Notes under the pieces: generated by a model
Databases searched by the model: none
The model's input: the letters and a program-made list of their open reading frames with translations, nothing else
Told to the model about the DNA's origin: nothing
Made by a program: the position numbers and the translations under genes
Assembly: GCF_029210365.1 (NCBI RefSeq)
Contig: NZ_JARGES010000027.1
Span: 372,001 to 436,000, forward strand
Direction: 5' to 3'
Source: Mesorhizobium sp. YIM 152430
GTDB taxonomy: Bacteria; Pseudomonadota; Alphaproteobacteria; Rhizobiales; Rhizobiaceae
Length of the DNA stretch: 64,000 nt
Shown: piece after piece, positions 1 to 64,000 of the stretch
How the letters are laid out: every line of letters starts with the position of its first letter
Numbering within the stretch: the stretch's first letter is position 1

Positions 1-824
1 CCACCAATGACGACGACCTCGAGTCGAGCTCTGCGCCGCTGCTCGACCATCTGATCGAACTGCGTTCGCGGCTTATCCGTGCGCTGATCGGCTTCTTCGT
101 CGCCTTCCTGGTCTGCTTCTTCTTCGCCCGCGAACTCTTCAATCTGCTCGTCATTCCCTTCCAGTGGGCGACCGAATGGGCCGGTCTCGACCCGAAAAGC
201 GTCGACCTCATCTACACCGCGCCGCAGGAATTCTTCTTCACCCAGATCAAGCTCGGCATGTTCGGCGGCATGGTTCTGGCCTTTCCGCTGATCGCCAACC
301 AGGTCTACAAGTTCGTCGCGCCGGGGCTCTACAAGAACGAACGCGCCGCCTTCCTGCCGTTCCTGATCGCATCGCCGATCCTGTTCCTGATGGGCGCGGC
401 GATGGTCTATTTCTTCTTCACGCCGATGGTGATGTGGTTCTTCCTATCGATGCAGCAGGTCGGCCCCGATCAGGAAATCCAGATCTCGCTTCTGCCGCGC
501 GTTTCGGAATATCTCAGCCTGATCATGACGCTGATTTTCGCGTTCGGGCTGGTCTTCCAGTTACCCGTGGTGACGACGCTGATGACGCGCGTCGGCATGG
601 TCACGGCGGCCGGTCTGGCGGACAAGCGCAAATACATGATCGTCGCCGCCTTCGTCGTCGCGGCCGTCATCACGCCGCCCGATCCGATCAGTCAGATCGG
701 TCTTGCGCTGCCTACGATCCTTCTCTACGAGGTCTCCATCTGGATTGCCCGCAGGATCGAACGCAATCGCGAACGGGAACGCATCGCCCGCGAAAAGGCG
801 GAAGAGGCGTCCTCCAAGGTCTAG
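1..824 (+). CDS. tatC: Sec-independent protein translocase TatC (5' end outside window)
   Basis: TatC is the multispanning receptor of the twin-arginine export pathway and binds the signal peptides of folded substrates with TatB. The reading frame is open from base 3, so only the first few residues lie upstream. About 273 residues are visible. It shows the cytoplasmic N-terminus (LLDHLIELRSRL), the periplasmic motif TAPQEFFFTQIK, the segment VAPGLYKNER and several hydrophobic helices. The tail is charged and rich in Arg and Glu. The stop is 66 bases before serS on the same strand. tatA and tatB are expected just upstream but cannot be seen. The family assignment is secure. Confidence 0.95.
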   Translation, partial: TNDDDLESSSAPLLDHLIELRSRLIRALIGFFVAFLVCFFFARELFNLLVIPFQWATEWAGLDPKSVDLIYTAPQEFFFTQIKLGMFGGMVLAFPLIANQVYKFVAPGLYKNERAAFLPFLIASPILFLMGAAMVYFFFTPMVMWFFLSMQQVGPDQEIQISLLPRVSEYLSLIMTLIFAFGLVFQLPVVTTLMTRVGMVTAAGLADKRKYMIVAAFVVAAVITPPDPISQIGLALPTILLYEVSIWIARRIERNRERERIAREKAEEASSKV

Positions 825-890
825 GCGCTCGCCGGACCCCTCGTCGTTCGGTTGCGGCCATTCCCTGAAATGCACCGGGACGCTCTGCCA

Positions 891-2195
891 ATGCTCGACA
901 TCAAATGGATTCGCGAAAAGCCCGAAGCGCTTTCCGCAGCACTCGTGAAGCGCGGCTGGTCGCAGGAAGAGGCCGCGGCCAAGGTCGGGGAAATCATCGG
1001 CCATGACGAGGCCCGCCGCGCCCATCTCGTCGCGCTTCAGGAAAAGCAGGAACGCCGCAATGCCGCGTCGAAGGAAATCGGCAACGCCATGCGCTCCGGC
1101 GACATGGAGCTTGCCGAGCGCCTGAAGGCCGAGGTGGCCGACATCAAGATCTTCGTCCAGAACGGCGAGGCGACCGAGCGCGAGTTCGACCGGCAGATGA
1201 GCGATGCGCTTGCCGTCCTGCCCAACATCCCGCTCGACGACGTGCCCCTCGGAAAGGATGAGCACGACAATGTCGAGGTCCGGCGGATCGGCGATCCGAG
1301 GCCGAAGGCCAACTGGACGCGCGAGCATTTCGAAATCGGCGAAGCGCTCGGCGAGATGGATTTCGAGCGCGCGGCGAAGCTTTCGGGCTCGCGCTTTACG
1401 GTGCTCTCCGGGCAGATCGCGAGGCTGGAGCGCGCGCTCGGCCAGTTCATGCTCGACCTGCACACGGGCGAACACGGATATACGGAAATGCAGGTGCCGT
1501 TGCTCGTGAAGGACGATGCGCTGTTCGGGACCAACCAGCTTCCCAAATTCGAGGAAGACCTTTTCTTCGCCAGACATGGCGAGAGCAGGCTCGGCCTCAT
1601 CCCCACCGCCGAAGTCTCGCTCACCAACATGGTCCGCGAGGAGATCGTCGCGAACGACCGTCTCCCGCTGCGCCTGACGGCGCTGACGCCGTGCTTCCGC
1701 TCGGAAGCGGGTTCGGCCGGACGCGACACGCGCGGCATGTTGCGCCAGCATCAGTTCTACAAGGTCGAACTCGTCTCGATCACCGCGCCGGAGGACTCGA
1801 TCGCCGAGCACGAACGGATGACGGGCTGCGCCGAGGAAGTGCTCAAGCGCCTCGACCTGCCGTTCCGCACCGTGACGCTTTGCACCGGCGACATGGGCTT
1901 CGGCGCGCGCAAGACCTACGACATCGAGGTCTGGCTGCCGGGCCAGAACGCCTATCGCGAGATTTCGTCCTGCTCGGTTTGCGGCGATTTCCAGGCGCGG
2001 CGCATGAACGCGCGCTATCGCCGCGCGGACGGCAAGGGCACCGGCTTCGTCCATACGCTGAACGGCTCGGGCGTCGCGGTCGGCCGCGCATTGATCGCCG
2101 TGATGGAAAATTACCAGAACGAGGACGGCAGCGTCACAGTCCCGCAAGCCTTGCGGCCCTATATGGGCGGGCTGGAAAAGATCGGCACCAGATAA
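891..2195 (+). CDS. serS: Seryl-tRNA synthetase
   Basis: This enzyme charges tRNA-Ser and tRNA-Sec with serine. The 434-residue protein has the N-terminal coiled-coil arm (about residues 28-105) that contacts the tRNA long variable arm. The class II catalytic core follows: TAEVSLTNM, motif 2 with [15 protein letters not shown] and HQFYKVELV, and motif 3 [19 protein letters not shown]. The start was set at [14 protein letters not shown], the family's usual N-terminus. An upstream in-frame ATG at 852 would add 13 unconserved residues. It lies between tatC and surE on one strand, the usual order in Rhizobiales. Confidence 0.97.
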
Positions 2196-2207
2196 GGGAG
2201 ACTAGCC

Positions 2208-2969
2208 TTGCGCATTCTGCTCACCAATGACGACGGCATCCACGCCGAAGGCTTGAAGGTTCTGGAGCGGATTGCCCGGCAACTCTCCGACGATGTCTGG
2301 GTGGTGGCGCCGGAGACCGACCAGTCGGGCTTCGCCCATTCGCTGTCCCTGTCCGAGCCGCTGCGGATGCGCAAGATTTCCGACCGGCATTTCGCCGTGC
2401 GCGGCACGCCGACCGACTGCGTCATCATGGGCGTGCGCGAAATCCTGCCCGAACCGCCGGACCTCATTCTTTCCGGCGTCAATTCCGGCTCCAACGTCGC
2501 CGACGACGTGACCTATTCGGGCACGGTCGCGGGCGCAATGGAGGGAACGTTGCTCGGCATTGCCTCCATCGCGCTCAGCCAGGGCTACAACGTGACCGAG
2601 GAAGGCCGCACCCTGCACTGGGAAACGGCCGAAAGACACGCGCCTGCGGTCCTGACGAAAATGCTCGACGCCGCCATTCCGGCCGATATCTTCCTCAATA
2701 TCAATTTCCCGAACTGTCCTGCCGGCGAGGTCAAGGGCACGCGCGTCACCGGACAGGGCAAGCGTGTCCACGGCCTCTGGCTCGACAAGCGCAAGGACGG
2801 GCGCGGCTTCCCCTATTACTGGCTGCGATTCGGCCGCGAGCCTTCCGAAATTCGCGAAGGCACCGACCTGGCCGCCTTGCGGGACAATTACATCTCGATC
2901 ACCCCGCTCCATCTCGACCTGACCGCCAACGAGATCAAGGATCAGCTTGCAAAGGCGCTCGCGTCATGA
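2208..2969 (+). CDS. surE: 5'/3'-nucleotidase SurE
   Basis: SurE is a metal-dependent nucleoside monophosphate phosphatase linked to stationary-phase survival. The 253-residue protein begins at a TTG codon and carries the signature [16 protein letters not shown], where the Asp pair (residues 8-9) ligates the metal. The conserved DQSGFAHS and [18 protein letters not shown] segments follow. An AGGGAG stretch precedes the TTG. The gene ends 4 bases inside pcm (ATGA overlap). This surE-pcm coupling is widespread in proteobacteria and suggests joint translation. Confidence 0.95.
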
Positions 2970-3616
2970 CGGACCAGGTCGAGCGCGAAGGCTTTGCCGC
3001 ATTTCTCCTGCGCGCCCGCGCGCTGGGAATCACCGGCCGCGAACTGATCGCCGCGATCGAGGCGACGCCCCGGCAGGGTTTCGTTCCGAACCAGTGGCAG
3101 GCCGACGCCTGGTCGAAACGCCATGTTCCGATCGAATGCGGCGAGGCGATCGAGGGCATCGACCTTCAGGCGCAGTGCCTGGCGGCGCTTAATGTCCAGC
3201 CCGGCCAGCGCGTCTGCGAAATCGGCACCGGTTCGGGCTATACGGCGGCGATCCTCGGCCGCATCGCGGGCAGGGTACTTTCGCTGGAACGCTACAGGAC
3301 GCTCGCCGAACTGGCGCAGGGCCGGATCGAGACCCTGGCGCTCCAGAACGTCGTCGTGCGCCATGCGGACGGACTTTCGGGCATCAGTGCCGAAGGTCCG
3401 TTCGACCGCATCATCGCCTGGTGCGCCTTCGACGCCATGCCGCGCCATTTCGTCGACCAGCTCTCGAGCAACGGCATCATGATCGCCGCGATCGGTCCAG
3501 CCGAGGACGAGCAGGCGCTTGCACGGCTGACCAAGGTCGGCAGCCGCTTCGAGCGCGAGGATATCGGCCGTGTCCGATTCCAGCCGATCGTCAGGGGACT
3601 GGCGTCCGTCATCTGA
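2966..3616 (+). CDS. pcm: Protein-L-isoaspartate O-methyltransferase
   Basis: Pcm repairs isomerised aspartyl residues in aged proteins using S-adenosylmethionine. The 216-residue protein has the SAM-binding motif I ([14 protein letters not shown], near residue 77) and the family segment for substrate approach around MPRHFVDQL. It overlaps surE by 4 bases. The order serS-surE-pcm-nlpD matches other Rhizobiales. The next gene begins about 100 bases downstream and probably has its own transcription or translation signals. Confidence 0.93.
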
Positions 3617-3719
3617 TTTCCGCTGAAATGCCACGATTATGCCGCCGAATTTAACCGTGCAGTAAGATTAACGCGCTTTAATCCAGATCAATCGGTATCG
3701 GGTAATTGCGGGTTCTGCC

Positions 3720-5015
3720 ATGTGCTTCGGCCTTTCTCATCAGACGCGACGGATTCTCCTGCGCAGCGCCGCAATCGCGGTGGTTGGCGGTCTGGCTGCC
3801 GGCTGCAGCTCGAACGTCCAGCGCTTCCAGGATTCACTCTTCACCGGATCTTCGAACAGCACGGCTGCGGTCGCGCCGGTTTCCCAGCCTTATCCGGGAG
3901 ACGTCAGGCAGGTTGCCGGCGTCGACCAGACCTACACCGGCTCCGTCGCCCGCAATGGCACGCGCGGCGCTCCGGTCCCGGCGGCGACCGTCGGCGGCGG
4001 TCAGCTCGTCTATCAGGCACAGCAGCAACCGGTCTACCAGCAGCAGCCGGTCTACGCGAACCAGGGCGTCGCCGCCTCGCCGGTGGGCCGTTCGACGCTT
4101 GCGCCGCCCTCGGGTAGCCAGATGGCGGCCGCCCCGCAAGTCAACCAGCCGGCGCCCATTCAGCCGACGTCGAACGCGCTGCCATCGCCATCGCCTTCGC
4201 AGCCCCAGCCGCAGCAGCCCAGCCAGACGCAGGTCGCGGTGTTGCCGCAGACCCCGAAGGTGGGCGATGCCGGTCAGGCGCAGCAGCCGCAGACGGCTCC
4301 CGCCCCTGGGGCCTCGGGCGGAACGAGCTACACGGTCGTCTCCGGTGACACGCTTTCGGCGATCTCGCGCCGCACCGGCGTATCGGCCGACGCGATCAAA
4401 CGTGCGAACAATCTCGACAGCGGACTGATCCGCATCGGACAGACGCTCACGATTCCTGGCGGCTCAGGCCAGGCGACGACGCAGGTGGCGAGCGCCGCGC
4501 CCAAGCCCGATCCGGTCGTCACCAGCGGAACGGTTGCCCCGCAAAAGCCGGCCGAAACCGCGCAACCGCAGGCGGTCGCCTACGCTCCGGCGCAATCGGT
4601 CGAATCCGCCGTCAAGGACGGCGCGGCCGTCGCGCCCGGCTCGACCGGCGTCGGCAAGATGCGCTGGCCGGTCCGCGGCCGCGTCATCTCGAATTTCGGT
4701 TCCGCGCAGAGCGGCGACGGCATCGATATCTCCGTCCCGAGCGGCACGCCGGTAATGGCTGCCGAAAACGGCGTCGTGATCTATGCCGGAGACGGTCTCA
4801 AGGAGTTCGGCAACACGGTTCTGGTCCGCCATGACGATGGGCTCGTGACCGTCTACGGCCATGCCAGCGACCTGAAGGTGGCGCGCGGCGAGAAAGTGAC
4901 GCGCGGTCAGCAGATCGCGACATCCGGCATGAGCGGCAATGCGCAGGCGCCTAAGTTGCGCTTCGAGGTCCGCAAGGACTCCGCGCCCGTCAACCCGGCA
5001 GCCTATCTGGAATAG
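3720..5015 (+). CDS. nlpD: NlpD-like lipoprotein with LysM and degenerate M23/LytM domain
   Basis: This is a 431-residue envelope lipoprotein, probably a divisome-linked activator of peptidoglycan amidases. A signal peptide ends in a lipobox GLAAGC, with Cys29 as the lipidation site. It is followed by a long Pro/Gln/Ala-rich linker with a QQQPVYQQQPVY repeat. One LysM domain spans residues 204-246 (TVVSGDTLSAISRRTG). A LytM fold fills about residues 312-431. The catalytic His of the HxxxD motif is replaced (SGDGIDI) and the final HxH is KLRFEV, so the peptidase site appears dead, as in E. coli NlpD. It follows surE-pcm. Function by homology only. Confidence 0.85.
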   Translation: MCFGLSHQTRRILLRSAAIAVVGGLAAGCSSNVQRFQDSLFTGSSNSTAAVAPVSQPYPGDVRQVAGVDQTYTGSVARNGTRGAPVPAATVGGGQLVYQAQQQPVYQQQPVYANQGVAASPVGRSTLAPPSGSQMAAAPQVNQPAPIQPTSNALPSPSPSQPQPQQPSQTQVAVLPQTPKVGDAGQAQQPQTAPAPGASGGTSYTVVSGDTLSAISRRTGVSADAIKRANNLDSGLIRIGQTLTIPGGSGQATTQVASAAPKPDPVVTSGTVAPQKPAETAQPQAVAYAPAQSVESAVKDGAAVAPGSTGVGKMRWPVRGRVISNFGSAQSGDGIDISVPSGTPVMAAENGVVIYAGDGLKEFGNTVLVRHDDGLVTVYGHASDLKVARGEKVTRGQQIATSGMSGNAQAPKLRFEVRKDSAPVNPAAYLE

Positions 5016-5124
5016 CCGGGCAATGATTTGGCCACATTTGTGCGGTGCGAGGTACAGACGCCTCGCCGCACGGAGCGGCCGGCGTTCGACGCTGCCTGTT
5101 TAGTCTCCAGTCCAGGATCGCGTC

Positions 5125-5150
5125 TGCCCGTCCCGCTTGCGGGGCGGGCA
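5125..5150. terminator. GC-rich hairpin between convergent genes
   Basis: Arms at 5125-5136 and 5139-5150 pair over 12 positions with one mismatch. The hairpin sits between the 3' ends of the NlpD-like gene and the DUF815 ATPase gene. There is no T-run on either side, so an intrinsic terminator is only a suggestion. Nothing else is evident in the 5016-5164 gap. Confidence 0.4.
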
Positions 5151-5164
5151 ATCTGCATTGCGCG

Positions 5165-6025
5165 TCAAAGGCTGCGGCCCAGCCGGCCCGCCAGGTCCTG
5201 CGTGAACTGCCACGCCACGCGGCCCGAGCGCGCGCCGCGCGTCGTCGCCCATTCGAGCGCGTCCCGGTGAAGCTCCTCCCGCGGCACGTCCAGCACGAAA
5301 TGCGCGGCGTATCCGTCGATCATCGCCAGATAGTCGTCCTGCGAGCATTTGTGGAAGCCGAGCCAGAGGCCGAAGCGGTCGGACAGCGACACCTTCTCTT
5401 CCACCGCTTCGGACGGATTGATGGCGGTCGACCGCTCATTGTCGATCATGTCTCGGGGCAGGAGGTGGCGACGATTCGACGTCGCGTAGAAGACGACATT
5501 GTCCGGCCGGCCCTCGACGCCCCCTTCGAGCGCGGCCTTGAGCGATTTGTAGGAGGTATCGTCGTGGTCGAAGGAGAGGTCGTCGCAAAACAGGATGAAG
5601 CGGTAGGGCGTGTCCTTCAGGAGGCCGAGCAGCCGGGGCAGGGTGCCAATGTCCTCGCGGTGGATCTCGATCAGTTTCAGGCCGGGCTCACGCGCTGCGG
5701 CTTCGGCGTGAGCGGCCTTGACGAGCGAGGACTTGCCCATGCCGCGCGCGCCCCACAGGAGGACGTTGTTGGCTGCATGGCCCGCCGCGAAGCGTTGCGT
5801 GTTTTCCAGAAGGATGTCGCGGACGCGGTCGACGCCCTTGATCAGCCCGATGTCGACGCGGCTGACCTTCGCGACAGGATCGAGAGCGAGTTCCTCGGCG
5901 TTCCACACGAAGCAACCGGCTGCGTCGAACGCGGGCACGGCGACCTGGCGCGGCCCCATGCGTTCGAGGGCTTCGGCGACGCGGTCGAGTTGCGTCATCA
6001 GGCGGGCGACGTCAGGACGATCCAA
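5165..6025 (-). CDS. DUF815-family AAA ATPase
   Basis: A 286-residue soluble P-loop ATPase of the DUF815 family, whose cellular role is not established. Visible features are Walker A (GARGMGKSS), Walker B (FILFCDDLSF), a sensor-like ATSNRRHLLPRDM and an arginine-containing SDRFGLWLGF segment. The start was set at a TTG at 6025 because an AAGGAAG ribosome binding site lies 6-8 bases upstream. An ATG at 5998 is the alternative. The longer reading frame to 6220 lacks family-like sequence. The gene is divergent from yajC. Confidence 0.82.
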   Translation of the reverse strand: MDRPDVARLMTQLDRVAEALERMGPRQVAVPAFDAAGCFVWNAEELALDPVAKVSRVDIGLIKGVDRVRDILLENTQRFAAGHAANNVLLWGARGMGKSSLVKAAHAEAAAREPGLKLIEIHREDIGTLPRLLGLLKDTPYRFILFCDDLSFDHDDTSYKSLKAALEGGVEGRPDNVVFYATSNRRHLLPRDMIDNERSTAINPSEAVEEKVSLSDRFGLWLGFHKCSQDDYLAMIDGYAAHFVLDVPREELHRDALEWATTRGARSGRVAWQFTQDLAGRLGRSL

Positions 6026-6111
6026 CTTGCTCTTCCTTAGGCTTTTGCGATGCTGCGGCTCTATCACGCAGGCACGCGAGCGCAAAGCGGTGTAACGGGC
6101 GGCAACAAGAG

Positions 6112-6139
6112 TTGCATTGATGGCCTTAGCGACTATATT
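6112..6139 (+). promoter_or_regulatory. Putative sigma70-type promoter for yajC
   Basis: TTGCAT at 6112-6117 and TATATT at 6134-6139 are separated by 16 bases. They lie 63 bases before the yajC start in the divergent gap with the DUF815 gene. Both hexamers are close to consensus. No transcription start is known. Confidence 0.55.
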
Positions 6140-6153
6140 CGCGCCGATTTCAC

Positions 6154-6174
6154 GGGACCGCGCCATGCGGTCCC
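6154..6174 (+). promoter_or_regulatory. Perfect hairpin in the yajC 5' leader
   Basis: GGGACCGC (6154-6161) and GCGGTCCC (6167-6174) form a perfect 8-bp stem with a 5-base loop. It lies between the predicted promoter and the AGGAG ribosome binding site (6191-6195) of yajC. The bases after it (TTCGCGTATTTTC) are only mildly T-rich. It could be a leader stabiliser, an attenuator or a protein-binding element; the sequence does not decide. Confidence 0.4.
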
Positions 6175-6201
6175 TTCGCGTATTTTCACCAGGAGCAAAC
6201 G

Positions 6202-6540
6202 ATGTTCGTGACCCCCGCATATGCGCAGGCAGCCGGCGGCGCCCCCGACATTTTCGTCAGCATTCTTCCCTTCCTCCTGATCTTCGTGATCATGTATTTT
6301 CTGATCATCCGCCCGCAGCGGACCCAGTTGAAGAAGCGTACGGAAATGCTCTCCGCCATTCGCCGCGGCGATACGGTCGTCACCGGCGGCGGCCTGATCG
6401 GCAAGGTCACCAAGGTGATCGACGACAATGAACTCGAAATCGATCTCGGCAACGGTCTCAAGGTCACGTCTCTTCGCTCGATGATCGCGGATGTGCGCGT
6501 CAAGGGTGAACCCGTCGCCAACCAGAATGCCAAGAAGTAG
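6202..6540 (+). CDS. yajC: Preprotein translocase subunit YajC
   Basis: YajC is a small single-span inner membrane protein that associates with SecDF and the Sec holotranslocon. The 112-residue product has one transmembrane helix (about residues 14-36, ending FLIIRPQRTQ). A basic, soluble domain with RRGDTVVTGGGLIGKV follows, the family signature. An AGGAG site lies 6 bases before the ATG. secDF follows on the same strand after 153 bases. Confidence 0.95.
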   Translation: MFVTPAYAQAAGGAPDIFVSILPFLLIFVIMYFLIIRPQRTQLKKRTEMLSAIRRGDTVVTGGGLIGKVTKVIDDNELEIDLGNGLKVTSLRSMIADVRVKGEPVANQNAKK

Positions 6541-6550
6541 TCGCAATTGG

Positions 6551-6573
6551 GGGCCATCGAGAACCGATGGTCC
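6551..6573 (+). other. Hairpin in the yajC-secDF gap
   Basis: GGGCCATCG (6551-6559) pairs with CGATGGTCC (6565-6573) with one G-U wobble and a 5-base loop, just after the yajC stop. A second short hairpin, CGGGGC/GCCCCG, lies at 6651-6668, near the secDF start. Neither has a T-run. They may stabilise or separate the two parts of the transcript. Confidence 0.3.
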
Positions 6574-6612
6574 CGGAGCGCCGCGCAACGCCCTGGCCGG
6601 ATCGCGCCGGAT

Positions 6613-6642
6613 TTGCTTCGATTGAACCGATAAGCCGATAAT
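6613..6642 (+). promoter_or_regulatory. Putative promoter for secDF
   Basis: TTGCTT (6613-6618) and GATAAT (6637-6642) are spaced by 18 bases and end 51 bases before the secDF ATG. This would give secDF transcription independent of yajC. It is based on hexamer similarity only. Confidence 0.4.
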
Positions 6643-6693
6643 GTGTGGCGCGGGGCGGCCAAGCCCCGTCGCAAAACCGCCCTACGAGGCCCA

Positions 6694-9249
6694 ATGCTTT
6701 ATTTTGCCCGCTGGAAAACGATCTCGATCTGGCTCGTGGTGCTGTTCGGCGTCATCTTCGCTCTGCCGAACATGGCTTCGCAGTCGACGCTCTCGGCATT
6801 GCCGGACTGGCTGCCCAAGCGCCAGATGACGCTCGGCCTCGATCTTCAAGGCGGCTCGCACATGCTGCTTCAGATCGATCGGCAGGGGCTGGCCGATGAT
6901 CGCCTCGAGGTCGTTCGCGACGACGTACGCACATCACTTCGCAATGCAGGCATCGGCTATACGGGCCTGACCGAAAGCGGCAGCACCGTTCAAGTGCGCG
7001 TGCGCGACGAAGCGCAGATCGAGGCTGCTCGCACGGCGCTCCAGACACTCGCCGAGCCCGTATCGTCGGGTCTTTTCGGCACCGGGGTGGTCACGGAAGT
7101 CGAACTGGCCGAGACGGAGCCTGGCCTCTTCCGGCTCTCGCTCAGCAATGAGGGCGTCGCCTACAGACTCAATTCCGCACTCAACCAGTCCATCGAAGTT
7201 GTTGGGCGGCGCGTGAACGAACTCGGCACGACTGAGCCGATCATTCAGCGTCAGGGCGAGGACCGCATACTCGTGCAGGTGCCGGGCCTTCAGGACCCTG
7301 AACGGCTGAAGGAGATCCTCGGCCAGACGGCGCAGCTCACCTTCCAGATGGTCGACCAGACCAATTCGGTGGAAGACGCGATTGAAGGGCGCCCGCCCGC
7401 GGGCACCCGCGTCCTTTATTCGACCGACGAGCCGCGTATTCCCTACCTGATCGAAAATCGCGTCATCGTGTCGGGTGAAAACCTCGTCGATGCACAGGCG
7501 ACGTTCGACCAGCGGACGAACGAGCCCGTCGTCTCCTTCCGCTTCGACAATCAGGGTGCGACGCGATTCGGCCAGGCGACGCAGCAGAATGTCGGCCGTC
7601 CCTTCGCCATCATCCTTGACGGGGAGGTGATCTCGGCGCCGCGCATTAACGAGCCGATCCTCGGCGGCTCGGGTCAGATTTCGGGCAACTTCACCGTGCA
7701 GGGCGCAAACGATCTTGCCGTCCTGCTGCGCGCCGGCGCGCTGCCGGCCGATCTGACGATCATCGAGGAGCGCACCGTCGGTCCGAGCCTCGGCCAGGAT
7801 TCGATCGAGGCCGGCCAGATCGCCTCGCTTCTCGCGGGCTTTCTCGTCCTGGCCTTCATGATCGTCGCCTATGGCAAGCTCGGCATCATTGCGAATATCG
7901 CATTGATCGCCAATCTCGCCATGATCGTCGCGATCCTTTCAACGCTCGGCGCCACGCTGACGTTGCCGGGCATTGCCGGCATCGTGCTGACCATGGGTAT
8001 GGCGGTCGATTCGAACGTCATCATCTTCGAACGCGTGCGTGAAGAGCGCCGGCAGGGACGCTCCCTCGTCCAATCGCTCGATTCGGGCTTCCAGCGTGCG
8101 CTGTCCACCGTCATCGACGCCAATCTGACAACCTTCATCGCGGCGTCGATCCTGTTCTTCCTCGGCTCCGGCCCGGTGCGCGGCTTTGCCGTCACGCTCG
8201 CGATCGGCATCATCACCACCGTCTTCACCGCCTACACGCTGACGCGCTGGCTCATCGCCTGGTGGCTGCGCCGGCAGCGCCCGACCGAAATGCCGGCGGG
8301 CGCGGTGGGATACATTCCCAGCGACACCAAAGTCCCCTTCATGAAGTTCCGCAATTGGGGCTTTGCGATTTCGGGGGCGCTCACTGTCGCCGCCATTGCC
8401 CTGTTCTTCACCGTGAACATGAATTACGGCATCGATTTCCGAGGCGGTTCGGCTATCGAGGTGCAATCACGCGAAGGGCCGGCCGATGCCGGCGACGTTC
8501 GCGGACGACTGACCGCCCTGGACCTCGGCGAGGTCCAGGTGCAGGAATTCGGCAGCCCCAACGAGCTTCTGATCCGCATCGGCACGCAGGACGCCCAGAG
8601 TGACACCGCCGAGCAGGCCGCCGTCCAGCAGGTTCGAAGCGTTCTCGAAGCGGATTACGAGTTCCGCCGAGTCGAGATCGTCGGCCCGACCATCTCGAGC
8701 GAACTTGCACGCAATGGCACGATCGCGGTGATCGTCGCGATGCTGGCAATGCTGGTCTATATCTGGCTGCGCTTCGAATGGCAGTTCGCCGTCGGGGCCA
8801 TCGTCTCGACGCTGCATGACGTGATCATGCTGATCGGCTTCTACGTGCTGCTGGGGCTCGAATTCAACCTGACGAGTATCGCCGCCGTGCTGACCGTCGT
8901 CGGCTATTCGATCAACGATACGGTCGTCGTCTACGACCGTGTGCGGGAAAATCTGCGGCGTTTCAAGAAGATGCCCATCGCCGACATTCTCGATCTGTCG
9001 CTGAACCAGACCCTGTCGCGCACGATCCTGACCGGCGTGACGACGTTGCTTGCCCTGTTTGCCCTCTATCTCTTCGGCGGCGAGGTCATCGCATCGTTCA
9101 CCATCGCCATGATCATCGGCATTCTGATCGGCACTTATTCCTCGGTGTTCGTTGCGGGACCGCTGCTGATCCTGTTCAACCTTCGTCCGGCGAAGGTCGA
9201 GAAGGACGAAGCAGCCGACGCCCCGCCGGTCCAGCCAAGCCAGGCCTGA
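6694..9249 (+). CDS. secDF: Fused protein translocase SecDF
   Basis: SecD and SecF use the proton motive force to help pull exported proteins through SecYEG. Here both are in one 851-residue protein. The SecD half has LGLDLQGGSHMLLQID near the first helix, the periplasmic P1 region and GMAVDSNVIIFERVREE. The SecF half begins around residue 550 with NYGIDFRGGSAIEV and has GYSINDTVVVYDRVREN. Twelve membrane helices are expected. The start at MLYFARWKTI follows a GAGG site; an ATG at 6643 would add unconserved residues. The Mth938 gene starts 7 bases after the stop, so an operon is likely. Confidence 0.96.
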   Translation: MLYFARWKTISIWLVVLFGVIFALPNMASQSTLSALPDWLPKRQMTLGLDLQGGSHMLLQIDRQGLADDRLEVVRDDVRTSLRNAGIGYTGLTESGSTVQVRVRDEAQIEAARTALQTLAEPVSSGLFGTGVVTEVELAETEPGLFRLSLSNEGVAYRLNSALNQSIEVVGRRVNELGTTEPIIQRQGEDRILVQVPGLQDPERLKEILGQTAQLTFQMVDQTNSVEDAIEGRPPAGTRVLYSTDEPRIPYLIENRVIVSGENLVDAQATFDQRTNEPVVSFRFDNQGATRFGQATQQNVGRPFAIILDGEVISAPRINEPILGGSGQISGNFTVQGANDLAVLLRAGALPADLTIIEERTVGPSLGQDSIEAGQIASLLAGFLVLAFMIVAYGKLGIIANIALIANLAMIVAILSTLGATLTLPGIAGIVLTMGMAVDSNVIIFERVREERRQGRSLVQSLDSGFQRALSTVIDANLTTFIAASILFFLGSGPVRGFAVTLAIGIITTVFTAYTLTRWLIAWWLRRQRPTEMPAGAVGYIPSDTKVPFMKFRNWGFAISGALTVAAIALFFTVNMNYGIDFRGGSAIEVQSREGPADAGDVRGRLTALDLGEVQVQEFGSPNELLIRIGTQDAQSDTAEQAAVQQVRSVLEADYEFRRVEIVGPTISSELARNGTIAVIVAMLAMLVYIWLRFEWQFAVGAIVSTLHDVIMLIGFYVLLGLEFNLTSIAAVLTVVGYSINDTVVVYDRVRENLRRFKKMPIADILDLSLNQTLSRTILTGVTTLLALFALYLFGGEVIASFTIAMIIGILIGTYSSVFVAGPLLILFNLRPAKVEKDEAADAPPVQPSQA

Positions 9250-9255
9250 CACCGG

Positions 9256-9645
9256 ATGGCGCACGGCCTGATCATACGGGATGCCCATTTTCCCGGCCGT
9301 GCGCCGATCGACGCCTATGGCAATGGCGGGTTTCGATTTGCCGACATGTCGCATCGCGGCTCGATCCTGTGCCTGCCGTCGGGCATCCATGGCTGGCAGC
9401 CAACGGACCCCGGCGCGCTGACGATCGCTGATTTCGAGCCCCTGCTTGCCGAAAGCGATGCCATCGAAATCCTGCTCGTCGGCATGGGACCCGATCTGAA
9501 ACCGTTGCCGGCAACGCTTCGCCAAAGCCTTCGCGCGGCAGGTATTTCCGCCGATCCGATGTCGACCGGCGCAGCCGTGCGAACATTCAACGTGCTGCTT
9601 GCCGAGGAACGTGCCGTCGCCGCTGCCTTGATCGCGGTCGACTGA
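9256..9645 (+). CDS. Mth938-domain protein, NDUFAF3-like
   Basis: A 129-residue protein of the Mth938/DUF498 family. Its human relative NDUFAF3 is an assembly factor for respiratory complex I. The family core is seen in DMSHRGSILCLPSGIHGW, in ILLVGMGPDLKPLP and in STGAAVRTFNVLLAEERAVAAALI. It lies 6 bases after secDF, and its TGA overlaps the next ATG by one base (TGATG). Linkage to secDF is common in Alphaproteobacteria. A role in complex I assembly is inferred from the mitochondrial homologue and the neighbour. Confidence 0.85.
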   Translation: MAHGLIIRDAHFPGRAPIDAYGNGGFRFADMSHRGSILCLPSGIHGWQPTDPGALTIADFEPLLAESDAIEILLVGMGPDLKPLPATLRQSLRAAGISADPMSTGAAVRTFNVLLAEERAVAAALIAVD

Positions 9646-10457
9646 TGGACAGTGCGGCCTTCGTCCGCGACTTCGTTCGCCGAAACGATCCGGACCGGTT
9701 CTTCGCCAGCCTCTTCGCCCCTGCCGACAAACGGGCGCAACTACTGGCGCTGGCGGCATTCGATACCGAGATCACCTCGCTGCGCGGCAAGGTGCGCGAG
9801 CCGATGGCCGGCGAGATTCGCATTCGCTGGTGGCAGGATCGCATCGACGCCGAAGACGAGAGCGCAACGGGCAATCCCCTCGCGGATGCCCTCGTTGCGG
9901 TCATTCGCGTTCACGACCTGCCAAAGAGCGCCTTTTCGGCCTATCTGGAGGCGAGGTTGTTCGACCTTTACGACGACGGCTTTCCGACACGGGGCGATCT
10001 CGAAGCCTATTGCGGCGAGACGAGCGGGATCATGATTCAGCTTGCCGTGATGATCCTCGACAGGACCGAGGCAGCGCGCGCGGCCGATGCCTGTGGCCAT
10101 GGCGGATGCATCCAGACGATGGCACGCGCCTTGCGGTGGCAAGGCGAGCCGGCAAGGCTGCAACCCTTTTTGCCGGGAGATCTGCTGGCTGCCCTCGGGC
10201 TCGAGCGGGCGCAGTTCGGGCAAGCCGGACATGAGGAAGCGTCGCAGGCGGCACTGGAAGGCTTCCGGGCAATCGCCCGCGAGCATCGCGCCGCGTTTCT
10301 CGGCGCCGTTTCGAGGCTTCCCCAAAAGCAGCGGACCGCCCTCATCCATCTCGCTCCAGCCCTTGTTTCCATCGGTTCGGGCAGGGCATCGACGGGGCCG
10401 CTCCGGCGGCAATGGCAGATGTTGCGGATGGCTGTCGGAGGATGGCCGGCGCGTTGA
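9645..10457 (+). CDS. Squalene/phytoene synthase-fold protein, NDUFAF6-like
   Basis: A 270-residue protein of the isoprenoid synthase fold, labelled phytoene/squalene synthase by broad profiles but closer to NDUFAF6. The NDUFAF6-like landmarks are LAAFDTEITSLRGKV, IRIRWWQDRID, ETSGIMIQLAVMIL, QTMARALRW and LQPFLPGDLLA. The two aspartate-rich metal motifs needed for prenyl transfer (a DDxxD-like first motif and the DVGED-type second motif) are not visible, so prenyltransferase activity is doubtful. Its start overlaps the NDUFAF3-like gene. The pair suggests a complex I biogenesis unit; this is inference from family knowledge. Confidence 0.8.
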   Translation: MDSAAFVRDFVRRNDPDRFFASLFAPADKRAQLLALAAFDTEITSLRGKVREPMAGEIRIRWWQDRIDAEDESATGNPLADALVAVIRVHDLPKSAFSAYLEARLFDLYDDGFPTRGDLEAYCGETSGIMIQLAVMILDRTEAARAADACGHGGCIQTMARALRWQGEPARLQPFLPGDLLAALGLERAQFGQAGHEEASQAALEGFRAIAREHRAAFLGAVSRLPQKQRTALIHLAPALVSIGSGRASTGPLRRQWQMLRMAVGGWPAR

Positions 10458-10516
10458 CGCAAACGTCAATGCTGCCTAGACTTTCAGGGCAATCCGGATC
10501 GGGAGGAGGTCCAGAC

Positions 10517-10972
10517 ATGAACCTTATCCTGCTCGCCTCGATCGTCGTCGTCGGCATCGCGGTCGTGGTGCTCGCCGTCCATTATACGGGCGGCAGCCGG
10601 CCGGGCCGGTTCGAGACCGTCTTCGACGCGATCGCCGCCTATCGCGGCGACTACCCGGAAACCGAAGTGCTCGACGGGCGGCTGACGCAGGGACGCGATG
10701 CAGCCTTTCTTCGCCTGGCATCGCCCGACCGCGTCGGCTTCGTTCAGGTGTTCGGCCAGCATTTCCTGACGCGCGAGATCGGCCCGGCCGACCTTGCCGC
10801 GTCGGTCGCCGCGAACCATGCGACCATCAGCGTCTCGCCGCGGGATTTCACCTGGAGAGGCGGGCAGTATCTGTTCGACGACACGGCGACCGCGGCCGAA
10901 GTCGCCGGTTGGTTTCCAAAGGCTGCGCTTGACGCGCCGCGCCATCACATCGGGTCCGTCCGGCATGGCTGA
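10517..10972 (+). CDS. Small single-span membrane protein of unknown function
   Basis: A 151-residue protein that I do not recognise. It has one N-terminal transmembrane helix (LILLASIVVVGIAVVVLAV) followed by a soluble domain rich in acidic and aromatic residues. The start is supported by a strong GGAGGAGG site 7 bases before the ATG; the open frame extends upstream to 10412 without coding character. Its last 8 bases overlap the start of the fatty acid hydroxylase gene, so the two are probably co-translated and may act together at the inner membrane. Confidence 0.7.
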   Translation: MNLILLASIVVVGIAVVVLAVHYTGGSRPGRFETVFDAIAAYRGDYPETEVLDGRLTQGRDAAFLRLASPDRVGFVQVFGQHFLTREIGPADLAASVAANHATISVSPRDFTWRGGQYLFDDTATAAEVAGWFPKAALDAPRHHIGSVRHG

Positions 10973-11900
10973 GTATCAGTTTCCCTCGGTGACGCAGCTT
11001 GCGATCCCGTTCTTCGTCCTCGCCATGCTGATCGAATTGTGGCTGGTGCGCACGGGCAGGGCCAAGGGCGACTTTTCCACCCGCGACACGCTGACGAGCC
11101 TGCTCATGGGCACCGGCAACGTGGTCGCCGGCATCCTGCTCGGCATCGTCTCCTTCACCGCGCTGTTGTGGGTATGGCAGTTCCGGCTGTTCGATCTCGG
11201 CCTCGGCTGGTGGGTGTTCCTCGCCGCCTTCCTGCTCGACGATCTGCGCTACTATGTCTATCACCGCATCGCCCATCGGGTGCGCTGGGTCTGGGCAGAG
11301 CACGTCAACCATCATTCGAGCCAGCACTACAATCTGTCGACGGCGCTGCGGCAAAGCTGGACCGGGCTTTTCACCGGCATGTTCGTGCTGCAAGTGCCGC
11401 TGGTTCTGCTCGGCTTCCACCCGGCGGTGATCGCCTTCGTCTTCGGCTTCAACCTCGTCTGGCAGTTCTGGATTCACACCGAGACGGTCGGCAAGATGTG
11501 GCGGCCGATCGAGTTCGTCATGAACACGCCATCGCACCACCGCGTCCACCACGCGACCAACCCGCGCTATCTCGACGCCAACTATGCCGGGACGCTGATC
11601 ATCTGGGACCGGATGTTCGGGACTTTCGTCGAGGAACTGCCGGAGGACGCGCCGCGCTACGGGATCGTCAGGAACATCGGCACCTACAATCCGGTGAAGG
11701 TGGCGTTCCACGAATGGGTCGGCATGTTCAAGGATGCCGCGCAGCCCGGGCTGACGGTTCGGGAGCGGCTGAACTATCTGTTCCAGCCGCCCGGCTGGAG
11801 CCATGACGGCTCGCGCGACACGTCTGAGACGATCAAGGCCGCCTATGTGAGGCGCCATCCAGGCGAGGCGGGCAAGCCGGGCCTGCCGCCCGCCGGATAG
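10965..11900 (+). CDS. Sterol desaturase / fatty acid hydroxylase superfamily protein
   Basis: A 311-residue integral membrane di-iron oxygenase. The eight-histidine signature is present: YHRIAH, HVNHHSSQHYN, a lone H in WIHTETVG, and HHRVHH. About four membrane helices surround these motifs. Such enzymes hydroxylate or desaturate lipid chains or carotenoids; the substrate cannot be read from the sequence. The gene overlaps the preceding small membrane protein by 8 bases. It ends exactly where convergent trmFO ends, with no bases between the stop codons. Confidence 0.88.
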   Translation: MAEYQFPSVTQLAIPFFVLAMLIELWLVRTGRAKGDFSTRDTLTSLLMGTGNVVAGILLGIVSFTALLWVWQFRLFDLGLGWWVFLAAFLLDDLRYYVYHRIAHRVRWVWAEHVNHHSSQHYNLSTALRQSWTGLFTGMFVLQVPLVLLGFHPAVIAFVFGFNLVWQFWIHTETVGKMWRPIEFVMNTPSHHRVHHATNPRYLDANYAGTLIIWDRMFGTFVEELPEDAPRYGIVRNIGTYNPVKVAFHEWVGMFKDAAQPGLTVRERLNYLFQPPGWSHDGSRDTSETIKAAYVRRHPGEAGKPGLPPAG

Positions 11901-13310
11901 CTATTCGGCAGCTTCGCGCGCAGGTGCGATGCCGAGCCATTCGCGCGCATCGACGAGTGCCCGCGCGGTGATCGCGCGGCGCCTGGCGTTGGTCTTTTCC
12001 TTGCCGCGCAGGCGCTTGCCTTCCGATTTCGGCGCCTCGATCTGTGGGAAGAGGCCGAAATTGACGTTCATCGGCTGGAACGAGCGCTTGCCCGGCTCCT
12101 CGTCGCTGACGATGTGGCCGCCGGTGATGTGATTGAGCAGCGCGCCGAAGGCGGTCGTGACGGGCGGCAACGGCAACGGCCGGCCGAGGCGTTCGGCAGC
12201 GGCGAAACGGCCGGCCAGAAGGCCGATGGCGGCGCTCTCGACATAGCCCTCGCAACCGGTGATCTGGCCGGCAAAGCGCAGCCCCGGCCGCGACTTCAGT
12301 TGCAGCGACCCGTCGAGCAGTGTCGGCGAATTGAGGTAGGTATTGCGGTGAAGGCCGCCGAGGCGCGCGAACTCTGCATTCTCCAGCCCGGGAATCATCT
12401 TGAAGATGCGCGTCTGCTCGGCATATTTCAGCTTCGTCTGGAAGCCGACCATGTTGTAGAGCGTGCCGAGCGCATTGTCCTGGCGAAGCTGGACGACGGC
12501 ATATGCCTTGACCTCGGGATTGTGCGCGTTGGTCAGGCCCATCGGCTTCATCGGGCCGTGCCGCAGCGTCTCGACCCCGCGCTCGGCCATGATCTCGATC
12601 GGCAGGCAGCCGTCGAAATAGGGCGTGCCCTCCCATTCCTTGAACTCGGTCTTGCCGCCGTCGATCAGCGCCTCGACGAAGGCGAGGTACTGATCCTTGT
12701 CCATCGGGCAGTTGATGTAGTCCTTGCCTGTGCCGCCGGGGCCGACCTTGTCGTAACGCGACTGGAACCAGGCGGTGTCGAGATCGATGGAATCGAAATG
12801 GACGATCGGCGCGATGGCGTCGAAGAAGGCGAGCGCATCGGCGCCCGTCGCCTCGGCGATCGCGGCAGCGAGCGACGGAGCGGTGAGAGGGCCGGTCGCG
12901 ATGATCGTCTTGTCCCATTCGGCCGGCGGAAGGCCCTCGACCTCCTCGCGCACGATGGTGACGAGGGGATGAGCCTCGAGCTTCGCGGTCACGGCGTCGG
13001 AAAATCCGTCGCGGTCGACCGCGAGCGCGCCGCCGGCCGGTACCTGGTTGGCGTCGCCGCAGGACATGATCAGCGAGTTGGCGAGCCGCATCTCGGCATG
13101 GAGCAGCCCGACCGCGTTGGTCTCGGCGTCGTCCGAGCGGAACGAGTTCGAACAGACGAGTTCGGCAAGCCCTTGCGTCTTGTGCGCGTCGGTGCCCCGA
13201 ACGGGGCGCATCTCGTGCAGGATGACGGGAACGCCAGCTTCGGCGAGTTGCCACGAGGCTTCGGAACCGGCAAGACCGCCGCCGACGACATGTACGGGTT
13301 GTGTGCTCAT
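11901..13310 (-). CDS. trmFO: Methylenetetrahydrofolate-tRNA (uracil-5-)-methyltransferase
   Basis: TrmFO makes 5-methyluridine at position 54 of tRNA using methylenetetrahydrofolate and FAD, unlike the SAM-dependent TrmA. The 469-residue protein starts with the FAD-binding [18 protein letters not shown]. It continues with [51 protein letters not shown] and NVNFGLFPQ, all family blocks. The start was placed at MSTQPVHVV (13310); the frame runs open to 13340. It is divergent from the lipoprotein gene. Confidence 0.96.
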
Positions 13311-13390
13311 GGCGGCGAGATAATCCACAGCGCGCGCCATTGCAAATCAAAGCTCGATTGCGATGCGTGCCGCGGATGCTACGAAGGCCA

Positions 13391-13993
13391 ATGGCTTGGA
13401 TGGCGCGATTCGTCTCTCTGATTGCACTGGCAGGAATTGCAGGCGGCTGCACCTCCGTATCCTCCAACTACAATGACGACATCGCGGACGTCTCGAGTGG
13501 TCGGTTGACGGTCTGCCACGGCTTCGACTGCCGCAACCAGACGGCGCTGACCTTCTCAGCCGACGAGGAACGGCGCTTGCGCGCGCTCTTCGTCGGAACA
13601 TCGAATGACGCGGCCGAGCGCGAGGCGATCCGCAAGGCGGTACAGGTCTTCGAGAATGCGACGACCGCGCGGCTCGGCGTCGCGGACAAGCCAAAATCCG
13701 ACCTGTCGCAGACCGGCCAGCACGGCCAGATGGACTGCATCGACGAATCCACCAACACCCGCACCTTCCTGCGCTATCTCTCATCGCACGGATTGCTGAA
13801 GCATCATGAGGTGCGGACGAACGTGACGCGCGGCGTCATCTTCGACGGGCGTTATTTCCACGCGACCGCCGTCATCCGTGACGGAAGCGGACAGCGCTGG
13901 GCCGTGGATAGCTGGTACGAGCCGGCTGGCGGGCCGCCGGACGTCATGCGACTGGAGGAATGGCTGGGGCGCGGCGCGATGGGGCGCAGATGA
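13391..13993 (+). CDS. Putative lipoprotein with possible papain-like C/H/D triad, unknown function
   Basis: A 200-residue exported lipoprotein that I cannot name. The signal peptide ends in a lipobox IAGGC (Cys20 from the ATG at 13391; an ATG at 13400 is also possible). Downstream there is a C-H-D pattern: Cys106 in QMDCIDES, His147 in YFHATAVI and Asp163 in AVDSWYEP. The order and spacing resemble transglutaminase-like or papain-fold cysteine enzymes, where Cys precedes a helix and His and Asp lie on adjacent strands. Two other Cys (VCHGFDC) may form a disulfide. It stands alone, divergent from trmFO. A thiol hydrolase role is inference. Confidence 0.72.
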   Translation: MAWMARFVSLIALAGIAGGCTSVSSNYNDDIADVSSGRLTVCHGFDCRNQTALTFSADEERRLRALFVGTSNDAAEREAIRKAVQVFENATTARLGVADKPKSDLSQTGQHGQMDCIDESTNTRTFLRYLSSHGLLKHHEVRTNVTRGVIFDGRYFHATAVIRDGSGQRWAVDSWYEPAGGPPDVMRLEEWLGRGAMGRR

Positions 13994-14041
13994 GAAAACG
14001 GCGCTCACCGGGGGAGGAGCCGGGAGCGCCGCTGATGTCGA
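13994..14041 (-). terminator. Terminator of the DUF1127 gene
   Basis: CGGCGCTC (13999-14006) and GAGCGCCG (14034-14041) form a stem which, read on the minus strand, is followed by TTTTC. This fits an intrinsic terminator about 85 bases beyond the DUF1127 stop. The loop is long (27 bases) and GC-rich. Confidence 0.55.
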
Positions 14042-14124
14042 CCGACGATCGGGAGGAGGATGGCCGCCGGTCTATCGCGCTCGAACCCCGGGGAGGAGAC
14101 GGGGCGAGCGGAATCTATGTCTTG

Positions 14125-14265
14125 TTAGACGGCCTTACGGGCGACGAACGGAATGTCGCCGCGGGCAATGCCGAGGTCGTTGAGTTCGCGGGTCGACAGG
14201 CGGCTCAGTTCGTTGACGGTGTCGCGGTAACGGCGCCAGTTGCGGTAGTTGCGGATCAGGTTCAT
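14125..14265 (-). CDS. DUF1127 mini-protein
   Basis: A 46-residue protein read directly from the minus strand. It begins MNLIRNYRNWRRYRDT and contains VNELSRLSTRELNDLGIARG, the hallmark of DUF1127, then IPFVARKAV. DUF1127 proteins are small Arg-rich proteins, often in several copies in Rhizobiales. In a few cases they are implicated in phosphate, stress or carbon regulation through RNA turnover. The promoter region holds two palindromes (14311-14354) and the 3' side has a terminator, so it is a stand-alone unit. No strong ribosome binding site is visible (ACGAGAACG precedes the ATG). Confidence 0.9.
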   Translation of the reverse strand: MNLIRNYRNWRRYRDTVNELSRLSTRELNDLGIARGDIPFVARKAV

Positions 14266-14310
14266 GGTCGTTCTCGTTTCAGGTTGGCTGTTGTTCTTGC
14301 GGTATGACGT

Positions 14311-14331
14311 GCAGATAATCCCGACATCTGC
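14311..14331 (-). promoter_or_regulatory. Inverted repeat upstream of the DUF1127 gene (proximal)
   Basis: GCAGAT and ATCTGC are separated by 9 bases, centred about 55 bases before the DUF1127 ATG. The 6-9-6 layout resembles LysR-type sites (T-N11-A), but the regulator is unknown. Confidence 0.4.
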
Positions 14332-14341
14332 TTATTTGAAG

Positions 14342-14354
14342 TGCAGTTTCTGCA
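14342..14354 (-). promoter_or_regulatory. Perfect palindrome upstream of the DUF1127 gene (distal)
   Basis: TGCAG-TTT-CTGCA is a perfect 5-3-5 palindrome 77-89 bases upstream of the DUF1127 start. It shares the TGCAG/CTGCA core with the nearer repeat, suggesting two sites for one regulator. It could also serve the divergent DUF2157 gene at 14491. The rest of the 14266-14490 gap shows no gene. Confidence 0.4.
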
Positions 14355-14490
14355 TGTCTGGGATGCGTTTTGTGCATTGCACCATTAACGTCCATTAGGA
14401 GCTGTGTCGAAAGCAGGCAGGTGCCTCGATTCGGGCGCAATCGTGAAGCGTATTCCGCCTGCGATTGAAGGGGTTTGAAGGGAATCCGGC

Positions 14491-15603
14491 ATGGCGCGAC
14501 GGCATCGCCTTGTGCAGCGCGAAATCCACAAATGGGAACGGCGCGGCCTGATCGATTGCGAAACCGCCGCCCGTCTTCGCGACGATATCGGGAAGCAAGG
14601 CGGCGGATTCGCCGTCTCGGGTGTGCTGATCGTGATGTCGGCGCTGCTTTTTTCGGCAGCGCTCCTGATCTTCATCGCGGCCAACTGGGAAACAATGCCG
14701 CGCCTTGCCCGCGTCGGGCTGATCGCGACCATCATTCTCGCCGCGAACGGCCTCGGCGCGTGGGCCTCGATCTTGGGCAGGCGTTATCTCGCCGACGCGT
14801 TGTGGCTGATCGGCTCGGCGGCTTTCGCGTCCGGCATGGCGCTTGTAAGCCAGATGTACCATTTGTCGGGAAGCGAAAGCGGGCTCCATCTCGTCTGGTG
14901 GCTGTCGGCAATCGTCTCGGCGATTGCACTGCGGTCCCGCGCGCTGACGATGGCCTCGATCCTGCTCGCCGTCGTCTGGCTTGTCGCTAGCCTCGGAGAT
15001 CGGGGCTGGGTCGAAGCGAGCCTGCCGATCTCCGCCCATCTCTTCCCCTTGATGCTTGCCGCCGGCTGGGCCGTCTCCCTCCATACCCGCGTCGCCATGG
15101 CGCGCGACCTGGCGCTTCTGGCTTTCGGCGTCTACATCACCGCGCTGTTCGTCGCCTGGGGTGTCGTCGTGCCGATCGCCACCATGGCGCTTGCCGCGCT
15201 CGGCTTCGTCGCCGCAACCCGGATGGAGTGGAAAGACGCGGCGAACCTGGCACCGCATTTCGGCCTCGAACTGGCAATGCTTCAACATTTCCTCCTGGCC
15301 GGCGTCCTTCTTCATGTCGAATGGCATCAGGGCAGCGGGCTGGTCGTGGTTGCGAGCCTGATGATCGCGGGGCTGACGGCCGCGCTTCTTCTCGGCGGCA
15401 AGGAAAGCAGCGGCGTCAGGCGATTGGTCTATGCGGCCTTCGCGGCCGAACTGGTCTTCATCTACATCCAGACGGTCGGCACTATGCTCGGTACGTTCGG
15501 CTTCCTGACGCTCGCCGCAATAGCGCTCGCGATCTTCGCCCGGCTCGTGACGCGCTTCGAACGCCGGGTTGCGCCGGAGGCCAAGGAAAGCGCAGCGCCA
15601 TGA
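14491..15603 (+). CDS. DUF2157 multispanning membrane protein
   Basis: A 370-residue integral membrane protein of the DUF2157 family. The cytoplasmic N-terminus (EIHKWERRGLIDCETAARL) is the domain hallmark. It is followed by about ten hydrophobic helices, including IFIAANWETMPRLARVGL. Its biochemical role is unknown. Its stop overlaps the start of the GDYXXLXY-domain gene (ATGA), a pairing that is common for this family and implies that the two membrane proteins form a complex. The start is the first ATG after the divergent DUF1127 promoter region. Confidence 0.85.
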   Translation: MARRHRLVQREIHKWERRGLIDCETAARLRDDIGKQGGGFAVSGVLIVMSALLFSAALLIFIAANWETMPRLARVGLIATIILAANGLGAWASILGRRYLADALWLIGSAAFASGMALVSQMYHLSGSESGLHLVWWLSAIVSAIALRSRALTMASILLAVVWLVASLGDRGWVEASLPISAHLFPLMLAAGWAVSLHTRVAMARDLALLAFGVYITALFVAWGVVVPIATMALAALGFVAATRMEWKDAANLAPHFGLELAMLQHFLLAGVLLHVEWHQGSGLVVVASLMIAGLTAALLLGGKESSGVRRLVYAAFAAELVFIYIQTVGTMLGTFGFLTLAAIALAIFARLVTRFERRVAPEAKESAAP

Positions 15604-16172
15604 ATCATCCCGCGCGGATCCTCGTCTTCGCCCTTGGCCTTGCAGCCGTCCAGATCGGCTTTCTCGGCTCGATGATCCTCGGCCGCGCCGGCATCCTGCG
15701 GAGCGGAACCGAAATCCGCCTCGCCGTCGAGCCGGTCGACCCGCGCGACCTCCTGCGCGGCGACTATGTGGTGCTCGGCTATCCGATATCGCGCATCGAG
15801 CGGTCGTTGATCGTCGGTGCGACCGAAGACGAGTTGAAGGGACGCTGGCTCTACGTGCGGCTGGCGCGCGGAGAGGACAATTCGTTCGAGCCTGTTAGCG
15901 CTGCGCTGGACGAACCTCTGCCAGAAGCACGGCTCGACAACCATATCGACCTGCGTGGCATCGTTGCCCGCGAACCGGGTGCCGGTGAATCAGTGCAGGT
16001 CACATATGGCATCGAGCGCTACTACGTGCCGGAGGGCGAGGGCAGGGCTATCGAGGAGGCCATGCGGCAGGATCGCTTCGAGATCGTGGCGGCCATCGAC
16101 GAAGACGGCTCGGCCCAGATCAAAGCGCTTCTTCATGACGGGCGTGCCATCTATCGCGAACCGCTCTTCTAG
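15600..16172 (+). CDS. GDYXXLXY-domain protein
   Basis: A 190-residue protein with one N-terminal membrane helix (ILVFALGLAAVQIGFLGSMI) and an extracytoplasmic domain. It carries the naming motif in LLRGDYVVLGYPISRI (GDY-VV-L-G-Y). The closing segment GIERYYVPEGEGRAIEEAMR is also typical. It overlaps the DUF2157 gene by 4 bases and is presumably its partner. No enzymatic function is known for the family. A weak terminator follows, then tRNA-Leu. Confidence 0.88.
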   Translation: MNHPARILVFALGLAAVQIGFLGSMILGRAGILRSGTEIRLAVEPVDPRDLLRGDYVVLGYPISRIERSLIVGATEDELKGRWLYVRLARGEDNSFEPVSAALDEPLPEARLDNHIDLRGIVAREPGAGESVQVTYGIERYYVPEGEGRAIEEAMRQDRFEIVAAIDEDGSAQIKALLHDGRAIYREPLF

Positions 16173-16189
16173 CTATCCGAAGCGACCAG

Positions 16190-16216
16190 AAAAAAGCCCG
16201 TTTTCAGGGCAATTTT
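16190..16216 (+). terminator. Weak intrinsic terminator after the GDYXXLXY gene
   Basis: AAAAAAGCCC-GTTTTCA-GGGCAATTTT: a short GCCC/GGGC stem with an A-run before it and a T-run after it, about 20 bases after the stop codon. The stem is only 4 bp, so termination may be partial. Confidence 0.45.
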
Positions 16217-16219
16217 CCT

Positions 16220-16247
16220 TTGATCGATGATGAGCCGGTGATATAGA
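16220..16247 (+). promoter_or_regulatory. Putative promoter of tRNA-Leu
   Basis: TTGATC (16220-16225) and TATAGA (16242-16247) with a 16-base spacer lie 33 bases before the mature tRNA 5' end, a normal distance for a tRNA leader. Confidence 0.5.
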
Positions 16248-16280
16248 ACCACCCGATTTCAAGGGCTGACTGCTCGTGAA

Positions 16281-16365
16281 GCGGGTGTGGCGGAATTGGC
16301 AGACGCACTTGGTTTAGGTCCAAGCGCTGAAAAGCGTGGGGGTTCAAGTCCCTCCACCCGCACCA
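16281..16365 (+). tRNA. tRNA-Leu (anticodon UAG)
   Basis: An 85-base class II tRNA. The acceptor arms GCGGGTG and CACCCGC pair fully and the CCA end is encoded. The anticodon stem CTTGG/CCAAG encloses TTTAGGT, giving anticodon UAG, which reads CUN leucine codons. A long variable arm (CGCT..AGCG) and the T arm with TTCAAGT are present. There is no integrase or duplicated 3' end nearby, so it is not a used integration site here. Confidence 0.97.
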
Positions 16366-16505
16366 ACGGACACCCGGAGAAATGAAGGTGAGCGTCGGCC
16401 CGAGCCGCACCGGATCGAAATGGGATCAGACGCTCGAGACACACGAATTCCAGCAGGCTGGGCGGCGCGCCGTCGCGACAGCAGCGCGATAGCAAAGGTT
16501 GTAAG

Positions 16506-17987
16506 ATGCAGGTTACCGAAACGCTCAATTCCGGGCTCAAGCGCCAGATCAAGGTGTCCGTGCCGGCCAAGGACATGGAAGCCAAGCTCATGGAGCGGCT
16601 GTCCGACGCCAAGGGCAAGGTGCGCCTCAACGGGTTCCGTCCCGGCAAGGTTCCGGTCCAGCACCTGCGCAAGATGTACGGCCGCTCCTTCATGGCCGAA
16701 GTCGTCAACGAGATCATCTCCTCCTCGCCGCGCAACATTCTCGCCGAACGCGGCGAGAAGGCTGCGATGCAGCCCGAGGTCACCATGACCGAGGACGAGA
16801 AGGAAGCCGAGAAGATCCTCTCCGGCGGCCAGGACTTCGAATTCTCTATCGACTACGAGGTCATCCCGGCGATCGAGGCCAGAGACCTCTCGGGCATCAA
16901 GATCACCCGCCAGGTCTATGACGTGCCGGAAGAAGAGATCGAGGAGCAGGTCAAGAAGGTCGCCGAATCCGCGCGCACCTACGAGACCAAGAAGGGCAAG
17001 GCCGCCGAAGGCGACCGCGTCACGATCGATTTCGTCGGCAAGATCGACGGCGAGGCATTCGATGGCGGTTCGGCCGAAGACGCCAACCTGGTGCTCGGCT
17101 CCAACCAGTTCATCCCCGGCTTCGAGGACCAGGTCGTGGGCCTGAAGGCCGGCGACGAGAAGACGATCAACGTGACCTTCCCGGCCGATTACGGCGCACA
17201 GAACCTTGCCGGCAAGGAAGCGACCTTCGACGTCACCGTCAAGGAAGTCGCCAAGCCGGGCGATCTCGAAGTCACCGACGAAGTCGCCCAGCAGCTCGGC
17301 CTCGAATCGGCCGAGAAGCTGCGCGAGATCATCAAGGGCCAGATCGAGACCCAGTTCGGCGCCCTGACCCGCCAGAAGGCCAAGCGCCAGCTCCTCGACG
17401 CGCTTGACGCCGAATACAAGTTCGAAGCCCCGTCCAAGCTGGTCGAAGCCGAGTTCAACAATATCTGGACGCAGGTCACCCGCGATCTCGAACAGGCCGG
17501 CCGTTCCTTCGAGGACGAAGAGACGACGGAAGACGAGGCACGCGCCGAGTACCAGCGCCTTGCCGAGCGCCGCGTGCGCCTCGGCCTCGTCCTTGCCGAG
17601 ATCGGCGAGAAGGCGAACGTGCAGGTTTCCGACGACGAGTTGCAGCGCGCGCTCTTCGAGCAGATCCGCCGCGTGCCGCAGCACCAGCAGCAGGAAGTCT
17701 ACGACTTCTACCGCAACAATCCGGCCGCGCTTGCCAATATCCGCGCCCCGCTCTTCGAGGAGAAGGTCGTCGACCACCTCCTGAATGAAGTGAAGGTGAC
17801 CGACGTCAAGGTGACGCGCGAGGAACTTCTGGCCGAGGACGAGGACGAAGCGGCAGGCGACAAGAAGACTGCGCCGAAGAAGAAGGCTGCCGAGAAGAAA
17901 GCCGACGCCGACGACAAGGCGGACAAGTCCGAAAAGAAGGCGCCTGCCAAGAAGAAGGCCGCCGCCAAGGACAAGGACGCCGAATAG
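16506..17987 (+). CDS. tig: Trigger factor
   Basis: Trigger factor is the ribosome-bound chaperone and peptidyl-prolyl isomerase that meets nascent chains. The 493-residue protein has the N-terminal ribosome-binding signature [17 protein letters not shown]. An FKBP-type PPIase domain lies at about residues 165-250 ([33 protein letters not shown]). A helical C-terminal substrate cradle follows. It ends in a Lys/Ala/Asp low-complexity tail of about 50 residues ([13 protein letters not shown] and onward), longer than in E. coli. A rho-independent terminator follows the stop. Confidence 0.97.
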
Positions 17988-18008
17988 CTCCTGTCACACG
18001 ATTGAGGG

Positions 18009-18040
18009 AAGGGGTCCGCAAGGGCCCCTTTCTGCATTTG
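18009..18040 (+). terminator. Intrinsic terminator of tig
   Basis: AAGGGGTCC (18009-18017) pairs with GGGCCCCTT (18022-18030) through a GCAA tetraloop with one wobble pair. It is followed by TCTGCATTTG, 22 bases after the tig stop. Confidence 0.7.
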
Positions 18041-18101
18041 CGGCCTTCCATTTTGCACAATCGGGCACGACATTGACCGCGAAACGACAAGGGGATTCGC
18101 G

Positions 18102-19583
18102 ATGCGCCGACTGATCTTGGCTTTGACGATTGCCGCGACGGCACTGGCTGCGGGCCTCGTCCAGGCGCAGGAACAGACAAGCCGAAACCTGCTCGACCTC
18201 TTCGGCTTCGGCAGCGAGCGCACGGAAGGTTCGTCCGATGCCCCGCCGAACGACGAGCGGCTCCAGCGGCGGCTTCCGTTCAGCCAGGAAGAGGTCCAAC
18301 TCTCCTATGCGCCGCTGGTGGCCGAGGCCGCGCCCGCCGTGGTCAATGTCTACGCCTCCCAGCAGGTACGAAGCCGTTCGCCCTTCATGGGCGATCCGTT
18401 CTTCGAGCAGTTCTTCAACCGGCAGATGCCGCCGCGCGTCCAGTCGTCCCTCGGTTCGGGCGTCATGGTCGACGGCACGGGCTATGTAGTGACCAACAAT
18501 CACGTCATCCGCGATGCCGACGAGGTGCGCGTGGCGCTGCCGGACGGACGTGAATTCACCTCGCAAATTTTGCTCAAGGACGAATCGCTCGATCTCGCAA
18601 TCCTCAAGATCGAGGCCGACGAAGCGTTCCCGTCGATCGTGCTTGGAGATTCCGACGCGCTCGAAGTCGGCGACCTCGTTCTTGCCATCGGCAATCCGTT
18701 CGGCGTCGGCCAGACCACGACGAGCGGCATCGTCTCCGCGCTCGCACGCACCCATATCGGCATTTCCGATTTCGGCTTCTTCATCCAGACGGATGCGGCG
18801 ATCAATCCGGGCAATTCGGGCGGCGCGCTGGTCAATATGAGCGGCGAGGTCGTCGGCATCAATACCGCGATCTTCAGCCAGTCGGGCGGCTCGATCGGCA
18901 TCGGCTTCGCGATCCCGTCCAACATGGTCCGCGCCGTCGTCGACGCGGCCAAGAGTGGTTCGGACTATTTCGAACGGCCCTATCTCGGAGCGACTTTCGA
19001 ACCGGTGACGCCCCAGATCGCCGAGGCGCTCGGGCTGGCACGGCCGCGCGGCGCCCTCGTCGCCAGCGTGTCGGCAGATGGACCGGCGGCCGGTGCGGGC
19101 CTGCGCCCCGGCGACGTGGTGCTGGCGCTGAACGAACGCGCGATCGAGCATCCCGATGCGCTCGGCTACCGGCTCGCAACGCTTGCCATCGGCTCGACGG
19201 CCAAGCTCGGCGTTCTCAGCCAGGCGCAGGAGCGCAATGTCGACATCACGCTGATCCGCGCGCCGGAAGGGGCTGCGGGTGGAGCGGTGACGATCGCAGG
19301 ATCGAGTCCGTTCGCCGGCGCGACGGTGGAAACCCTGTCTCCGCGCCTTGCCCAGCGCCTGCGCCTGCCGGATCGGGCGCGAGGCGTGGCGATCGTCGAG
19401 ATCGAGCGCTCGTCGCCCGCCGCGAGCCTTGGCCTTCGGCCAGGCGACATCGTGCACGAGGTCAACGGCGCGGAAATCGACAGTCCCGAAGCGCTTGACG
19501 AGGCCGCATCGGCGCCGACGCGCTGGTGGCGCTTTACACTCGAGCGCGAGGGGCGTTTGCTGCGCCAGGCTCTGCGCTTTTGA
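18102..19583 (+). CDS. Do-type periplasmic serine protease (DegQ/DegP family)
   Basis: A 493-residue HtrA-family protease for periplasmic protein quality control. A cleavable signal peptide covers about the first 22 residues (AAGLVQAQ). The trypsin-like domain has His134 (TNNHVI), Asp164 (SLDLAI) and Ser239 (NPGNSGGAL). Two PDZ domains follow: one near residues 285-370 (YLGATFEPVTPQIAEALGL, ADGPAAGAGLRPGDVV) and a second near 395-480 (SSPAASLGLRPGDIVHEVNG). The layout is complete. rarA starts 12 bases downstream, so the two are probably co-transcribed. Confidence 0.93.
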   Translation: MRRLILALTIAATALAAGLVQAQEQTSRNLLDLFGFGSERTEGSSDAPPNDERLQRRLPFSQEEVQLSYAPLVAEAAPAVVNVYASQQVRSRSPFMGDPFFEQFFNRQMPPRVQSSLGSGVMVDGTGYVVTNNHVIRDADEVRVALPDGREFTSQILLKDESLDLAILKIEADEAFPSIVLGDSDALEVGDLVLAIGNPFGVGQTTTSGIVSALARTHIGISDFGFFIQTDAAINPGNSGGALVNMSGEVVGINTAIFSQSGGSIGIGFAIPSNMVRAVVDAAKSGSDYFERPYLGATFEPVTPQIAEALGLARPRGALVASVSADGPAAGAGLRPGDVVLALNERAIEHPDALGYRLATLAIGSTAKLGVLSQAQERNVDITLIRAPEGAAGGAVTIAGSSPFAGATVETLSPRLAQRLRLPDRARGVAIVEIERSSPAASLGLRPGDIVHEVNGAEIDSPEALDEAASAPTRWWRFTLEREGRLLRQALRF

Positions 19584-19595
19584 CGGACGAACCCT

Positions 19596-20915
19596 TTGGC
19601 CGATCTCTTCTCCACGGATGACAATCAGGGCGGGCGGCCGATCGGCCAGCCGCTTGCCGACAGGCTTCGTCCCCAGAAGCTGGCGGATGTCGTCGGCCAG
19701 GAGCATCTGACAGGCGAGGGCGGAGCGCTGACGCGGATGGGGCGCTCCGGCACGCTCGGCTCGATGATCTTCTGGGGGCCGCCGGGAACGGGCAAGACGA
19801 CCGTCGCGCGCCTGCTCGCCGGCGATACGGGGCTCGCCTTCGAGCAGATCTCGGCGATCTTCTCCGGCGTCGCCGATCTGAAGAAGGTTTTCGAGACGGC
19901 CCGCCTGCGGCGCAGCCAGGGCCGGCAGACGCTGCTTTTCGTCGACGAAATCCACCGCTTCAACCGCGCGCAGCAGGATTCCTTCCTGCCGGTGATGGAA
20001 GACGGCACCGTCATTCTCGTCGGCGCGACGACGGAGAACCCGTCCTTCGAACTCAATGCGGCGCTCTTGTCGCGGGCCCGGGTGCTGACCTTCCATCCCC
20101 TGGACGGCGACAGCATCGAGCGCCTTCTGGCGCGCGCCGAAGCGGCGGAAGGCAGGCCCCTGCCTTTGGACGAGGAAGCCCGCGCGGTGCTCCTGCGCAT
20201 GGCGGACGGCGATGGGCGCGCGGCGCTGACGCTCGCCGAGGAAATCTGGCGCGCGGCCGCGGGGGACGAGATCTTCGACGCCGAGGGCATCCAGCGCATC
20301 GTCCAGCGCCGGGCGCCGGTCTACGACAAGGGACAGGACGGCCACTACAATCTGATCTCGGCACTCCATAAATCCGTGCGCGGTTCCGACCCCGACGCAG
20401 CCCTCTATTACCTCGCGCGGATGCTTGATGCGGGCGAGGATCCGCTCTATCTCGGCCGCCGTCTCGTGCGCATGGCATCCGAGGATATCGGATTGGCCGA
20501 TCCGCAGGCGCTGGCAATCACGCTCGCGGCCAAGGACGCCTACGATTATCTCGGCTCCCCGGAAGGTGAACTGGCGCTGGCGGAAGCCTGCGTCTACCTC
20601 GCGACGGCACCGAAATCGAACGGCGTCTATGTCGCGTACAAGGCTGCAATGCGGGCGGCAAAGGAGAACGGTTCGCTCCTGCCGCCCAAGCACATCCTCA
20701 ACGCGCCGACCAAGCTGATGAAGTCCGAAGGCTACGGCACCGGCTATGAATACGACCACGACGCGCCGGATGCGTTTTCGGGTCAGGACTATTTCCCCGA
20801 GGCGCTCGGGCGCCAAAAATTCTACGATCCGCCCGATCGGGGTTTCGAGCGGGAAATCCGAAAACGCCTCGATTACTGGCAGAAACTGCGCACCGAACGC
20901 CAATCGCGTCGCTGA
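19596..20915 (+). CDS. rarA: Replication-associated recombination protein A
   Basis: RarA (MgsA) is a clamp-loader-like AAA+ ATPase acting at stalled replication forks. The 439-residue protein begins with a TTG codon (ADLFSTDD) and continues with PLADRLRPQKLADVVGQEHL. It has Walker A GPPGTGKTT, Walker B LLFVDEIHRFN, sensor 1 VGATTENPSFELN and the RarA-specific C-terminal tetramerisation region (YDKGQDGHYNLISALHKSVR). It follows the Do protease by 12 bases. The TTG start aligns with the normal family N-terminus. Confidence 0.95.
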   Translation: MADLFSTDDNQGGRPIGQPLADRLRPQKLADVVGQEHLTGEGGALTRMGRSGTLGSMIFWGPPGTGKTTVARLLAGDTGLAFEQISAIFSGVADLKKVFETARLRRSQGRQTLLFVDEIHRFNRAQQDSFLPVMEDGTVILVGATTENPSFELNAALLSRARVLTFHPLDGDSIERLLARAEAAEGRPLPLDEEARAVLLRMADGDGRAALTLAEEIWRAAAGDEIFDAEGIQRIVQRRAPVYDKGQDGHYNLISALHKSVRGSDPDAALYYLARMLDAGEDPLYLGRRLVRMASEDIGLADPQALAITLAAKDAYDYLGSPEGELALAEACVYLATAPKSNGVYVAYKAAMRAAKENGSLLPPKHILNAPTKLMKSEGYGTGYEYDHDAPDAFSGQDYFPEALGRQKFYDPPDRGFEREIRKRLDYWQKLRTERQSRR

Positions 20916-21007
20916 AGACGTCGGATTTCAGTTTTCCAGGGCTTGAACCTCGCGCCAGCGGGTAAGCAATGCTATGGCCCGTCTTCATACGCAGGAAGAG
21001 TGGAAGA

Positions 21008-21985
21008 ATGGCAGGCGTCGAACAACTCGCAGTCGCAAAGGACGAGGCCGGAATGCGCCTCGACCGCTGGTTCAAGGTGCATTTTCCGGGGCTTGGCTTC
21101 GGTCCCTTGCAAAAGCTGCTGCGCTCGGGCCAGGTCCGGGTCGATGGCGCTCGCGTGAAATCGGACACGCGCCTCGAAGAAGGCCAGAAGGTCCGCGTTC
21201 CGCCGATGGCCGTGGATCGGAAGATCGGGCCGGTGACCGCGCGCACGATGCGCGGCGAGGAAGACGGCGACGTCCTGGCCAAGATGACGCTCTACGAAGA
21301 CAAGAAGGTCATCGTCTTCGACAAGCCGGCCGGTCTCGCCGTTCAGGGCGGATCGGGCATCACGCGCAGCGTCGATTCCATGCTCGAAGCGCTGCGCAGC
21401 CAGAAGGGCGAAAAGCCAAGGCTCGTCCATCGGCTCGACCGCGACACGTCGGGCGTTCTCGTGGTCGCGCGCACCCGCCTTGCGGCGATGAAGCTTGCCG
21501 AAGCGTTCCGTCACCGCGAGACGAAGAAGACTTATTGGGCGCTGGTCAAGGGCGTGCCGGCGAAGCGTGAGGACAAGATTTCGACCTGGATGGTCAAGGA
21601 ATCGACGATCGACGGCGACCGGATGCGTGTCGCCGAGCATGGCGAGAAGGGCGCCGACCACGCCGTCTCCTTCTATCGCATCGTCGAGCAGGCCGCGCAG
21701 ACCATGTCCTGGCTGGAGATGGAGCCCTATACCGGGCGCACGCACCAGCTTCGCGTCCATGCCGCCCATATCGGCTGCCCGATTCTCGGCGACCCGAAAT
21801 ATTTCGAAGCCGACAAGAACTACGATTTTCCGGGCGGTATGCAAAAGCGCCTGCATCTGCACGCGCGCCGCATCGTCATTCCGCATCCCGATGGCGGCAA
21901 GATCGACGTGACCGCGCAATTGCCCCCGCACATGAAGCAGAGCTGGAACCTGCTCGGCTTCGACGAGAATTCGGCGGACGACTGA
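21008..21985 (+). CDS. RluC/RluD-family 23S rRNA pseudouridine synthase
   Basis: A 325-residue pseudouridine synthase. An N-terminal S4 RNA-binding domain (EAGMRLDRWFKVHFPGL, LLRSGQVRVDGARV) precedes the catalytic domain. The catalytic motif is LVHRLDRDTSGVLVVART, where the second Asp of HRLDRDTSG is the nucleophile, and GRTHQLRVHAAHIGCPILGD follows. It is probably RluC (positions 955, 2504 and 2580), but RluD cannot be excluded from sequence alone. Start chosen at MAGVEQLAV after GGAAGAGTGGAAG. It overlaps the DMT gene by one base (TGATG). Confidence 0.9.
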   Translation: MAGVEQLAVAKDEAGMRLDRWFKVHFPGLGFGPLQKLLRSGQVRVDGARVKSDTRLEEGQKVRVPPMAVDRKIGPVTARTMRGEEDGDVLAKMTLYEDKKVIVFDKPAGLAVQGGSGITRSVDSMLEALRSQKGEKPRLVHRLDRDTSGVLVVARTRLAAMKLAEAFRHRETKKTYWALVKGVPAKREDKISTWMVKESTIDGDRMRVAEHGEKGADHAVSFYRIVEQAAQTMSWLEMEPYTGRTHQLRVHAAHIGCPILGDPKYFEADKNYDFPGGMQKRLHLHARRIVIPHPDGGKIDVTAQLPPHMKQSWNLLGFDENSADD

Positions 21986-22908
21986 TGAGCCAGGCGAGCA
22001 CGGCAATCGACCGTCGTGAAGCCATCGATGGCTTCGCCGTCGCGGTGATGATCATGCTGACCTTTTCGTGGGGCCTGAACCAGGTGGCCATCAAGGTCGC
22101 CAACACCGGCTATAGCCCGATATTTCTCACCATGGCCCGTTCGGCAATTGCGGCCGTGCTGGTCTATGGCTGGTGCGTCTGGCGGGGCATACGCCTTTTC
22201 GAGCGCGACGGAACCTTGTGGCCCGGCATCCTTGCCGGCGTTCTCTTCGCCGTCGAGTTCATCCTGATCTTCTTCGGCCTCGACTATACGACGGCGGCGC
22301 GCGGCGCCCTGATGATCAATACGATGCCGTTCTGGGTGCTGATCGGCGCGCACTTTCTCCTCGGCGAACGGATCACGGGCACGAAGTTTCTCGGTCTGGC
22401 GATGGCATTCGCCGGGGTGACCCTGGTCTTCGTCGACCAGCTCAGCCTTCCTGACGCTTCCGCCCTGCGCGGCGATGTTATGTGCCTCATCGCCGGCATC
22501 TTGTGGGGCGCGACGACGCTCGTCATCAAGAAATCGAAGCTCGCGGATGCAAGCGCCGAAAAGACGCTGATGTATCAGCTCGTCGTCTCGGTCGTGTTCG
22601 CGATTCCACTGCTGCCGTTCGGCGGAGCGATCCTGCGCGACGTCTCGGCGCTCGCCACAGGCGCGCTGCTGTTTCAGGCAGTCTTCGTCGTCGCTTTCAC
22701 CTATATCCTGTGGTTCTGGATGATCCGCACCTATCCTGCAACGGGGCTAGCCAGTTTCGCATTCCTGACGCCGGCCTTCGGCGTTCTGTGCGGCGGCTTC
22801 CTGTTGAACGAACCGCTGTCGATCAACATATTCGCGGCGCTGACGCTGATCGCCGCCGGGCTCTTCGTCGTCAACCGTCCGGTGCGCCGCCGGATTCCGC
22901 CCGGCTGA
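21985..22908 (+). CDS. DMT-family (EamA) transporter
   Basis: A 307-residue inner membrane protein with ten predicted helices in two EamA repeats (about residues 15-150 and 165-298). Typical segments are LTFSWGLNQVAIKVAN, the end of repeat 1 at LTTAARGALMINTMPF (where families test substrates), and LNEPLSINIFAALTLIAAGLFVV. Such proteins export amino acids, metabolites or drugs; the substrate cannot be told. Its start overlaps the preceding stop, and atp12 follows 17 bases later, so a four-gene transcript is likely. Confidence 0.88.
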   Translation: MSQASTAIDRREAIDGFAVAVMIMLTFSWGLNQVAIKVANTGYSPIFLTMARSAIAAVLVYGWCVWRGIRLFERDGTLWPGILAGVLFAVEFILIFFGLDYTTAARGALMINTMPFWVLIGAHFLLGERITGTKFLGLAMAFAGVTLVFVDQLSLPDASALRGDVMCLIAGILWGATTLVIKKSKLADASAEKTLMYQLVVSVVFAIPLLPFGGAILRDVSALATGALLFQAVFVVAFTYILWFWMIRTYPATGLASFAFLTPAFGVLCGGFLLNEPLSINIFAALTLIAAGLFVVNRPVRRRIPPG

Positions 22909-22925
22909 ACTTTCGAGGACCGACC

Positions 22926-23732
22926 ATGCGCGACATCCTGAGCGATCTCGACACCCCTTTCATCTCGGACGAGAACCCGATGAAGCGGGCGCAAAAGCAG
23001 ATGCGCACGCCACTACCCAAGCGATTCTACAAGGCTGCGTCGGTCCGGCAGGATGGCGAGAGCGGCAGTTTCGTCGTTGAACTCGACGGCAAGCAGGTCC
23101 GCACGCCAGGCCGCGCCGTGCTCGCCCTGCCGACCGAGGCGGCGGCCAGACTCGTCGCCGACGAGTTCGAGGCGCAAACCGACGAGATCAATCCCTTCGA
23201 CATGCCGGTTCTACGGATTGCGAACACCGCGATCGACGGTGTCTCGACCGATACCCAGGCCGTGCTGGAAGACATTCTTCGCTACTCGTCGAGCGACCTC
23301 GTCTGCTATCGCGCGGATGGACCGGACTCGCTCGTCGAGCGCCAGAGCGAAGCCTGGGACCGGATCATCGACTGGGCCCGAGCGAGCCTCGGCGCCCGCT
23401 TCGTCCTTGCCGAAGGCGTGATGCATATCGACCAGCCGCGCGAGGCGATCGGCGCGGTGGGCGTTCACCTCAAAATGCGCGAGGAACCGTTCCGCCTCTC
23501 GGCACTTCATGTCATCACATCGCTGACGGGATCGGCGCTGATCGCACTGGCGGTCGACGCCGGTGAAATCAGTTCCGAAGAAGCCTGGGCATACGCCCAT
23601 GTCGATGAGGACTGGAACATTGCCCAATGGGGCGAGGACGCGGAAGCCTCGAAGATGCGTGCCGCAAAAAAGCGCGACCTGCTGGCGGCAGCGGCGCTGA
23701 TCGACGCCTTGAAGTCTAAGGCCGCGGCGTAA
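22926..23732 (+). CDS. ATP12-family F1-ATPase assembly chaperone
   Basis: A 268-residue homologue of mitochondrial Atp12, which holds the F1 alpha subunit until it assembles. Landmarks are PLPKRFYKAASV, VELDGKQVRTPGRAVLALPT, TDEINPFDMPVLRIANTAID, CYRADGPDSLVERQSEAWD and EAWAYAHVDEDWNIAQWGED. The C-terminal HVDEDWN..WGED block is the family signature. The start was set at the ATG at 22926 (MRDILSDLD), with GAGGACCGACC upstream. Its 3' end overlaps the convergent YggT-like gene by 17 bases. Confidence 0.92.
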   Translation: MRDILSDLDTPFISDENPMKRAQKQMRTPLPKRFYKAASVRQDGESGSFVVELDGKQVRTPGRAVLALPTEAAARLVADEFEAQTDEINPFDMPVLRIANTAIDGVSTDTQAVLEDILRYSSSDLVCYRADGPDSLVERQSEAWDRIIDWARASLGARFVLAEGVMHIDQPREAIGAVGVHLKMREEPFRLSALHVITSLTGSALIALAVDAGEISSEEAWAYAHVDEDWNIAQWGEDAEASKMRAAKKRDLLAAAALIDALKSKAAA

Positions 23733-24078
23733 GGAACATCTGGATGGCGCGCGCGATCTCGCTTTCGAGCGGGAAGGACAACATGCCCATCACCGAATAG
23801 CCGAGCAGCCACGGCATGACGTAGAAGCGGAACAGGAAAAAGAACCACGCCACGTAAAGCGGAATCAGGGGATCGAGCAGAAAGCCGGGCGTGATCGGTC
23901 GAAACACACGCAGGATGGGGTTCGTCGAGCGCACGAAGAAGCGCATGAAGAAGAAGTTCGAATCTTCCGACAGGAACACGTTCATCGCCGCGCGGCCGAT
24001 CAGCGTCCACATGACGACGCCAAGCACGTAATCGACGACGATCACCCAAAGCGGGAAATTTCCAAGTACCTGTTCCAT
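23716..24078 (-). CDS. YggT-like integral membrane protein
   Basis: A 120-residue membrane protein with two or three hydrophobic helices (WVIVVDYVLGVVMWTLIGRA; LIPLYVAWFFFLFRFYVM) and a central FFVRSTNPILRVFRPITPG. This resembles the loop in YggT proteins, where an NP-x-P motif separates two helices. The function is unknown. The start is uncertain: ATG at 24078, or a TTG at 24102 adding eight residues. It is converged on by atp12, and a terminator for the symporter gene lies just upstream. Confidence 0.75.
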   Translation of the reverse strand: MEQVLGNFPLWVIVVDYVLGVVMWTLIGRAAMNVFLSEDSNFFFMRFFVRSTNPILRVFRPITPGFLLDPLIPLYVAWFFFLFRFYVMPWLLGYSVMGMLSFPLESEIARAIQMFLTPRP

Positions 24079-24106
24079 CGACCGAATCGTTACCTGAGAC
24101 AAAAGG

Positions 24107-24135
24107 GCAGGGGCGGGACGATGTCCCGCCCCTGC
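24107..24135 (-). terminator. Intrinsic terminator of the symporter gene
   Basis: A perfect 13-bp stem (GCAGGGGCGGGAC at 24107-24119 and its complement at 24123-24135) with a 3-base loop lies 19 bases beyond the symporter stop. On the minus strand it is followed by CCTTTTG. The other strand reads into GGTGTTTTC. Confidence 0.75.
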
Positions 24136-24153
24136 GGTGTTTTCAACCCGGAT

Positions 24154-25953
24154 CTAGTGGGGGTCGAGGATCGGCTTGCCCGTCGGAATACGGGTTTCAT
24201 CGACCATGCGCTGGATTTCGGCATCCGGTTCCGGCGTCATCAAGGTGACGACGACCATTGCGACGAGGCTGAAGGCCATGCCGATGATGCCGAAGCGCAG
24301 GTCGTTGAGACCCAGGATCGGCGTGCCGCCGGTATAGACATACCAAAGGTAGATCGAACCGGAGATGAAGCCGGCTGCCATGCCCGCAACGGCGCCTTGC
24401 GTGTTCGCCCGCTTCCACCACACGCCGAGGACGAGCGGGAAGAAGAGACCCGAACAGGCGAAGCAGAACGCCCATGCGACCGCGCCGAGAATGCCGGTGA
24501 GCTGCATCGCGGCCATGAAGGCACCTGCGGCACCGATCACCACCAGAAGGACGCGCGCGACGATCAGGCGATGCGCCGTGTCGGCCTTCGGGTCGATGAC
24601 CTTGTAGTACAGGTCGTGGCTGAGCGCGTTGGCGATGGCGAGCAGCAGACCGTCCGCCGTCGACATGGCAGCCGCCATGCCGCCTGCGGCCACGAGGCCG
24701 GAGATGACATAGGGAAGGCCCGCGATTTCCGGCGTTGCCAGCACGACGATGTCTTCGCGCATGAAGAACTCGTTGAGCTGGAGAATGCCGTCGCCATTGT
24801 GGTCGACGATCGCCAGGAAGTTGACGCTGCTCCAGTTCTGGACCCAGGCGAGCGCCTGGACCTCTTCGATCGACTTGCCGATGATGGCCGTCGGCAGGGA
24901 CGGATCGAGAAGCTGAAGCTTGGTCAGAGTGGCGAGCGCCGGCGCCGTGAAGTACAGCAGGAAGATGAACAGCAGCGACCATGCGACCGACTTGCGCGCC
25001 GAACGCACGGACGGAGTGGTGAAGTAGCGCATCAGGATATGCGGAAGTGATGCCGTGCCCGCCATCATGCAGATCGCAAGCGTGATGAACTGCCATTCCG
25101 CCATTCCGCCCACTGGCGCGACATGCGGCGTGGTCAGCGCCTTCATGCCGGCAACGCCTTCCGGCGGCGCCGTCAGCCCGTATTGCGCCTCCAGATCGGT
25201 AATCACCTGCACCGCTTCGCCGTAGGAGAAGTGCGGGATGATGCCGAAGCCCTGGACGTTGGACATCCAGATGACGGGGATCAGATAGGCGATGATCAGC
25301 ACGATATACTGCGCGACCTGCGTCCAGGTGACGGCACGCATACCGCCGAGCATGGAGCACAGAAGGATGCCGAGAAGCCCGAACCAGACGCCGGCTGCGA
25401 ACGGAATATGCAGAGCGCGCGCGGCGATCGTGCCGGTTGCGGTGATCTGCGCCGTCACATAGGTGAAGGATGCGGCAACCAGGATGATGACGGCCAGAAC
25501 GCGCGCGAAATTGCCGCCATAGCGCGTGCCGATATAGTCTGGCACCGTGTAGCAGCCGAACTTGCGCAGGTAGGGCGCCATCAGCGAGTTGACGAGGATG
25601 TAGCCGCCGGTCCAGCCGACCAGAAAGGCAAGATAGCTGTAGCCGCCGAAATAGATGCCGCCGGCCATTGCGACGAAGGATGCGCCTGACATCCAGTCGG
25701 CAGCCGTGGCCATGCCGTTATAGACGGCGGGCACCTGGCGGCCGGCGACGTAATAGGCTTCCACTTCCATCGTGCGCGACAGCCAGCCGATCGCCGCATA
25801 GATGAAGATGGTGAAGGAGACGAAGAGGATGCCGATCGTATCGGCTCCGACGCCCATCTGTTCAAGGACGGCCATCAGCAGGATGAAGACGAGAAAGCCG
25901 CCTGTGTAGAGACCGTAGACCCGGCCCAGATTGTCGAGAAAACTCCCGTTCAT
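24154..25953 (-). CDS. VC_2705-family sodium:solute symporter (ActP-like)
   Basis: A 599-residue transporter of the SSS family with about 13 helices. Visible landmarks are MEVEAYYVAGRQVPAVYNGMATAADWMSGASF, shortened here to YYVAGRQVP and ADWMSGASFVAM, and TVPDYIGTRYGG, SMLGGMRAVTWTQVAQY and STADGLLLAIANALSHDL. The VC_2705 subfamily moves short-chain acids such as acetate or related solutes; the substrate here is inferred. DUF4212, the usual small partner, lies 15 bases upstream. A strong terminator follows. Confidence 0.9.
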   Translation of the reverse strand: MNGSFLDNLGRVYGLYTGGFLVFILLMAVLEQMGVGADTIGILFVSFTIFIYAAIGWLSRTMEVEAYYVAGRQVPAVYNGMATAADWMSGASFVAMAGGIYFGGYSYLAFLVGWTGGYILVNSLMAPYLRKFGCYTVPDYIGTRYGGNFARVLAVIILVAASFTYVTAQITATGTIAARALHIPFAAGVWFGLLGILLCSMLGGMRAVTWTQVAQYIVLIIAYLIPVIWMSNVQGFGIIPHFSYGEAVQVITDLEAQYGLTAPPEGVAGMKALTTPHVAPVGGMAEWQFITLAICMMAGTASLPHILMRYFTTPSVRSARKSVAWSLLFIFLLYFTAPALATLTKLQLLDPSLPTAIIGKSIEEVQALAWVQNWSSVNFLAIVDHNGDGILQLNEFFMREDIVVLATPEIAGLPYVISGLVAAGGMAAAMSTADGLLLAIANALSHDLYYKVIDPKADTAHRLIVARVLLVVIGAAGAFMAAMQLTGILGAVAWAFCFACSGLFFPLVLGVWWKRANTQGAVAGMAAGFISGSIYLWYVYTGGTPILGLNDLRFGIIGMAFSLVAMVVVTLMTPEPDAEIQRMVDETRIPTGKPILDPH

Positions 25954-25968
25954 TGCGTCAATCCCCCC

Positions 25969-26241
25969 TTAATCGCCGACGCCGAATTCGTCGTCGATCT
26001 GATCCTGCCGCCAGTTCTGGAAGAACACGAGCAGGACGAACGCAATGAGCGAGCCCTGGCAGATCATGTAGAAGCCAAGCGGAAAGCCCATAAACGTCAT
26101 TTCGTTGAGTGGCCGCACCATCAGCGGAACCACGATGGAAAAGATGAACCAGAGAATCAAAATGACGACCGTCAGATTCCTGGTCTTGGCCCAGTAGCGA
26201 TCTCTCACATCCTGGGAGATTTCCCTATTGTCAGCGGACAT
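25969..26241 (-). CDS. DUF4212 small membrane partner of the symporter
   Basis: A 90-residue protein with two membrane helices (VVILILWFIFSIVVPLMV and FYMICQGSLIAFVLLVFF) and the DUF4212 pattern RYWAKTRNLT at the N-terminus. It precedes the VC_2705-type symporter by 15 bases, the standard arrangement, and is thought to act as an accessory subunit. The start at MSADNREIS has a strong GGAGGAGGACACC site. It is divergent from the unknown gene at 26398. Confidence 0.93.
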   Translation of the reverse strand: MSADNREISQDVRDRYWAKTRNLTVVILILWFIFSIVVPLMVRPLNEMTFMGFPLGFYMICQGSLIAFVLLVFFQNWRQDQIDDEFGVGD

Positions 26242-26397
26242 GGTGTCCTCCTCCCTCAAATTGTGTTAGCGACCTCTGCGCCAACAGCCCGATTGCCGCC
26301 TCCCGGCGATGGAATCGCAATCGTGACGGCAAAGTGTCGGTCAAGTACCCGGCGAATGGAATTGAGACATTGGTCGTACCCACAGGGAGGTGAGGTC

Positions 26398-27048
26398 GTG
26401 GCAATTTTGGAGAAGGCGCAGCAGGCCGGTCGCGTTCTGGCGGCTCTGTTCGGCCTCAAGGCGCGCTCGCAGCCGCTCGACACTGTGGCGACCTTCGAGC
26501 ACTTCGTCTCGGCGCGCTCGGCCTTTGTCTCGCAGAAAAAGCTCTACGGCTATCTGAAAACGCGGATGGGAACGCGCTATCCGTCGATGTTCGAGGACGA
26601 CCAGTTCATCGCCTCGGTCAACATCGCCAAGGCCCACATCTTCGCCGCCTGCCTGTCCGACATGACGATCTTCGCGGTAGCCGACGTCGGAGCGCAGGGA
26701 CGGCTGTCGCGCGACGAAAAGGACATGCTCGCGCATCGTTGCCATTCGAGCGGCCTTCGGGAAAATGCCGAGCAGCTCGCCCATGCCGGCGCGGAGCAGG
26801 AGTGGCGCAGCGCGTTCGAGGCACGGATCGAGGGGCTCCACTGGGACAATGTGGCCGCCGGCGGCAATGTCTTCGATACGAGCCCGTCCACTCTGGTCGA
26901 ATGGGCACCGATCGCCCCGCAGCTCAAAGCCTATGACCGGGAGATCGTCGAGAATTCGCTGAAATTCGCGTGGATCGAGATCCGGCGCGACTATCGCAAT
27001 CGCGTCGACCGGGAGGCGGTTGCGGCCGATTTTCGGAACCGGACATGA
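26398..27048 (+). CDS. Conserved-looking protein of unknown function
   Basis: A 216-residue soluble protein that I do not recognise. It has no signal peptide or membrane helix. The sequence is helix-rich and Ala/Glu/Arg-rich, with a C-terminal segment ENSLKFAWIEIRRDYRNRVD. The start was set at a GTG (VAILEKAQQAG) because GGGAGGTGAGG lies 3-7 bases upstream; an in-frame ATG at 26263 would overlap the divergent promoter region. A terminator shared with gltA follows immediately. Codon use looks like that of its neighbours. Confidence 0.65.
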   Translation: MAILEKAQQAGRVLAALFGLKARSQPLDTVATFEHFVSARSAFVSQKKLYGYLKTRMGTRYPSMFEDDQFIASVNIAKAHIFAACLSDMTIFAVADVGAQGRLSRDEKDMLAHRCHSSGLRENAEQLAHAGAEQEWRSAFEARIEGLHWDNVAAGGNVFDTSPSTLVEWAPIAPQLKAYDREIVENSLKFAWIEIRRDYRNRVDREAVAADFRNRT

Positions 27049-27051
27049 AAA

Positions 27052-27071
27052 GGGGCGCCGCGCGGCGCCCC
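27052..27071. terminator. Bidirectional terminator between the unknown gene and gltA
   Basis: GGGGCGCC and GGCGCCCC flank a short GCGC centre 3 bases after the unknown gene's stop. Read on the minus strand it is followed by TTTTC, suiting gltA, whose stop is 25 bases away. On the plus strand the tail is CTTCGTCATTTC. Confidence 0.7.
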
Positions 27072-27095
27072 TTCGTCATTTCGGGAAGTCGTCGA

Positions 27096-28385
27096 TCAGC
27101 GCTTGGCGATCGGCACGTAGTCGCGTTCGGCGTGACCCGTATAAAGCTGGCGCGGGCGGCCGATCTTCTGGTTCGGGTCCTCGATCATCTCCTTCCACTG
27201 CGCAACCCAGCCGACCGTGCGCGCGAGCGCGAACAGAACGGTGAACATGGTGGTGGGGAAGCCGAGCGCCTTGAGCGTGATGCCCGAATAGAAGTCGATG
27301 TTCGGATAAAGCTTCTTCTCGATGAAGTACTCGTCGGTGAGCGCGATGCGCTCGAGTTCCATCGCGACGTCGAGCAGCGGATCGTCCTTGATTCCGAGTT
27401 CGCCCAGAACCTCATGCGTCGTCTTCTGCATGATCTTGGCGCGCGGATCGTAATTCTTGTAGACGCGGTGGCCGAAGCCCATCAGGCGGAACGGATCGTT
27501 CTTGTCCTTGGCGCGGGCGATGAATTCGGGAATCTTGTCGACCGAGCCGATCTCCGAAAGCATGTTGAGCGCCGCTTCGTTGGCGCCGCCATGGGCGGGG
27601 CCCCAGAGGCACGCGATGCCGGCCGCGATGCAGGCGAAGGGGTTGGCACCCGACGAGCCGGCAAGGCGCACGGTCGAGGTGGACGCGTTCTGCTCGTGGT
27701 CGGCGTGCAGGATGAAGATGCGCTCCATGGCGCGCGCCAGAACCGGATTGACCTTGTAGTCCTCGCACGGCACGGCAAAGCACATGTGCAGGAAGTTGGC
27801 GGCGAAGGGAAGCTCGTTCTTCGGGTAAACGAAGGGCTGGCCGATATGATACTTGAAAGCCATCGCGGCGATCGTCGGCATTTTCGCGATCAGGCGGATC
27901 GAGGCGACCATGCGGTGATGCGGGTCTGAGATGTCGGTCGAATCGTGATAGAAGGCCGACAGCGCGCCGACGACGCCGCACATGACGGCCATCGGATGCG
28001 CGTCGCGGCGAAAGCCGGTGAAGAAGCGCGAAAGCTGCTCATGCACCATGGTGTGGTGCGTCACGCGGTAGTCGAAATCCTCCTTCTGCGCCTTGGTCGG
28101 CAGTTCGCCGTAAAGCAGCAGGTAGCAGGTCTCGAGGAAATCGCCGTGCTCTGCCAACTGGTCGATCGGATAGCCGCGGTGAAGAAGGACGCCTTCATCG
28201 CCGTCGATATAGGTGATCTCCGATTCGCAGCTTGCCGTCGAGGTGAAGCCGGGATCGTAGGTGAAGGCGCCCGTGTTCTTGTAGAGCGTCGCGATGTCGA
28301 TGACGTCTGGACCGACCGAGCCTTTCCGCACCTTGAATTCGTGGGTATCGCCACCGAATTCGAGTTTCGCCGTCCCTTCAGTCAT
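27096..28385 (-). CDS. gltA: Citrate synthase
   Basis: Citrate synthase condenses oxaloacetate and acetyl-CoA to open the TCA cycle. The 429-residue protein is of the hexameric bacterial type. It has [18 protein letters not shown], the active-site stretch [22 protein letters not shown] (first catalytic His), [12 protein letters not shown] (second His) and [15 protein letters not shown]. An N-terminal region like that of E. coli GltA ([20 protein letters not shown]) is present. The gene lies downstream of gltX, separated by 152 bases that must contain its promoter. Confidence 0.97.
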
Positions 28386-28512
28386 ATCAACACCTCATTC
28401 ATGCAGAACACTCTTTATTGGCAGCGCATCATTGTCATGGAGCATAACGGACGCGTCACGGTGCGCGCTCTAGCTAGCGCATTTGCATCGGCGTGCCAAG
28501 TTCACCGACAGT

Positions 28513-28535
28513 CGGATGCTGCGCTGCGGCATCCG
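28513..28535 (-). terminator. Hairpin after gltX
   Basis: CGGATGC (28513-28519) and GCATCCG (28529-28535) form a 7-bp stem immediately after the gltX stop. There is no T-run, so it may be a pausing or 3'-protecting structure. The remaining gltX-gltA gap (28386-28512) should hold the gltA promoter, but no clear hexamers are visible. Confidence 0.3.
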
Positions 28536-28537
28536 GT

Positions 28538-29962
28538 TCAATTTCCGAGCTGATCGCGAAGCCGGCCAAGGCTTTCATCGCGGCCGAGAACGGCCAGAAC
28601 GTCGAACACGCCGGGCGAGACTGATCGTCCCGTCAGCGCTGCACGCAGTGGCTGCGCCGCCTTCCCGAGCTTCAAACCGGCATCTTCGGCATAGGTCCGG
28701 ACCGCAGCTTCGGTCTGCGACGCGCTCCACTCGCCGACCGCTTCGAGTCGCGGGAGAAGATCGCGCACGACATCGCGGCCGCCATCGGCCAGAATCTGCA
28801 CGGCTTTCTCGTCCATCGGCAACGGCCGCGCGGCGAAAAGGAAAGCCGCACCGTCCTTCAATTCGACGAGCGTCCTGGCCCGGTCCTTGAGTCCCGACAT
28901 GGCCGCCAGAAGCTGGGCACGACGCTCGGGCGTCAGCGCCGCAACCATTTCAGGACCGCCCGGGAGGTAGGGCAGCGTCGCCTCGAAGGCGGACAGAAGT
29001 TCGCCGTCGTCGCTCTGGCGCATGTAGACGCCGTTGAGCGCCTCCAGCTTGGCGAAGTCGAACCGCGCGGCACCCTTGTTGACGTCCTCGATCTCGAACC
29101 ACTCGATCATCTGGTCGAGCGTCATGATCTCGTCGTCGCCATGGCTCCAGCCGAGCCGGACGAGATAGTTGCGCAGCGCCGCCGGCAGATAGCCCATCTC
29201 CCGATAAGCCTCGACGCCGAGCGCGCCGTGACGCTTGGACAACTTGGCGCCATCGGCGCCATGGATCAGCGGGATGTGCGCCATCACCGGCACGTCCCAG
29301 CCCATCGCTTCGTAGATGATGGTCTGGCGCGCGGCGTTGGTCAGGTGGTCGTCGCCGCGGATGATGTGGGTGACGCCCATGTCGTGATCGTCGACGACGA
29401 CGGCGTGCATGTAGGTCGGGTTGCCATCGGAGCGCAGGATGATGAAATCGTCGAGATCCTTGTTCGGAAAGCGAACCTCGCCCTGAACCTTGTCGGCGAC
29501 GATGGTGAAGCCGTCCTGCGGCGCCTTGATGCGCACGACCGGCTTGACGCCGGCGGGCGCCTCGGATGGATCGCGGTCGCGCCAACGCCCGTCATAGTGC
29601 GGCGGCTTGCCCTCGGCGCGCGCCTTCTCGCGCATCTCGGTCAGTTCCTCTTGCGAGGCGTAGCAATAATAGGCCTTGCCGCGCCTGACGAGTTCCTCGC
29701 CGATCTCGCGATGCCGCCCGGCGCGCTCGAACTGCGACACCGGCTCGCCGTCCCAGTCGAGGCCAAGCCATTTCAAGCCCTCGAGGATCGCGGCCGTTGC
29801 GGCATCGGTCGAGCGTTCGCGATCGGTATCCTCGATGCGCAGCAGCATTTCGCCGCCTGTGTGTCTGGCGTAGAGCCAGTTGAAAAGCGCAGTGCGCGCG
29901 CCGCCAATGTGGAGATAACCCGTCGGCGAGGGGGCAAAGCGGGTGACGACCTTCGAGGACAT
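28538..29962 (-). CDS. gltX: Glutamyl-tRNA synthetase
   Basis: This class I synthetase charges tRNA-Glu. The 474-residue protein begins [26 protein letters not shown], containing the HIGH-like HIGG motif; the KMSKS-like motif is KLSKRHGA. The C-terminal helical anticodon-binding domain fills the last third. The open frame extends to 30214, but the family start is clearly at 29962. It is divergent from comEC, with 117 bases between the starts, and lies upstream of gltA. Confidence 0.96.
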
Positions 29963-30079
29963 GACTGCTCCTGGAAATTTCGGGAGGCGCTCAGCTCGAC
30001 CGCGTCGCGGGCGCTGTGGCCATTCTTGGAGGCTCATGTAGCATAGGCGGCTTGAGGCGCAAGCGGGCGGGCAGGGGAT

Positions 30080-32416
30080 ATGGCCGGGGAGACGCGTCAC
30101 GACGAGGAATGGCGCGCGTTCTCGCCACCGGACGAGGCGGATGATGCGGTCGGCGTGGCGGTCGTGACGGGCAGAAGCGGGACACGGCTCGACACCGCCC
30201 CGCCTCCGCGGCAAGAGATGTCCGTTCGAAGAATTGCCGTCGGCGCCATTGCCGCCCGCGCAGTGGCCGAAGAACGGGATCGCGGAACGGGCTTCGTTCT
30301 CGTGCCGGTCGCGATGGCGTTCGGCGTCATCGTCTATGGTGCGTTGCCCTTCGAACCCTCGCTCGTCCTCGTCGTGTCTATGCTCGCCGGACTGCTTGTG
30401 CTCGCTCGTCTATTCAGGGGACGGCCGGCCTTGTCGTTCGCCCTTCTTGCGGCCATCGCCACCATGACGGGCGCGAGTCTTGCCGGGATCGAGACATGGC
30501 GGACCGGCACGGCGATGTTGGGTTCGCAGATCGGAACCGAAGTGACGGGCCGTGTGGTGCGCATCGAGCATCAGGCGACGGGGCGCACGCGATTGACGAT
30601 CGACGTGACGTCGACGGCCCGGCCCGAACTGCGCCATGCCCCCGATCGCGTTCGTCTGTCCGCGCGAAACGTGCCCCCGGACCTCCAACTGGGCATGACG
30701 GTCGTCGGCATTGCCCGCCTGATGCCACCGTCCGGGCCGGTTCGGCCGGGCGGTTACGACTTCGCCTATAACAGCTTTTTCGACGGCATCGGCGCGATCG
30801 GCTTCTTCCTGCGCGATCCAGTGGTGGCAGTCTCCTCGGCACCCTCCGGTCTGCGCGAGACTCTGGCGCTTCGGCTTGAAACCGTCCGTCTCGCCATCGC
30901 CGCCCGCGTGCGGACCGTGCTCGATGGGCCGGAAGCAGACATCGCCGCCACGCTGATCGCGGGCGTGCGGGCCGGCATTCCCGAAGCGATCAACGAGGAC
31001 CTGCGCAAGACCGGACTCGCGCACATATTGTCGATTTCGGGCCTGCACATGGCTCTGGTCGCAGGCACCGTGCTCGTTGCGATTCGGGGCGGCTTCGCGC
31101 TGTTTCCGGTCTTCGCCTCACGCCGGCCCGTGAAGAAATACGCAGCAGTCGTCGCCCTGATCGCCGCGACGCTCTATCTGGGCATTTCCGGCGGCGCGGT
31201 GGCAGCGCAACGCAGCTATATCATGCTCGCCGTGATGCTGGTGGCGATGCTTTTCGACCGGGCTGCAATCACCATGCGCAATCTGGCGATTTCGGCCATC
31301 ATCGTCATAGCGATCAGCCCCCACGAAGTCGTGGGGCCGAGCTTCCAGATGTCCTTCGCCGCGACCGCGGCTCTGATCGGAGCATATGGCTGGTGGAGCG
31401 AGAGGCGGCGCGCATCTGCAACCGCGCGCACGGAACGCGGAGCGATCGGCCGCCTCGGTGCGGGAACGCTCAAATTCATGCTCGGCCTCGCCGCAACCTC
31501 GGTAATCGCCGGCCTCGCAACGACGCTCTACGGCGCCTATCACTTTCACCGCGTTTCCCCTCACGCTCTCTGGGTCAATCTGGCCGCGATGCCGATCGTT
31601 TCCGCCGTGGTCATGCCATCCGCCGTCTTTTCCGCCCTTCTCATGCCCTTCGGTCTGGAGGCATGGCCGCTTCGCGTCATGGGCGCCGCCATCGGCGCCG
31701 TCGCCGGCATCGCGTCCTGGTTTGCCGCCCGATCACCGATCGATGCCGTAGGATCGCTGCCGGTAATGGCGGTTGCGGTGTTGACGATCGGCCTTATGTT
31801 CATGACAGCCATGTCGGGCCGGCTTCGCCTGCTCGCCTTGCCCTTCTTGCTCCTCGGAACCGGATTGATCGCGAACCGCGATCTGCCCGATGTTCTCGTC
31901 TCCGAGGACGGGCGGCTGGTCGCCGTCGCCGGCCCCGCGCGGACGCTCTACGTCAATCGCGATCGCCCGAATGGCTTCACGATGCAGAACTGGCTGCACG
32001 GAATGGATTCGGACCGGTTCGCAAGGCCGGTCGATGTGGCAACGATCAGGGATGCCATGTTACGCGCCGAAACCTCGCCCGGCTTCGCCTGCGCGAACGA
32101 GGTTTGCATCGCGCGCGACCGCGACGGCCGGCTCATCGCACATGTGCCCGACGCGATCTCCGCCTTCGCCCTATGCACCACTGCCGCGCTGATCGTGATC
32201 GACGATGCGACGGTCGGGCAGGTCTGCCGCACGGGTAATGCCGCGATCCTCACCAGGAGAGACCTTGCACGGCGCGGAAGCGCGGAAATCCACTTCCACC
32301 GCAAGGCGGAAGGCGCAGACATCGTCCACGCGATCAGTGAACCCTACCGGCCCTGGCATTCCCACCGGGAGTTCTCGCGCGCGGCGCGCGGCCTTGCGCC
32401 CTATCGCCGCGAATAA
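30080..32416 (+). CDS. comEC: ComEC/Rec2-family DNA uptake channel
   Basis: A 778-residue membrane protein of the ComEC/Rec2 family, the inner membrane channel for single-stranded DNA in competence. It has an N-terminal cytoplasmic stretch, a DUF4131-type OB-like region ([21 protein letters not shown]) and the competence domain with the signature [17 protein letters not shown] and about ten helices. The C-terminal region ([19 protein letters not shown] onward) is where a metallo-beta-lactamase domain would lie, but no HxHxDH motif is present. Start at 30080, or at an ATG at 30218. No other competence genes are in the window, so uptake ability is unproven. Confidence 0.88.
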
Positions 32417-32438
32417 GGCAAGCACACCCGCCATTCGA

Positions 32439-33143
32439 TCAGTACTTGCGGATCAAACCGACGAGCTTGCCTTGCACCTTGACCCGTTCGGAACCGTAAA
32501 TCTTGGTTTCATAGGCGGCATTGGCCGCTTCGAGCGCGATCGACGCGCCCTTGCGCCGGAAGCGCTTCAAGGTCGCCTCCTCATCGTCGACGAGCGCGAC
32601 GACGATCTCACCTGGCGTAGCGGACGGACCGGAGCGGATGATCACCGTGTCGCCGTCGAGAATGCCCGCTTCGATCATCGAATCGCCGTGGACATCGAGC
32701 GCGTAATGCTCGCCGCCCGAAAGCATTTCCGGTGGAACCGCGACGGCGCGCGTGGCGTGCTGGATGGCATCGATCGGCACGCCGGCGGCGATCCTGCCCA
32801 TGACGGGAATCTCGACCGGCGCGCGGGTGACGGCAATCGCCGGCGAACTTTCCTGTTTGGGTCCGGATTTTCCCGACAGGCTGCCCTGAATGACACTCGG
32901 CTGGAAGCGCCGCTGCGGCTGCGAGATCGATTCCGGCAGCTTGATCACCTCCAGCGCGCGCGCCCGGTTTGGCAGCCGCCGCAAGAAGCCGCGCTCCTCG
33001 AGCGCCGTGATGAGCCGGTGAATTCCCGACTTGGATGCCAGTCCCAGTTCCTCCTTCATTTCGTCGAAGGATGGCGGGACGCCCGTTTCCTTCAGCCGCT
33101 GATGGATGAAGAGCAGGAGTTCGTGTTGCTTGCGCGTGAGCAT
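32439..33143 (-). CDS. lexA: LexA repressor
   Basis: LexA represses the SOS regulon and self-cleaves with RecA. The 234-residue protein has an N-terminal winged helix ([34 protein letters not shown]). The S24 domain follows, with cleavage site Ala120-Gly121, nucleophile Ser155 (GDSMIEAG) and Lys193 (ATLKRF). The linker is longer than in E. coli, as usual in Rhizobiales. The start at MLTRKQ has AAGGACTGCC upstream. A LexA box lies in its promoter, so it is autoregulated. It converges with comEC, 22 bases apart. Confidence 0.97.
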
Positions 33144-33187
33144 GGCAGTCCTTACAAGGAGAATCGCCGAAAAACAAAACCAGAACA

Positions 33188-33216
33188 AACTTAACCGTTC
33201 TTCATGTGTTCTGCAA
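33188..33216 (-). promoter_or_regulatory. lexA promoter
   Basis: On the minus strand, TTGCAG (33216-33211) and TAAGTT (33193-33188) are spaced by 17 bases, 45 bases before the lexA start. The SOS box lies in the spacer, which fits steric repression. Confidence 0.55.
33197..33211 (+). promoter_or_regulatory. LexA-binding SOS box
   Basis: GTTC-TTCATGT-GTTC matches exactly the alphaproteobacterial LexA consensus GTTC-N7-GTTC. It lies between the divergent lexA and DUF423 genes, 53 bases from the lexA ATG and 40 bases from the DUF423 ATG, and may control both. Confidence 0.85.
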
Positions 33217-33251
33217 CAGGCGCTTGAAGTTCAATATTCTCGGACATCGAC

Positions 33252-33608
33252 ATGCCCCAAACCGACCGAATTCTCTTCTGCCTCGGTGCGCTCTGCGGCG
33301 CCCTGGGCGTTGCGCTTTCGGCGATGGCGGCGCACAGGGAAGGCTCGCTCGGCACGGCGGCGAACATGCTGCTCTTCCACGCACCGGCGCTGATGGTTCT
33401 TGCCGGCCACCAGTTCGGCCTGTTGCAACGGGCGGGGGCGTGGGTTCTCGTCATTGGCATGGCGCTCTTTTGCGCAGACATCGCGGCCCGCTCATTCCTC
33501 GGCGACCGGCTGTTCCCAATGGCGGCGCCTGCCGGCGGATTGCTCCTGATCGGGGGCTGGCTTCTTGTCGCCGTGTCGGCCCTCGTCAGCCGGCGCGGAT
33601 CAGCCTGA
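33252..33608 (+). CDS. DUF423-like small membrane protein
   Basis: A 118-residue protein with four hydrophobic helices and the DUF423-like opening GALCGALGVALSAMAAH, followed by LLFHAPALMVLAGH and LVIGMALFCADI. The family's role is unknown. It is divergent from lexA and shares the intergenic SOS box, so it may be damage-inducible. The last 23 bases overlap the convergent recG gene. Ribosome binding site weak (TCGACATGCC context). Confidence 0.8.
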   Translation: MPQTDRILFCLGALCGALGVALSAMAAHREGSLGTAANMLLFHAPALMVLAGHQFGLLQRAGAWVLVIGMALFCADIAARSFLGDRLFPMAAPAGGLLLIGGWLLVAVSALVSRRGSA

Positions 33609-35694
33609 TCGCGTCGTCGCGCCCGAAAAGATAGAGGAGCGTGCGGATGGCTCGTCCGCGCGGAGTGGCAAGGTCCGGATCGCGCTGGAGAAAGAGCCGC
33701 GCATCGTCGCGCGCGACCGACAGGAGGTCGGCGTGATGTTCGAGGCGGGCAAGCTGGAAACCGGGCGTTCCCGACTGGCGCGTGCCCAGAAGCTCGCCTT
33801 CGCCGCGCAGTTTCAAATCTTCCTCGGCGATGCGAAAGCCGTCCTCGGTTTCGCGCATCACGGTGAGCCGCTGCCTGGCGATTTCGCCGAGCGGCGACTG
33901 GTAGAGCAGCACGCAGCTCGACGCAGCCTGTCCGCGCCCGACGCGGCCGCGCAGTTGGTGAAGCTGCGCGAGGCCGAACCGCTCGGCATGTTCGATAACG
34001 ATGATCGTCGCATCCGGCACGTCGACACCGACCTCGATGACCGTGGTGCCGACGAGGATACGCGTGCGGCCGGCCTTGAAGTTCGCCATCGCCTCATCCT
34101 TCGCCGTGCCCGACATGCGGCCATGGACGAGCCCGACATCGGGACCGAAGATCTCCGCCAGCGCCTTGTGGCGGTCGGCGGCGGACATGACGTCCATACC
34201 CTCGGCTTCCTCGACCAGCGGGCAGATCCAGTAGATCTTCTGGCCTTCGTCGATCGCGCGGCGCATCCGCGCGATGAGGTCCGACAGTCGTTCGAGCGGC
34301 AGCGTGACGGTCTGGATCGGCTGGCGGCCGGCCGGCTTTTCGTCGAGGCGCGAGACGTCCATGTCGCCGAAGGCGGTGAGGACGAGCGTGCGCGGGATCG
34401 GCGTCGCGGTCATGACGAGGATGTCGGGCGCCGCGCCCTTGGCGCCGATGGCGAGCCGCTGGTGGACGCCGAACCGGTGCTGCTCGTCGATGACGGCGAA
34501 AGCGAGGTCGTGGAAACTGACGCTTTCCTGAAAGATCGCGTGCGTGCCGATTACGATGTCGATCGCCCCGCCGGCGATGGCGGCGAGCGTCTCGACGCGC
34601 TCGCGGCCTTTTTCGCGACCGGTGAGGATAGCAGCACGCAGGCCCGCCTTCTCTGCCAGCGGAGCGATGGTCGCAAAATGCTGCCGCGCAAGGATTTCGG
34701 TCGGCGCCATCAGCGCGGACTGCCCGCCGGCCTCGGCGATCCGCGCCATGGAAAGGAGAGCGACGACCGTCTTGCCCGACCCGACATCGCCCTGAAGAAG
34801 CCGCAACATGCGGTCGGGTTTGGCGAGATCGGCTTCGATCTCGCCGATGGAGCGCTGTTGCGCGCCGGTCAGAGCATAGGGCAGGGCGTCGCGGATCGCG
34901 GCGCCCTTGGTGCCGTCGCCCAGCCGCGCCCGGCCGGCGACGCGCTTCATGCGCAGGCGCACCAGCGCGAGCGCGATCTGGCCGGCCAGAAGCTCGTCGT
35001 AGGCGAGTCGGCGCCAGGCCGGGCTCGCCACGTCGCAATCGGCGGGGATTTCAGGCTGGTGAAGGTGGAGAAGCGCTTCGCGAAAGTCGGGAAAGTCGTG
35101 TCGGGCGAGCACGGTCTCGTCCTGCCATTCGGCCAGGATCGGCATCCGCTCCAGCGCCGAGGCGACCGCCTTGCGCACGAGTTTCGCGGAAAGCCCGGCC
35201 GTCATCGGATAGACCGGCTCGATCGCGGGCAGGGCGCCGGCGTCCGCCTTGGCGACGATATGGTCGGGATGGACCATGGACGGGCGACCGTTGAACCATT
35301 CGACCTTGCCGGAAACGACGATTTCGCCCCCGACCGGCATCAGCTTTTCGAACCATTGTCCCTTGGCGTGGAAGAAGGTGAGGGCGATCTCGCCGGTCTC
35401 GTCGAAGGCGAACACCCGGTAGGGCACCGATCCGCGGCCGCGCGGCGGCGGCTGGTGGCGGTCGACGGTCAGATCCAGCGTCACGATCGAACCTTCCCCC
35501 GAAAGCGCGACGCCCGGCCGGCGCGTGCGGTCAATCACCGAATGGGGCGGCACGAAGAGAAGATCGGCCGCGCGCACGTCGCGACCGGTCGTGTCGGCGG
35601 AAACGATGCGGCGCATCAGTTCGGCCGTCTTCTCGCCGATGCCGGCGAGCGATGTGACGGGTGCGAAGAGGGGATCGAGTTCTGCCGGACGCAT
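33586..35694 (-). CDS. recG: ATP-dependent DNA helicase RecG
   Basis: RecG remodels stalled forks and Holliday junctions. The 702-residue protein has an N-terminal wedge/OB domain (VALSGEGSIVTLDLTVDRH, GEIVVSGKVEWFNGRPSMVHPD). The SF2 helicase core follows: Q-region LTGAQQRSIGEI, Walker A GDVGSGKTVVALL, DEQHRFGVHQR, TATPIPRTL, and the C-terminal RGRVGRGQAASSCVLLY. The open frame runs on to 36090, but the start MRPAELDPLFAPV is the family one and keeps sdhE clear. Divergent from sdhE; converges with DUF423. Confidence 0.96.
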   Translation of the reverse strand: MRPAELDPLFAPVTSLAGIGEKTAELMRRIVSADTTGRDVRAADLLFVPPHSVIDRTRRPGVALSGEGSIVTLDLTVDRHQPPPRGRGSVPYRVFAFDETGEIALTFFHAKGQWFEKLMPVGGEIVVSGKVEWFNGRPSMVHPDHIVAKADAGALPAIEPVYPMTAGLSAKLVRKAVASALERMPILAEWQDETVLARHDFPDFREALLHLHQPEIPADCDVASPAWRRLAYDELLAGQIALALVRLRMKRVAGRARLGDGTKGAAIRDALPYALTGAQQRSIGEIEADLAKPDRMLRLLQGDVGSGKTVVALLSMARIAEAGGQSALMAPTEILARQHFATIAPLAEKAGLRAAILTGREKGRERVETLAAIAGGAIDIVIGTHAIFQESVSFHDLAFAVIDEQHRFGVHQRLAIGAKGAAPDILVMTATPIPRTLVLTAFGDMDVSRLDEKPAGRQPIQTVTLPLERLSDLIARMRRAIDEGQKIYWICPLVEEAEGMDVMSAADRHKALAEIFGPDVGLVHGRMSGTAKDEAMANFKAGRTRILVGTTVIEVGVDVPDATIIVIEHAERFGLAQLHQLRGRVGRGQAASSCVLLYQSPLGEIARQRLTVMRETEDGFRIAEEDLKLRGEGELLGTRQSGTPGFQLARLEHHADLLSVARDDARLFLQRDPDLATPRGRAIRTLLYLFGRDDAIRLIRAG

Positions 35695-35787
35695 AGCGCG
35701 GGATACTATCGACGCGACGTAGCATCGCAAAGGCTGACATCGCGTTTCCCAGGCGCTATATGCGCGGTCCAAGCAGATAGGCCATCC

Positions 35788-36069
35788 ATGTCCGAAACAT
35801 CCGTTGATCTTCTCGACATCCGCAAGCGGAAAGCGCGCTTCCGGGCGTGGCATCGTGGAATGCGCGAAGCCGATCTCGTCATCGGCGGCTTCGCCGACCG
35901 CGAACTCGGATCGTTCGACGAGGGACAACTGGACCTGTTCGAATCCCTGCTCGGTGAATCCGACGGCGACATCGTCAAATGGATCACCGGCGAGATGCCC
36001 GTTCCACCGCATCAGGACAACGAAATCGTCCGCCGCATGATCGCTGATGCCCGCAGCCTCGCCACCTGA
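35788..36069 (+). CDS. sdhE: FAD assembly factor SdhE
   Basis: SdhE (SDHAF2/Sdh5 in mitochondria) promotes covalent attachment of FAD to SdhA of succinate dehydrogenase. The 93-residue protein has the family residues in KARFRAWHRGMREADLVIGGF (RGMxExD, the FAD-attachment interface) and LLGESDGDIVKWITG. It overlaps no gene but ends 1 base before the mfd start, so it is probably in one transcript with mfd. It is divergent from recG. Confidence 0.95.
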   Translation: MSETSVDLLDIRKRKARFRAWHRGMREADLVIGGFADRELGSFDEGQLDLFESLLGESDGDIVKWITGEMPVPPHQDNEIVRRMIADARSLAT

Positions 36070-36070
36070 C

Positions 36071-39000
36071 ATGACGCTTCTCAATCCCATTTACCTTCCG
36101 GCCAAGCGCACCGGCGAACCGACGATCGTCGACGGCGTCGCCGACGGCTACGAGGCGTTCGCGCTGGCCGCCGTCGCGGCTGGGCAGGAGGGGCCCGTCG
36201 TCTTCGTAGCGCGCGACGGGCAGAAAATCCCGGCCCTTGCCGAAATCCTGCAATTCGTCGCGCCCGGCCTTCCGGTGCTCGAACTGCCGGCCTGGGACTG
36301 CCTTCCCTATGACCGCGTGTCTCCCGGCAGCGACGCGGTCGCCCGCCGACTTGACGCCATGGCGTCGATCGCCGCGCTTCGCGCCACGCCGCACCGCGCC
36401 ATCGTCCTCGTCAGCGCCAATGCGGTGCTACAGAAGATGCCGCCGCTCGATTTCGTCGCCGGACAGACGTTGAGCGCGAAGCCCGGCAACCAGATCGACA
36501 TGAACGATCTCGTAGCAAGGCTGGAGACGAGCGGTTTCGAGCGCGTCGCGACGGTGCGCGATGTCGGCCAATATGCGGTGCGCGGCGGCATTCTCGACCT
36601 GCTCGCGCCCGGTGCGGAGGAGGCGCTGCGGCTCGACTTCTTCGGCGACACGCTGGAATCGATCCGCGCCTTCGATCCCGCCTCGCAGCGCACGACCGGC
36701 CAAAGGCGCGAATTGCGGCTCCAGCCGATGAGCGAGATCGCGCTGACGCCCGACACGATAAGCCGCTTCCGCCGCAACTACATCGAACTTTTCGGCGCCC
36801 CTTCGCGCGACGACGCGCTCTACGCCTCGATCAGCGAGGGCAGGCGCTTTGCCGGCATGGAGCATTGGCTTCCGCTCTTCTTCGAGACGGTGGAGACGAT
36901 CTTCGACTATCTGCCGGACACGCCGGTAATCTTCGACCATCTCGCACGCGAGGCGATCGGTGAGCGGCACACGCTGATCCGCGACTATTACGATGCGCGC
37001 AAGCGGCAGTCGTCGGGCAGCGTCGGCGAGGCGGTTCCCTACAAGCCGCTGCCGCCGGACGCGCTCTACCTCTCGGCAGATGCGGTGAAGGCGGCCGGAG
37101 AGGGCCGCGACGTCCTCGAATTCACGCCTTTCGCCGCACCGGAAGTCGACCGCCGCCGCATCATTCATGCGGGTTCGGAAGCCGGACGCTCCTTTGCCGA
37201 GGAACGCGCGGACCCGTCGATCAACGTCTTCGACCGCGCCGCGCGCTACATCGCCGAATTGCGGGCAAACAAGCGCAAGGTCCTCGTCGCCGGCTGGTCG
37301 GAAGGCTCGTCCGACCGTCTTGCGCAAATCCTCGGCGAGCACGAACTCGAAGGCGTCGTGCGCGTCGCATCGCTTGCCGAACTCGAAAAGCTCGGGGCCG
37401 ACAAGATCGGCCTTGCAATTTTGCCGCTCGAAAGCGGTTTCCAGACCGACAAGCTGGTCGTCGTCGCCGAACAGGACATGCTCGGCGACAGGCTCGTGCG
37501 TCGTTCCAGGAAGCGCAAGAAGGCTTCTGATTTCATTGCGGAAGTTGCCGCGCTGAATGCCGGCGATATCGTCGTTCACGCCGACCACGGCATCGGCCGC
37601 TTCGTCGGGTTGCAGACCATCACGGCGGCTGGTGCGCCGCATGATTGCCTGGAACTGCGTTATGCCGGCGACGATCGGCTCTTCCTGCCGGTCGAGAACA
37701 TCGAGCTTCTGTCGCGCTATGGCGCCGAGGGCTCCGAGGCTACGCTCGACAAGCTTGGTGGCGGGGCATGGCAGGCGCGCAAGGCGAAGCTGAAGAAGCG
37801 CCTGCTCGAAATGGCGGGGCACCTGATCCGCATCGCCGCCGAGCGCACCTTACGGCCCGCGCCTGTAATGGCGCCGCCGGACGGCGTCTATGGTGAGTTC
37901 GCCGCGCGCTTTCCCTATGACGAGACCGACGACCAGCAGAACGCCATCGACGCGGTGCTTGACGATCTGGCGCGCGGCCGGCCGATGGACCGCCTGATCT
38001 GCGGCGATGTCGGCTTCGGCAAGACCGAGGTGGCGCTGCGCGCGGCCTTCATCGCCGCGCTCGAAGGCTTTCAGGTCGCCGTCGTTGTGCCGACGACGCT
38101 GCTCGCGCGCCAGCATTTCAAGACGTTCTCACAACGCTTCGCCGGGCTCCCGGTCAAGGTGCGGCAGGCGTCGCGACTTGTCGGCTCGAAGGAACTCGCT
38201 GAGACCAAGAAGGGCATCGCCGATGGCACGATCGACATCGTCGTCGGCACCCACGCGCTCCTGGGCTCGGCCGTCAGCTTCAAGAATCTCGGCCTGCTGA
38301 TCGTCGACGAGGAACAGCATTTCGGCGTCAAGCACAAGGAACGGCTGAAGGAACTGAAGAGCGACGTCCACGTCCTGACGCTTTCGGCGACGCCGATCCC
38401 GCGCACGCTGCAACTGGCGCTGACGGGCGTGCGCGAACTCTCGCTGATCACAACGCCGCCGGTCGACCGCATGGCGGTGCGCACATTCATCGCACCGTTC
38501 GACCCGCTGGTGATCCGCGAGACGCTGCTGCGCGAGCGCTATCGTGGCGGCCAGAGCTTCTACGTCGTCCCGCGCATTTCAGACCTTGGCGAGATCAAAC
38601 AGTTCCTCGACGAACAGGTGCCGGAACTGAAGGTCGCGACAGCCCACGGCCAGATGCCTGCGGGCGAACTCGACGATATCATGAACGCCTTCTACGACGG
38701 TCAGTACGACGTGCTCCTGTCGACGACCATCGTCGAATCGGGCCTCGACATCCCGACCGCCAACACGCTCGTCGTCCACCGCGCCGACATGTTCGGCCTC
38801 GCGCAGCTCTACCAGATCCGCGGCCGCGTCGGCCGCTCGAAGTCGCGCGCCTATGCGCTCCTGACGCTGCCGGCCAACAAGATGCTGACCCAGCAGGCCG
38901 ACCGCCGCCTGAAGGTTCTGCAATCGCTCGACACGCTCGGGGCGGGCTTCCAGCTTGCCAGCCACGATCTCGACATTCGCGGCGCCGGCAATCTTCTCGG

Positions 39001-39565
39001 CGAAGAGCAGTCCGGGCATATCAAGGAAGTCGGTTTCGAACTCTACCAGCAGATGCTGGAGGAGGCCGTCGCCGAAACGAAGGGCGACGTTGATGCGGGC
39101 TCCGGCGAATGGTCGCCGCAGATCGCGGTCGGCACGGCCGTGATGATCCCCGAAAGCTACGTGCCGGACCTGCAACTGCGCATGGCGCTCTATCGCCGCC
39201 TTGCCGAACTCGACACGCCGCAGGAGATCGACGGTTTCGGCGCGGAACTGATCGACCGTTTCGGCCCGCTGCCGCAGGAGGTCGAGCACTTGATGAAGAT
39301 CGTCTTCATCAAGGGCCTGTGCAAGCGCGCCAATGTCGAGAAGCTGGACGCCGGGCCGAAGGGGGTCGTCATCCAGTTTCGCAACAAGAGTTTCCCGGAA
39401 CCTGCCGGCCTCGTTCGCTATATCGGCGAGCAGGGTGCGGCGGCGAAAATCCGTCCCGATCATTCGATCGTGCTGGTGCGCGAATGGGCGACGCCCGCCA
39501 AGCGGCTGCAAGGCGCGGCGGTCATCATGACGCAACTGGCGAAGATCGCGGACAAGGCTGCCTGA
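36071..39565 (+). CDS. mfd: Transcription-repair coupling factor
   Basis: Mfd removes RNA polymerase stalled at lesions and recruits UvrA. The 1164-residue protein has the UvrB-like N-terminal region (GQKIPALAEILQFV, VSPGSDAVARRLDAMASI). The RNA polymerase-interacting domain is near residue 500 (GDIVVHADHGIGRFVGLQ). The translocase core has Walker A GDVGFGKTEVALRAAF, DEEQHFGVKHKE, SATPIPRTLQLAL and QIRGRVGRSKSRAYALL. The C-terminal TRCF domain closes it. All parts are present. It follows sdhE by 1 base. Confidence 0.97.
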   Translation: MTLLNPIYLPAKRTGEPTIVDGVADGYEAFALAAVAAGQEGPVVFVARDGQKIPALAEILQFVAPGLPVLELPAWDCLPYDRVSPGSDAVARRLDAMASIAALRATPHRAIVLVSANAVLQKMPPLDFVAGQTLSAKPGNQIDMNDLVARLETSGFERVATVRDVGQYAVRGGILDLLAPGAEEALRLDFFGDTLESIRAFDPASQRTTGQRRELRLQPMSEIALTPDTISRFRRNYIELFGAPSRDDALYASISEGRRFAGMEHWLPLFFETVETIFDYLPDTPVIFDHLAREAIGERHTLIRDYYDARKRQSSGSVGEAVPYKPLPPDALYLSADAVKAAGEGRDVLEFTPFAAPEVDRRRIIHAGSEAGRSFAEERADPSINVFDRAARYIAELRANKRKVLVAGWSEGSSDRLAQILGEHELEGVVRVASLAELEKLGADKIGLAILPLESGFQTDKLVVVAEQDMLGDRLVRRSRKRKKASDFIAEVAALNAGDIVVHADHGIGRFVGLQTITAAGAPHDCLELRYAGDDRLFLPVENIELLSRYGAEGSEATLDKLGGGAWQARKAKLKKRLLEMAGHLIRIAAERTLRPAPVMAPPDGVYGEFAARFPYDETDDQQNAIDAVLDDLARGRPMDRLICGDVGFGKTEVALRAAFIAALEGFQVAVVVPTTLLARQHFKTFSQRFAGLPVKVRQASRLVGSKELAETKKGIADGTIDIVVGTHALLGSAVSFKNLGLLIVDEEQHFGVKHKERLKELKSDVHVLTLSATPIPRTLQLALTGVRELSLITTPPVDRMAVRTFIAPFDPLVIRETLLRERYRGGQSFYVVPRISDLGEIKQFLDEQVPELKVATAHGQMPAGELDDIMNAFYDGQYDVLLSTTIVESGLDIPTANTLVVHRADMFGLAQLYQIRGRVGRSKSRAYALLTLPANKMLTQQADRRLKVLQSLDTLGAGFQLASHDLDIRGAGNLLGEEQSGHIKEVGFELYQQMLEEAVAETKGDVDAGSGEWSPQIAVGTAVMIPESYVPDLQLRMALYRRLAELDTPQEIDGFGAELIDRFGPLPQEVEHLMKIVFIKGLCKRANVEKLDAGPKGVVIQFRNKSFPEPAGLVRYIGEQGAAAKIRPDHSIVLVREWATPAKRLQGAAVIMTQLAKIADKAA

Positions 39566-40246
39566 TCAGGCGGCGGGACCGAGTTCGCCGCGTGCCTTGG
39601 CGGCGGAAACTTGCCGGATGGCATTGGCAAGGACGGCCGGGTCCTGCGCGCCCATGACCGCATAGCGGCCTTCGAGGAGGTAGCAGGGAACGCCGGTGAC
39701 GCCCATCTGCTGCGCTGTTTCGATCTCGGCCCGCGTTTCGGCGACATCCGCCTCGGTTGGCAGGAGCGCCTCCACCACGGCAGCGTCCATGCCGGCTTCG
39801 CGCGCGATGTCGACGAGGACGGCACGATCTCCGATATTGCGGCCGTCCTCGAAGTAGGCCTGCATGAGCCGCTTCTTCACTTCCGTCTGGAGATTGTTTT
39901 CGGCCGAGCCTGCCCAGCGGATGAGGCGGTGTGCGTCGAGCGTATTTGGTGAAACCTGGATCGCATCGAGCGCGAAATCGATACCGGCCGAACGACCGGC
40001 TTCGCTGACCCTGGCGAAGATTTCGTTCAGCCGTTCCTCGCTGCCGAATTTCGCCAGCATGTATTGTTTCCGGTCCCGGCCTTCCGGCGGAATGGTGGCG
40101 TCGAGCTGGTAGGGTCGCCAGCGCAGGTCGACCGGGATTTCGCTCGCCTGAGCCATCGCCGCATCGAGCCGCTTCAGCCCGATATAGCACCAGGGACAAA
40201 CGACGTCGGAAACGACGTCGATCGAGATCGGGGCTATGTGCTGCAT
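39566..40246 (-). CDS. DsbA-family (FrnE-like) oxidoreductase
   Basis: A 226-residue thioredoxin-fold protein of the DsbA/FrnE group. The CPWC redox motif is at residues 17-20 (DVVCPWCYIG), followed by DLRWRPYQLD and a C-terminal GVTGVPCYLLEGRYAVMGAQ with the cis-Pro. It has no signal peptide, so it is likely cytoplasmic, as FrnE proteins are. It starts 10 bases after the binding-protein gene on the same strand. It abuts mfd at 39565 in convergent orientation. The physiological substrate is unknown. Confidence 0.88.
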   Translation of the reverse strand: MQHIAPISIDVVSDVVCPWCYIGLKRLDAAMAQASEIPVDLRWRPYQLDATIPPEGRDRKQYMLAKFGSEERLNEIFARVSEAGRSAGIDFALDAIQVSPNTLDAHRLIRWAGSAENNLQTEVKKRLMQAYFEDGRNIGDRAVLVDIAREAGMDAAVVEALLPTEADVAETRAEIETAQQMGVTGVPCYLLEGRYAVMGAQDPAVLANAIRQVSAAKARGELGPAA

Positions 40247-40256
40247 GTGCGAATCC

Positions 40257-42053
40257 CTATTGCGCGCGCCACCAGGCAGGTAGGTGGATGCCGTAGAGCG
40301 GAAGCCTATCAGGGCGTTCGATGCGCGACCAGCGCGCGACCCAGAGCTTCGGCTGGTGGTAGAGCGGCACGACATAAGCGCCGTTGAGAAGGACGCGGTC
40401 ATAGGCGCGCACCGCATCGACGAAGCTTTCGCGCGTCTTGGCGTTCAGGAGGTTTCCGATCATCGCATCGACGGCGGGCTCGGCGACGCCGGCATAGTTC
40501 ATCGTGCCCTGCGGTTCTTTCGCCCCGCTCCCCCAGCGCCCGACCTGCTCGACGCCCGGCGAAAGAGACGCCGTGTAGGTGTGCAGGATCATGTCGTAGT
40601 CATAGGTCAGGAGCCGTTGCTGGTATTGCGCGTCGTCGACCGAGCGAATCGTCAGCCCGATTCCGATGGAGCGCAGGGTGCGCTGCCAGGCGGAAGCGAT
40701 TTCCTCGCCGTTTCGGCCGCGCAGCATGATCTCGAAGGCGAGGGGCCGTCCGCTCGGACCGACCATGCGTCCGTCCTGCATCGTGTAGCCCGCCGCGTTC
40801 AACGCCTCGAAGCCCCTGCGTAGAAAATCGCGGTCGCGGCCGCTTCCATTGGTCTTCGCCGGTTGATGTTCGCCGACAAGAATTTGCGGCTCGATGGTCT
40901 CGGCAAATTCTCCGAGCAATGCGAGTTCGGCCTTGCTCGCCTGACGGTCGATGGAGGACAGTTCGGAGCGCGCATAGAACGATCCGGTCCGCTCATAGGC
41001 ATTCGACAAGAGCGTGCGGTTGACCCATTCGAAATCGAAAAGGCCGGCAAGCGCGCGACGGACGGCAACGTCCTGGAAAACCGGCCGGCGCGTGTTCATC
41101 ACGAAACCTTGCATTCCCGAAGGCAGTCCGGTCTGGAACTCTTCCTGCACGACGCTGGCGGAAGCGACCGCTGGAAAGTCGTAGCCTGTTGCCCAGCGTT
41201 GCGCATTGGTCTCGAGCTGGATGTCGACGAGCCCCTTCTTGAAGGCTTCGAACATCGTGTTCGTGTCGCGGTAGTAGGTGATGCGGATCTCGTCGTAATT
41301 GTCGAGGCCGCGCTTCGACGGATGATCTTTCGCCCAATAATCGGGATCGCGCTTGAGCACGAGGCGCTCGCCCGGACGAACGTCGGCGATCTTGTAGGGG
41401 CCACTGCCGATCATCGGCGTCAAGGTCGAACGGTCGAATGTGTCGCGGTCGATGGCATGTTCGGGCAGCACCGGCATCAGGCCGAGGATCAGCGGCAGTT
41501 CCCGGTCGGGCTCGACGAATTCGAAACGCACCTTGTCGCCCTCGACGATCGTCTGCGCGATCTTGCGCGCCGTCGTCGCATAACGCGGATAGCCTTTTTC
41601 GGCCAGGAGTTCGACCGTGAAGGCAACGTCCTCCGCGCGGACCTGTTCGCCGTCCGAAAACCGCGCATCCGGATCGATGGTGAATTCGACGAAGGAGCGT
41701 TCGTCGTCCGTCTCCACCGATCGCGCGATCAACGGATAGAGCGAGAATGCCTCGTCATAGGAACGCTGCATCAGCGTCTCGAAGACATTGTTGCCGAGTT
41801 CGAGGTCGAGGATGCCGCGCGCGCCAGACCCCTGAACGATGAACGGGTTGAGGCTGTCGAACGAACCCTGGACCGCATAGTCGATGCGCCCGCCCTTTTT
41901 CGCGTCAGGGTCGGCGTAGGGCAGGTGCGCATAGTCTTCGGCCAGCGCCGGTTCGCCATGCATGGCGATGGCGTGGCGCGGCTCGCTTTTCGCCTGCGCG
42001 AACGGCAGCGCCATGACCATGGCCGCGGCTGCTATGCCCAGAACTCCTCGCAT
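40257..42053 (-). CDS. Family 5 extracellular solute-binding protein (YejA-like)
   Basis: A 598-residue periplasmic binding protein for oligopeptide-type ABC importers, closest in style to YejA. A signal peptide of about 21 residues (GVLGIAAAAMVMALPFAQA) precedes HGEPALAEDYAHLPYADPDAKKGG, shortened here to YADPDAKKGGRIDYAV, and FDSLNPFIV. The SBP_bac_5 fold continues with FSDGEQVRAEDVAFTVELL and GSGPYKI. No permease or ATPase gene is next to it, so it may feed a transporter encoded elsewhere. Start at 42053 after GGAGAAACAGGA. The FrnE-like gene follows 10 bases later. Confidence 0.9.
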   Translation of the reverse strand: MRGVLGIAAAAMVMALPFAQAKSEPRHAIAMHGEPALAEDYAHLPYADPDAKKGGRIDYAVQGSFDSLNPFIVQGSGARGILDLELGNNVFETLMQRSYDEAFSLYPLIARSVETDDERSFVEFTIDPDARFSDGEQVRAEDVAFTVELLAEKGYPRYATTARKIAQTIVEGDKVRFEFVEPDRELPLILGLMPVLPEHAIDRDTFDRSTLTPMIGSGPYKIADVRPGERLVLKRDPDYWAKDHPSKRGLDNYDEIRITYYRDTNTMFEAFKKGLVDIQLETNAQRWATGYDFPAVASASVVQEEFQTGLPSGMQGFVMNTRRPVFQDVAVRRALAGLFDFEWVNRTLLSNAYERTGSFYARSELSSIDRQASKAELALLGEFAETIEPQILVGEHQPAKTNGSGRDRDFLRRGFEALNAAGYTMQDGRMVGPSGRPLAFEIMLRGRNGEEIASAWQRTLRSIGIGLTIRSVDDAQYQQRLLTYDYDMILHTYTASLSPGVEQVGRWGSGAKEPQGTMNYAGVAEPAVDAMIGNLLNAKTRESFVDAVRAYDRVLLNGAYVVPLYHQPKLWVARWSRIERPDRLPLYGIHLPAWWRAQ

Positions 42054-42310
42054 TCCTGTTTCTCCGAAAAATCGCGCGCTGATTCGGGCAAGCCTAGTCG
42101 ATACGCGGCATGGTTTGAACCGATCGAGCGCTTCGCGCGACGATCTGCACGCCCTTATGGGCAAAAAGGCGGAAGGTCTGGATTTCGGCTGGCATAAGGT
42201 GTAGACGCCCCCCGCAGTCATGCTCTGGCCGCATTTGGCCAACACGACGCCAGTCTATGGACCACGGCCGGTACCGACACTCAGTTTCTTACGCGAAAGG
42301 ATCGCTTCGG

Positions 42311-42958
42311 ATGACGACCCTTACCACCGCATCCACCATCTCCACGATTGCCGCTGGCCTGATGGGGCTGGCGCTTTCGACATCGGGCGCCAGCGCCCAG
42401 CAGCAGCCCGAATTGCCACAGGGCTGGTTCAAGGCTTGTAGCCAGCAGGAAGAGACCAATATCTGCAACGTGCAGAACATCATGGTCTCCGAATCCGGCC
42501 AGTTGCTGACCGGCGTCAGCCTGATCCAGATCGAAGGCGGTCAGGCCCGTCGCGTTTTCCAGGTCACCGTTCCGCCCGGCCGCCTTCTGCCTCCCGGCAT
42601 TGGAATGCAAATCGACGGCGGCGAGACGCAGAAGCTCGACTATGTGATCTGCCTGCCCGACCGCTGCATCGCGGAAGGCCAGTTGACCGACAATCTGGTC
42701 AACTCCTTCAAGCGCGGCTCGAATCTGCGCCTGACCTCGGTGAATTTCCAGAACCAGCCGAACCCGATTCAGGTTTCGCTGTCAGGCTTCACCCAGGCTT
42801 TCGACGGTGCGCCGTTGCAACAGTCCGACATCGAGGACCGCCAGCGCCAGCTCCAGGACTTCGTCAGCCGCAACACGGAAGACTTCAACCGTCGCCTGCG
42901 TGAAGAGCAGGAGCGCGCCAAGCAGGGCGCCGCCGGCGCGGCAACCGAGACCGACTAG
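42311..42958 (+). CDS. Invasion-associated locus B (IalB) family protein
   Basis: A 215-residue secreted protein of the IalB family, named from Bartonella invasion locus B. An N-terminal signal peptide ends near ALSTSGASA. The IalB core follows: WFKACSQQEETNICNVQN, VTVPPGRLLPPGIGMQIDGG and LDYVICLPDRCIAEGQL. The four Cys, in two pairs, are typical. The C-terminal tail is charged and Gln/Arg/Glu-rich, perhaps coiled coil. Most members in free-living relatives have no known function. The 257-base divergent gap to the binding-protein gene holds no evident gene. Confidence 0.88.
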   Translation: MTTLTTASTISTIAAGLMGLALSTSGASAQQQPELPQGWFKACSQQEETNICNVQNIMVSESGQLLTGVSLIQIEGGQARRVFQVTVPPGRLLPPGIGMQIDGGETQKLDYVICLPDRCIAEGQLTDNLVNSFKRGSNLRLTSVNFQNQPNPIQVSLSGFTQAFDGAPLQQSDIEDRQRQLQDFVSRNTEDFNRRLREEQERAKQGAAGAATETD

Positions 42959-42981
42959 GCTCGGCTAGGGCCGATGAATCG

Positions 42982-43012
42982 AAACGGGCGGCCACTGGGT
43001 CGCCCGTTTTCG
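42982..43012. terminator. Bidirectional terminator between ialB-like and hspQ
   Basis: AAACGGGCG (42982-42990) and CGCCCGTTT (43001-43009) form a 9-bp stem with a 10-base loop. A T-run follows on the plus strand (GTTTTCG) and, by symmetry, TTTCGATTC on the minus strand. It separates two convergent genes; the hspQ stop is 5 bases from the stem. Confidence 0.75.
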
Positions 43013-43014
43013 TT

Positions 43015-43347
43015 TCAGTGACTTGCGCGGGGCTTCGGCTCGTAACGCCCACCGCTGAGTGCGCCGAAATACTCGCGCAGTTGCGGGTGACGCACCGGCT
43101 CGCCTGTCTCGTCGGGCAGGAGGTTCTGCTCCGAGACATAGGCGACATACTCCGTCTGCGCATTTTCGGCGAGCAGGTGGTAGAACGGCTGGTCCTTGCG
43201 CGGACGCACATCGGCAGGAATGGCGCGATACCATTCCTCGGTGTTGGCGAATTCGGGATCGACATCGAAGATCACGCCGCGGAACGGGAAGATGCGGTGG
43301 CGAACGACCTGGCCGATGGCGAACTTTGCGTTTCTTGTCTCAGGCAT
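43015..43347 (-). CDS. hspQ: Heat shock protein HspQ
   Basis: HspQ (YccV-like) is a small heat-shock factor that binds hemimethylated DNA in E. coli and enhances Lon-type proteolysis. The 110-residue protein has FAIGQVVRHRIFPFRGVIFDVDPEF, shown in part as VVRHRIFPFRGVIFDVD, and PFYHLLAENAQTEYVAYVSEQNLL. These are the family's two conserved blocks. It converges on the IalB-like gene and is divergent from the AEC gene. A heat-shock promoter could lie in the 43348-43461 gap; I see no clear one. Confidence 0.93.
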   Translation of the reverse strand: MPETRNAKFAIGQVVRHRIFPFRGVIFDVDPEFANTEEWYRAIPADVRPRKDQPFYHLLAENAQTEYVAYVSEQNLLPDETGEPVRHPQLREYFGALSGGRYEPKPRASH

Positions 43348-43461
43348 TGTCTGACCTCACAAGTCTATCTGGCGCAAGAGGGAGCCGAATTCAATCCCGC
43401 GCGGGTTGACGCCCGGCCGATCGCTGCGTAAGCGCGGCGATCCGCACCGATCGCAGGCCCC

Positions 43462-44421
43462 ATGTCCGAAATCATCGCACTCGTTCTGCCCTTCTTCGGC
43501 GTGATCTTCATCGGTGGGCTTGTCGCGCGGCTCACGAGGCAGCCGGTCGAGGCGCTCGGCTGGATGAACTTCTTCATCATCTACCTCGCCCTTCCGGCAC
43601 TTTTCATCCAGTTGCTGTCGCGCACGCCGCTCGAGGATCTGACCAACTGGCGTTTCATTTTCGGCGCGGTCGCCGCGACCTATTGCGTGTTCTTCCTGAT
43701 GTTCGCCATCGCCTGGATCAGGACCCGCGATCTGCGCCAGACCACGATCCAGTCGCTCGCCGCGTCCTATGGAAACATCGGCTATATGGGTCCGGGCATC
43801 GCCATCCTGGCCTTCGGTTCCGAAGCCGCCGTTCCGGTGGCGCTCATCTTCTGCTTCGAAAATGCGGTTCACTTCGCCATGGCGCCGTTTCTGATGGCCG
43901 TCGCCGACCGCAGCCGACAGTCCTTTTCAGGCGTGGCGATGGATGTCCTGCGCAAGATCGCCCTTCATCCCTTCATCATCGCCTCCGCGATCGGTGTTGC
44001 GCTGGCATGGTTGCAGTTCCGCCCACCGCTTCCGCTCGAAACGCTGATCGATTTTTTCGCCCGCGCCGCCGCGCCATGCGCGCTTTTCGCCATGGGCGTG
44101 ACGATCGCGCTCCGGCCCTTGAAGCGGGCGCCGATCGAACTGTTGCCGATCACATTGTTGAAGCTCGTGATCCATCCGGCGATCTGCTACGCGATGCTGA
44201 CGGCGATCGGCGGCTTTCCGCCGATGTGGATCTATACCGCCATGCTGCTTGCCGCGCTGCCAACGGCCACCAACGTCTTCGTCATCGCCCAGCAATATGG
44301 CGTCTGGATCGAGCGAGCCTCGGCGAGCGTGCTCGTCACGACAATCGTGTCGATCGCGACCCTGACGCTCACTCTTTATGCCATCAAGTCCGGTCTCCTG
44401 CCCGCCGATCCTTGGTCTTGA
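43462..44421 (+). CDS. AEC-family transporter
   Basis: A 319-residue inner membrane carrier of the auxin efflux carrier family with about ten helices. Family segments are IALVLPFFGVIFIGGLVARL, YGNIGYMGPGIAILAFG, APCALFAMGVTIALR and LPTATNVFVIAQQYGV. Bacterial members move malonate, malate or other acids; the substrate here is not evident. Its 3' end overlaps the convergent UbiH-type gene by 38 bases, so the two transcripts may interfere. Confidence 0.92.
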   Translation: MSEIIALVLPFFGVIFIGGLVARLTRQPVEALGWMNFFIIYLALPALFIQLLSRTPLEDLTNWRFIFGAVAATYCVFFLMFAIAWIRTRDLRQTTIQSLAASYGNIGYMGPGIAILAFGSEAAVPVALIFCFENAVHFAMAPFLMAVADRSRQSFSGVAMDVLRKIALHPFIIASAIGVALAWLQFRPPLPLETLIDFFARAAAPCALFAMGVTIALRPLKRAPIELLPITLLKLVIHPAICYAMLTAIGGFPPMWIYTAMLLAALPTATNVFVIAQQYGVWIERASASVLVTTIVSIATLTLTLYAIKSGLLPADPWS

Positions 44422-45604
44422 AGGAAAACATGGACCGCAACCCGTTGCCGGGCCGCATTCCTTCATGCATGAAGAACGCACGCATGGGCGAGAAGGCGCG
44501 AAGGGCTTCGAAGACCGTGCTGCGGGCAAGTTGCGCGGGCAGAAGATCCGAAAGCAGCGAGCGGTTGAGCAGATTGACCGCATTGGCGCGCATCGCAACG
44601 TCTGGCCGGCGTCGAATTTCGTAGTCGGAAAGCGCCGCCGATGCCCCCGGATCGGCGCGGTGCCTTGACGCGACGGCGACGAGGCTTTCGACATCGCGAA
44701 TGCCCAGATTGAGCCCCTGGGCCCCGATCGGCGGAAAGACATGGGCCGCCTCGCCGATCAGGGCGATGCGCCTGTCGGCGTAGCGGCGGGGTTGCGAGGT
44801 CGAGAGGGGATAGGCTTGCGGGTCGGTCTCGACAGTGACGCGTCCGAGCATCGACCGCATCCGGCGTTCGACGCGCGTTGCAAGCGCGGTCCGGTCGAGC
44901 GCGAGCAATTCTGAGGCATCCTGGGACTTCACGACCCAGACGAGGCTCGATCGGCCTCCTCCGAGCGGAACCTGCGTGACCGGCCCCGATTCGGTATGAA
45001 ATTCGGTCGAGATACCTGAATGCGGGCGCGTATGGGAAAAGGTCAGAACGATCGCCGTCTGCCCGGTCGGGCGTGCGTCGACTTCGATCCCGGCAGCAAT
45101 GCGGGCAGGGGAACTGCGCCCATCGGCAGCGACGACCAGCCTCGCGACGAGTTCCGAACCATTCGCGAGCCTTGCGGCGACACGGTCTTCGCGAGGGTGC
45201 CACCGCTCCACCAGCGCCTCGTGCCGGGCGACATTGGGTCGCGCGACGGCGGCAGTTTCCAGCGCGGCGTTGAGTTCGGAATTGGCGATGTTGAGACCGA
45301 AGGCGGGAAGGTCGATCTCGGCCGCCCGGAACGTGACCGTCGGGCTGCGTACGAGCCGCGACGTCGCATCGACGATGCGCATGGTCTTCAACGGTTCGCC
45401 ATGCTCTTCGAGAAACGGCCCCATGCCCAGCGATTCGAGATGGCGAACCGCCGGTTCCATGATCGCGGTCGTGCGGCCGTCGCTTGCCGACGCCTTCGGC
45501 CCGACCAGCGCCGTCCGGAAACCGGCATCGGCAAAGGCAAGCGCCGCGATGAGGCCGACAGGCCCGGTTCCGGCGATCAGGACCTCATGCTCGCTCTGTT
45601 CCAT
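44384..45604 (-). CDS. UbiH/UbiF-family FAD-dependent hydroxylase
   Basis: A 406-residue class A flavoprotein monooxygenase of ubiquinone biosynthesis. The FAD-binding GxGxxG is in EVLIAGTGPVGLIAALAFADAG. The DG motif is VVAADGRSSPAR, and the second FAD motif is ALIGEAAHVFPPIGAQGLNLGIRDVESL, quoted here as GEAAHVFPPIGAQGLNLG. Alphaproteobacteria use varied sets of UbiH/F/I/L/M hydroxylases, so the ring position cannot be fixed. It lies divergent from pcs and overlaps the AEC gene at the 3' end. A start at 45604 fits the family. Confidence 0.88.
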   Translation of the reverse strand: MEQSEHEVLIAGTGPVGLIAALAFADAGFRTALVGPKASASDGRTTAIMEPAVRHLESLGMGPFLEEHGEPLKTMRIVDATSRLVRSPTVTFRAAEIDLPAFGLNIANSELNAALETAAVARPNVARHEALVERWHPREDRVAARLANGSELVARLVVAADGRSSPARIAAGIEVDARPTGQTAIVLTFSHTRPHSGISTEFHTESGPVTQVPLGGGRSSLVWVVKSQDASELLALDRTALATRVERRMRSMLGRVTVETDPQAYPLSTSQPRRYADRRIALIGEAAHVFPPIGAQGLNLGIRDVESLVAVASRHRADPGASAALSDYEIRRRPDVAMRANAVNLLNRSLLSDLLPAQLARSTVFEALRAFSPMRAFFMHEGMRPGNGLRSMFSFKTKDRRAGDRT

Positions 45605-45749
45605 CGTTTCAGCCCGTTTTCCGTTTGATAGGAGCTATATGTTCTCACGGGCGGGATTGATCAACGGGGCGATTTGGCCCATTGCGGAGCCTCGACTTTG
45701 ATTGGACGGCCGCCCGGCCATCCCTCGCAAGCTGGACTGGCCTCGACCC

Positions 45750-46517
45750 GTGAGCAAGGACACCAACCGAAAGCCGCTGTCGCAGCGCATCCCCAAGCCG
45801 AAGAAAAAGGTGACGTGGCCGCAGGCTCGCGCCTTCTCGGTGCATCTCCTGACGGCGTCGGGCTCGTTCCTCGCCTTCCTGTCGCTGGTTGCGGCTGCCG
45901 AAAAGCAGTGGACGGCGATGTTCCTGTGGCTGGGCCTCGCGCTCTTCGTCGACGGCATCGACGGCCCGATCGCCCGCAAGCTCGACGTCAAGGAAGTGCT
46001 GCCGACATGGTCGGGCGAACTCCTCGACAACATCATCGACTACGTCACCTATGTCCTGATCCCCGCCTTCGCACTTTATCAGAGCGGCTTCATGGGCGAG
46101 GGGCTGTCCTTCCTGTCGGCGGCGATCATCGTCGTGTCGAGCGCGATCTACTATGCCGACACCGGCATGAAGACGAAGGAGAACTTCTTCAAGGGGTTTC
46201 CGGTCGTCTGGAACATGGTGGTCTTCACGCTCTTCGTCATTGAGCCCGGCGAGTGGGTTTCGTTCGCCGTGGTCCTGATCGCGGCCCTGCTGACCTTCCT
46301 GCCGCTCAACTTCCTCCATCCGGTGCGCGTCCAGCGCCTGCGCCCGCTCAATCTGGGAATATTCCTGGGCTGGTGCGCTCTGTCGGCCTATGCGCTGCTG
46401 ATGGACATGAATCCGTCCGAATTCGTGCAGATCTCCATCGCCATTCTCAGCATTTACCTGTTCTGCATCGGCATCGTCATGCAGATCTTCCCGAAGCTCG
46501 GCCTCAAGAGGGACTGA
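45750..46517 (+). CDS. pcs: Phosphatidylcholine synthase
   Basis: Pcs joins choline to CDP-diacylglycerol to make phosphatidylcholine. It needs external choline and is found mainly in bacteria that live with eukaryotes. The 255-residue protein has the CDP-alcohol phosphotransferase pattern LFVDGIDGPIARKLDV, with the later GELLDNIIDYVTYVL giving the remaining Asp residues, and about eight helices. IVVSSAIYYADTGMKT and LPLNFLHPVRVQRLRPL are Pcs-specific. The start is uncertain: GTG at 45750 (VSKDTNRK) or TTG at 45702; neither has a clear ribosome binding site. Confidence 0.92.
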   Translation: MSKDTNRKPLSQRIPKPKKKVTWPQARAFSVHLLTASGSFLAFLSLVAAAEKQWTAMFLWLGLALFVDGIDGPIARKLDVKEVLPTWSGELLDNIIDYVTYVLIPAFALYQSGFMGEGLSFLSAAIIVVSSAIYYADTGMKTKENFFKGFPVVWNMVVFTLFVIEPGEWVSFAVVLIAALLTFLPLNFLHPVRVQRLRPLNLGIFLGWCALSAYALLMDMNPSEFVQISIAILSIYLFCIGIVMQIFPKLGLKRD

Positions 46518-46653
46518 AGGCGATCGGCGATCACACGGTTGAAGCTTGAAGCACTTTCAAATTCAGGCAAGCTTTGCGCGTTGGCTTCGCCAAGCATAAG
46601 GTCACGACAGGGAACAGAAAAAGGCAGGCCAAAGGCCGCCGCATGGGGGTTGA

Positions 46654-48231
46654 GTGGATCAGTCCGATCCGAGCCATACCGATGCCTTGCTCGCGGTTCG
46701 CGGGCTGACGAAGATTTTCGGATCGCTCAAAGCCTGCGACAATGTCGACCTGACCATCGGTCGGGGAGAAATCCACGCCCTTCTCGGCGAGAACGGCGCG
46801 GGAAAGTCCACATTGGTCAAGATGCTGTTCGGCTCGCTGGAGCCGGCCTCCGGCACCATATTCTGGAAGGGCGAACCCGTTCGCATTGCGAGCCCGGCGC
46901 AGGCACGCGCGCTCGGCATCGGCATGGTCTTCCAGCATTTCTCGCTGTTCGAGGCTTTGACTGCCGCCGAGAACATTGCGCTTTCCATCGACGACGACAC
47001 CCCGATCATGAAGATCGCGGAACGCGCGCGAAACCTTTCCAAAGCCTATGGTCTGCCGCTCGACCCGTTCAGCCATGTCGGCGACCTGTCGGTCGGCGAG
47101 CGCCAGCGCATCGAGATCATCCGCTGCCTCTTGCAGGAACCCGAACTCATCATCCTCGATGAGCCGACCTCGGTCCTGACGCCTCAGGAAGCCGACAAGC
47201 TGTTCGAGACGCTGGAGCGGCTGAAGGGCGAGGGCAAGTCGATCCTCTACATCTCGCACCGCCTCGAAGAGGTGAAACGCATCTGCGACCGCGCGACCGT
47301 GCTGCGGCACGGCAAGGTGGTCGGCCACTGCGACCCGAAGCAGGAGACGGCCGCGTCTCTGGCACGCATGATGGTGGGGCTCGAAGTCCAAAACGTCACC
47401 CGCGACGTGCCCGCCATCTCCACAGACCGCAAGCCGCTGCTCGAAATCGAGATGCTCAGCCGCAAACCCGCGACGCCGTTCTCGGTCGCGCTGCGCGACA
47501 TCTCCGTCACGGTCCATGCCGGCGAGGTGCTCGGCATCGCGGGTGTCGCCGGCAACGGTCAGGGCGAGTTCTTCGAGGCCGTCTCCGGCGAGGCGTTGCA
47601 GGACCGGGCCGACACGGTCCGCGTTGCAGGTCACACGGTCGGACGCCTCGGCATCTCGCAGCGCCGCCTGAAAGGCGCGGCCTTCGTGCCCGAGGAACGG
47701 CTCGGCCATGGCGCCGCGCCTGCCATGCGGCTTTCGGAGAATCTGTTCCTGTCGCGCTACCGCACCGACGCGCGCGACTATATCGGCGCGGCAGGCACCA
47801 TCCGCACGAGCCGGATCGCTGCCGCTGCCAGGCGCATCGTCGAGGCGATGGACGTCAGGAAAAGCGCGGAAGACCCTGAAGCGTCGGCGCTTTCCGGCGG
47901 AAATCTGCAAAAGTTCATCATCGGGCGCGAGCTTGATCGCGATCCGAAAGTGATGGTCGTCAACCAGCCGACCTGGGGTGTCGACGCCGGTGCCGCCGCG
48001 CGCATCCGTCAGGCGCTGATCGACCTCGCCCGCTCCGGCTCCGCCGTGCTCGTCATCAGCCAGGATCTCGACGAACTGTTCGAGATGTCGGATGCGATCG
48101 CCGTCATGCATGACGGGCAATTGTCCGCGCCGATCCCGATAGGCGAGGCAACCTACGAGAAGGTCGGGCTCCTGATGGGCGGCGCCGATGCGGCGCACCC
48201 GCCACGCCCGTTCGAGGAGGAGGCAGTCTGA
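46654..48231 (+). CDS. ABC transporter ATP-binding protein (BMP/nucleoside type)
   Basis: A 525-residue duplicated ATPase subunit of a carbohydrate/nucleoside-type importer. NBD1 has Walker A GENGAGKST, signature LSVGERQRIEI and Walker B LIILDEPTSVLTP. NBD2 is degenerate, with GVAGNGQGEF at the Walker A position, signature LSGGNLQKFI and a weak Walker B (VMVVNQPTWGVD). This asymmetry is normal for the class. It starts with GTG after GGGGGTTGA. Its stop touches the first permease start (ATG at 48231), so the four genes 46654-51355 form one operon. Confidence 0.93.
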   Translation: MDQSDPSHTDALLAVRGLTKIFGSLKACDNVDLTIGRGEIHALLGENGAGKSTLVKMLFGSLEPASGTIFWKGEPVRIASPAQARALGIGMVFQHFSLFEALTAAENIALSIDDDTPIMKIAERARNLSKAYGLPLDPFSHVGDLSVGERQRIEIIRCLLQEPELIILDEPTSVLTPQEADKLFETLERLKGEGKSILYISHRLEEVKRICDRATVLRHGKVVGHCDPKQETAASLARMMVGLEVQNVTRDVPAISTDRKPLLEIEMLSRKPATPFSVALRDISVTVHAGEVLGIAGVAGNGQGEFFEAVSGEALQDRADTVRVAGHTVGRLGISQRRLKGAAFVPEERLGHGAAPAMRLSENLFLSRYRTDARDYIGAAGTIRTSRIAAAARRIVEAMDVRKSAEDPEASALSGGNLQKFIIGRELDRDPKVMVVNQPTWGVDAGAAARIRQALIDLARSGSAVLVISQDLDELFEMSDAIAVMHDGQLSAPIPIGEATYEKVGLLMGGADAAHPPRPFEEEAV

Positions 48232-49322
48232 TGCGGCTCGAACTCGTCAAGCGGCCGCAGCAATCGACGCTGTTCAGCGCGCTGTCGCCTTTCATCGCAT
48301 TCGGCCTGACAATCGTCGCCGGCGCAATCCTCTTCGCCGCCCTCGGCAAGGACCCGATCGAGACGCTCTACTACTATTTCATCGATCCCCTGACCGAGAC
48401 GTGGTCGTTGCACGAACTGGCGATCAAGGCCGCACCGCTGATCCTGATCGCGGTCGGCCTGTCCGTCTGTTTCCTGTCGAGCAACTGGAACATCGGCGCC
48501 GAGGGTCAGTTCATCATGGGCGCGATCGCCGGCTCCATCCTGCCGGTGCTTTTTCCCGACTTCCAGTTCTGGTTCGTGCTGCCGCTGATGCTGATCATGG
48601 GCATGGCCGGCGGCGCGGCCTATGCGTTCATCCCGGCCATCCTCAAGGTGCGGTTCAACACCAACGAGATCCTGTCGAGCCTGATGCTGGTCTACGTCGC
48701 CCAACTCTTTCTCGACTGGCTGGTGCGTGGTCCGTGGCGCAACCCGCAAGGCTTCAACTTCCCCGAAACGCGCAACTTCCATGAATACGCGATCCTGCCG
48801 GAAATCTGGTCGGCATCGGGCCGCGCGCACTGGGGATTTGTCTTTGCCCTGGTTGCGGCTTTTGTGCTCTGGTTCATGCTGTCGAAGACGCTGAAGGGCT
48901 TCGAGGTCAAGGTCATCGGCCAGAGCCCGCGGGCAGGGCGCTTCGCCGGTTTTTCGGCCGGCCGCATGGTCGTCTTCGCCTTTCTCGTCTCCGGCGCCAT
49001 GGCGGGCCTTGCCGGCATTTCGGAAGTCGCCGGCGCCATCGGACAGCTTCGTCCCACCATCTCGCCGGGTTACGGCTTTACCGCCATCATCGTCGCTTTC
49101 CTCGGCCGACTGAACCCGCTCGGCATCGTCGCCGCCGGCCTGATCCTCGCCCTTACCTATCTCGGCGGCGAGGCGGCGCAGATTTCCGTCGGCCTGTCCG
49201 ACAAGGTGGTGCGCGCCTTCCAGGGCTCGATCCTGTTCTTCGTGCTGGCCTGTGACACGCTGATCCACTACCGCGTTCGCCTCGTGCGTCCCGCTCAAAA
49301 GGCGGAGGCCGCCCATGCTTGA
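48231..49322 (+). CDS. ABC transporter permease (BMP/nucleoside type) 1
   Basis: A 363-residue inner membrane permease of the BPD_transp_2 family with about ten helices. Typical segments are LSSNWNIGAEGQFIMGAIAG, LKVRFNTNEILSSLMLVYVA and GYGFTAIIVAFLGRLNPLGI. The N-terminal MRLELVKRPQ is the usual beginning of NupP-like permeases. It overlaps the ATPase by 1 base and the second permease by 8 bases, so it is translationally coupled on both sides. Confidence 0.93.
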   Translation: MRLELVKRPQQSTLFSALSPFIAFGLTIVAGAILFAALGKDPIETLYYYFIDPLTETWSLHELAIKAAPLILIAVGLSVCFLSSNWNIGAEGQFIMGAIAGSILPVLFPDFQFWFVLPLMLIMGMAGGAAYAFIPAILKVRFNTNEILSSLMLVYVAQLFLDWLVRGPWRNPQGFNFPETRNFHEYAILPEIWSASGRAHWGFVFALVAAFVLWFMLSKTLKGFEVKVIGQSPRAGRFAGFSAGRMVVFAFLVSGAMAGLAGISEVAGAIGQLRPTISPGYGFTAIIVAFLGRLNPLGIVAAGLILALTYLGGEAAQISVGLSDKVVRAFQGSILFFVLACDTLIHYRVRLVRPAQKAEAAHA

Positions 49323-50229
49323 AGCCATCCTTCTCACCGTCTCGATGGCCGCGACGCCGCTTTTGCTGGCGGCGATCGGCGAACTCGTGGTCGAGCGCTC
49401 GGGCGTCCTCAATCTCGGCGTCGAAGGCATGATGATCATGGGCGCGGTCACCGGCTTCGGCGTCGCGCTGATGACCGGCAACCCGTTCCTCGGTGCGCTC
49501 GCCGCAATTATCGTCGGCGCTCTCTTCTCGCTGCTCTTCGCCTTCCTGACCTTGACGCTCGTCACCAACCAGGTCGCGACCGGCCTCGCGCTGACGCTCC
49601 TGGGATTGGGGCTTTCGGGCATGATCGGCGAAAGCTTCGTCGGCCAGCCGGGCGTGCGCCTGCCGCGGCTCGACGTGCCGTTCCTGTCCGAACTGCCGAT
49701 CGTCGGGCGGCTGGTCTTCAGCCAGGACATGATCTTCTACGTATCCGTCTTCCTGACCGTTGCCGTCGCCTGGTTCCTGTTCTACACCAAGGCGGGGCTG
49801 ACGCTGCGCTCGGTCGGCGACAACCACAATTCCGCCCATGCGCTGGGCATCAAGGTCGTGCGCATCCGCTATCTGGCGGTTCTGTTCGGCGGCGCCTGTG
49901 CGGGGCTCGCTGGCGCACACCTGTCGCTCGTCTACGTACCGCAATGGGTGGAGAACATGACGGCCGGCCGCGGCTGGATCGCGCTGGCGCTGGTCGTCTT
50001 CGCGTCATGGCGCCCTCTGCGCGTCCTTGCGGGCGCCTATCTTTTCGGTGCGGTGTCGATCGGCCAGCTTCATGCCCAGGCGCTGGGTATCGGCATTCCT
50101 TCGCAGCTTCTTTCGGCACTTCCCTATATCGCGACGATTGTCGTACTTGTACTCATCTCTCGAAACCGGCGACTGACTATGGTGAACACACCGGCATCTT
50201 TGGGGCGGCCGTTTGTTCCAGATCGCTAG
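49315..50229 (+). CDS. ABC transporter permease (BMP/nucleoside type) 2
   Basis: A 304-residue second permease, equivalent to NupQ. It has ERSGVLNLGVEGMMIMGAVTG and TNQVATGLALTLLGLGLSGM at the membrane core, then HALGIKVVRIRYLAVLFGGACAGLAG, quoted in part as VRIRYLAVLFGGACAGLAG. A full heterodimeric channel is therefore present. It ends 52 bases before the binding-protein gene; that gap holds the start signals of the latter. Confidence 0.93.
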   Translation: MLEAILLTVSMAATPLLLAAIGELVVERSGVLNLGVEGMMIMGAVTGFGVALMTGNPFLGALAAIIVGALFSLLFAFLTLTLVTNQVATGLALTLLGLGLSGMIGESFVGQPGVRLPRLDVPFLSELPIVGRLVFSQDMIFYVSVFLTVAVAWFLFYTKAGLTLRSVGDNHNSAHALGIKVVRIRYLAVLFGGACAGLAGAHLSLVYVPQWVENMTAGRGWIALALVVFASWRPLRVLAGAYLFGAVSIGQLHAQALGIGIPSQLLSALPYIATIVVLVLISRNRRLTMVNTPASLGRPFVPDR

Positions 50230-50281
50230 AAATCAAAAACGCGGGATATGCCCCTTGGTGACCAACAGAGGACGAACTTCA

Positions 50282-51355
50282 ATGAAAAACACCCTTATTG
50301 CCCTGGCAGCCTCCGTTGCCGTGCTCATTCCAGCGGTCGCCTCCGCGCAGGACGATCCGACCAAGGCCTGTTTCATCTATGTCGGCCCGATCGGCGATTT
50401 CGGCTGGTCCTACCAGCACCATCAGGGACTGCTCGAAGCCGAGGAGCATTTCGGTGACAAGCTCGAAACCGCCTATCTCGAAAGCGTGCCGGAAGGCGCC
50501 GACGCCGAGCGCGCCATCGAGCGTTTCGCGCGCTCGGGCTGCGACATCATCTTCACGACGTCGTTCGGCTACATGGACCCGACCAACAAGATCGCGGCCC
50601 GCTTCCCGGATGTGAAGTTCGAGCACGCGACCGGCTACAAGCGCGAGCACCCGAACGTCGCCACCTACAATTCCAAGTTCCATGAGGGTCGCTACGTCCA
50701 GGGCGTGATCGCCGCCAGGATGTCGGAAGCTGGAGTTGCAGGCTATATCGCTTCCTTCCCGATTCCCGAAGTTGTCATGGGCATCAACGCGTTCATGCTC
50801 GGCGCGCAGTCGGTGAATCCGGACTTCCAGGTCAAGGTCGTGTGGGCGAACACCTGGTTCGACCCGGCGAGGGAGGCTGACGCGGCCACGGCGCTGATTG
50901 ATCAGGGCGCCGACATCATCACGCAGCACACCGACTCGACCGGCCCGATGCAGGTCGCGGCCGACCGCGGCATCAAGGCATTCGGCCAGGCGTCCGACAT
51001 GATCGAGTTCGGCAAGGAAACCCAGCTCACCTCGATCATCGACGACTGGGGTCCGTATTACATCGAACGCATCCAGGCCGTCATGGACGGCACCTGGGAG
51101 CAGCACGACGTCTGGGAAGGCATGGCGGAAGGCCACGTCGTCATGGCGCCCTATACCAACATGCCCGACGATGTGAAGGCGGAAGCCGAGGAGATCGAAG
51201 CCAGGATCAAGTCCGGTGAGTTCGACCCCTTCACCGGCCCGATCAAGAAGCAGGACGGCTCGGACTGGCTCGCCGAAGGCGAAGTCGCGGAGGAAGGCGT
51301 GCTCCTCGGCATGAACTTCTACGTCGAGGGTGTCGACGACCAGTTGCCGCAGTAA
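50282..51355 (+). CDS. BMP-family periplasmic substrate-binding protein
   Basis: A 357-residue basic membrane protein family binding protein. The signal peptide (TLIALAASVAVLIPAVASAQ) is followed by CFIYVGPIGDFGWSYQHHQG, the substrate-cleft opening. ERFARSGCDIIFTTSFGYMD and QGADIITQHTDSTGPMQVA follow. Relatives bind nucleosides, purines or, in some rhizobial systems, other nitrogenous compounds. The placement as the last gene after ATPase and two permeases is usual for this operon. A terminator lies 25 bases after the stop. Confidence 0.93.
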   Translation: MKNTLIALAASVAVLIPAVASAQDDPTKACFIYVGPIGDFGWSYQHHQGLLEAEEHFGDKLETAYLESVPEGADAERAIERFARSGCDIIFTTSFGYMDPTNKIAARFPDVKFEHATGYKREHPNVATYNSKFHEGRYVQGVIAARMSEAGVAGYIASFPIPEVVMGINAFMLGAQSVNPDFQVKVVWANTWFDPAREADAATALIDQGADIITQHTDSTGPMQVAADRGIKAFGQASDMIEFGKETQLTSIIDDWGPYYIERIQAVMDGTWEQHDVWEGMAEGHVVMAPYTNMPDDVKAEAEEIEARIKSGEFDPFTGPIKKQDGSDWLAEGEVAEEGVLLGMNFYVEGVDDQLPQ

Positions 51356-51379
51356 AGCCGGTCTCGCATACGATTAGGA

Positions 51380-51410
51380 AAAGGGCGCTTTGTTCGGCGC
51401 CCTTTCTCGT
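51380..51410 (+). terminator. Intrinsic terminator of the BMP-type ABC operon
   Basis: AAAGGGCGC (51380-51388) and GCGCCCTTT (51397-51405) form a 9-bp stem with an 8-base loop followed by CTCGTTTCC, 25 bases after the binding-protein stop. Confidence 0.7.
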
Positions 51411-51495
51411 TTCCACTGACGACGCTCCTGACAATCCGCTGTCAGGAGGGGTGGAGTAGGGTGCGCCATCCAACGCAACGATGAGGACGCACCCG

Positions 51496-52140
51496 ATGCT
51501 GAAATTCTACCACGCCCCGTGGTCCCGCAGTTCCGGCATACTCTGGCTTCTTGAGGAAATCGGCGCGCCCTACGAGATGGAGATCGTCGACATCCGCAGG
51601 CAAGGCGGCGTCGATGAGGCTTACCGCGCCATCCAACCAAGCAAGAAGGTGCCCGCGATCGTCCATGACGGCGTCACCATCACCGAGCGCGCCGCGATCA
51701 CGGCCTATCTGGCGGACCGCTTCCCAGACGCCGGGTTGGCACCCGCGATTGGCGATCCGCGTCGGGGACCGTACTTGACCATGCTCGTCTATTGCGATTC
51801 CGTCTTCGACCCGGCACTGGCAGCCCGCGCCCACGGGCTCACCTATGAGAGCAACGATTATTCGTTCGGGCTCTTCGACGACATGGTGCGCTATGTCGAG
51901 AGGCAACTGACCGAGCACGACTATGCTGCCGGCAACAGTTTCACCGCCGCCGACACGCAGCTTGCATCTGCCATTGGCTACACGATGAACCATATGGAGG
52001 TGCTGCCCGAAAAGCCAGCCTTCGTCGACTACATGGCGCGTGTAGCGGATCGCCCGGCGAACAAGCGCGCCGCGGCAAAGGATTACGAACTGGCAATGGC
52101 GACGCCCTTCTTTCAGACGCAGATGGCGTCGAGCCGCTGA
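51496..52140 (+). CDS. Glutathione S-transferase family protein
   Basis: A 214-residue cytosolic GST. The thioredoxin-like N-terminal domain starts MLKFYHAPWSRSSGILWLLEE, quoted as YHAPWSRSSGILWLLEE, with Ser near residue 10-12 as the likely glutathione-contacting residue and KKVPAIVHDGVTITERAAI as the cis-Pro/Glu-Ser-like glutathione site. The C-terminal helical domain ends with FVDYMARVADRPANKRA. The start at 51496 has GAGGACG 9 bases upstream; an ATG at 51481 is less supported. It converges with rimO, with no gap. The substrate is unknown. Confidence 0.9.
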   Translation: MLKFYHAPWSRSSGILWLLEEIGAPYEMEIVDIRRQGGVDEAYRAIQPSKKVPAIVHDGVTITERAAITAYLADRFPDAGLAPAIGDPRRGPYLTMLVYCDSVFDPALAARAHGLTYESNDYSFGLFDDMVRYVERQLTEHDYAAGNSFTAADTQLASAIGYTMNHMEVLPEKPAFVDYMARVADRPANKRAAAKDYELAMATPFFQTQMASSR

Positions 52141-53454
52141 TCAGACCGCCGTGCCGCTCAGGTCGTAGGCGCCGGCGCTGTCGATCTTGACCGTCACGAC
52201 GTCGCCGACCCGCAGCGGACGGCGCGACGTTATGGAAACCGAGCCGTCGATCTCCGGCGCGTCATAGCGCGTGCGCCCCTTGGCGGTCAGGCCCGTCGTT
52301 TCGTCGATGATGACGGGCAACCGCTTGCCGACCTTCTTTGCGAGCAGTTTGGCGGAAACCTTCTGCTGGCGCTCCATGAACCGGTTCCAGCGGATTTGCT
52401 TCACCTCGGCCGGCACTTCGGGAAGGTTCATCGCTTCGGAACGCGCACCGCCGACTGGCTCGTATTTGAAGCAGCCGGCGCGGTCGATCTTCGCTTCGTC
52501 CAGCCAGTCGAGCAGCATCTCGAAATCCTCCTCCGTCTCGCCCGGAAAGCCGACGATGAATGTCGAGCGCAGGGCGAGGTCCGGGCAGATCTCCCGCCAT
52601 TTGCAGATGCGGTCGAGCGTCTTTTCCTGATGCGCGGGACGGCGCATGTTCTTCAGCACCGCCGGCGAGGCGTGCTGGAACGGAATGTCGAGATAGGGCA
52701 GCACCTTGCCATCCGCCATCAACGGAATGACCTCGTCGACATGCGGGTAGGGGTAGACGTAATGGAGCCGCACCCACGCGCCCATGTCGCCGAGTTCGCG
52801 GCAAAGGTCGAGAAAGCGCGTGCGCACGGCGCGATCCTTCCACTGGCTCTCCTGATATTTCAGGTCGACGCCATAGGCACTGGTATCCTGCGAGATGACG
52901 AGGATTTCCTTGACGCCCGCCGCGACCAGCTTTTCCGCCTCTCGCAATACGTCCGCAGCCGGACGTGAGGCGAGGTCGCCGCGCAACGCCGGGATGATGC
53001 AAAAGGTGCAGCGATTGTTGCAACCCTCTGAAATCTTGAGATAGGCGTAGTGGCGCGGCGTCAGCTTGACGCCCTGTGCAGGAATAAGGTCCAGGAATGG
53101 CTCGTGCGCCGGCGGGACTGCCTCGTGGACCGCGCCCATGACGCTCTCATAGGCTTGCGGACCGGTGATCGCGAGCACGTTGGGGTGCTTTTGGCGGATC
53201 AGTTCCGGCGTCGCGCCCATGCAGCCGGTGACGATGACCTTGCCGTTCTCCTTCATCGCCTGGCCGATCGCCTCGAGCGACTCGTCGCGCGCGGAATCGA
53301 GAAATCCGCAGGTATTGACCACGACCACGTCCGCGCCGTCATGCTTGCGCGCAATTTCGTAGCCCTCGGCGCGCAGCCGCGTGATGATCCGCTCGGAATC
53401 GACCAGCGCCTTCGGACACCCAAGGCTGACGAACGAAACGCGCGGCGCTGACAT
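52141..53454 (-). CDS. rimO: Ribosomal protein S12 methylthiotransferase RimO
   Basis: RimO is a radical-SAM enzyme that methylthiolates Asp89 of ribosomal protein S12. The 437-residue protein has the UPF0004 domain ([44 protein letters not shown]) with three cluster Cys. The radical SAM motif is [19 protein letters not shown] (CxxxCxxC), and the C-terminal TRAM domain closes it. These blocks distinguish RimO from MiaB. The start at MSAPRVSFV is the family one; the frame extends to 53700 without family sequence. It abuts the GST gene. Confidence 0.96.
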
Positions 53455-53537
53455 GATCTGCGGACCTTCCGGATATCTGGCGATTTTGGAGATGTGGCGG
53501 CGCCATAGCACAGAAGAACGCGGCGGGAAACGCGCAT

Positions 53538-54071
53538 TCACTCCTGCGGCGATTTGGGCTCGTCGGCGGCGAGGTCCGCTGCGCGAAGCGTCCGCGTGAA
53601 GGTCCTGCCCGCAAAGATGACTGTCGAAAGGTCGGGGGCCGACATCTCGTGGACGGTTCCGTCCATGCAGACATAGGAGGGCCATCCTGCGGGTTCGCAA
53701 AAATGGTAGCTGGTCCAGTTGGTCGCGGCTGACCAGATCTCCATGCGGAAGGTGCCGTCCGGCATCCTCCTGATCGTCGAGCCGTCATCGGCCTCCCAGA
53801 AGAAGGGAATGATGCTCGGCCTGGGCCGCGCCGGATCGACGGCGACCGATAACGGTTTGGGGCCGTAAATGAACCAGTTGAGCCGCGCGCGGGTCATCGC
53901 GGCCGCAAAACGCTCGGGCAGGGCGATCGGTCGCGGCGGCTCGATGAGCCGCGCGCTGTCCGCCCGAGTTTCAAGGGACAGAAGCAGCGCCGCAAGCGCC
54001 AGAGAACATCGCAAAGAGGTCGCCAATTCGTCCGTCGCTCCCTTCGCCCCCAATGAGAAGCGATACGCCAT
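53538..54071 (-). CDS. Secreted Trp/Cys-containing protein of unknown function
   Basis: A 177-residue protein I do not recognise. From the ATG at 54071 it has a signal-like stretch [21 protein letters not shown]. The frame extends to 54140, with uncertain start and no clear ribosome binding site. The mature part has [22 protein letters not shown], quoted in part, then [26 protein letters not shown] with two Cys. A repeated W/Y..C layout hints at a small beta-rich extracytoplasmic domain. It is divergent from the small secreted gene at 54159, and the two may be related in regulation. Confidence 0.6.
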
Positions 54072-54158
54072 CACGCATATTTGCGCCAGTTTGCGGGAAA
54101 CCAAAACCCACGCAGGTGCGTATCGGTAGTTCGTTTTCAAAATAGCGGGATCTGCCTG

Positions 54159-54539
54159 ATGAAGAGCAAAATATTGGCCGCCGCGCTCGCTGCGCCGATT
54201 ATCACGCCGGCATTCGCACAGTCTTTGGGCGGACCGGAGATCGAAAGCCTGATCGGTGACAAGCGTGTCTTGCTGTCGACACCCTACGGTCTTGAACTTC
54301 CACTGCGCTATGGCTCGGGAGGCGAGGTTTCGGGCGACATTTCAGGCTTCACCATGGCGGCGATGTTCACGCCGAGCGAAACCGGCCGGTGGTGGGTCGA
54401 GAGCGACCAGCTCTGCCAGCAATTCCCCACCTGGTACAATGGCGCGACCTTCTGCTTTGCGATCGAACAGACGGGCGAAAGCTCGATCTCGTGGACACGA
54501 AACGATGGTCTTTCGGGAACGGCGCGGATCGAAGGTTGA
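54159..54539 (+). CDS. Small secreted protein with DUF995-like C-terminal pattern
   Basis: A 126-residue protein with signal peptide ILAAALAAPIITPAFAQ. The mature part has GRWWVESDQLCQQFPTWYNG and ATFCFAIEQTG, matching the G-W-v-x-dd-LC-x-W-C-f pattern seen in DUF995 and related small rhizobial secreted proteins. Two Cys could form a disulfide. The function is unknown. The assignment to a named family needs a profile search. Start at MKSKILAAAL; the frame extends upstream to 54081. Confidence 0.6.
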   Translation: MKSKILAAALAAPIITPAFAQSLGGPEIESLIGDKRVLLSTPYGLELPLRYGSGGEVSGDISGFTMAAMFTPSETGRWWVESDQLCQQFPTWYNGATFCFAIEQTGESSISWTRNDGLSGTARIEG

Positions 54540-54569
54540 ACGGGCGGCAATTTAGTCGAAATTTAACCA

Positions 54570-54592
54570 TGCCGGCAGGGTGAATGCCGGCA
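54570..54592 (+). other. Palindromic hairpin after the small secreted gene
   Basis: TGCCGGCA occurs at 54570-54577 and 54585-54592 with 7 bases between. Each copy is itself a palindrome, so the pair can form a stem or two sites. It lies 31 bases after the stop, without a T-run. The 54540-54746 gap otherwise shows no gene; it must hold the start signals of the RlpA-like gene. Confidence 0.35.
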
Positions 54593-54746
54593 GACACAAT
54601 CCTGCCCGGTTCCAAACACAATCGATTAATACGCAGCTAAACAATTCGTGCGATCCACAGGATTGCTCGACTGTGGACGCAGGCAACACGTCCAAATAGA
54701 TTTTGGCTGCGCATATACGTCGCATTGGGGATCGGGGACACGAGAT

Positions 54747-55958
54747 ATGGCCGAACTTGGGCGCCGCAGGACGAAGACGCTTGGCTCTCTCCTGCTTGTG
54801 ACCTGTGGCGCAGCTGTGCTGGCCGCCTGTTCGTCCGGCCCATCCCAGGTCGCAAGCGACAAGCCGAAGCGCTCCAAGGAATATTTCGCCGAGTCCGAAT
54901 ATGGCGTGAAGGCCAGCCCCCGCGTCTCGACCCTTGCCACGAACCTGCCGCGCGGCGGCGGTCGTGATCAGGTTGGCCGGCCCTACAAGGTGCGCGGCCA
55001 ATGGTACACGCCGAAGGAAGATCCGAACTACCGCAGTTCGGGTCTGGCAAGCTGGTATGGCGATGCCTTTCATGGCCGCCTGACCGCCAATGGCGAAGTC
55101 TACGACAAGACCCACCTGACGGCGGCACATCCGACCATGCCATTGCCCAGCTATGCTCGGGTCACGAACAAGAAGAACGGACACTCCGTCATCGTGCGGG
55201 TCAACGATCGCGGGCCCTTCGCCAAGGGGCGCGTGATCGACCTGTCGCAGCGGGCGGCCGAAATGCTCGACTACAAGAACAGCGGCGTCGCGCAGGTTGC
55301 CGTCGAATATGTAGGGCGGGCGCCGTTGCACGGTCTCGACGATCAGTTCCTTTTGGCGTCCTATCGCCCCGGCGGCGCGGCGCCGAATCCATCGAATGAC
55401 GGCCTGCCGACCGGCGTGATGATCGCCATGAACGGCACGACGCCAACCGCGCCAGTTCCCGCCAGCCCGACGCCTCAGGCGGTTCCCTTCCCCGGTCAAT
55501 TGACGGCAACACCGGCTTCGGATGGCCATATCGTCCTTCCCGACGTGGCACCGATCGCGCCGGCACGACCGCCGGTCACGCTTGCATCGGTAAATGGCGC
55601 CTCCAGTCTCCTCCTGTCTTATGCGGACGAGCGGATCAGCGCGGCCAGCGCGGTGTCGAGCTTCGGCGCACACCGGCTCGACGCCGATGCCGTCATCGCG
55701 TCCTTTGCCCGCACCAGCGCGGCGCGCGAGGGAACCGGCGCGCCGGGCTACGTCAATGCCGGCACGTTCGCCTCGAAGGTCGAGGCCCTGACCATCGCAT
55801 CGCGCTTCAGCGACTTGGCACAGGCGCAAATCGAGACGGACCCGTCGGGCCAGTGGTTCGCGATCAGCGTCGAGCAGAACGGCGGCGCCACACTCGACCA
55901 GATCCTGCGTCATGCATGGGCGAATGGCGCACCCGAAGCCATGATCATACGCGACTGA
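54747..55958 (+). CDS. RlpA-family septal-ring lipoprotein with DPBB and SPOR-like domains
   Basis: A 403-residue lipoprotein of the RlpA family; some members cleave naked glycan at division sites. The lipobox is VLAAC (Cys28 from the ATG at 54747). A double-psi beta-barrel follows, with SGLASWYGDAFHGRLTANGE, THLTAAHPTMPLPSYARVTN and RVNDRGPFAKGRVIDLS, where the Asp of NDRGPF is the usual catalytic residue. A Pro/Ala-rich linker leads to a C-terminal SPOR-like region (NAGTFASKVEALTIASRFSD). An ATG at 54648 would add unconserved sequence. Confidence 0.88.
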   Translation: MAELGRRRTKTLGSLLLVTCGAAVLAACSSGPSQVASDKPKRSKEYFAESEYGVKASPRVSTLATNLPRGGGRDQVGRPYKVRGQWYTPKEDPNYRSSGLASWYGDAFHGRLTANGEVYDKTHLTAAHPTMPLPSYARVTNKKNGHSVIVRVNDRGPFAKGRVIDLSQRAAEMLDYKNSGVAQVAVEYVGRAPLHGLDDQFLLASYRPGGAAPNPSNDGLPTGVMIAMNGTTPTAPVPASPTPQAVPFPGQLTATPASDGHIVLPDVAPIAPARPPVTLASVNGASSLLLSYADERISAASAVSSFGAHRLDADAVIASFARTSAAREGTGAPGYVNAGTFASKVEALTIASRFSDLAQAQIETDPSGQWFAISVEQNGGATLDQILRHAWANGAPEAMIIRD

Positions 55959-55979
55959 TCGCTTTTCATTGCAACCCGG

Positions 55980-56002
55980 AACGCATCGTGATGCGATGCG
56001 TT
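55980..56002 (+). terminator. Hairpin after the RlpA-like gene
   Basis: AACGCATCG (55980-55988) and CGATGCGTT (55994-56002) form a perfect 9-bp stem with a TGATG loop, 22 bases after the stop. The tail AGACTTCGTG is not T-rich. It probably helps separate this gene from the Anbu operon that follows. Confidence 0.5.
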
Positions 56003-56152
56003 AGACTTCGTGTTGCTGCTCGAAATTGAACCAGTCTGCACGCAGATCGGTCAGATGGCAGCACGAGACTGTCAATCGGGGAGCTCCATCATTTCAAACA
56101 CTTGCTTTTTTCGTGTCGAAGCTTTCGAATGCGGCGATAGGGGAGTTGTCGC

Positions 56153-57565
56153 GTGGTAGCCTTCGACGAAATGCGCCCGGAAAGCGCCGGGCTTCGCAAC
56201 CCATACTCCGAATATGACAACTGGCTAAGCGAGCAGGACACCGCACGCCTCGGCCAGAAAATGAAGGATGCCGAAAACGTCTTTCGCCGCACCGGCATCA
56301 CCTTCGCCGTCTATGGCGAGCAGAACGCCGCCGAGCGCCTGATTCCCTTCGACATAGTTCCGCGCATTCTCGCCGGCGCAGAATGGCGGCGGTTGACGCA
56401 GGGCATCGAACAGCGCGTCCAGGCGCTGAACGCCTTCCTCGAAGACATCTACCACCGCCAGGAAATTCTTCGGGCAGGACGCATCCCGCGCGAATTGATC
56501 GCCGGCAATGTGGCGTTTCTGCCCGAGATGATCGGCGTGCGCCCGCCGGCAGGCGTCTATACGCACATCATCGGCACGGACATCGTGCGCACGGGCGAGA
56601 ACGAATTCTACGTGCTCGAGGACAATGCGCGCACACCGTCGGGCGTGTCCTACATGATCGAGAACCGCGAGACGATGATGCAGCTCTTCCCCGAGTTGTT
56701 CAAACGCATCAAGGTCCGCCCCGTCGAGAACTACCCGCAACTGCTGCGCCAGTCACTGGCCGCAGTCGCCCCGCGCTCGGCTGACGAGCAGCCGACCATC
56801 GCCGTGCTGACGCCCGGCAGCTTCAACTCGGCCTATTTCGAGCACGCCTTCCTGGCCGACCATATGGGCGTGGAACTCGTCGAGGGGCAGGATCTGCGCG
56901 TCGTCGACGGCCATGTCGCCATGCGCACGACGGAAGGTTACAAGCGCATCGACGTGCTCTATCGCCGGGTTGACGACGATTTCCTCGATCCGCTGACCTT
57001 CAATCCGGACTCCATTCTGGGTGTTCCGGGCATCATGGATGTCTACCGCGCCGGCAACATCACAATCGCCAATGCGCCGGGCACCGGAATCGCCGACGAC
57101 AAGGCGATCTATTCCTACATGCCCGAGATCGTCGAGTTCTACACAGGCCGCAAGGCGATCCTCGGCAACATCCCGACCTGGCGCTGTTCCGAGGCAGACA
57201 GCCTCGCCTATGTTCTCGAACATCTGTCCGAACTCGTCGTCAAGGAAGTGCATGGGTCGGGCGGTTACGGGATGCTGGTCGGACCGGCCGCCTCGAAAAA
57301 GGAGCGGGAGGCGTTCGCCGACAAGCTTCGTGCGCGACCGGGCAACTATATCGCCCAGCCGACGCTTGCCCTTTCGACCTGCCCGATTCTGACCGACGCG
57401 GGCCTTGCTCCCCGACACGTCGACTTGCGACCCTTCGTGCTCGTGTCGGACCGGATTCGCATCGTTCCCGGCGGGCTGACGCGTGTCGCCCTCAAGCCCG
57501 GCTCCCTCGTGGTCAATTCTTCGCAAGGAGGCGGCACGAAGGACACCTGGGTTCTGGACGACTAG
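56153..57565 (+). CDS. Circularly permuted type 2 ATP-grasp protein (Anbu operon)
   Basis: A 470-residue ATP-grasp enzyme of the circularly permuted type 2 (COG2308) family, predicted to form an amide bond from a carboxylate using ATP. Visible family blocks are RLIPFDIVPRILAGAEWRRL, GVYTHIIGTDIVRTG, YVLEDNARTPSGVSYM, LVVKEVHGSGGYGMLVGP and RIVPGGLTRVAL. The start is GTG at 56153, preceded by GGGGAG 7-12 bases upstream. It is the first gene of a four-gene operon; the alpha-E gene starts 9 bases after its stop. The acceptor and donor substrates are unknown. Confidence 0.93.
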   Translation: MVAFDEMRPESAGLRNPYSEYDNWLSEQDTARLGQKMKDAENVFRRTGITFAVYGEQNAAERLIPFDIVPRILAGAEWRRLTQGIEQRVQALNAFLEDIYHRQEILRAGRIPRELIAGNVAFLPEMIGVRPPAGVYTHIIGTDIVRTGENEFYVLEDNARTPSGVSYMIENRETMMQLFPELFKRIKVRPVENYPQLLRQSLAAVAPRSADEQPTIAVLTPGSFNSAYFEHAFLADHMGVELVEGQDLRVVDGHVAMRTTEGYKRIDVLYRRVDDDFLDPLTFNPDSILGVPGIMDVYRAGNITIANAPGTGIADDKAIYSYMPEIVEFYTGRKAILGNIPTWRCSEADSLAYVLEHLSELVVKEVHGSGGYGMLVGPAASKKEREAFADKLRARPGNYIAQPTLALSTCPILTDAGLAPRHVDLRPFVLVSDRIRIVPGGLTRVALKPGSLVVNSSQGGGTKDTWVLDD

Positions 57566-57574
57566 GGGGAACGA

Positions 57575-58516
57575 ATGCTGCTCGGACGAACCGCCAACGG
57601 CCTTTACTGGATGGCCCGCTACATCGAGCGGGCCGAGAACATGGCACGCCTCGTAGATGCGGGGCTGCGCATGGCGCTGACACGCAACGAAGGGGACGTC
57701 GAGGAATGGACCTCGGTCATCGTGTCGAGCGGCGTCGAGGCCGGGTACCGGCAAAAACACGGCGAATTCAACGCCGCCAATGTCTGCGACTATCTCCTGC
57801 GCGACACGGAGAACGGCTCGAGCGTGCTGTCGTCGATTGAGACCGCACGGTCGAATGCCCGAATGGTTCGCACTGCGCTCACACGCGAGACATGGGAGAG
57901 CATCAACGATGCCTGGATGTCGTTTCGCCGGATGCTTGCAGCGCCCATCGACGAGCGCGAGGTGCCGAAGGTCCTCGACGCCATCAAGCGTGAGACGGCG
58001 CAGATTCGCGGCGCCTTCCAGGGGACGATGCTGCGCAACGAGATCTACGATTTCTGCCAGCTCGGCCTCTATGTCGAGCGCGCCGACAACACCGCCCGCA
58101 TCCTCGACGTCAAATACTACGTCCTCCTGCCGTCGATCTCTTGGGTCGGCTCGTCGATGGACAATTATCAGTGGGAGTCCATCCTGCGCTCGGTTTCGGC
58201 GCACCGATCCTACCGCTGGGTGTACGACGCAGCCTACAAGCCGACCAACATCGCCGAGTTTCTCATCCTGTCGCGCCGGATGCCCCGCTCGCTCGCCTTT
58301 TGCTACCGCATGATCGACGAGAGCCTGGAGGGCCTTGCCAACGACTACGGCAACCGGCACGCCTCGCATGAGATGTGCGAGAACACTCTGGCCCGAATGA
58401 AACGGATGACGATCAAGGACGTGCTGGACGAGGGGCTTCACGAATACCTGACCGACTTCCTCATCCGCACCAACAATCTGGGCGACCAGGTTGCGCGCGA
58501 CTACAGGTTCTTCTGA
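57575..58516 (+). CDS. Alpha-E domain protein (Anbu operon)
   Basis: A 313-residue helical protein of the alpha-E (COG2307) family. The family opening MLLGRTANGLYWMARYIERAENMARLV (quoted as ANGLYWMARYIERAENMAR) is present, with conserved Glu/Arg pairs such as LGLYVERADNTARILD and FLILSRRMPRSLAFCYRM. No enzymatic activity is established. It nearly always accompanies the CP-ATP-grasp and transglutaminase-like genes, and is presumed to assist or regulate them. The gene sits 9 bases after the ATP-grasp gene and ends 1 base before the next start. Confidence 0.93.
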   Translation: MLLGRTANGLYWMARYIERAENMARLVDAGLRMALTRNEGDVEEWTSVIVSSGVEAGYRQKHGEFNAANVCDYLLRDTENGSSVLSSIETARSNARMVRTALTRETWESINDAWMSFRRMLAAPIDEREVPKVLDAIKRETAQIRGAFQGTMLRNEIYDFCQLGLYVERADNTARILDVKYYVLLPSISWVGSSMDNYQWESILRSVSAHRSYRWVYDAAYKPTNIAEFLILSRRMPRSLAFCYRMIDESLEGLANDYGNRHASHEMCENTLARMKRMTIKDVLDEGLHEYLTDFLIRTNNLGDQVARDYRFF

Positions 58517-58517
58517 G

Positions 58518-59312
58518 ATGCTGCTCAACATCGTTCACCAGACGACCTACCGATACGACCAGAGCCTGCCCTATGCCTTGCAGCGTGTGCGCCTGATTCC
58601 GCGGACCGACGCGCTCCAGACCGTCGATCGCTGGGATCTTTCATACGAAGGCGCGCGCGAGGAGGTTCGTTTCGTCGATCATTTCGGCAACCAGTGCCGG
58701 CTCCTGAGCACCGAACCCGGCGCCATGCAGATCGTCATCACCGCAAGGGGCCAGGTGACGACACGCGACCAGACCGGCGTCGCCGGCCAGCACGCCGGTT
58801 TCGCGCCTCTGTGGCTGTTCGAACGTGAGACGCCGCTGACGATGCCGTCCGCCGCAATCAGCACCCTGTCCGAACCGCTTGGCGGTCAGGAAACTCTGGG
58901 GCTGTTGCACGACCTGATGGACACGATCCAGAAGCGGGTCGCATACGTTTCAGGGTCGACCACGTCCGAAACGACGGCCGACGAGGCGCTGGCGGCGGGG
59001 CAGGGTGTATGCCAGGACCACGCCCATATCTTCATTTCCGCGGTGCGCGCGCAGGGCCTGCCGGCCCGCTATGTCAGCGGCTACCTGATGATGGATAACA
59101 CGACCCAGCAGGTCGCCACCCACGCCTGGGCCGAGGCGCATGTACCGGGTCTCGGCTGGGTGGGATTCGACGTCTCCAATGGCATCTGCCCGGACGAGCG
59201 CTATGTCCGCGTCGCATTCGGCCGCGACTATCGCGACGCCATGCCGGTTGCCGGAATCCGTCAGGGACAAGCGCACGAACAGCTTGAAGTCCATGTGACC
59301 GTCGAGCAGTAA
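58518..59312 (+). CDS. Transglutaminase-like protein (Anbu operon)
   Basis: A 264-residue protein of the COG1305 transglutaminase-like family. The N-terminal beta-domain is NIVHQTTYRYDQSLPYALQR. The thiol catalytic domain has a complete triad: Cys165 (GQGVCQDHAH), His202 (THAWAEA) and Asp218 (GFDVS). This suggests peptide cleavage or transfer. It starts 1 base after the alpha-E stop, hence tight coupling. The partner gene is Anbu, 34 bases downstream. Confidence 0.93.
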   Translation: MLLNIVHQTTYRYDQSLPYALQRVRLIPRTDALQTVDRWDLSYEGAREEVRFVDHFGNQCRLLSTEPGAMQIVITARGQVTTRDQTGVAGQHAGFAPLWLFERETPLTMPSAAISTLSEPLGGQETLGLLHDLMDTIQKRVAYVSGSTTSETTADEALAAGQGVCQDHAHIFISAVRAQGLPARYVSGYLMMDNTTQQVATHAWAEAHVPGLGWVGFDVSNGICPDERYVRVAFGRDYRDAMPVAGIRQGQAHEQLEVHVTVEQ

Positions 59313-59346
59313 TCGCCAGTACGCAGTTTACGCGGGCAGCGATTCG

Positions 59347-60075
59347 ATGACCTATTGCGTTGGCCTCAAGATCGATCGGGGGCTCGTCTTCATGTCCGAC
59401 ACGCGGACGAATGCGGGCATCGACAGCATTTCGACGTTCAGAAAGATGACGGTGTGGAAGAAGGACGGCGAGCGCGTCATCGTCCTTCTCTCGGCCGGCA
59501 ATCTGGCGACGACCCAGTCCGTCGTCAGCCTGCTCGACGAACGCTCCAAGGCACATGCGGACCGGGCTCCGTCCATCCTCGAGACGCCATCGATGTTTCA
59601 GACCGCACGCCTCGTCGGCGACACGGTCAAGGAGGTCATCTCGAACTCGGCGCCGGTCGGCCAGCGTGCGGACGCCTTCGGAGCGTCCTTCATTCTGGGC
59701 GGTCAGATGAAGGGCTCGGAGCCACGCCTTTTCATGATCTATCCGGAAGGCAATTTCATCGAGGCATCCGACGACACGCCGTTCTTCCAGATCGGAGAGA
59801 CCAAATACGGCAAGCCGATTCTCGTTCGGGCTTACGATCCGCAAATGACATTCGCCGAGACCGCAAAGCTCTTGATGGTGTCGTTCGACTCTACGTTGAA
59901 GTCGAACCTGTCTGTCGGTCTTCCGCTCGATATGCTGTTTCTGGCGCGCGACACCTACAGGATCGAACTGCAAAGGCGCATCGGAGGGGATGACCCCTAT
60001 TACCGGCAGATTTCGGAGGGTTGGTCAGACGCGCTGCGCAATGCGTTCAAGAGCCTGCCTGATTTTCCCGGATAG
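59347..60075 (+). CDS. Proteasome-related peptidase Anbu
   Basis: A 242-residue Ntn-hydrolase of the Anbu (COG3484) family, an ancestor-like relative of proteasome beta subunits. After removal of Met1 the chain would begin with Thr (TYCVGLKIDRGLVF). Asp18 (MSDTRTN) and Lys33 (FRKMTVW) lie where the proteasomal Asp17 and Lys33 sit, so the active site looks intact. There is no propeptide, as in other Anbu proteins. Family studies report ring-like oligomers, but substrates are unknown. It is the last gene of the operon. A weak AGGCG/CGCCT hairpin follows at 60083-60100. Confidence 0.94.
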   Translation: MTYCVGLKIDRGLVFMSDTRTNAGIDSISTFRKMTVWKKDGERVIVLLSAGNLATTQSVVSLLDERSKAHADRAPSILETPSMFQTARLVGDTVKEVISNSAPVGQRADAFGASFILGGQMKGSEPRLFMIYPEGNFIEASDDTPFFQIGETKYGKPILVRAYDPQMTFAETAKLLMVSFDSTLKSNLSVGLPLDMLFLARDTYRIELQRRIGGDDPYYRQISEGWSDALRNAFKSLPDFPG

Positions 60076-60130
60076 ACGCGAAAGGCGACCAAAGCCGCCT
60101 CCCGTAATTTCAATCCGGCTTGAGTGCAGG

Positions 60131-60685
60131 TCAGTAGTAGGGCGAGCGGCACTCACGACGCGGCCCGTTATAGGGCTGGAACGTATTGTCCGACGCGCGA
60201 TATGAACGATAGCGATCATAGCACCACTGCACATGCGCGCTGCTATAGCCGCGATAACGCACCCGCGGTGCAGGCTGGGATGCAATCGCACCTCCGACGA
60301 TCGCGCCCGTTATGAACGCCGCAGCCGGATACCAGAAGCCGTCGTTGTAGCGCCGATATCCCGGCCGGTAGTCGCGATAGCCGCGATACCCACGGTAATA
60401 TCCGCCGCGGTCACGACGGGCAAAGCGCCGATCGTCGCGATAGTAGCGACCGGAACGATCCCAGCGACGATCGATCCGCCGCTCCACATTGCCGGCCCAT
60501 GGGCTGAACTGACGGTCGGGATTGACACTGCGGAACGATCCTGGAAACTGACCCTGGTTGGTTTGAACCTGCTGGACTGCGGACGGAACCGACGTTTCGA
60601 CGCGCGGCAATGCCGACGCGTTGCCCGTCATGCCGAGCGGCAGCGCCATAGCAAGCGCGATGAAACCGGACATGATCTTCTTCAT
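60131..60685 (-). CDS. BA14K-family secreted protein
   Basis: A 184-residue exported protein of the BA14K family, named after a Brucella immunoreactive lectin-like antigen. It has a signal peptide ([21 protein letters not shown]) and a low-complexity Arg/Tyr/Gly tract ([20 protein letters not shown]). A membrane-prone stretch ([16 protein letters not shown]) follows, and the BA14K motif [34 protein letters not shown] ends the protein, quoted in part as [19 protein letters not shown]. The start is at MKKIMSGF, after a strong GGAGGT site 4 bases upstream. It stands alone, divergent in direction from the Anbu operon. Confidence 0.9.
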
Positions 60686-60799
60686 GGCGACCTCCGAATT
60701 GATCTCGAACATATGTCCCTTTGTCACGAAATGAAATGACGCGACGTAAGTTCCGGCATAGCTGGGCGAAAACGGGCGGGTGCGATCAAAACCCGGTGA

Positions 60800-62008
60800 T
60801 CAGTCGATGGGGCGCAGCAGCAATAGCCGGCATGGGTCGCCAACGCTCTGCGGCAGCGCGAGCGGCTCGCGCACGATCAGGCAGTTCGCGCGTGCAAGCA
60901 TCCGCAGCATCGACGAATCCTGCACGTTCAGCGGCGTGACCACGAGTTCGCCGTCATCCTCCAGCCGGACAGTCGCTCGAACATAATCCTGCCGGCGGTC
61001 ATTCGGACCCAGATTCCCGTCAAGCACCGCGCGGAACAAGCGCCGGCGGTGACGCTGACCTTGCAAGGCGGCCAGAAGCGGGCGCAGGAAAAGTTCGGCG
61101 CACACCATGGCTGAGACTGGATTTCCAGGCAGACCGAGTAAGGTCGTCGCGCCCAATCGTCCGGCCATCAGAGGTTTGCCCGGACGCATCGCGATCTTCC
61201 AGAAGGTAAGATCCACCCCCTTGGCGCTGAATGCCTTGGCCGTCAGGTCATGGTCTCCGACAGACGCGCCTCCCAGCGTGACGATGACATCGCTCCGCTT
61301 TGCAATCGCCCTGTCGAGCGCTGCCGCAATCGCCGCCTCGTCGTCTCCGACGATCCCGAGGTCGATCGCCTCGCCCCCCGCATCGTGAACCATCTGCGCG
61401 ACACCGAAGCTGTTTGAGGCGATGATCTGGTCATCCGTTCGCGGCGCGCCAGATTTCACGAGCTCGTCACCCGTCGCGATGATCGCAACCCGCGGCCGAC
61501 GCACGACCTCGACCGAAGTGGCGGCGGCGGCGGCGATCAGCGCAAGTGCCTGCGGATCGACCCGCCGGCCGGCTTCAAGCAGTACGTCGCCCTTGTGGAA
61601 ATCCAGCCCCGCCCGTCGGATGTGCCGTCCCGCCGCAACCGTCTCCGTCGCGGTGATTACATCGCGGTCGCGCTCGGCATCCTCTTGGATCAGGATGGTA
61701 TCGGCGCCTTGCGGAACGGGCGCCCCGGTGAAGATGCGCACGGCGTCGCCTGCACCCACGGTTCCTGCGAAACGGCGGCCGGCTGCGGATTCGCCGATCA
61801 CCGCCAGCCGGGCAGGGACGGTTTCGACGTCAGCCGCGCGGACGGCGTAACCGTCCATGGCGGAAGCATCGAATGGCGGATGCGTCCGCCCGGCAACGAT
61901 GGGGCCTGCAAGCACGCGATGCCCGGCCAAATCCAGCGGGACGGTTTCCACGTCGAGCCGCTCGATGCCGCCCAGCAACAGATCGAGTGCCTCGTCGACG
62001 GGTATCAT
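60800..62008 (-). CDS. moeA: Molybdopterin molybdotransferase
   Basis: MoeA inserts molybdate into adenylylated molybdopterin. The 402-residue protein has [16 protein letters not shown] at the start and the MoeA signatures [28 protein letters not shown] and [30 protein letters not shown] and [11 protein letters not shown] follow. The C-terminal beta-barrel (domain IV) is present. It overlaps moaC by 4 bases (ATGA), so it is translated from the trpD-trpC-moaC message. Confidence 0.96.
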
Positions 62009-62493
62009 TTCCGCCGCTCGTCGCGCTGGAAGTCGCCCGACTTGCCGCCGGTCTTTTGGATCAGCCGCACATCGCCGATGCTCATCGTTTTATCGAGCGC
62101 CTTGGCCATGTCGTAGACCGTCAGGCAGGCGAGCGAAACCGCCGTCAGTGCCTCCATCTCGACACCGGTCTGCCCCTTCAATCGAACCTCTGCGACCACG
62201 CGCAGACCCGGCAGGGTGCGGACAGGTTCGATCTCGACGGTAATTTTCGTCAGGAGCAGCGGATGGCAGAGCGGGATCAGGTCTGACGTCTTCTTTGCGG
62301 CCATGATGCCGGCGAGTCGTGCCGTGCCGAGCACGTCGCCCTTCTTGGCATTGCCGGCAAGGATCGCGTCGAGCGTGTCCGGTTTCATGCGGACATGCCC
62401 TTCCGCGACGGCGACGCGATGCGTCTCGTCCTTGTCGCCGACATCGACCATATGTGCTTCTCCGGCAGCGCCGATATGGGTGAGGCCGCTCAT
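62005..62493 (-). CDS. moaC: Cyclic pyranopterin monophosphate synthase
   Basis: MoaC completes the first step of molybdenum cofactor synthesis after MoaA. The 162-residue protein has [18 protein letters not shown], shown in part, the conserved [13 protein letters not shown], and the C-terminal [19 protein letters not shown] with [19 protein letters not shown]. It overlaps trpC by 4 bases and moeA by 4 bases. The linking of tryptophan and molybdenum cofactor genes is a known rhizobial arrangement; moaA is not here. Confidence 0.96.
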
Positions 62494-63284
62494 TCGATCT
62501 CCAGAAGCGCGCGCGTGGCGCCTGCGACATCGTCCCGGCGCATCAGGCTTTCACCGACGAGGAATGTATTGATCCCCGCTGCGCGCAATCTGTGGCAATC
62601 GTCGCGCGTGAAGATGCCGCTTTCCCCGACGATGATGCGATCCTCGGGAATCAGTCTCGAAAGGCGCTCGCTCGTCGCGAGATCGACCTCGAACGTTCGC
62701 AGATTGCGGTTGTTGATGCCGATCAGCGGTGAATTCAGTTTCAGCGCACGCTCGGTCTCCGCTTCGTCATGAATTTCGATCAGCGCCGCCATTCCAAGCT
62801 CATGCACAACGTCTTCGAGCTCGCGCGCGAGATCGTCATCGACACTGGCCATGATGATCAGGATTGCATCGGCGCCCCAGGCACGGGCCTCATGCACCTG
62901 ATACGCGTCGAAGAGGAAATCCTTGCGCAGGGCGGGCAGGGTACATGCCGCCCGCGCCGCCGTCAGGAAGTCCGGCGAGCCCTGAAAGGACGGTGCGTCG
63001 GTCAAGACCGAAAGGCAGGCCGCGCCGCCGGCTTCATAGGCTCGCGCCAGCGACGGTGGATCGAAATCGGGTCGGATCAGACCTTTGGAGGGGCTTGCCT
63101 TCTTGATCTCGGCGATCAGGGCCGGCTGGCCGTCGCGGTGCTTTGCCCGCAGCGCGCCGGTGAAGTCCCGCGGTGCCGGCATATCCGCCGCGGCCCTGCG
63201 GATATCGCCGAGCGGGATCGCCGACTTTGCCGCGGCAATCTCGTCGCGCTTGTAGGCTTCGATCTTTTGAAGGATATCGGCCAT
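62490..63284 (-). CDS. trpC: Indole-3-glycerol phosphate synthase
   Basis: TrpC closes the indole ring in tryptophan synthesis. The 264-residue monofunctional enzyme (no TrpF fusion) has [74 protein letters not shown] and [12 protein letters not shown], a typical TIM-barrel set with catalytic Lys and Glu residues. The start at 63284 coincides with the end of trpD (one-base overlap, TGATG-like). An upstream ATG at 63332 lies inside trpD and is not used. Confidence 0.97.
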
Positions 63285-64000
63285 CACACAGCCCTGCCAC
63301 GGTTGGAGACCTCGATCAGGTCGATCAGGCACTGGCGCGCCATGCCTTCGTCGATGGACTTGCGGGCCAGCTCGAGGCCGGCTTCAAGGCTGCGTGCGCG
63401 TCCGGCGACAACGAGCGCACCGGCTGCATTCAGCACCGCGATGTCACGATACGCGTTTTCGGCGCCGTCGAGAACGCTGCGCAGCGCATCGGCATTGGAC
63501 TGCGCGTCGCCCCCCTTGAGTTCTTCCGGCCTGGCACGGCGCAGGCCGAATTGCTCGGGCTCGATCTCGAACGTATGGATTTCGCCGTCCTCGAGCGCGG
63601 CGACCTGCGTCACGCCGGCCGTCGTCATCTCGTCGAGGCCGTCGCCATGGACGACCCAGACCCGCGAGGAACCCAGCTTCTTCAGCACCTCGGCGATCGG
63701 TTCGAGCCAGACCGGCGAGAAGACGCCGACGAGCTGGTTCGCTACGCCGGCCGGATTGGAAAGCGGTCCGAGGAGATTGAAAATGGTGCGCGTGCCAAGT
63801 TCGACCCGGCTCGGGCCGACATGGCGCATCGCGGCGTGATGGGCCGGCGCGAACATGAAGCCGAGCCCTGCCTCGCGGATGCAGGCCGATATTTCCGGCG
63901 CCCCAAGATCGATATTGACGCCGAGGGCAGCCAGCGCATCGGCAGCGCCGGAGCGCGAGGACAGTGCGCGATTGCCGTGCTTTGCGACGGGCACGCCCGC
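63284..64000 (-). CDS. trpD: Anthranilate phosphoribosyltransferase (5' end outside window)
   Basis: TrpD transfers the phosphoribosyl group to anthranilate. The visible 238 or so residues are the C-terminal two-thirds, beginning before [21 protein letters not shown], which contains the conserved HGNR and substrate-binding [34 protein letters not shown] and GDGLDEMTT follow. The N-terminal domain and the PRPP-binding GTGGD lie beyond 64000. The stop overlaps the trpC start. trpG/trpE may be upstream. Confidence 0.94.

Follow-up and report, generated by a model that had tools for sequence, protein, structure and literature searches.

Structures of the proteasome homologue Anbu have been solved, yet the literature that we searched outside subscription papers assigns it no substrate, and the operon in which it lies raises the question of whether the bond it cuts is one that its own neighbors make. 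If the Anbu substrate is the product of a partner ligase, the search for it narrows to one reaction. Furthermore, if this is true, proteasomes may have arisen from a product-specific amidase and not from a general protease. Here, we asked what four genes of one such locus, and the distribution of their relatives across genomes, can say about that reaction.

The window, by which we mean the whole stretch of 64,000 nucleotides of DNA that was analyzed, contains the following features:

55959..56152, plus strand: upstream intergenic region, partly conserved in an alignment among Aliihoeflea relatives
56153..57565, plus strand: CP-ATP-grasp gene (predicted amide ligase), 470 aa from a GTG start; Pfam PF14403, PDB 3n6x
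57575..58516, plus strand: Alpha-E gene, 313 aa, predicted all-helical; Pfam PF04168
58518..59312, plus strand: transglutaminase-like gene, 264 aa from an ATG, likely accessory; Pfam PF01841 and PF08379
59347..60075, plus strand: Anbu gene, proteasome beta-like Ntn hydrolase, 242 aa; PDB 5loy, 5nyj, 5nyf

The host bacterium is close to Aliihoeflea. Open reading frame coordinates confirm the original prediction of four genes on one strand separated by 9, 1, and 34 bases; for the transglutaminase-like frame, the mechanical start is a TTG at 58491 and the ATG start is at 58518. We assigned families with Pfam profiles, NCBIfam profiles, and a PDB sequence search, and each of the four predicted families found its Pfam match. 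The ATP-grasp protein matched CP_ATPgrasp_2 (PF14403; E, 3.7e-167) and CP_ATPgrasp_1 (E, 4.1e-149), Alpha-E matched PF04168 (E, 3.9e-93), the transglutaminase-like protein matched Transglut_core (PF01841; E, 1.2e-21) and Bact_transglu_N (PF08379; E, 1.2e-17), and Anbu matched Proteasome (E, 1.9e-08). No NCBIfam profile matched the first three proteins; for Anbu, the sole matches were to proteasome models of archaea and scored far under the cut-off. In the PDB, the ATP-grasp protein matched 3n6x along almost its entire length (E, 1.3e-200), and Anbu matched the solved Anbu chains 5loy (E, 2.9e-91), 5nyj, and 5nyf; its scores against five sequences of solved Anbus, including a designed protein, ran from 214 to 308 bits.

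Iyer et al. reportedly described the Anbu operon in 2009. The co-occurrence of the four genes was recognized as known in the original prediction, and it is indeed in print together with the idea of tagging, in the available parts of two studies of this operon (PMC6376114, PMC5666114). The window carries the same four genes, all adjacent and in the same order, with the same catalytic residues; nothing essential differs, and the locus is the published Anbu operon in a new host and not in itself a new finding. Of 105 Anbu loci examined, 52 keep this order on one strand, a count that treats loci as independent even where several are close relatives, and in 45 of these no more than 200 bases separate the transglutaminase-like gene from Anbu; the arrangement is thus more than chance.

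Cys165, His202, and Asp218 of the transglutaminase-like enzyme and Thr2, Asp18, and Lys33 of Anbu are all present, as had been predicted. Thr2 is the first residue after the initiator Met, so that, counted from Met, T2, D18, and K33 are the Anbu-1 catalytic set given in mature numbering as Thr1, Asp17, and Lys32(33) (PMC6376114). The S1 pocket reported for Anbu-1 consists of T20, F30, T48, L52, and S55, versus I20, A29, R46, and R50 in Anbu-2 (PMC5666114); the window protein (with Met as 0) has T, F, S, L, and T at the Anbu-1 sites, three identical and two conservative. Judged by sequence at the catalytic residues and the S1 pocket, the window Anbu is of the Anbu-1 subtype. Homologues are reported to have a reactive threonine and to assemble into dodecameric open rings (PMC5666114). 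Three Anbus assayed with three substrates are reported to have shown no peptidase activity, and pull-downs of the operon proteins to have yielded no specific complex (PMC6376114); Fuchs et al. take the binding of inhibitors to favor a protease and regard a link to peptide synthesis as less likely (PMC5666114). For Anbu-2, partnership with ClpA is a matter of gene neighborhood only.

Conservation among relatives separates the parts of the operon. In Anbu, T2 and K33 are kept in all 105 related proteins and D18 in 104. Across 113 standalone ATP-grasp sequences, the window one included, 105 positions are at least 97% conserved; these include E156, N158, K364, G370, G371, G373, N455, and K463, all present in the window protein, for which we infer catalytic roles. 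The equivalents of E156, N158, K364, N455, and K463 are replaced in most of 45 fused-type ATP-grasp domains. Alpha-E is likely a partner subunit of the ATP-grasp protein, and in a second module of the host genome the two domains are fused. A PDB sequence search with Alpha-E found no relative. Its AlphaFold2 model has a pLDDT of 84.2, and its fold has no convincing match in the PDB, which is not thereby a sign of a new fold. For P0125, a natural fusion of ATP-grasp and Alpha-E, the AlphaFold2 model (pLDDT, 79.5; pTM, 0.64) was too uncertain to define an interface. Of 63 related operons, 10 have no transglutaminase-like gene and 1 has it displaced; among the remaining 52, three carry Tyr, Tyr, and Pro in place of its cysteine, with the His and Asp kept. 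Thus, of the two residues predicted to resist substitution in relatives, Thr2 did and Cys165 did not, and since some relatives lose the gene or the cysteine, we read this enzyme as likely accessory.

Nitrogen control was examined with the sigma-54 pattern TGGCAY-N5-TTGCW and a score matrix set up from general knowledge. Of 62 related operons, 11, from five genera, have the exact pattern in the 200 bp before the first gene, compared with 1 occurrence in 1,309,424 strand-bases elsewhere. The window operon has no such pattern nearby even with one mismatch, its best upstream matrix score is 6.2 (shuffle mean over all loci, 6.0), and a sigma-70 consensus scan of the same region found no promoter-like match; sigma-54 control of the window operon is therefore not supported by pattern, matrix, or alignment. 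Pseudomonas putida PP_2686-2688 are reported to rise 11- to 15-fold in the nitrogen-limited wild type, where the Anbu gene changes only 1.12-fold (PMC7801951), and PP_2685 and PP_2688 rise on nitrate versus ammonium (PMC8050072). A Burkholderia cenocepacia DUF404/407-DUF403-transglutaminase cluster that has no Anbu is described as NtrC and sigma-54 dependent (PMC5491218). However, a P. putida rpoN mutant is reported to induce the three partner genes 14- to 20-fold all the same (PMC7801951), which weakens sigma-54 as the general inducer. In some related lineages, not visibly including the window, nitrogen starvation likely controls the unit.

Does Anbu depend on the ligase, or is it an independent protease that is merely co-regulated with an unrelated module? 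We counted families in two overlapping samples, a class (n = 289 genomes) and a phylum (n = 397), in counts that ignore relatedness. In the class sample, the ATP-grasp family is present in all 93 Anbu genomes and Alpha-E in 90; in the phylum sample, Alpha-E accompanies Anbu in 158 of 161 genomes, and the remaining three, from one genus, have a match to neither partner. Modules that lack Anbu are common (31/124 ATP-grasp and 30/120 Alpha-E genomes of the class; 74/232 Alpha-E genomes of the phylum), as an independent protease would allow, and Anbu was lost with the other three genes kept in 7/7 same-family loci examined. The frequent loss of Anbu where the ligase is retained means that the product of the ligase can do without Anbu. 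Independence is also favored by the genus with Anbu alone, by the 20 of 105 loci with no ATP-grasp or Alpha-E in the stretch examined, several of which end at contig ends, and by 17 more in which a divergent Anbu lies away from the operon. Yet all 17 of these genomes keep an adjacent ATP-grasp/Alpha-E pair elsewhere, and two reduced 1.4-Mb genomes retain ATP-grasp and Anbu side by side, divergently oriented, with no Alpha-E match genome-wide and no transglutaminase match at the locus. We therefore regard an independent Anbu as quite improbable; its dependence on the ligase, as read from gene content, supports a shared pathway. The available passages of earlier papers mention neither transglutaminase dispensability nor genomes with ATP-grasp and Anbu only.

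What the pathway handles is less readily decided. The Pup-proteasome employs a protein tag, a dedicated Pup ligase, and an AAA+ unfoldase, none of which is among the four window genes. Like the Anbu operon, it combines a ligase with a proteasome homologue, and it is used under nitrogen limitation, where Mycobacterium smegmatis without pup and proteasome genes grows worse (PMC8223512). By analogy, the ligase could mark proteins that Anbu degrades, recycling amino acids in nitrogen starvation, as the proteasome fold and open ring of Anbu and the nitrogen induction in P. putida would suggest. We consider this unlikely, given the missing unfoldase, the peptidase results above, and a search for a tag gene. 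Comparing 1,787 small frames (20 to 120 aa) that lie up to 700 bp upstream or 1,500 bp downstream of the window operon and of 63 others, we found no family conserved beyond five close loci, the window among them; among larger neighboring frames, called naively, no family besides the operon genes and antisense shadows occurred in more than 9 of 105 loci. No conserved Pup-like tag gene was thus found beside the operon; a tag could be encoded elsewhere. The original prediction stands for identities and residues, but its make-a-tag, remove-or-degrade cycle goes beyond the evidence, given the lack of a candidate tag gene beside the operons, the loss of Anbu alone in same-family loci, and the relatives whose transglutaminase-like gene is missing or Cys-less. 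Small-molecule conjugates are to our minds about as doubtful: the ligase would couple an amine to a peptide or an amino acid, much as glutathionylspermidine synthetase/amidase does, with later release by Anbu or by the transglutaminase-like enzyme, for nitrogen storage or salvage. That no tag gene lies nearby fits, as do the deposition of 3n6x, the closest solved ATP-grasp, as a putative glutathionylspermidine synthase and the reported joint change of these genes with urea, nitrate, and putrescine genes (PMC5491218, PMC8050072, PMC7801951). However, a ring-forming proteasome homologue would be an odd small-molecule amidase, and the window operon has no sigma-54 site.

The reading that we prefer, with roughly even confidence, is that the ATP-grasp protein, likely with Alpha-E, is a predicted ATP-dependent amide ligase and that Anbu likely cuts the bond or product made. 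The ATP-grasp enzyme would convert a carboxylate to an acyl phosphate and couple this to an amine, a step beyond the phosphate release from ATP published for a Yersinia bercovieri homologue. Alpha-E, a constant neighbor of ATP-grasp with conserved arginines, may hold or select an anionic substrate. Anbu would hydrolyze the ligase product, as its conserved catalytic residues suggest together with its dependence on the ligase, and the transglutaminase-like enzyme would have an accessory role as a transferase or a hydrolase. A stricter version, which we offer tentatively and rather doubt, makes Anbu the dedicated eraser of the ATP-grasp amide bond, with these two genes irreducible and serving a nitrogen-starvation response in many proteobacteria, in some lineages through sigma-54, and with Alpha-E and the transglutaminase-like protein as add-ons, the latter sometimes a catalytically dead subunit. 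The two-gene genomes and the nitrogen-induced operons point to where and when the Anbu substrate might be sought.

Glutathionylspermidine synthetase/amidase couples an ATP-grasp ligase to an amide hydrolase, a thiol amidase, in one bifunctional protein; both have a ligase, whereas a proteasome homologue is found only in the operon. The Anbu-less modules (B. cenocepacia I35_5080-83, PMC5491218, and the second module of the host, L009) share the ATP-grasp, Alpha-E, and transglutaminase-like domains, and L009 has in addition a DUF2126 putative amidoligase that the Anbu operon does not contain.

We re-derived the open reading frames of the window and recovered the four genes of the original prediction, a complete Anbu operon, with the same coordinates, strand and gaps (9, 1 and 34 bases).

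54648-55958, +, SPOR/RlpA-like gene (identity by eye), upstream flank
56153-57565, +, CP-ATP-grasp
57575-58516, +, Alpha-E
58518-59312, +, transglutaminase-like protein
59347-60075, +, Anbu
60131-60727, -, small Arg-rich exported-looking protein (identity by eye), downstream flank

The profile match on which the prediction hinged was obtained for each gene with Pfam (in gene order, CP_ATPgrasp_2/1, Alpha-E, Transglut_core with Bact_transglu_N, and Proteasome); in NCBIfam, Anbu drew only archaeal proteasome models far under cut-off and the other three proteins drew nothing. In PDB sequence comparisons, solved Anbu chains cover the window Anbu over almost its full length and the ATP-grasp aligns with 3n6x; Alpha-E shares 99% identity with that of Aliihoeflea sp. 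2WW. The window operon is a known kind, a member of an already described system, because PMC6376114 and PMC5666114 already report the Anbu operon. The first describes the same four genes and the tagging hypothesis; three Anbus tried on three substrates showed no peptidase activity there, the ATP-grasp of Yersinia bercovieri released phosphate from ATP, and the operon proteins gave no specific complex with one another. The second gives an open-ring structure, a split into Anbu-1 and Anbu-2 and inhibitor binding, and doubts a role in peptide synthesis. The present analysis adds a comparative hierarchy of the operon parts.

Across overlapping class and phylum samples, with counts that ignore relatedness, Anbu (window Anbu as query) was found in 93 of 289 class genomes, Alpha-E (Alpha-E profile) in 120 and the ATP-grasp family (CP_ATPgrasp_2 profile) in 124. 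Fused second-module copies count toward the ATP-grasp and Alpha-E tallies throughout. All 93 Anbu genomes carry the ATP-grasp family and 90 carry Alpha-E; Anbu is missing from 31 of the genomes with ATP-grasp and from 30 of those with Alpha-E. The phylum sample (397 genomes) holds 161 genomes with Anbu, 232 with Alpha-E and 158 with both. Its three Anbu genomes without Alpha-E belong to one genus (loci L179, L180 and L181), also lack an ATP-grasp match, and have Anbu standing alone; the L180 neighbors resemble a response regulator and other unrelated genes. The three class Anbu genomes without Alpha-E are G127, G216 and G285; in G127 a contig end cuts the Anbu locus, and the ATP-grasp match likewise stops at a contig end.

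Using the window proteins in tblastn searches, we sorted 105 Anbu loci, of which 6 came from named genomes and 99 from class-sample genomes: 52 have all four genes, 11 have ATP-grasp and Alpha-E upstream with no transglutaminase match in place, 17 are divergent, 5 are others, and 20 lack ATP-grasp and Alpha-E in the fetched stretch, several being cut by contig ends and one (G053) having the other three genes ~8 kb upstream of Anbu. The transglutaminase-to-Anbu distance is ≤200 bases in 45 of the 52 four-gene loci (widest gap, ~1.7 kb). In the 11 loci, Alpha-E lies 30 to 168 bases from Anbu in 8, 280 and 311 bases in 2, and 3487 bases in 1; searching these locus stretches with all 52 transglutaminases gave nothing in 10 and a displaced copy in L105. 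In another 40 Alpha-E loci, picked by Alpha-E match and including those of the 17 divergent-Anbu genomes, an ATP-grasp gene always adjoins Alpha-E. Where Anbu is missing within the same family, the order ATP-grasp, Alpha-E, transglutaminase is kept in 7/7 loci fetched; the sample has 11 such genomes. One of these, L183, has a pyridoxal-phosphate-dependent decarboxylase-like gene (2605-4044, by eye) after the transglutaminase, at the expected place of Anbu.

Numbering residues from Met in the window proteins, Thr2 and Lys33 of Anbu are present in 105/105 loci and Asp18 in 104/105, so the Thr2 substitution that would have told against the prediction is absent. In the transglutaminase-like protein of the 52 four-gene loci, His202 and Asp218 are invariant and Cys165, whose substitution would likewise have told against the prediction, is replaced in three (L060 Tyr, L063 Pro, L087 Tyr), with His and Asp retained. 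These alignments show constraint to be stronger on the Anbu catalytic residues than on the transglutaminase-like cysteine, since the former are nearly invariant and Cys165 is found in only 49/52; part of the family dispenses with it. A smaller arrangement occurs at two AT-rich loci, L119 and L120, in genomes of 1.4 Mb: ATP-grasp and Anbu are divergently oriented ~105 bases apart, and neither Alpha-E nor transglutaminase was matched in the locus. Whole-genome searches of G285 and G216 found no Alpha-E. Its absence from the 1.4-Mb genomes is likely real, with some uncertainty because genome completeness is 94%. A different 1.3-Mb genome (L118) has ATP-grasp followed by a very divergent Alpha-E.

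The genome holding the window operon (G000, where the window lies in contig 19) has two CP_ATPgrasp_2 matches in total and contains a second module.

L009 (G000:C10:247000-263000), 1992-8551, transglutaminase-DUF2126 protein, ATP-grasp/Alpha-E fusion, another transglutaminase-like protein

Compared with 113 standalone ATP-grasps, the 45 fused ones have many near-invariant positions replaced (including E156 by Gly in 38, N158 by Arg in 45, K364 by Gly in 33, N455 by Ala in 42, K463 by Ala in 43; the alignment is solid at 156-160 and uncertain at 364-378). Because of these replacements, we infer that the fused domain is a predicted pseudo-ligase, catalytically dead, in which case the window operon would hold the only complete CP-ATP-grasp of G000. 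DUF2126, a putative amidoligase per Pfam, may have taken over the ligase role in the second module.

Alpha-E has no relative among PDB sequences up to E 1. Its AlphaFold2 model is all-helical (pLDDT 84.2), and comparison of Alpha-E with the PDB gave no outstanding match. Of its positions, 15 are conserved across standalone (111) as well as fused (60) copies; six of these are arginines, which overall make up 33 of 313 residues (hypergeometric P 0.002, uncorrected). Alpha-E may hold an anionic substrate or intermediate.

The original prediction read the gene order as a make-a-tag, remove-or-degrade cycle. We favor a ligase-hydrolase pair, at even odds. Rival readings have the ligase make either a small amide or a tagged protein; we lean only slightly toward a specific amide, because no tag gene was found among the open reading frames beside the operons and because of the lack of peptidase activity reported in PMC6376114.

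Nitrogen induction of the operon is supported for relatives, the window not being among them. A heuristic sigma-54 matrix scored ≥12 in 15/63 upstream regions versus 2.4% of shuffles, and in 5/40 ATP-grasp loci without linked Anbu versus 2.8%. Exact TGGCAY-N5-TTGCW sites within 200 bp upstream occur in 11/62 operons (L079, L084, L085, L087, L088, L091, L092, L097, L098, L106 and L108) and only once elsewhere when these loci are scanned over 1,309,424 strand-bases; the 11 sites lie 44 to 134 bases before the operon, upstream of ATP-grasp, in five genera that do not include the window's. Neither the window nor its relatives in Aliihoeflea and Mesorhizobium have the exact site, nor do loci with 58 to 69% Anbu identity, and the best window score is near the shuffle mean. 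PMC7801951 reports Pseudomonas putida PP_2686 to PP_2688 as 11- to 15-fold up in nitrogen-limited wild type and still 14- to 20-fold up in an rpoN mutant, with PP_2685 (Anbu) changing only 1.12-fold in wild type, 4.81-fold in a relA/spoT mutant and 1.45-fold in the rpoN mutant. Sigma-54 as the sole route is not supported, because PP_2686 to PP_2688 rise in the rpoN mutant too. Other studies describe PP_2685 and PP_2688 as up on nitrate versus ammonium (PMC8050072), an Anbu-less DUF404/407-DUF403-transglutaminase cluster of Burkholderia cenocepacia that needs NtrC and sigma-54 (PMC5491218), and a predicted RpoN site for a Bradyrhizobium CP_ATPgrasp_1 gene (PMC13207237).

The 17 divergent Anbus carry an SGLRS-x-R motif and Ile/Val at position 21; position 30 is Ala in 15 of them and Thr in 2. 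We call them Anbu-2 because these residues resemble the Anbu-2 pocket of PMC5666114. ATP-grasp and Alpha-E are adjacent at a separate place in 17/17 of these genomes, and the window transglutaminase matched none of those 17 stretches. PMC5666114 states that Anbu has no AAA+ neighbor. Neighboring genes, named by eye, are phasin-like in 15/17 Anbu-2 loci (L121-L138 except L133) and clpS-clpA-like, ~2 kb away or nearer, in 10/17, versus 0/63 operon-linked Anbus for either; this neighborhood is possibly mere conserved gene order.
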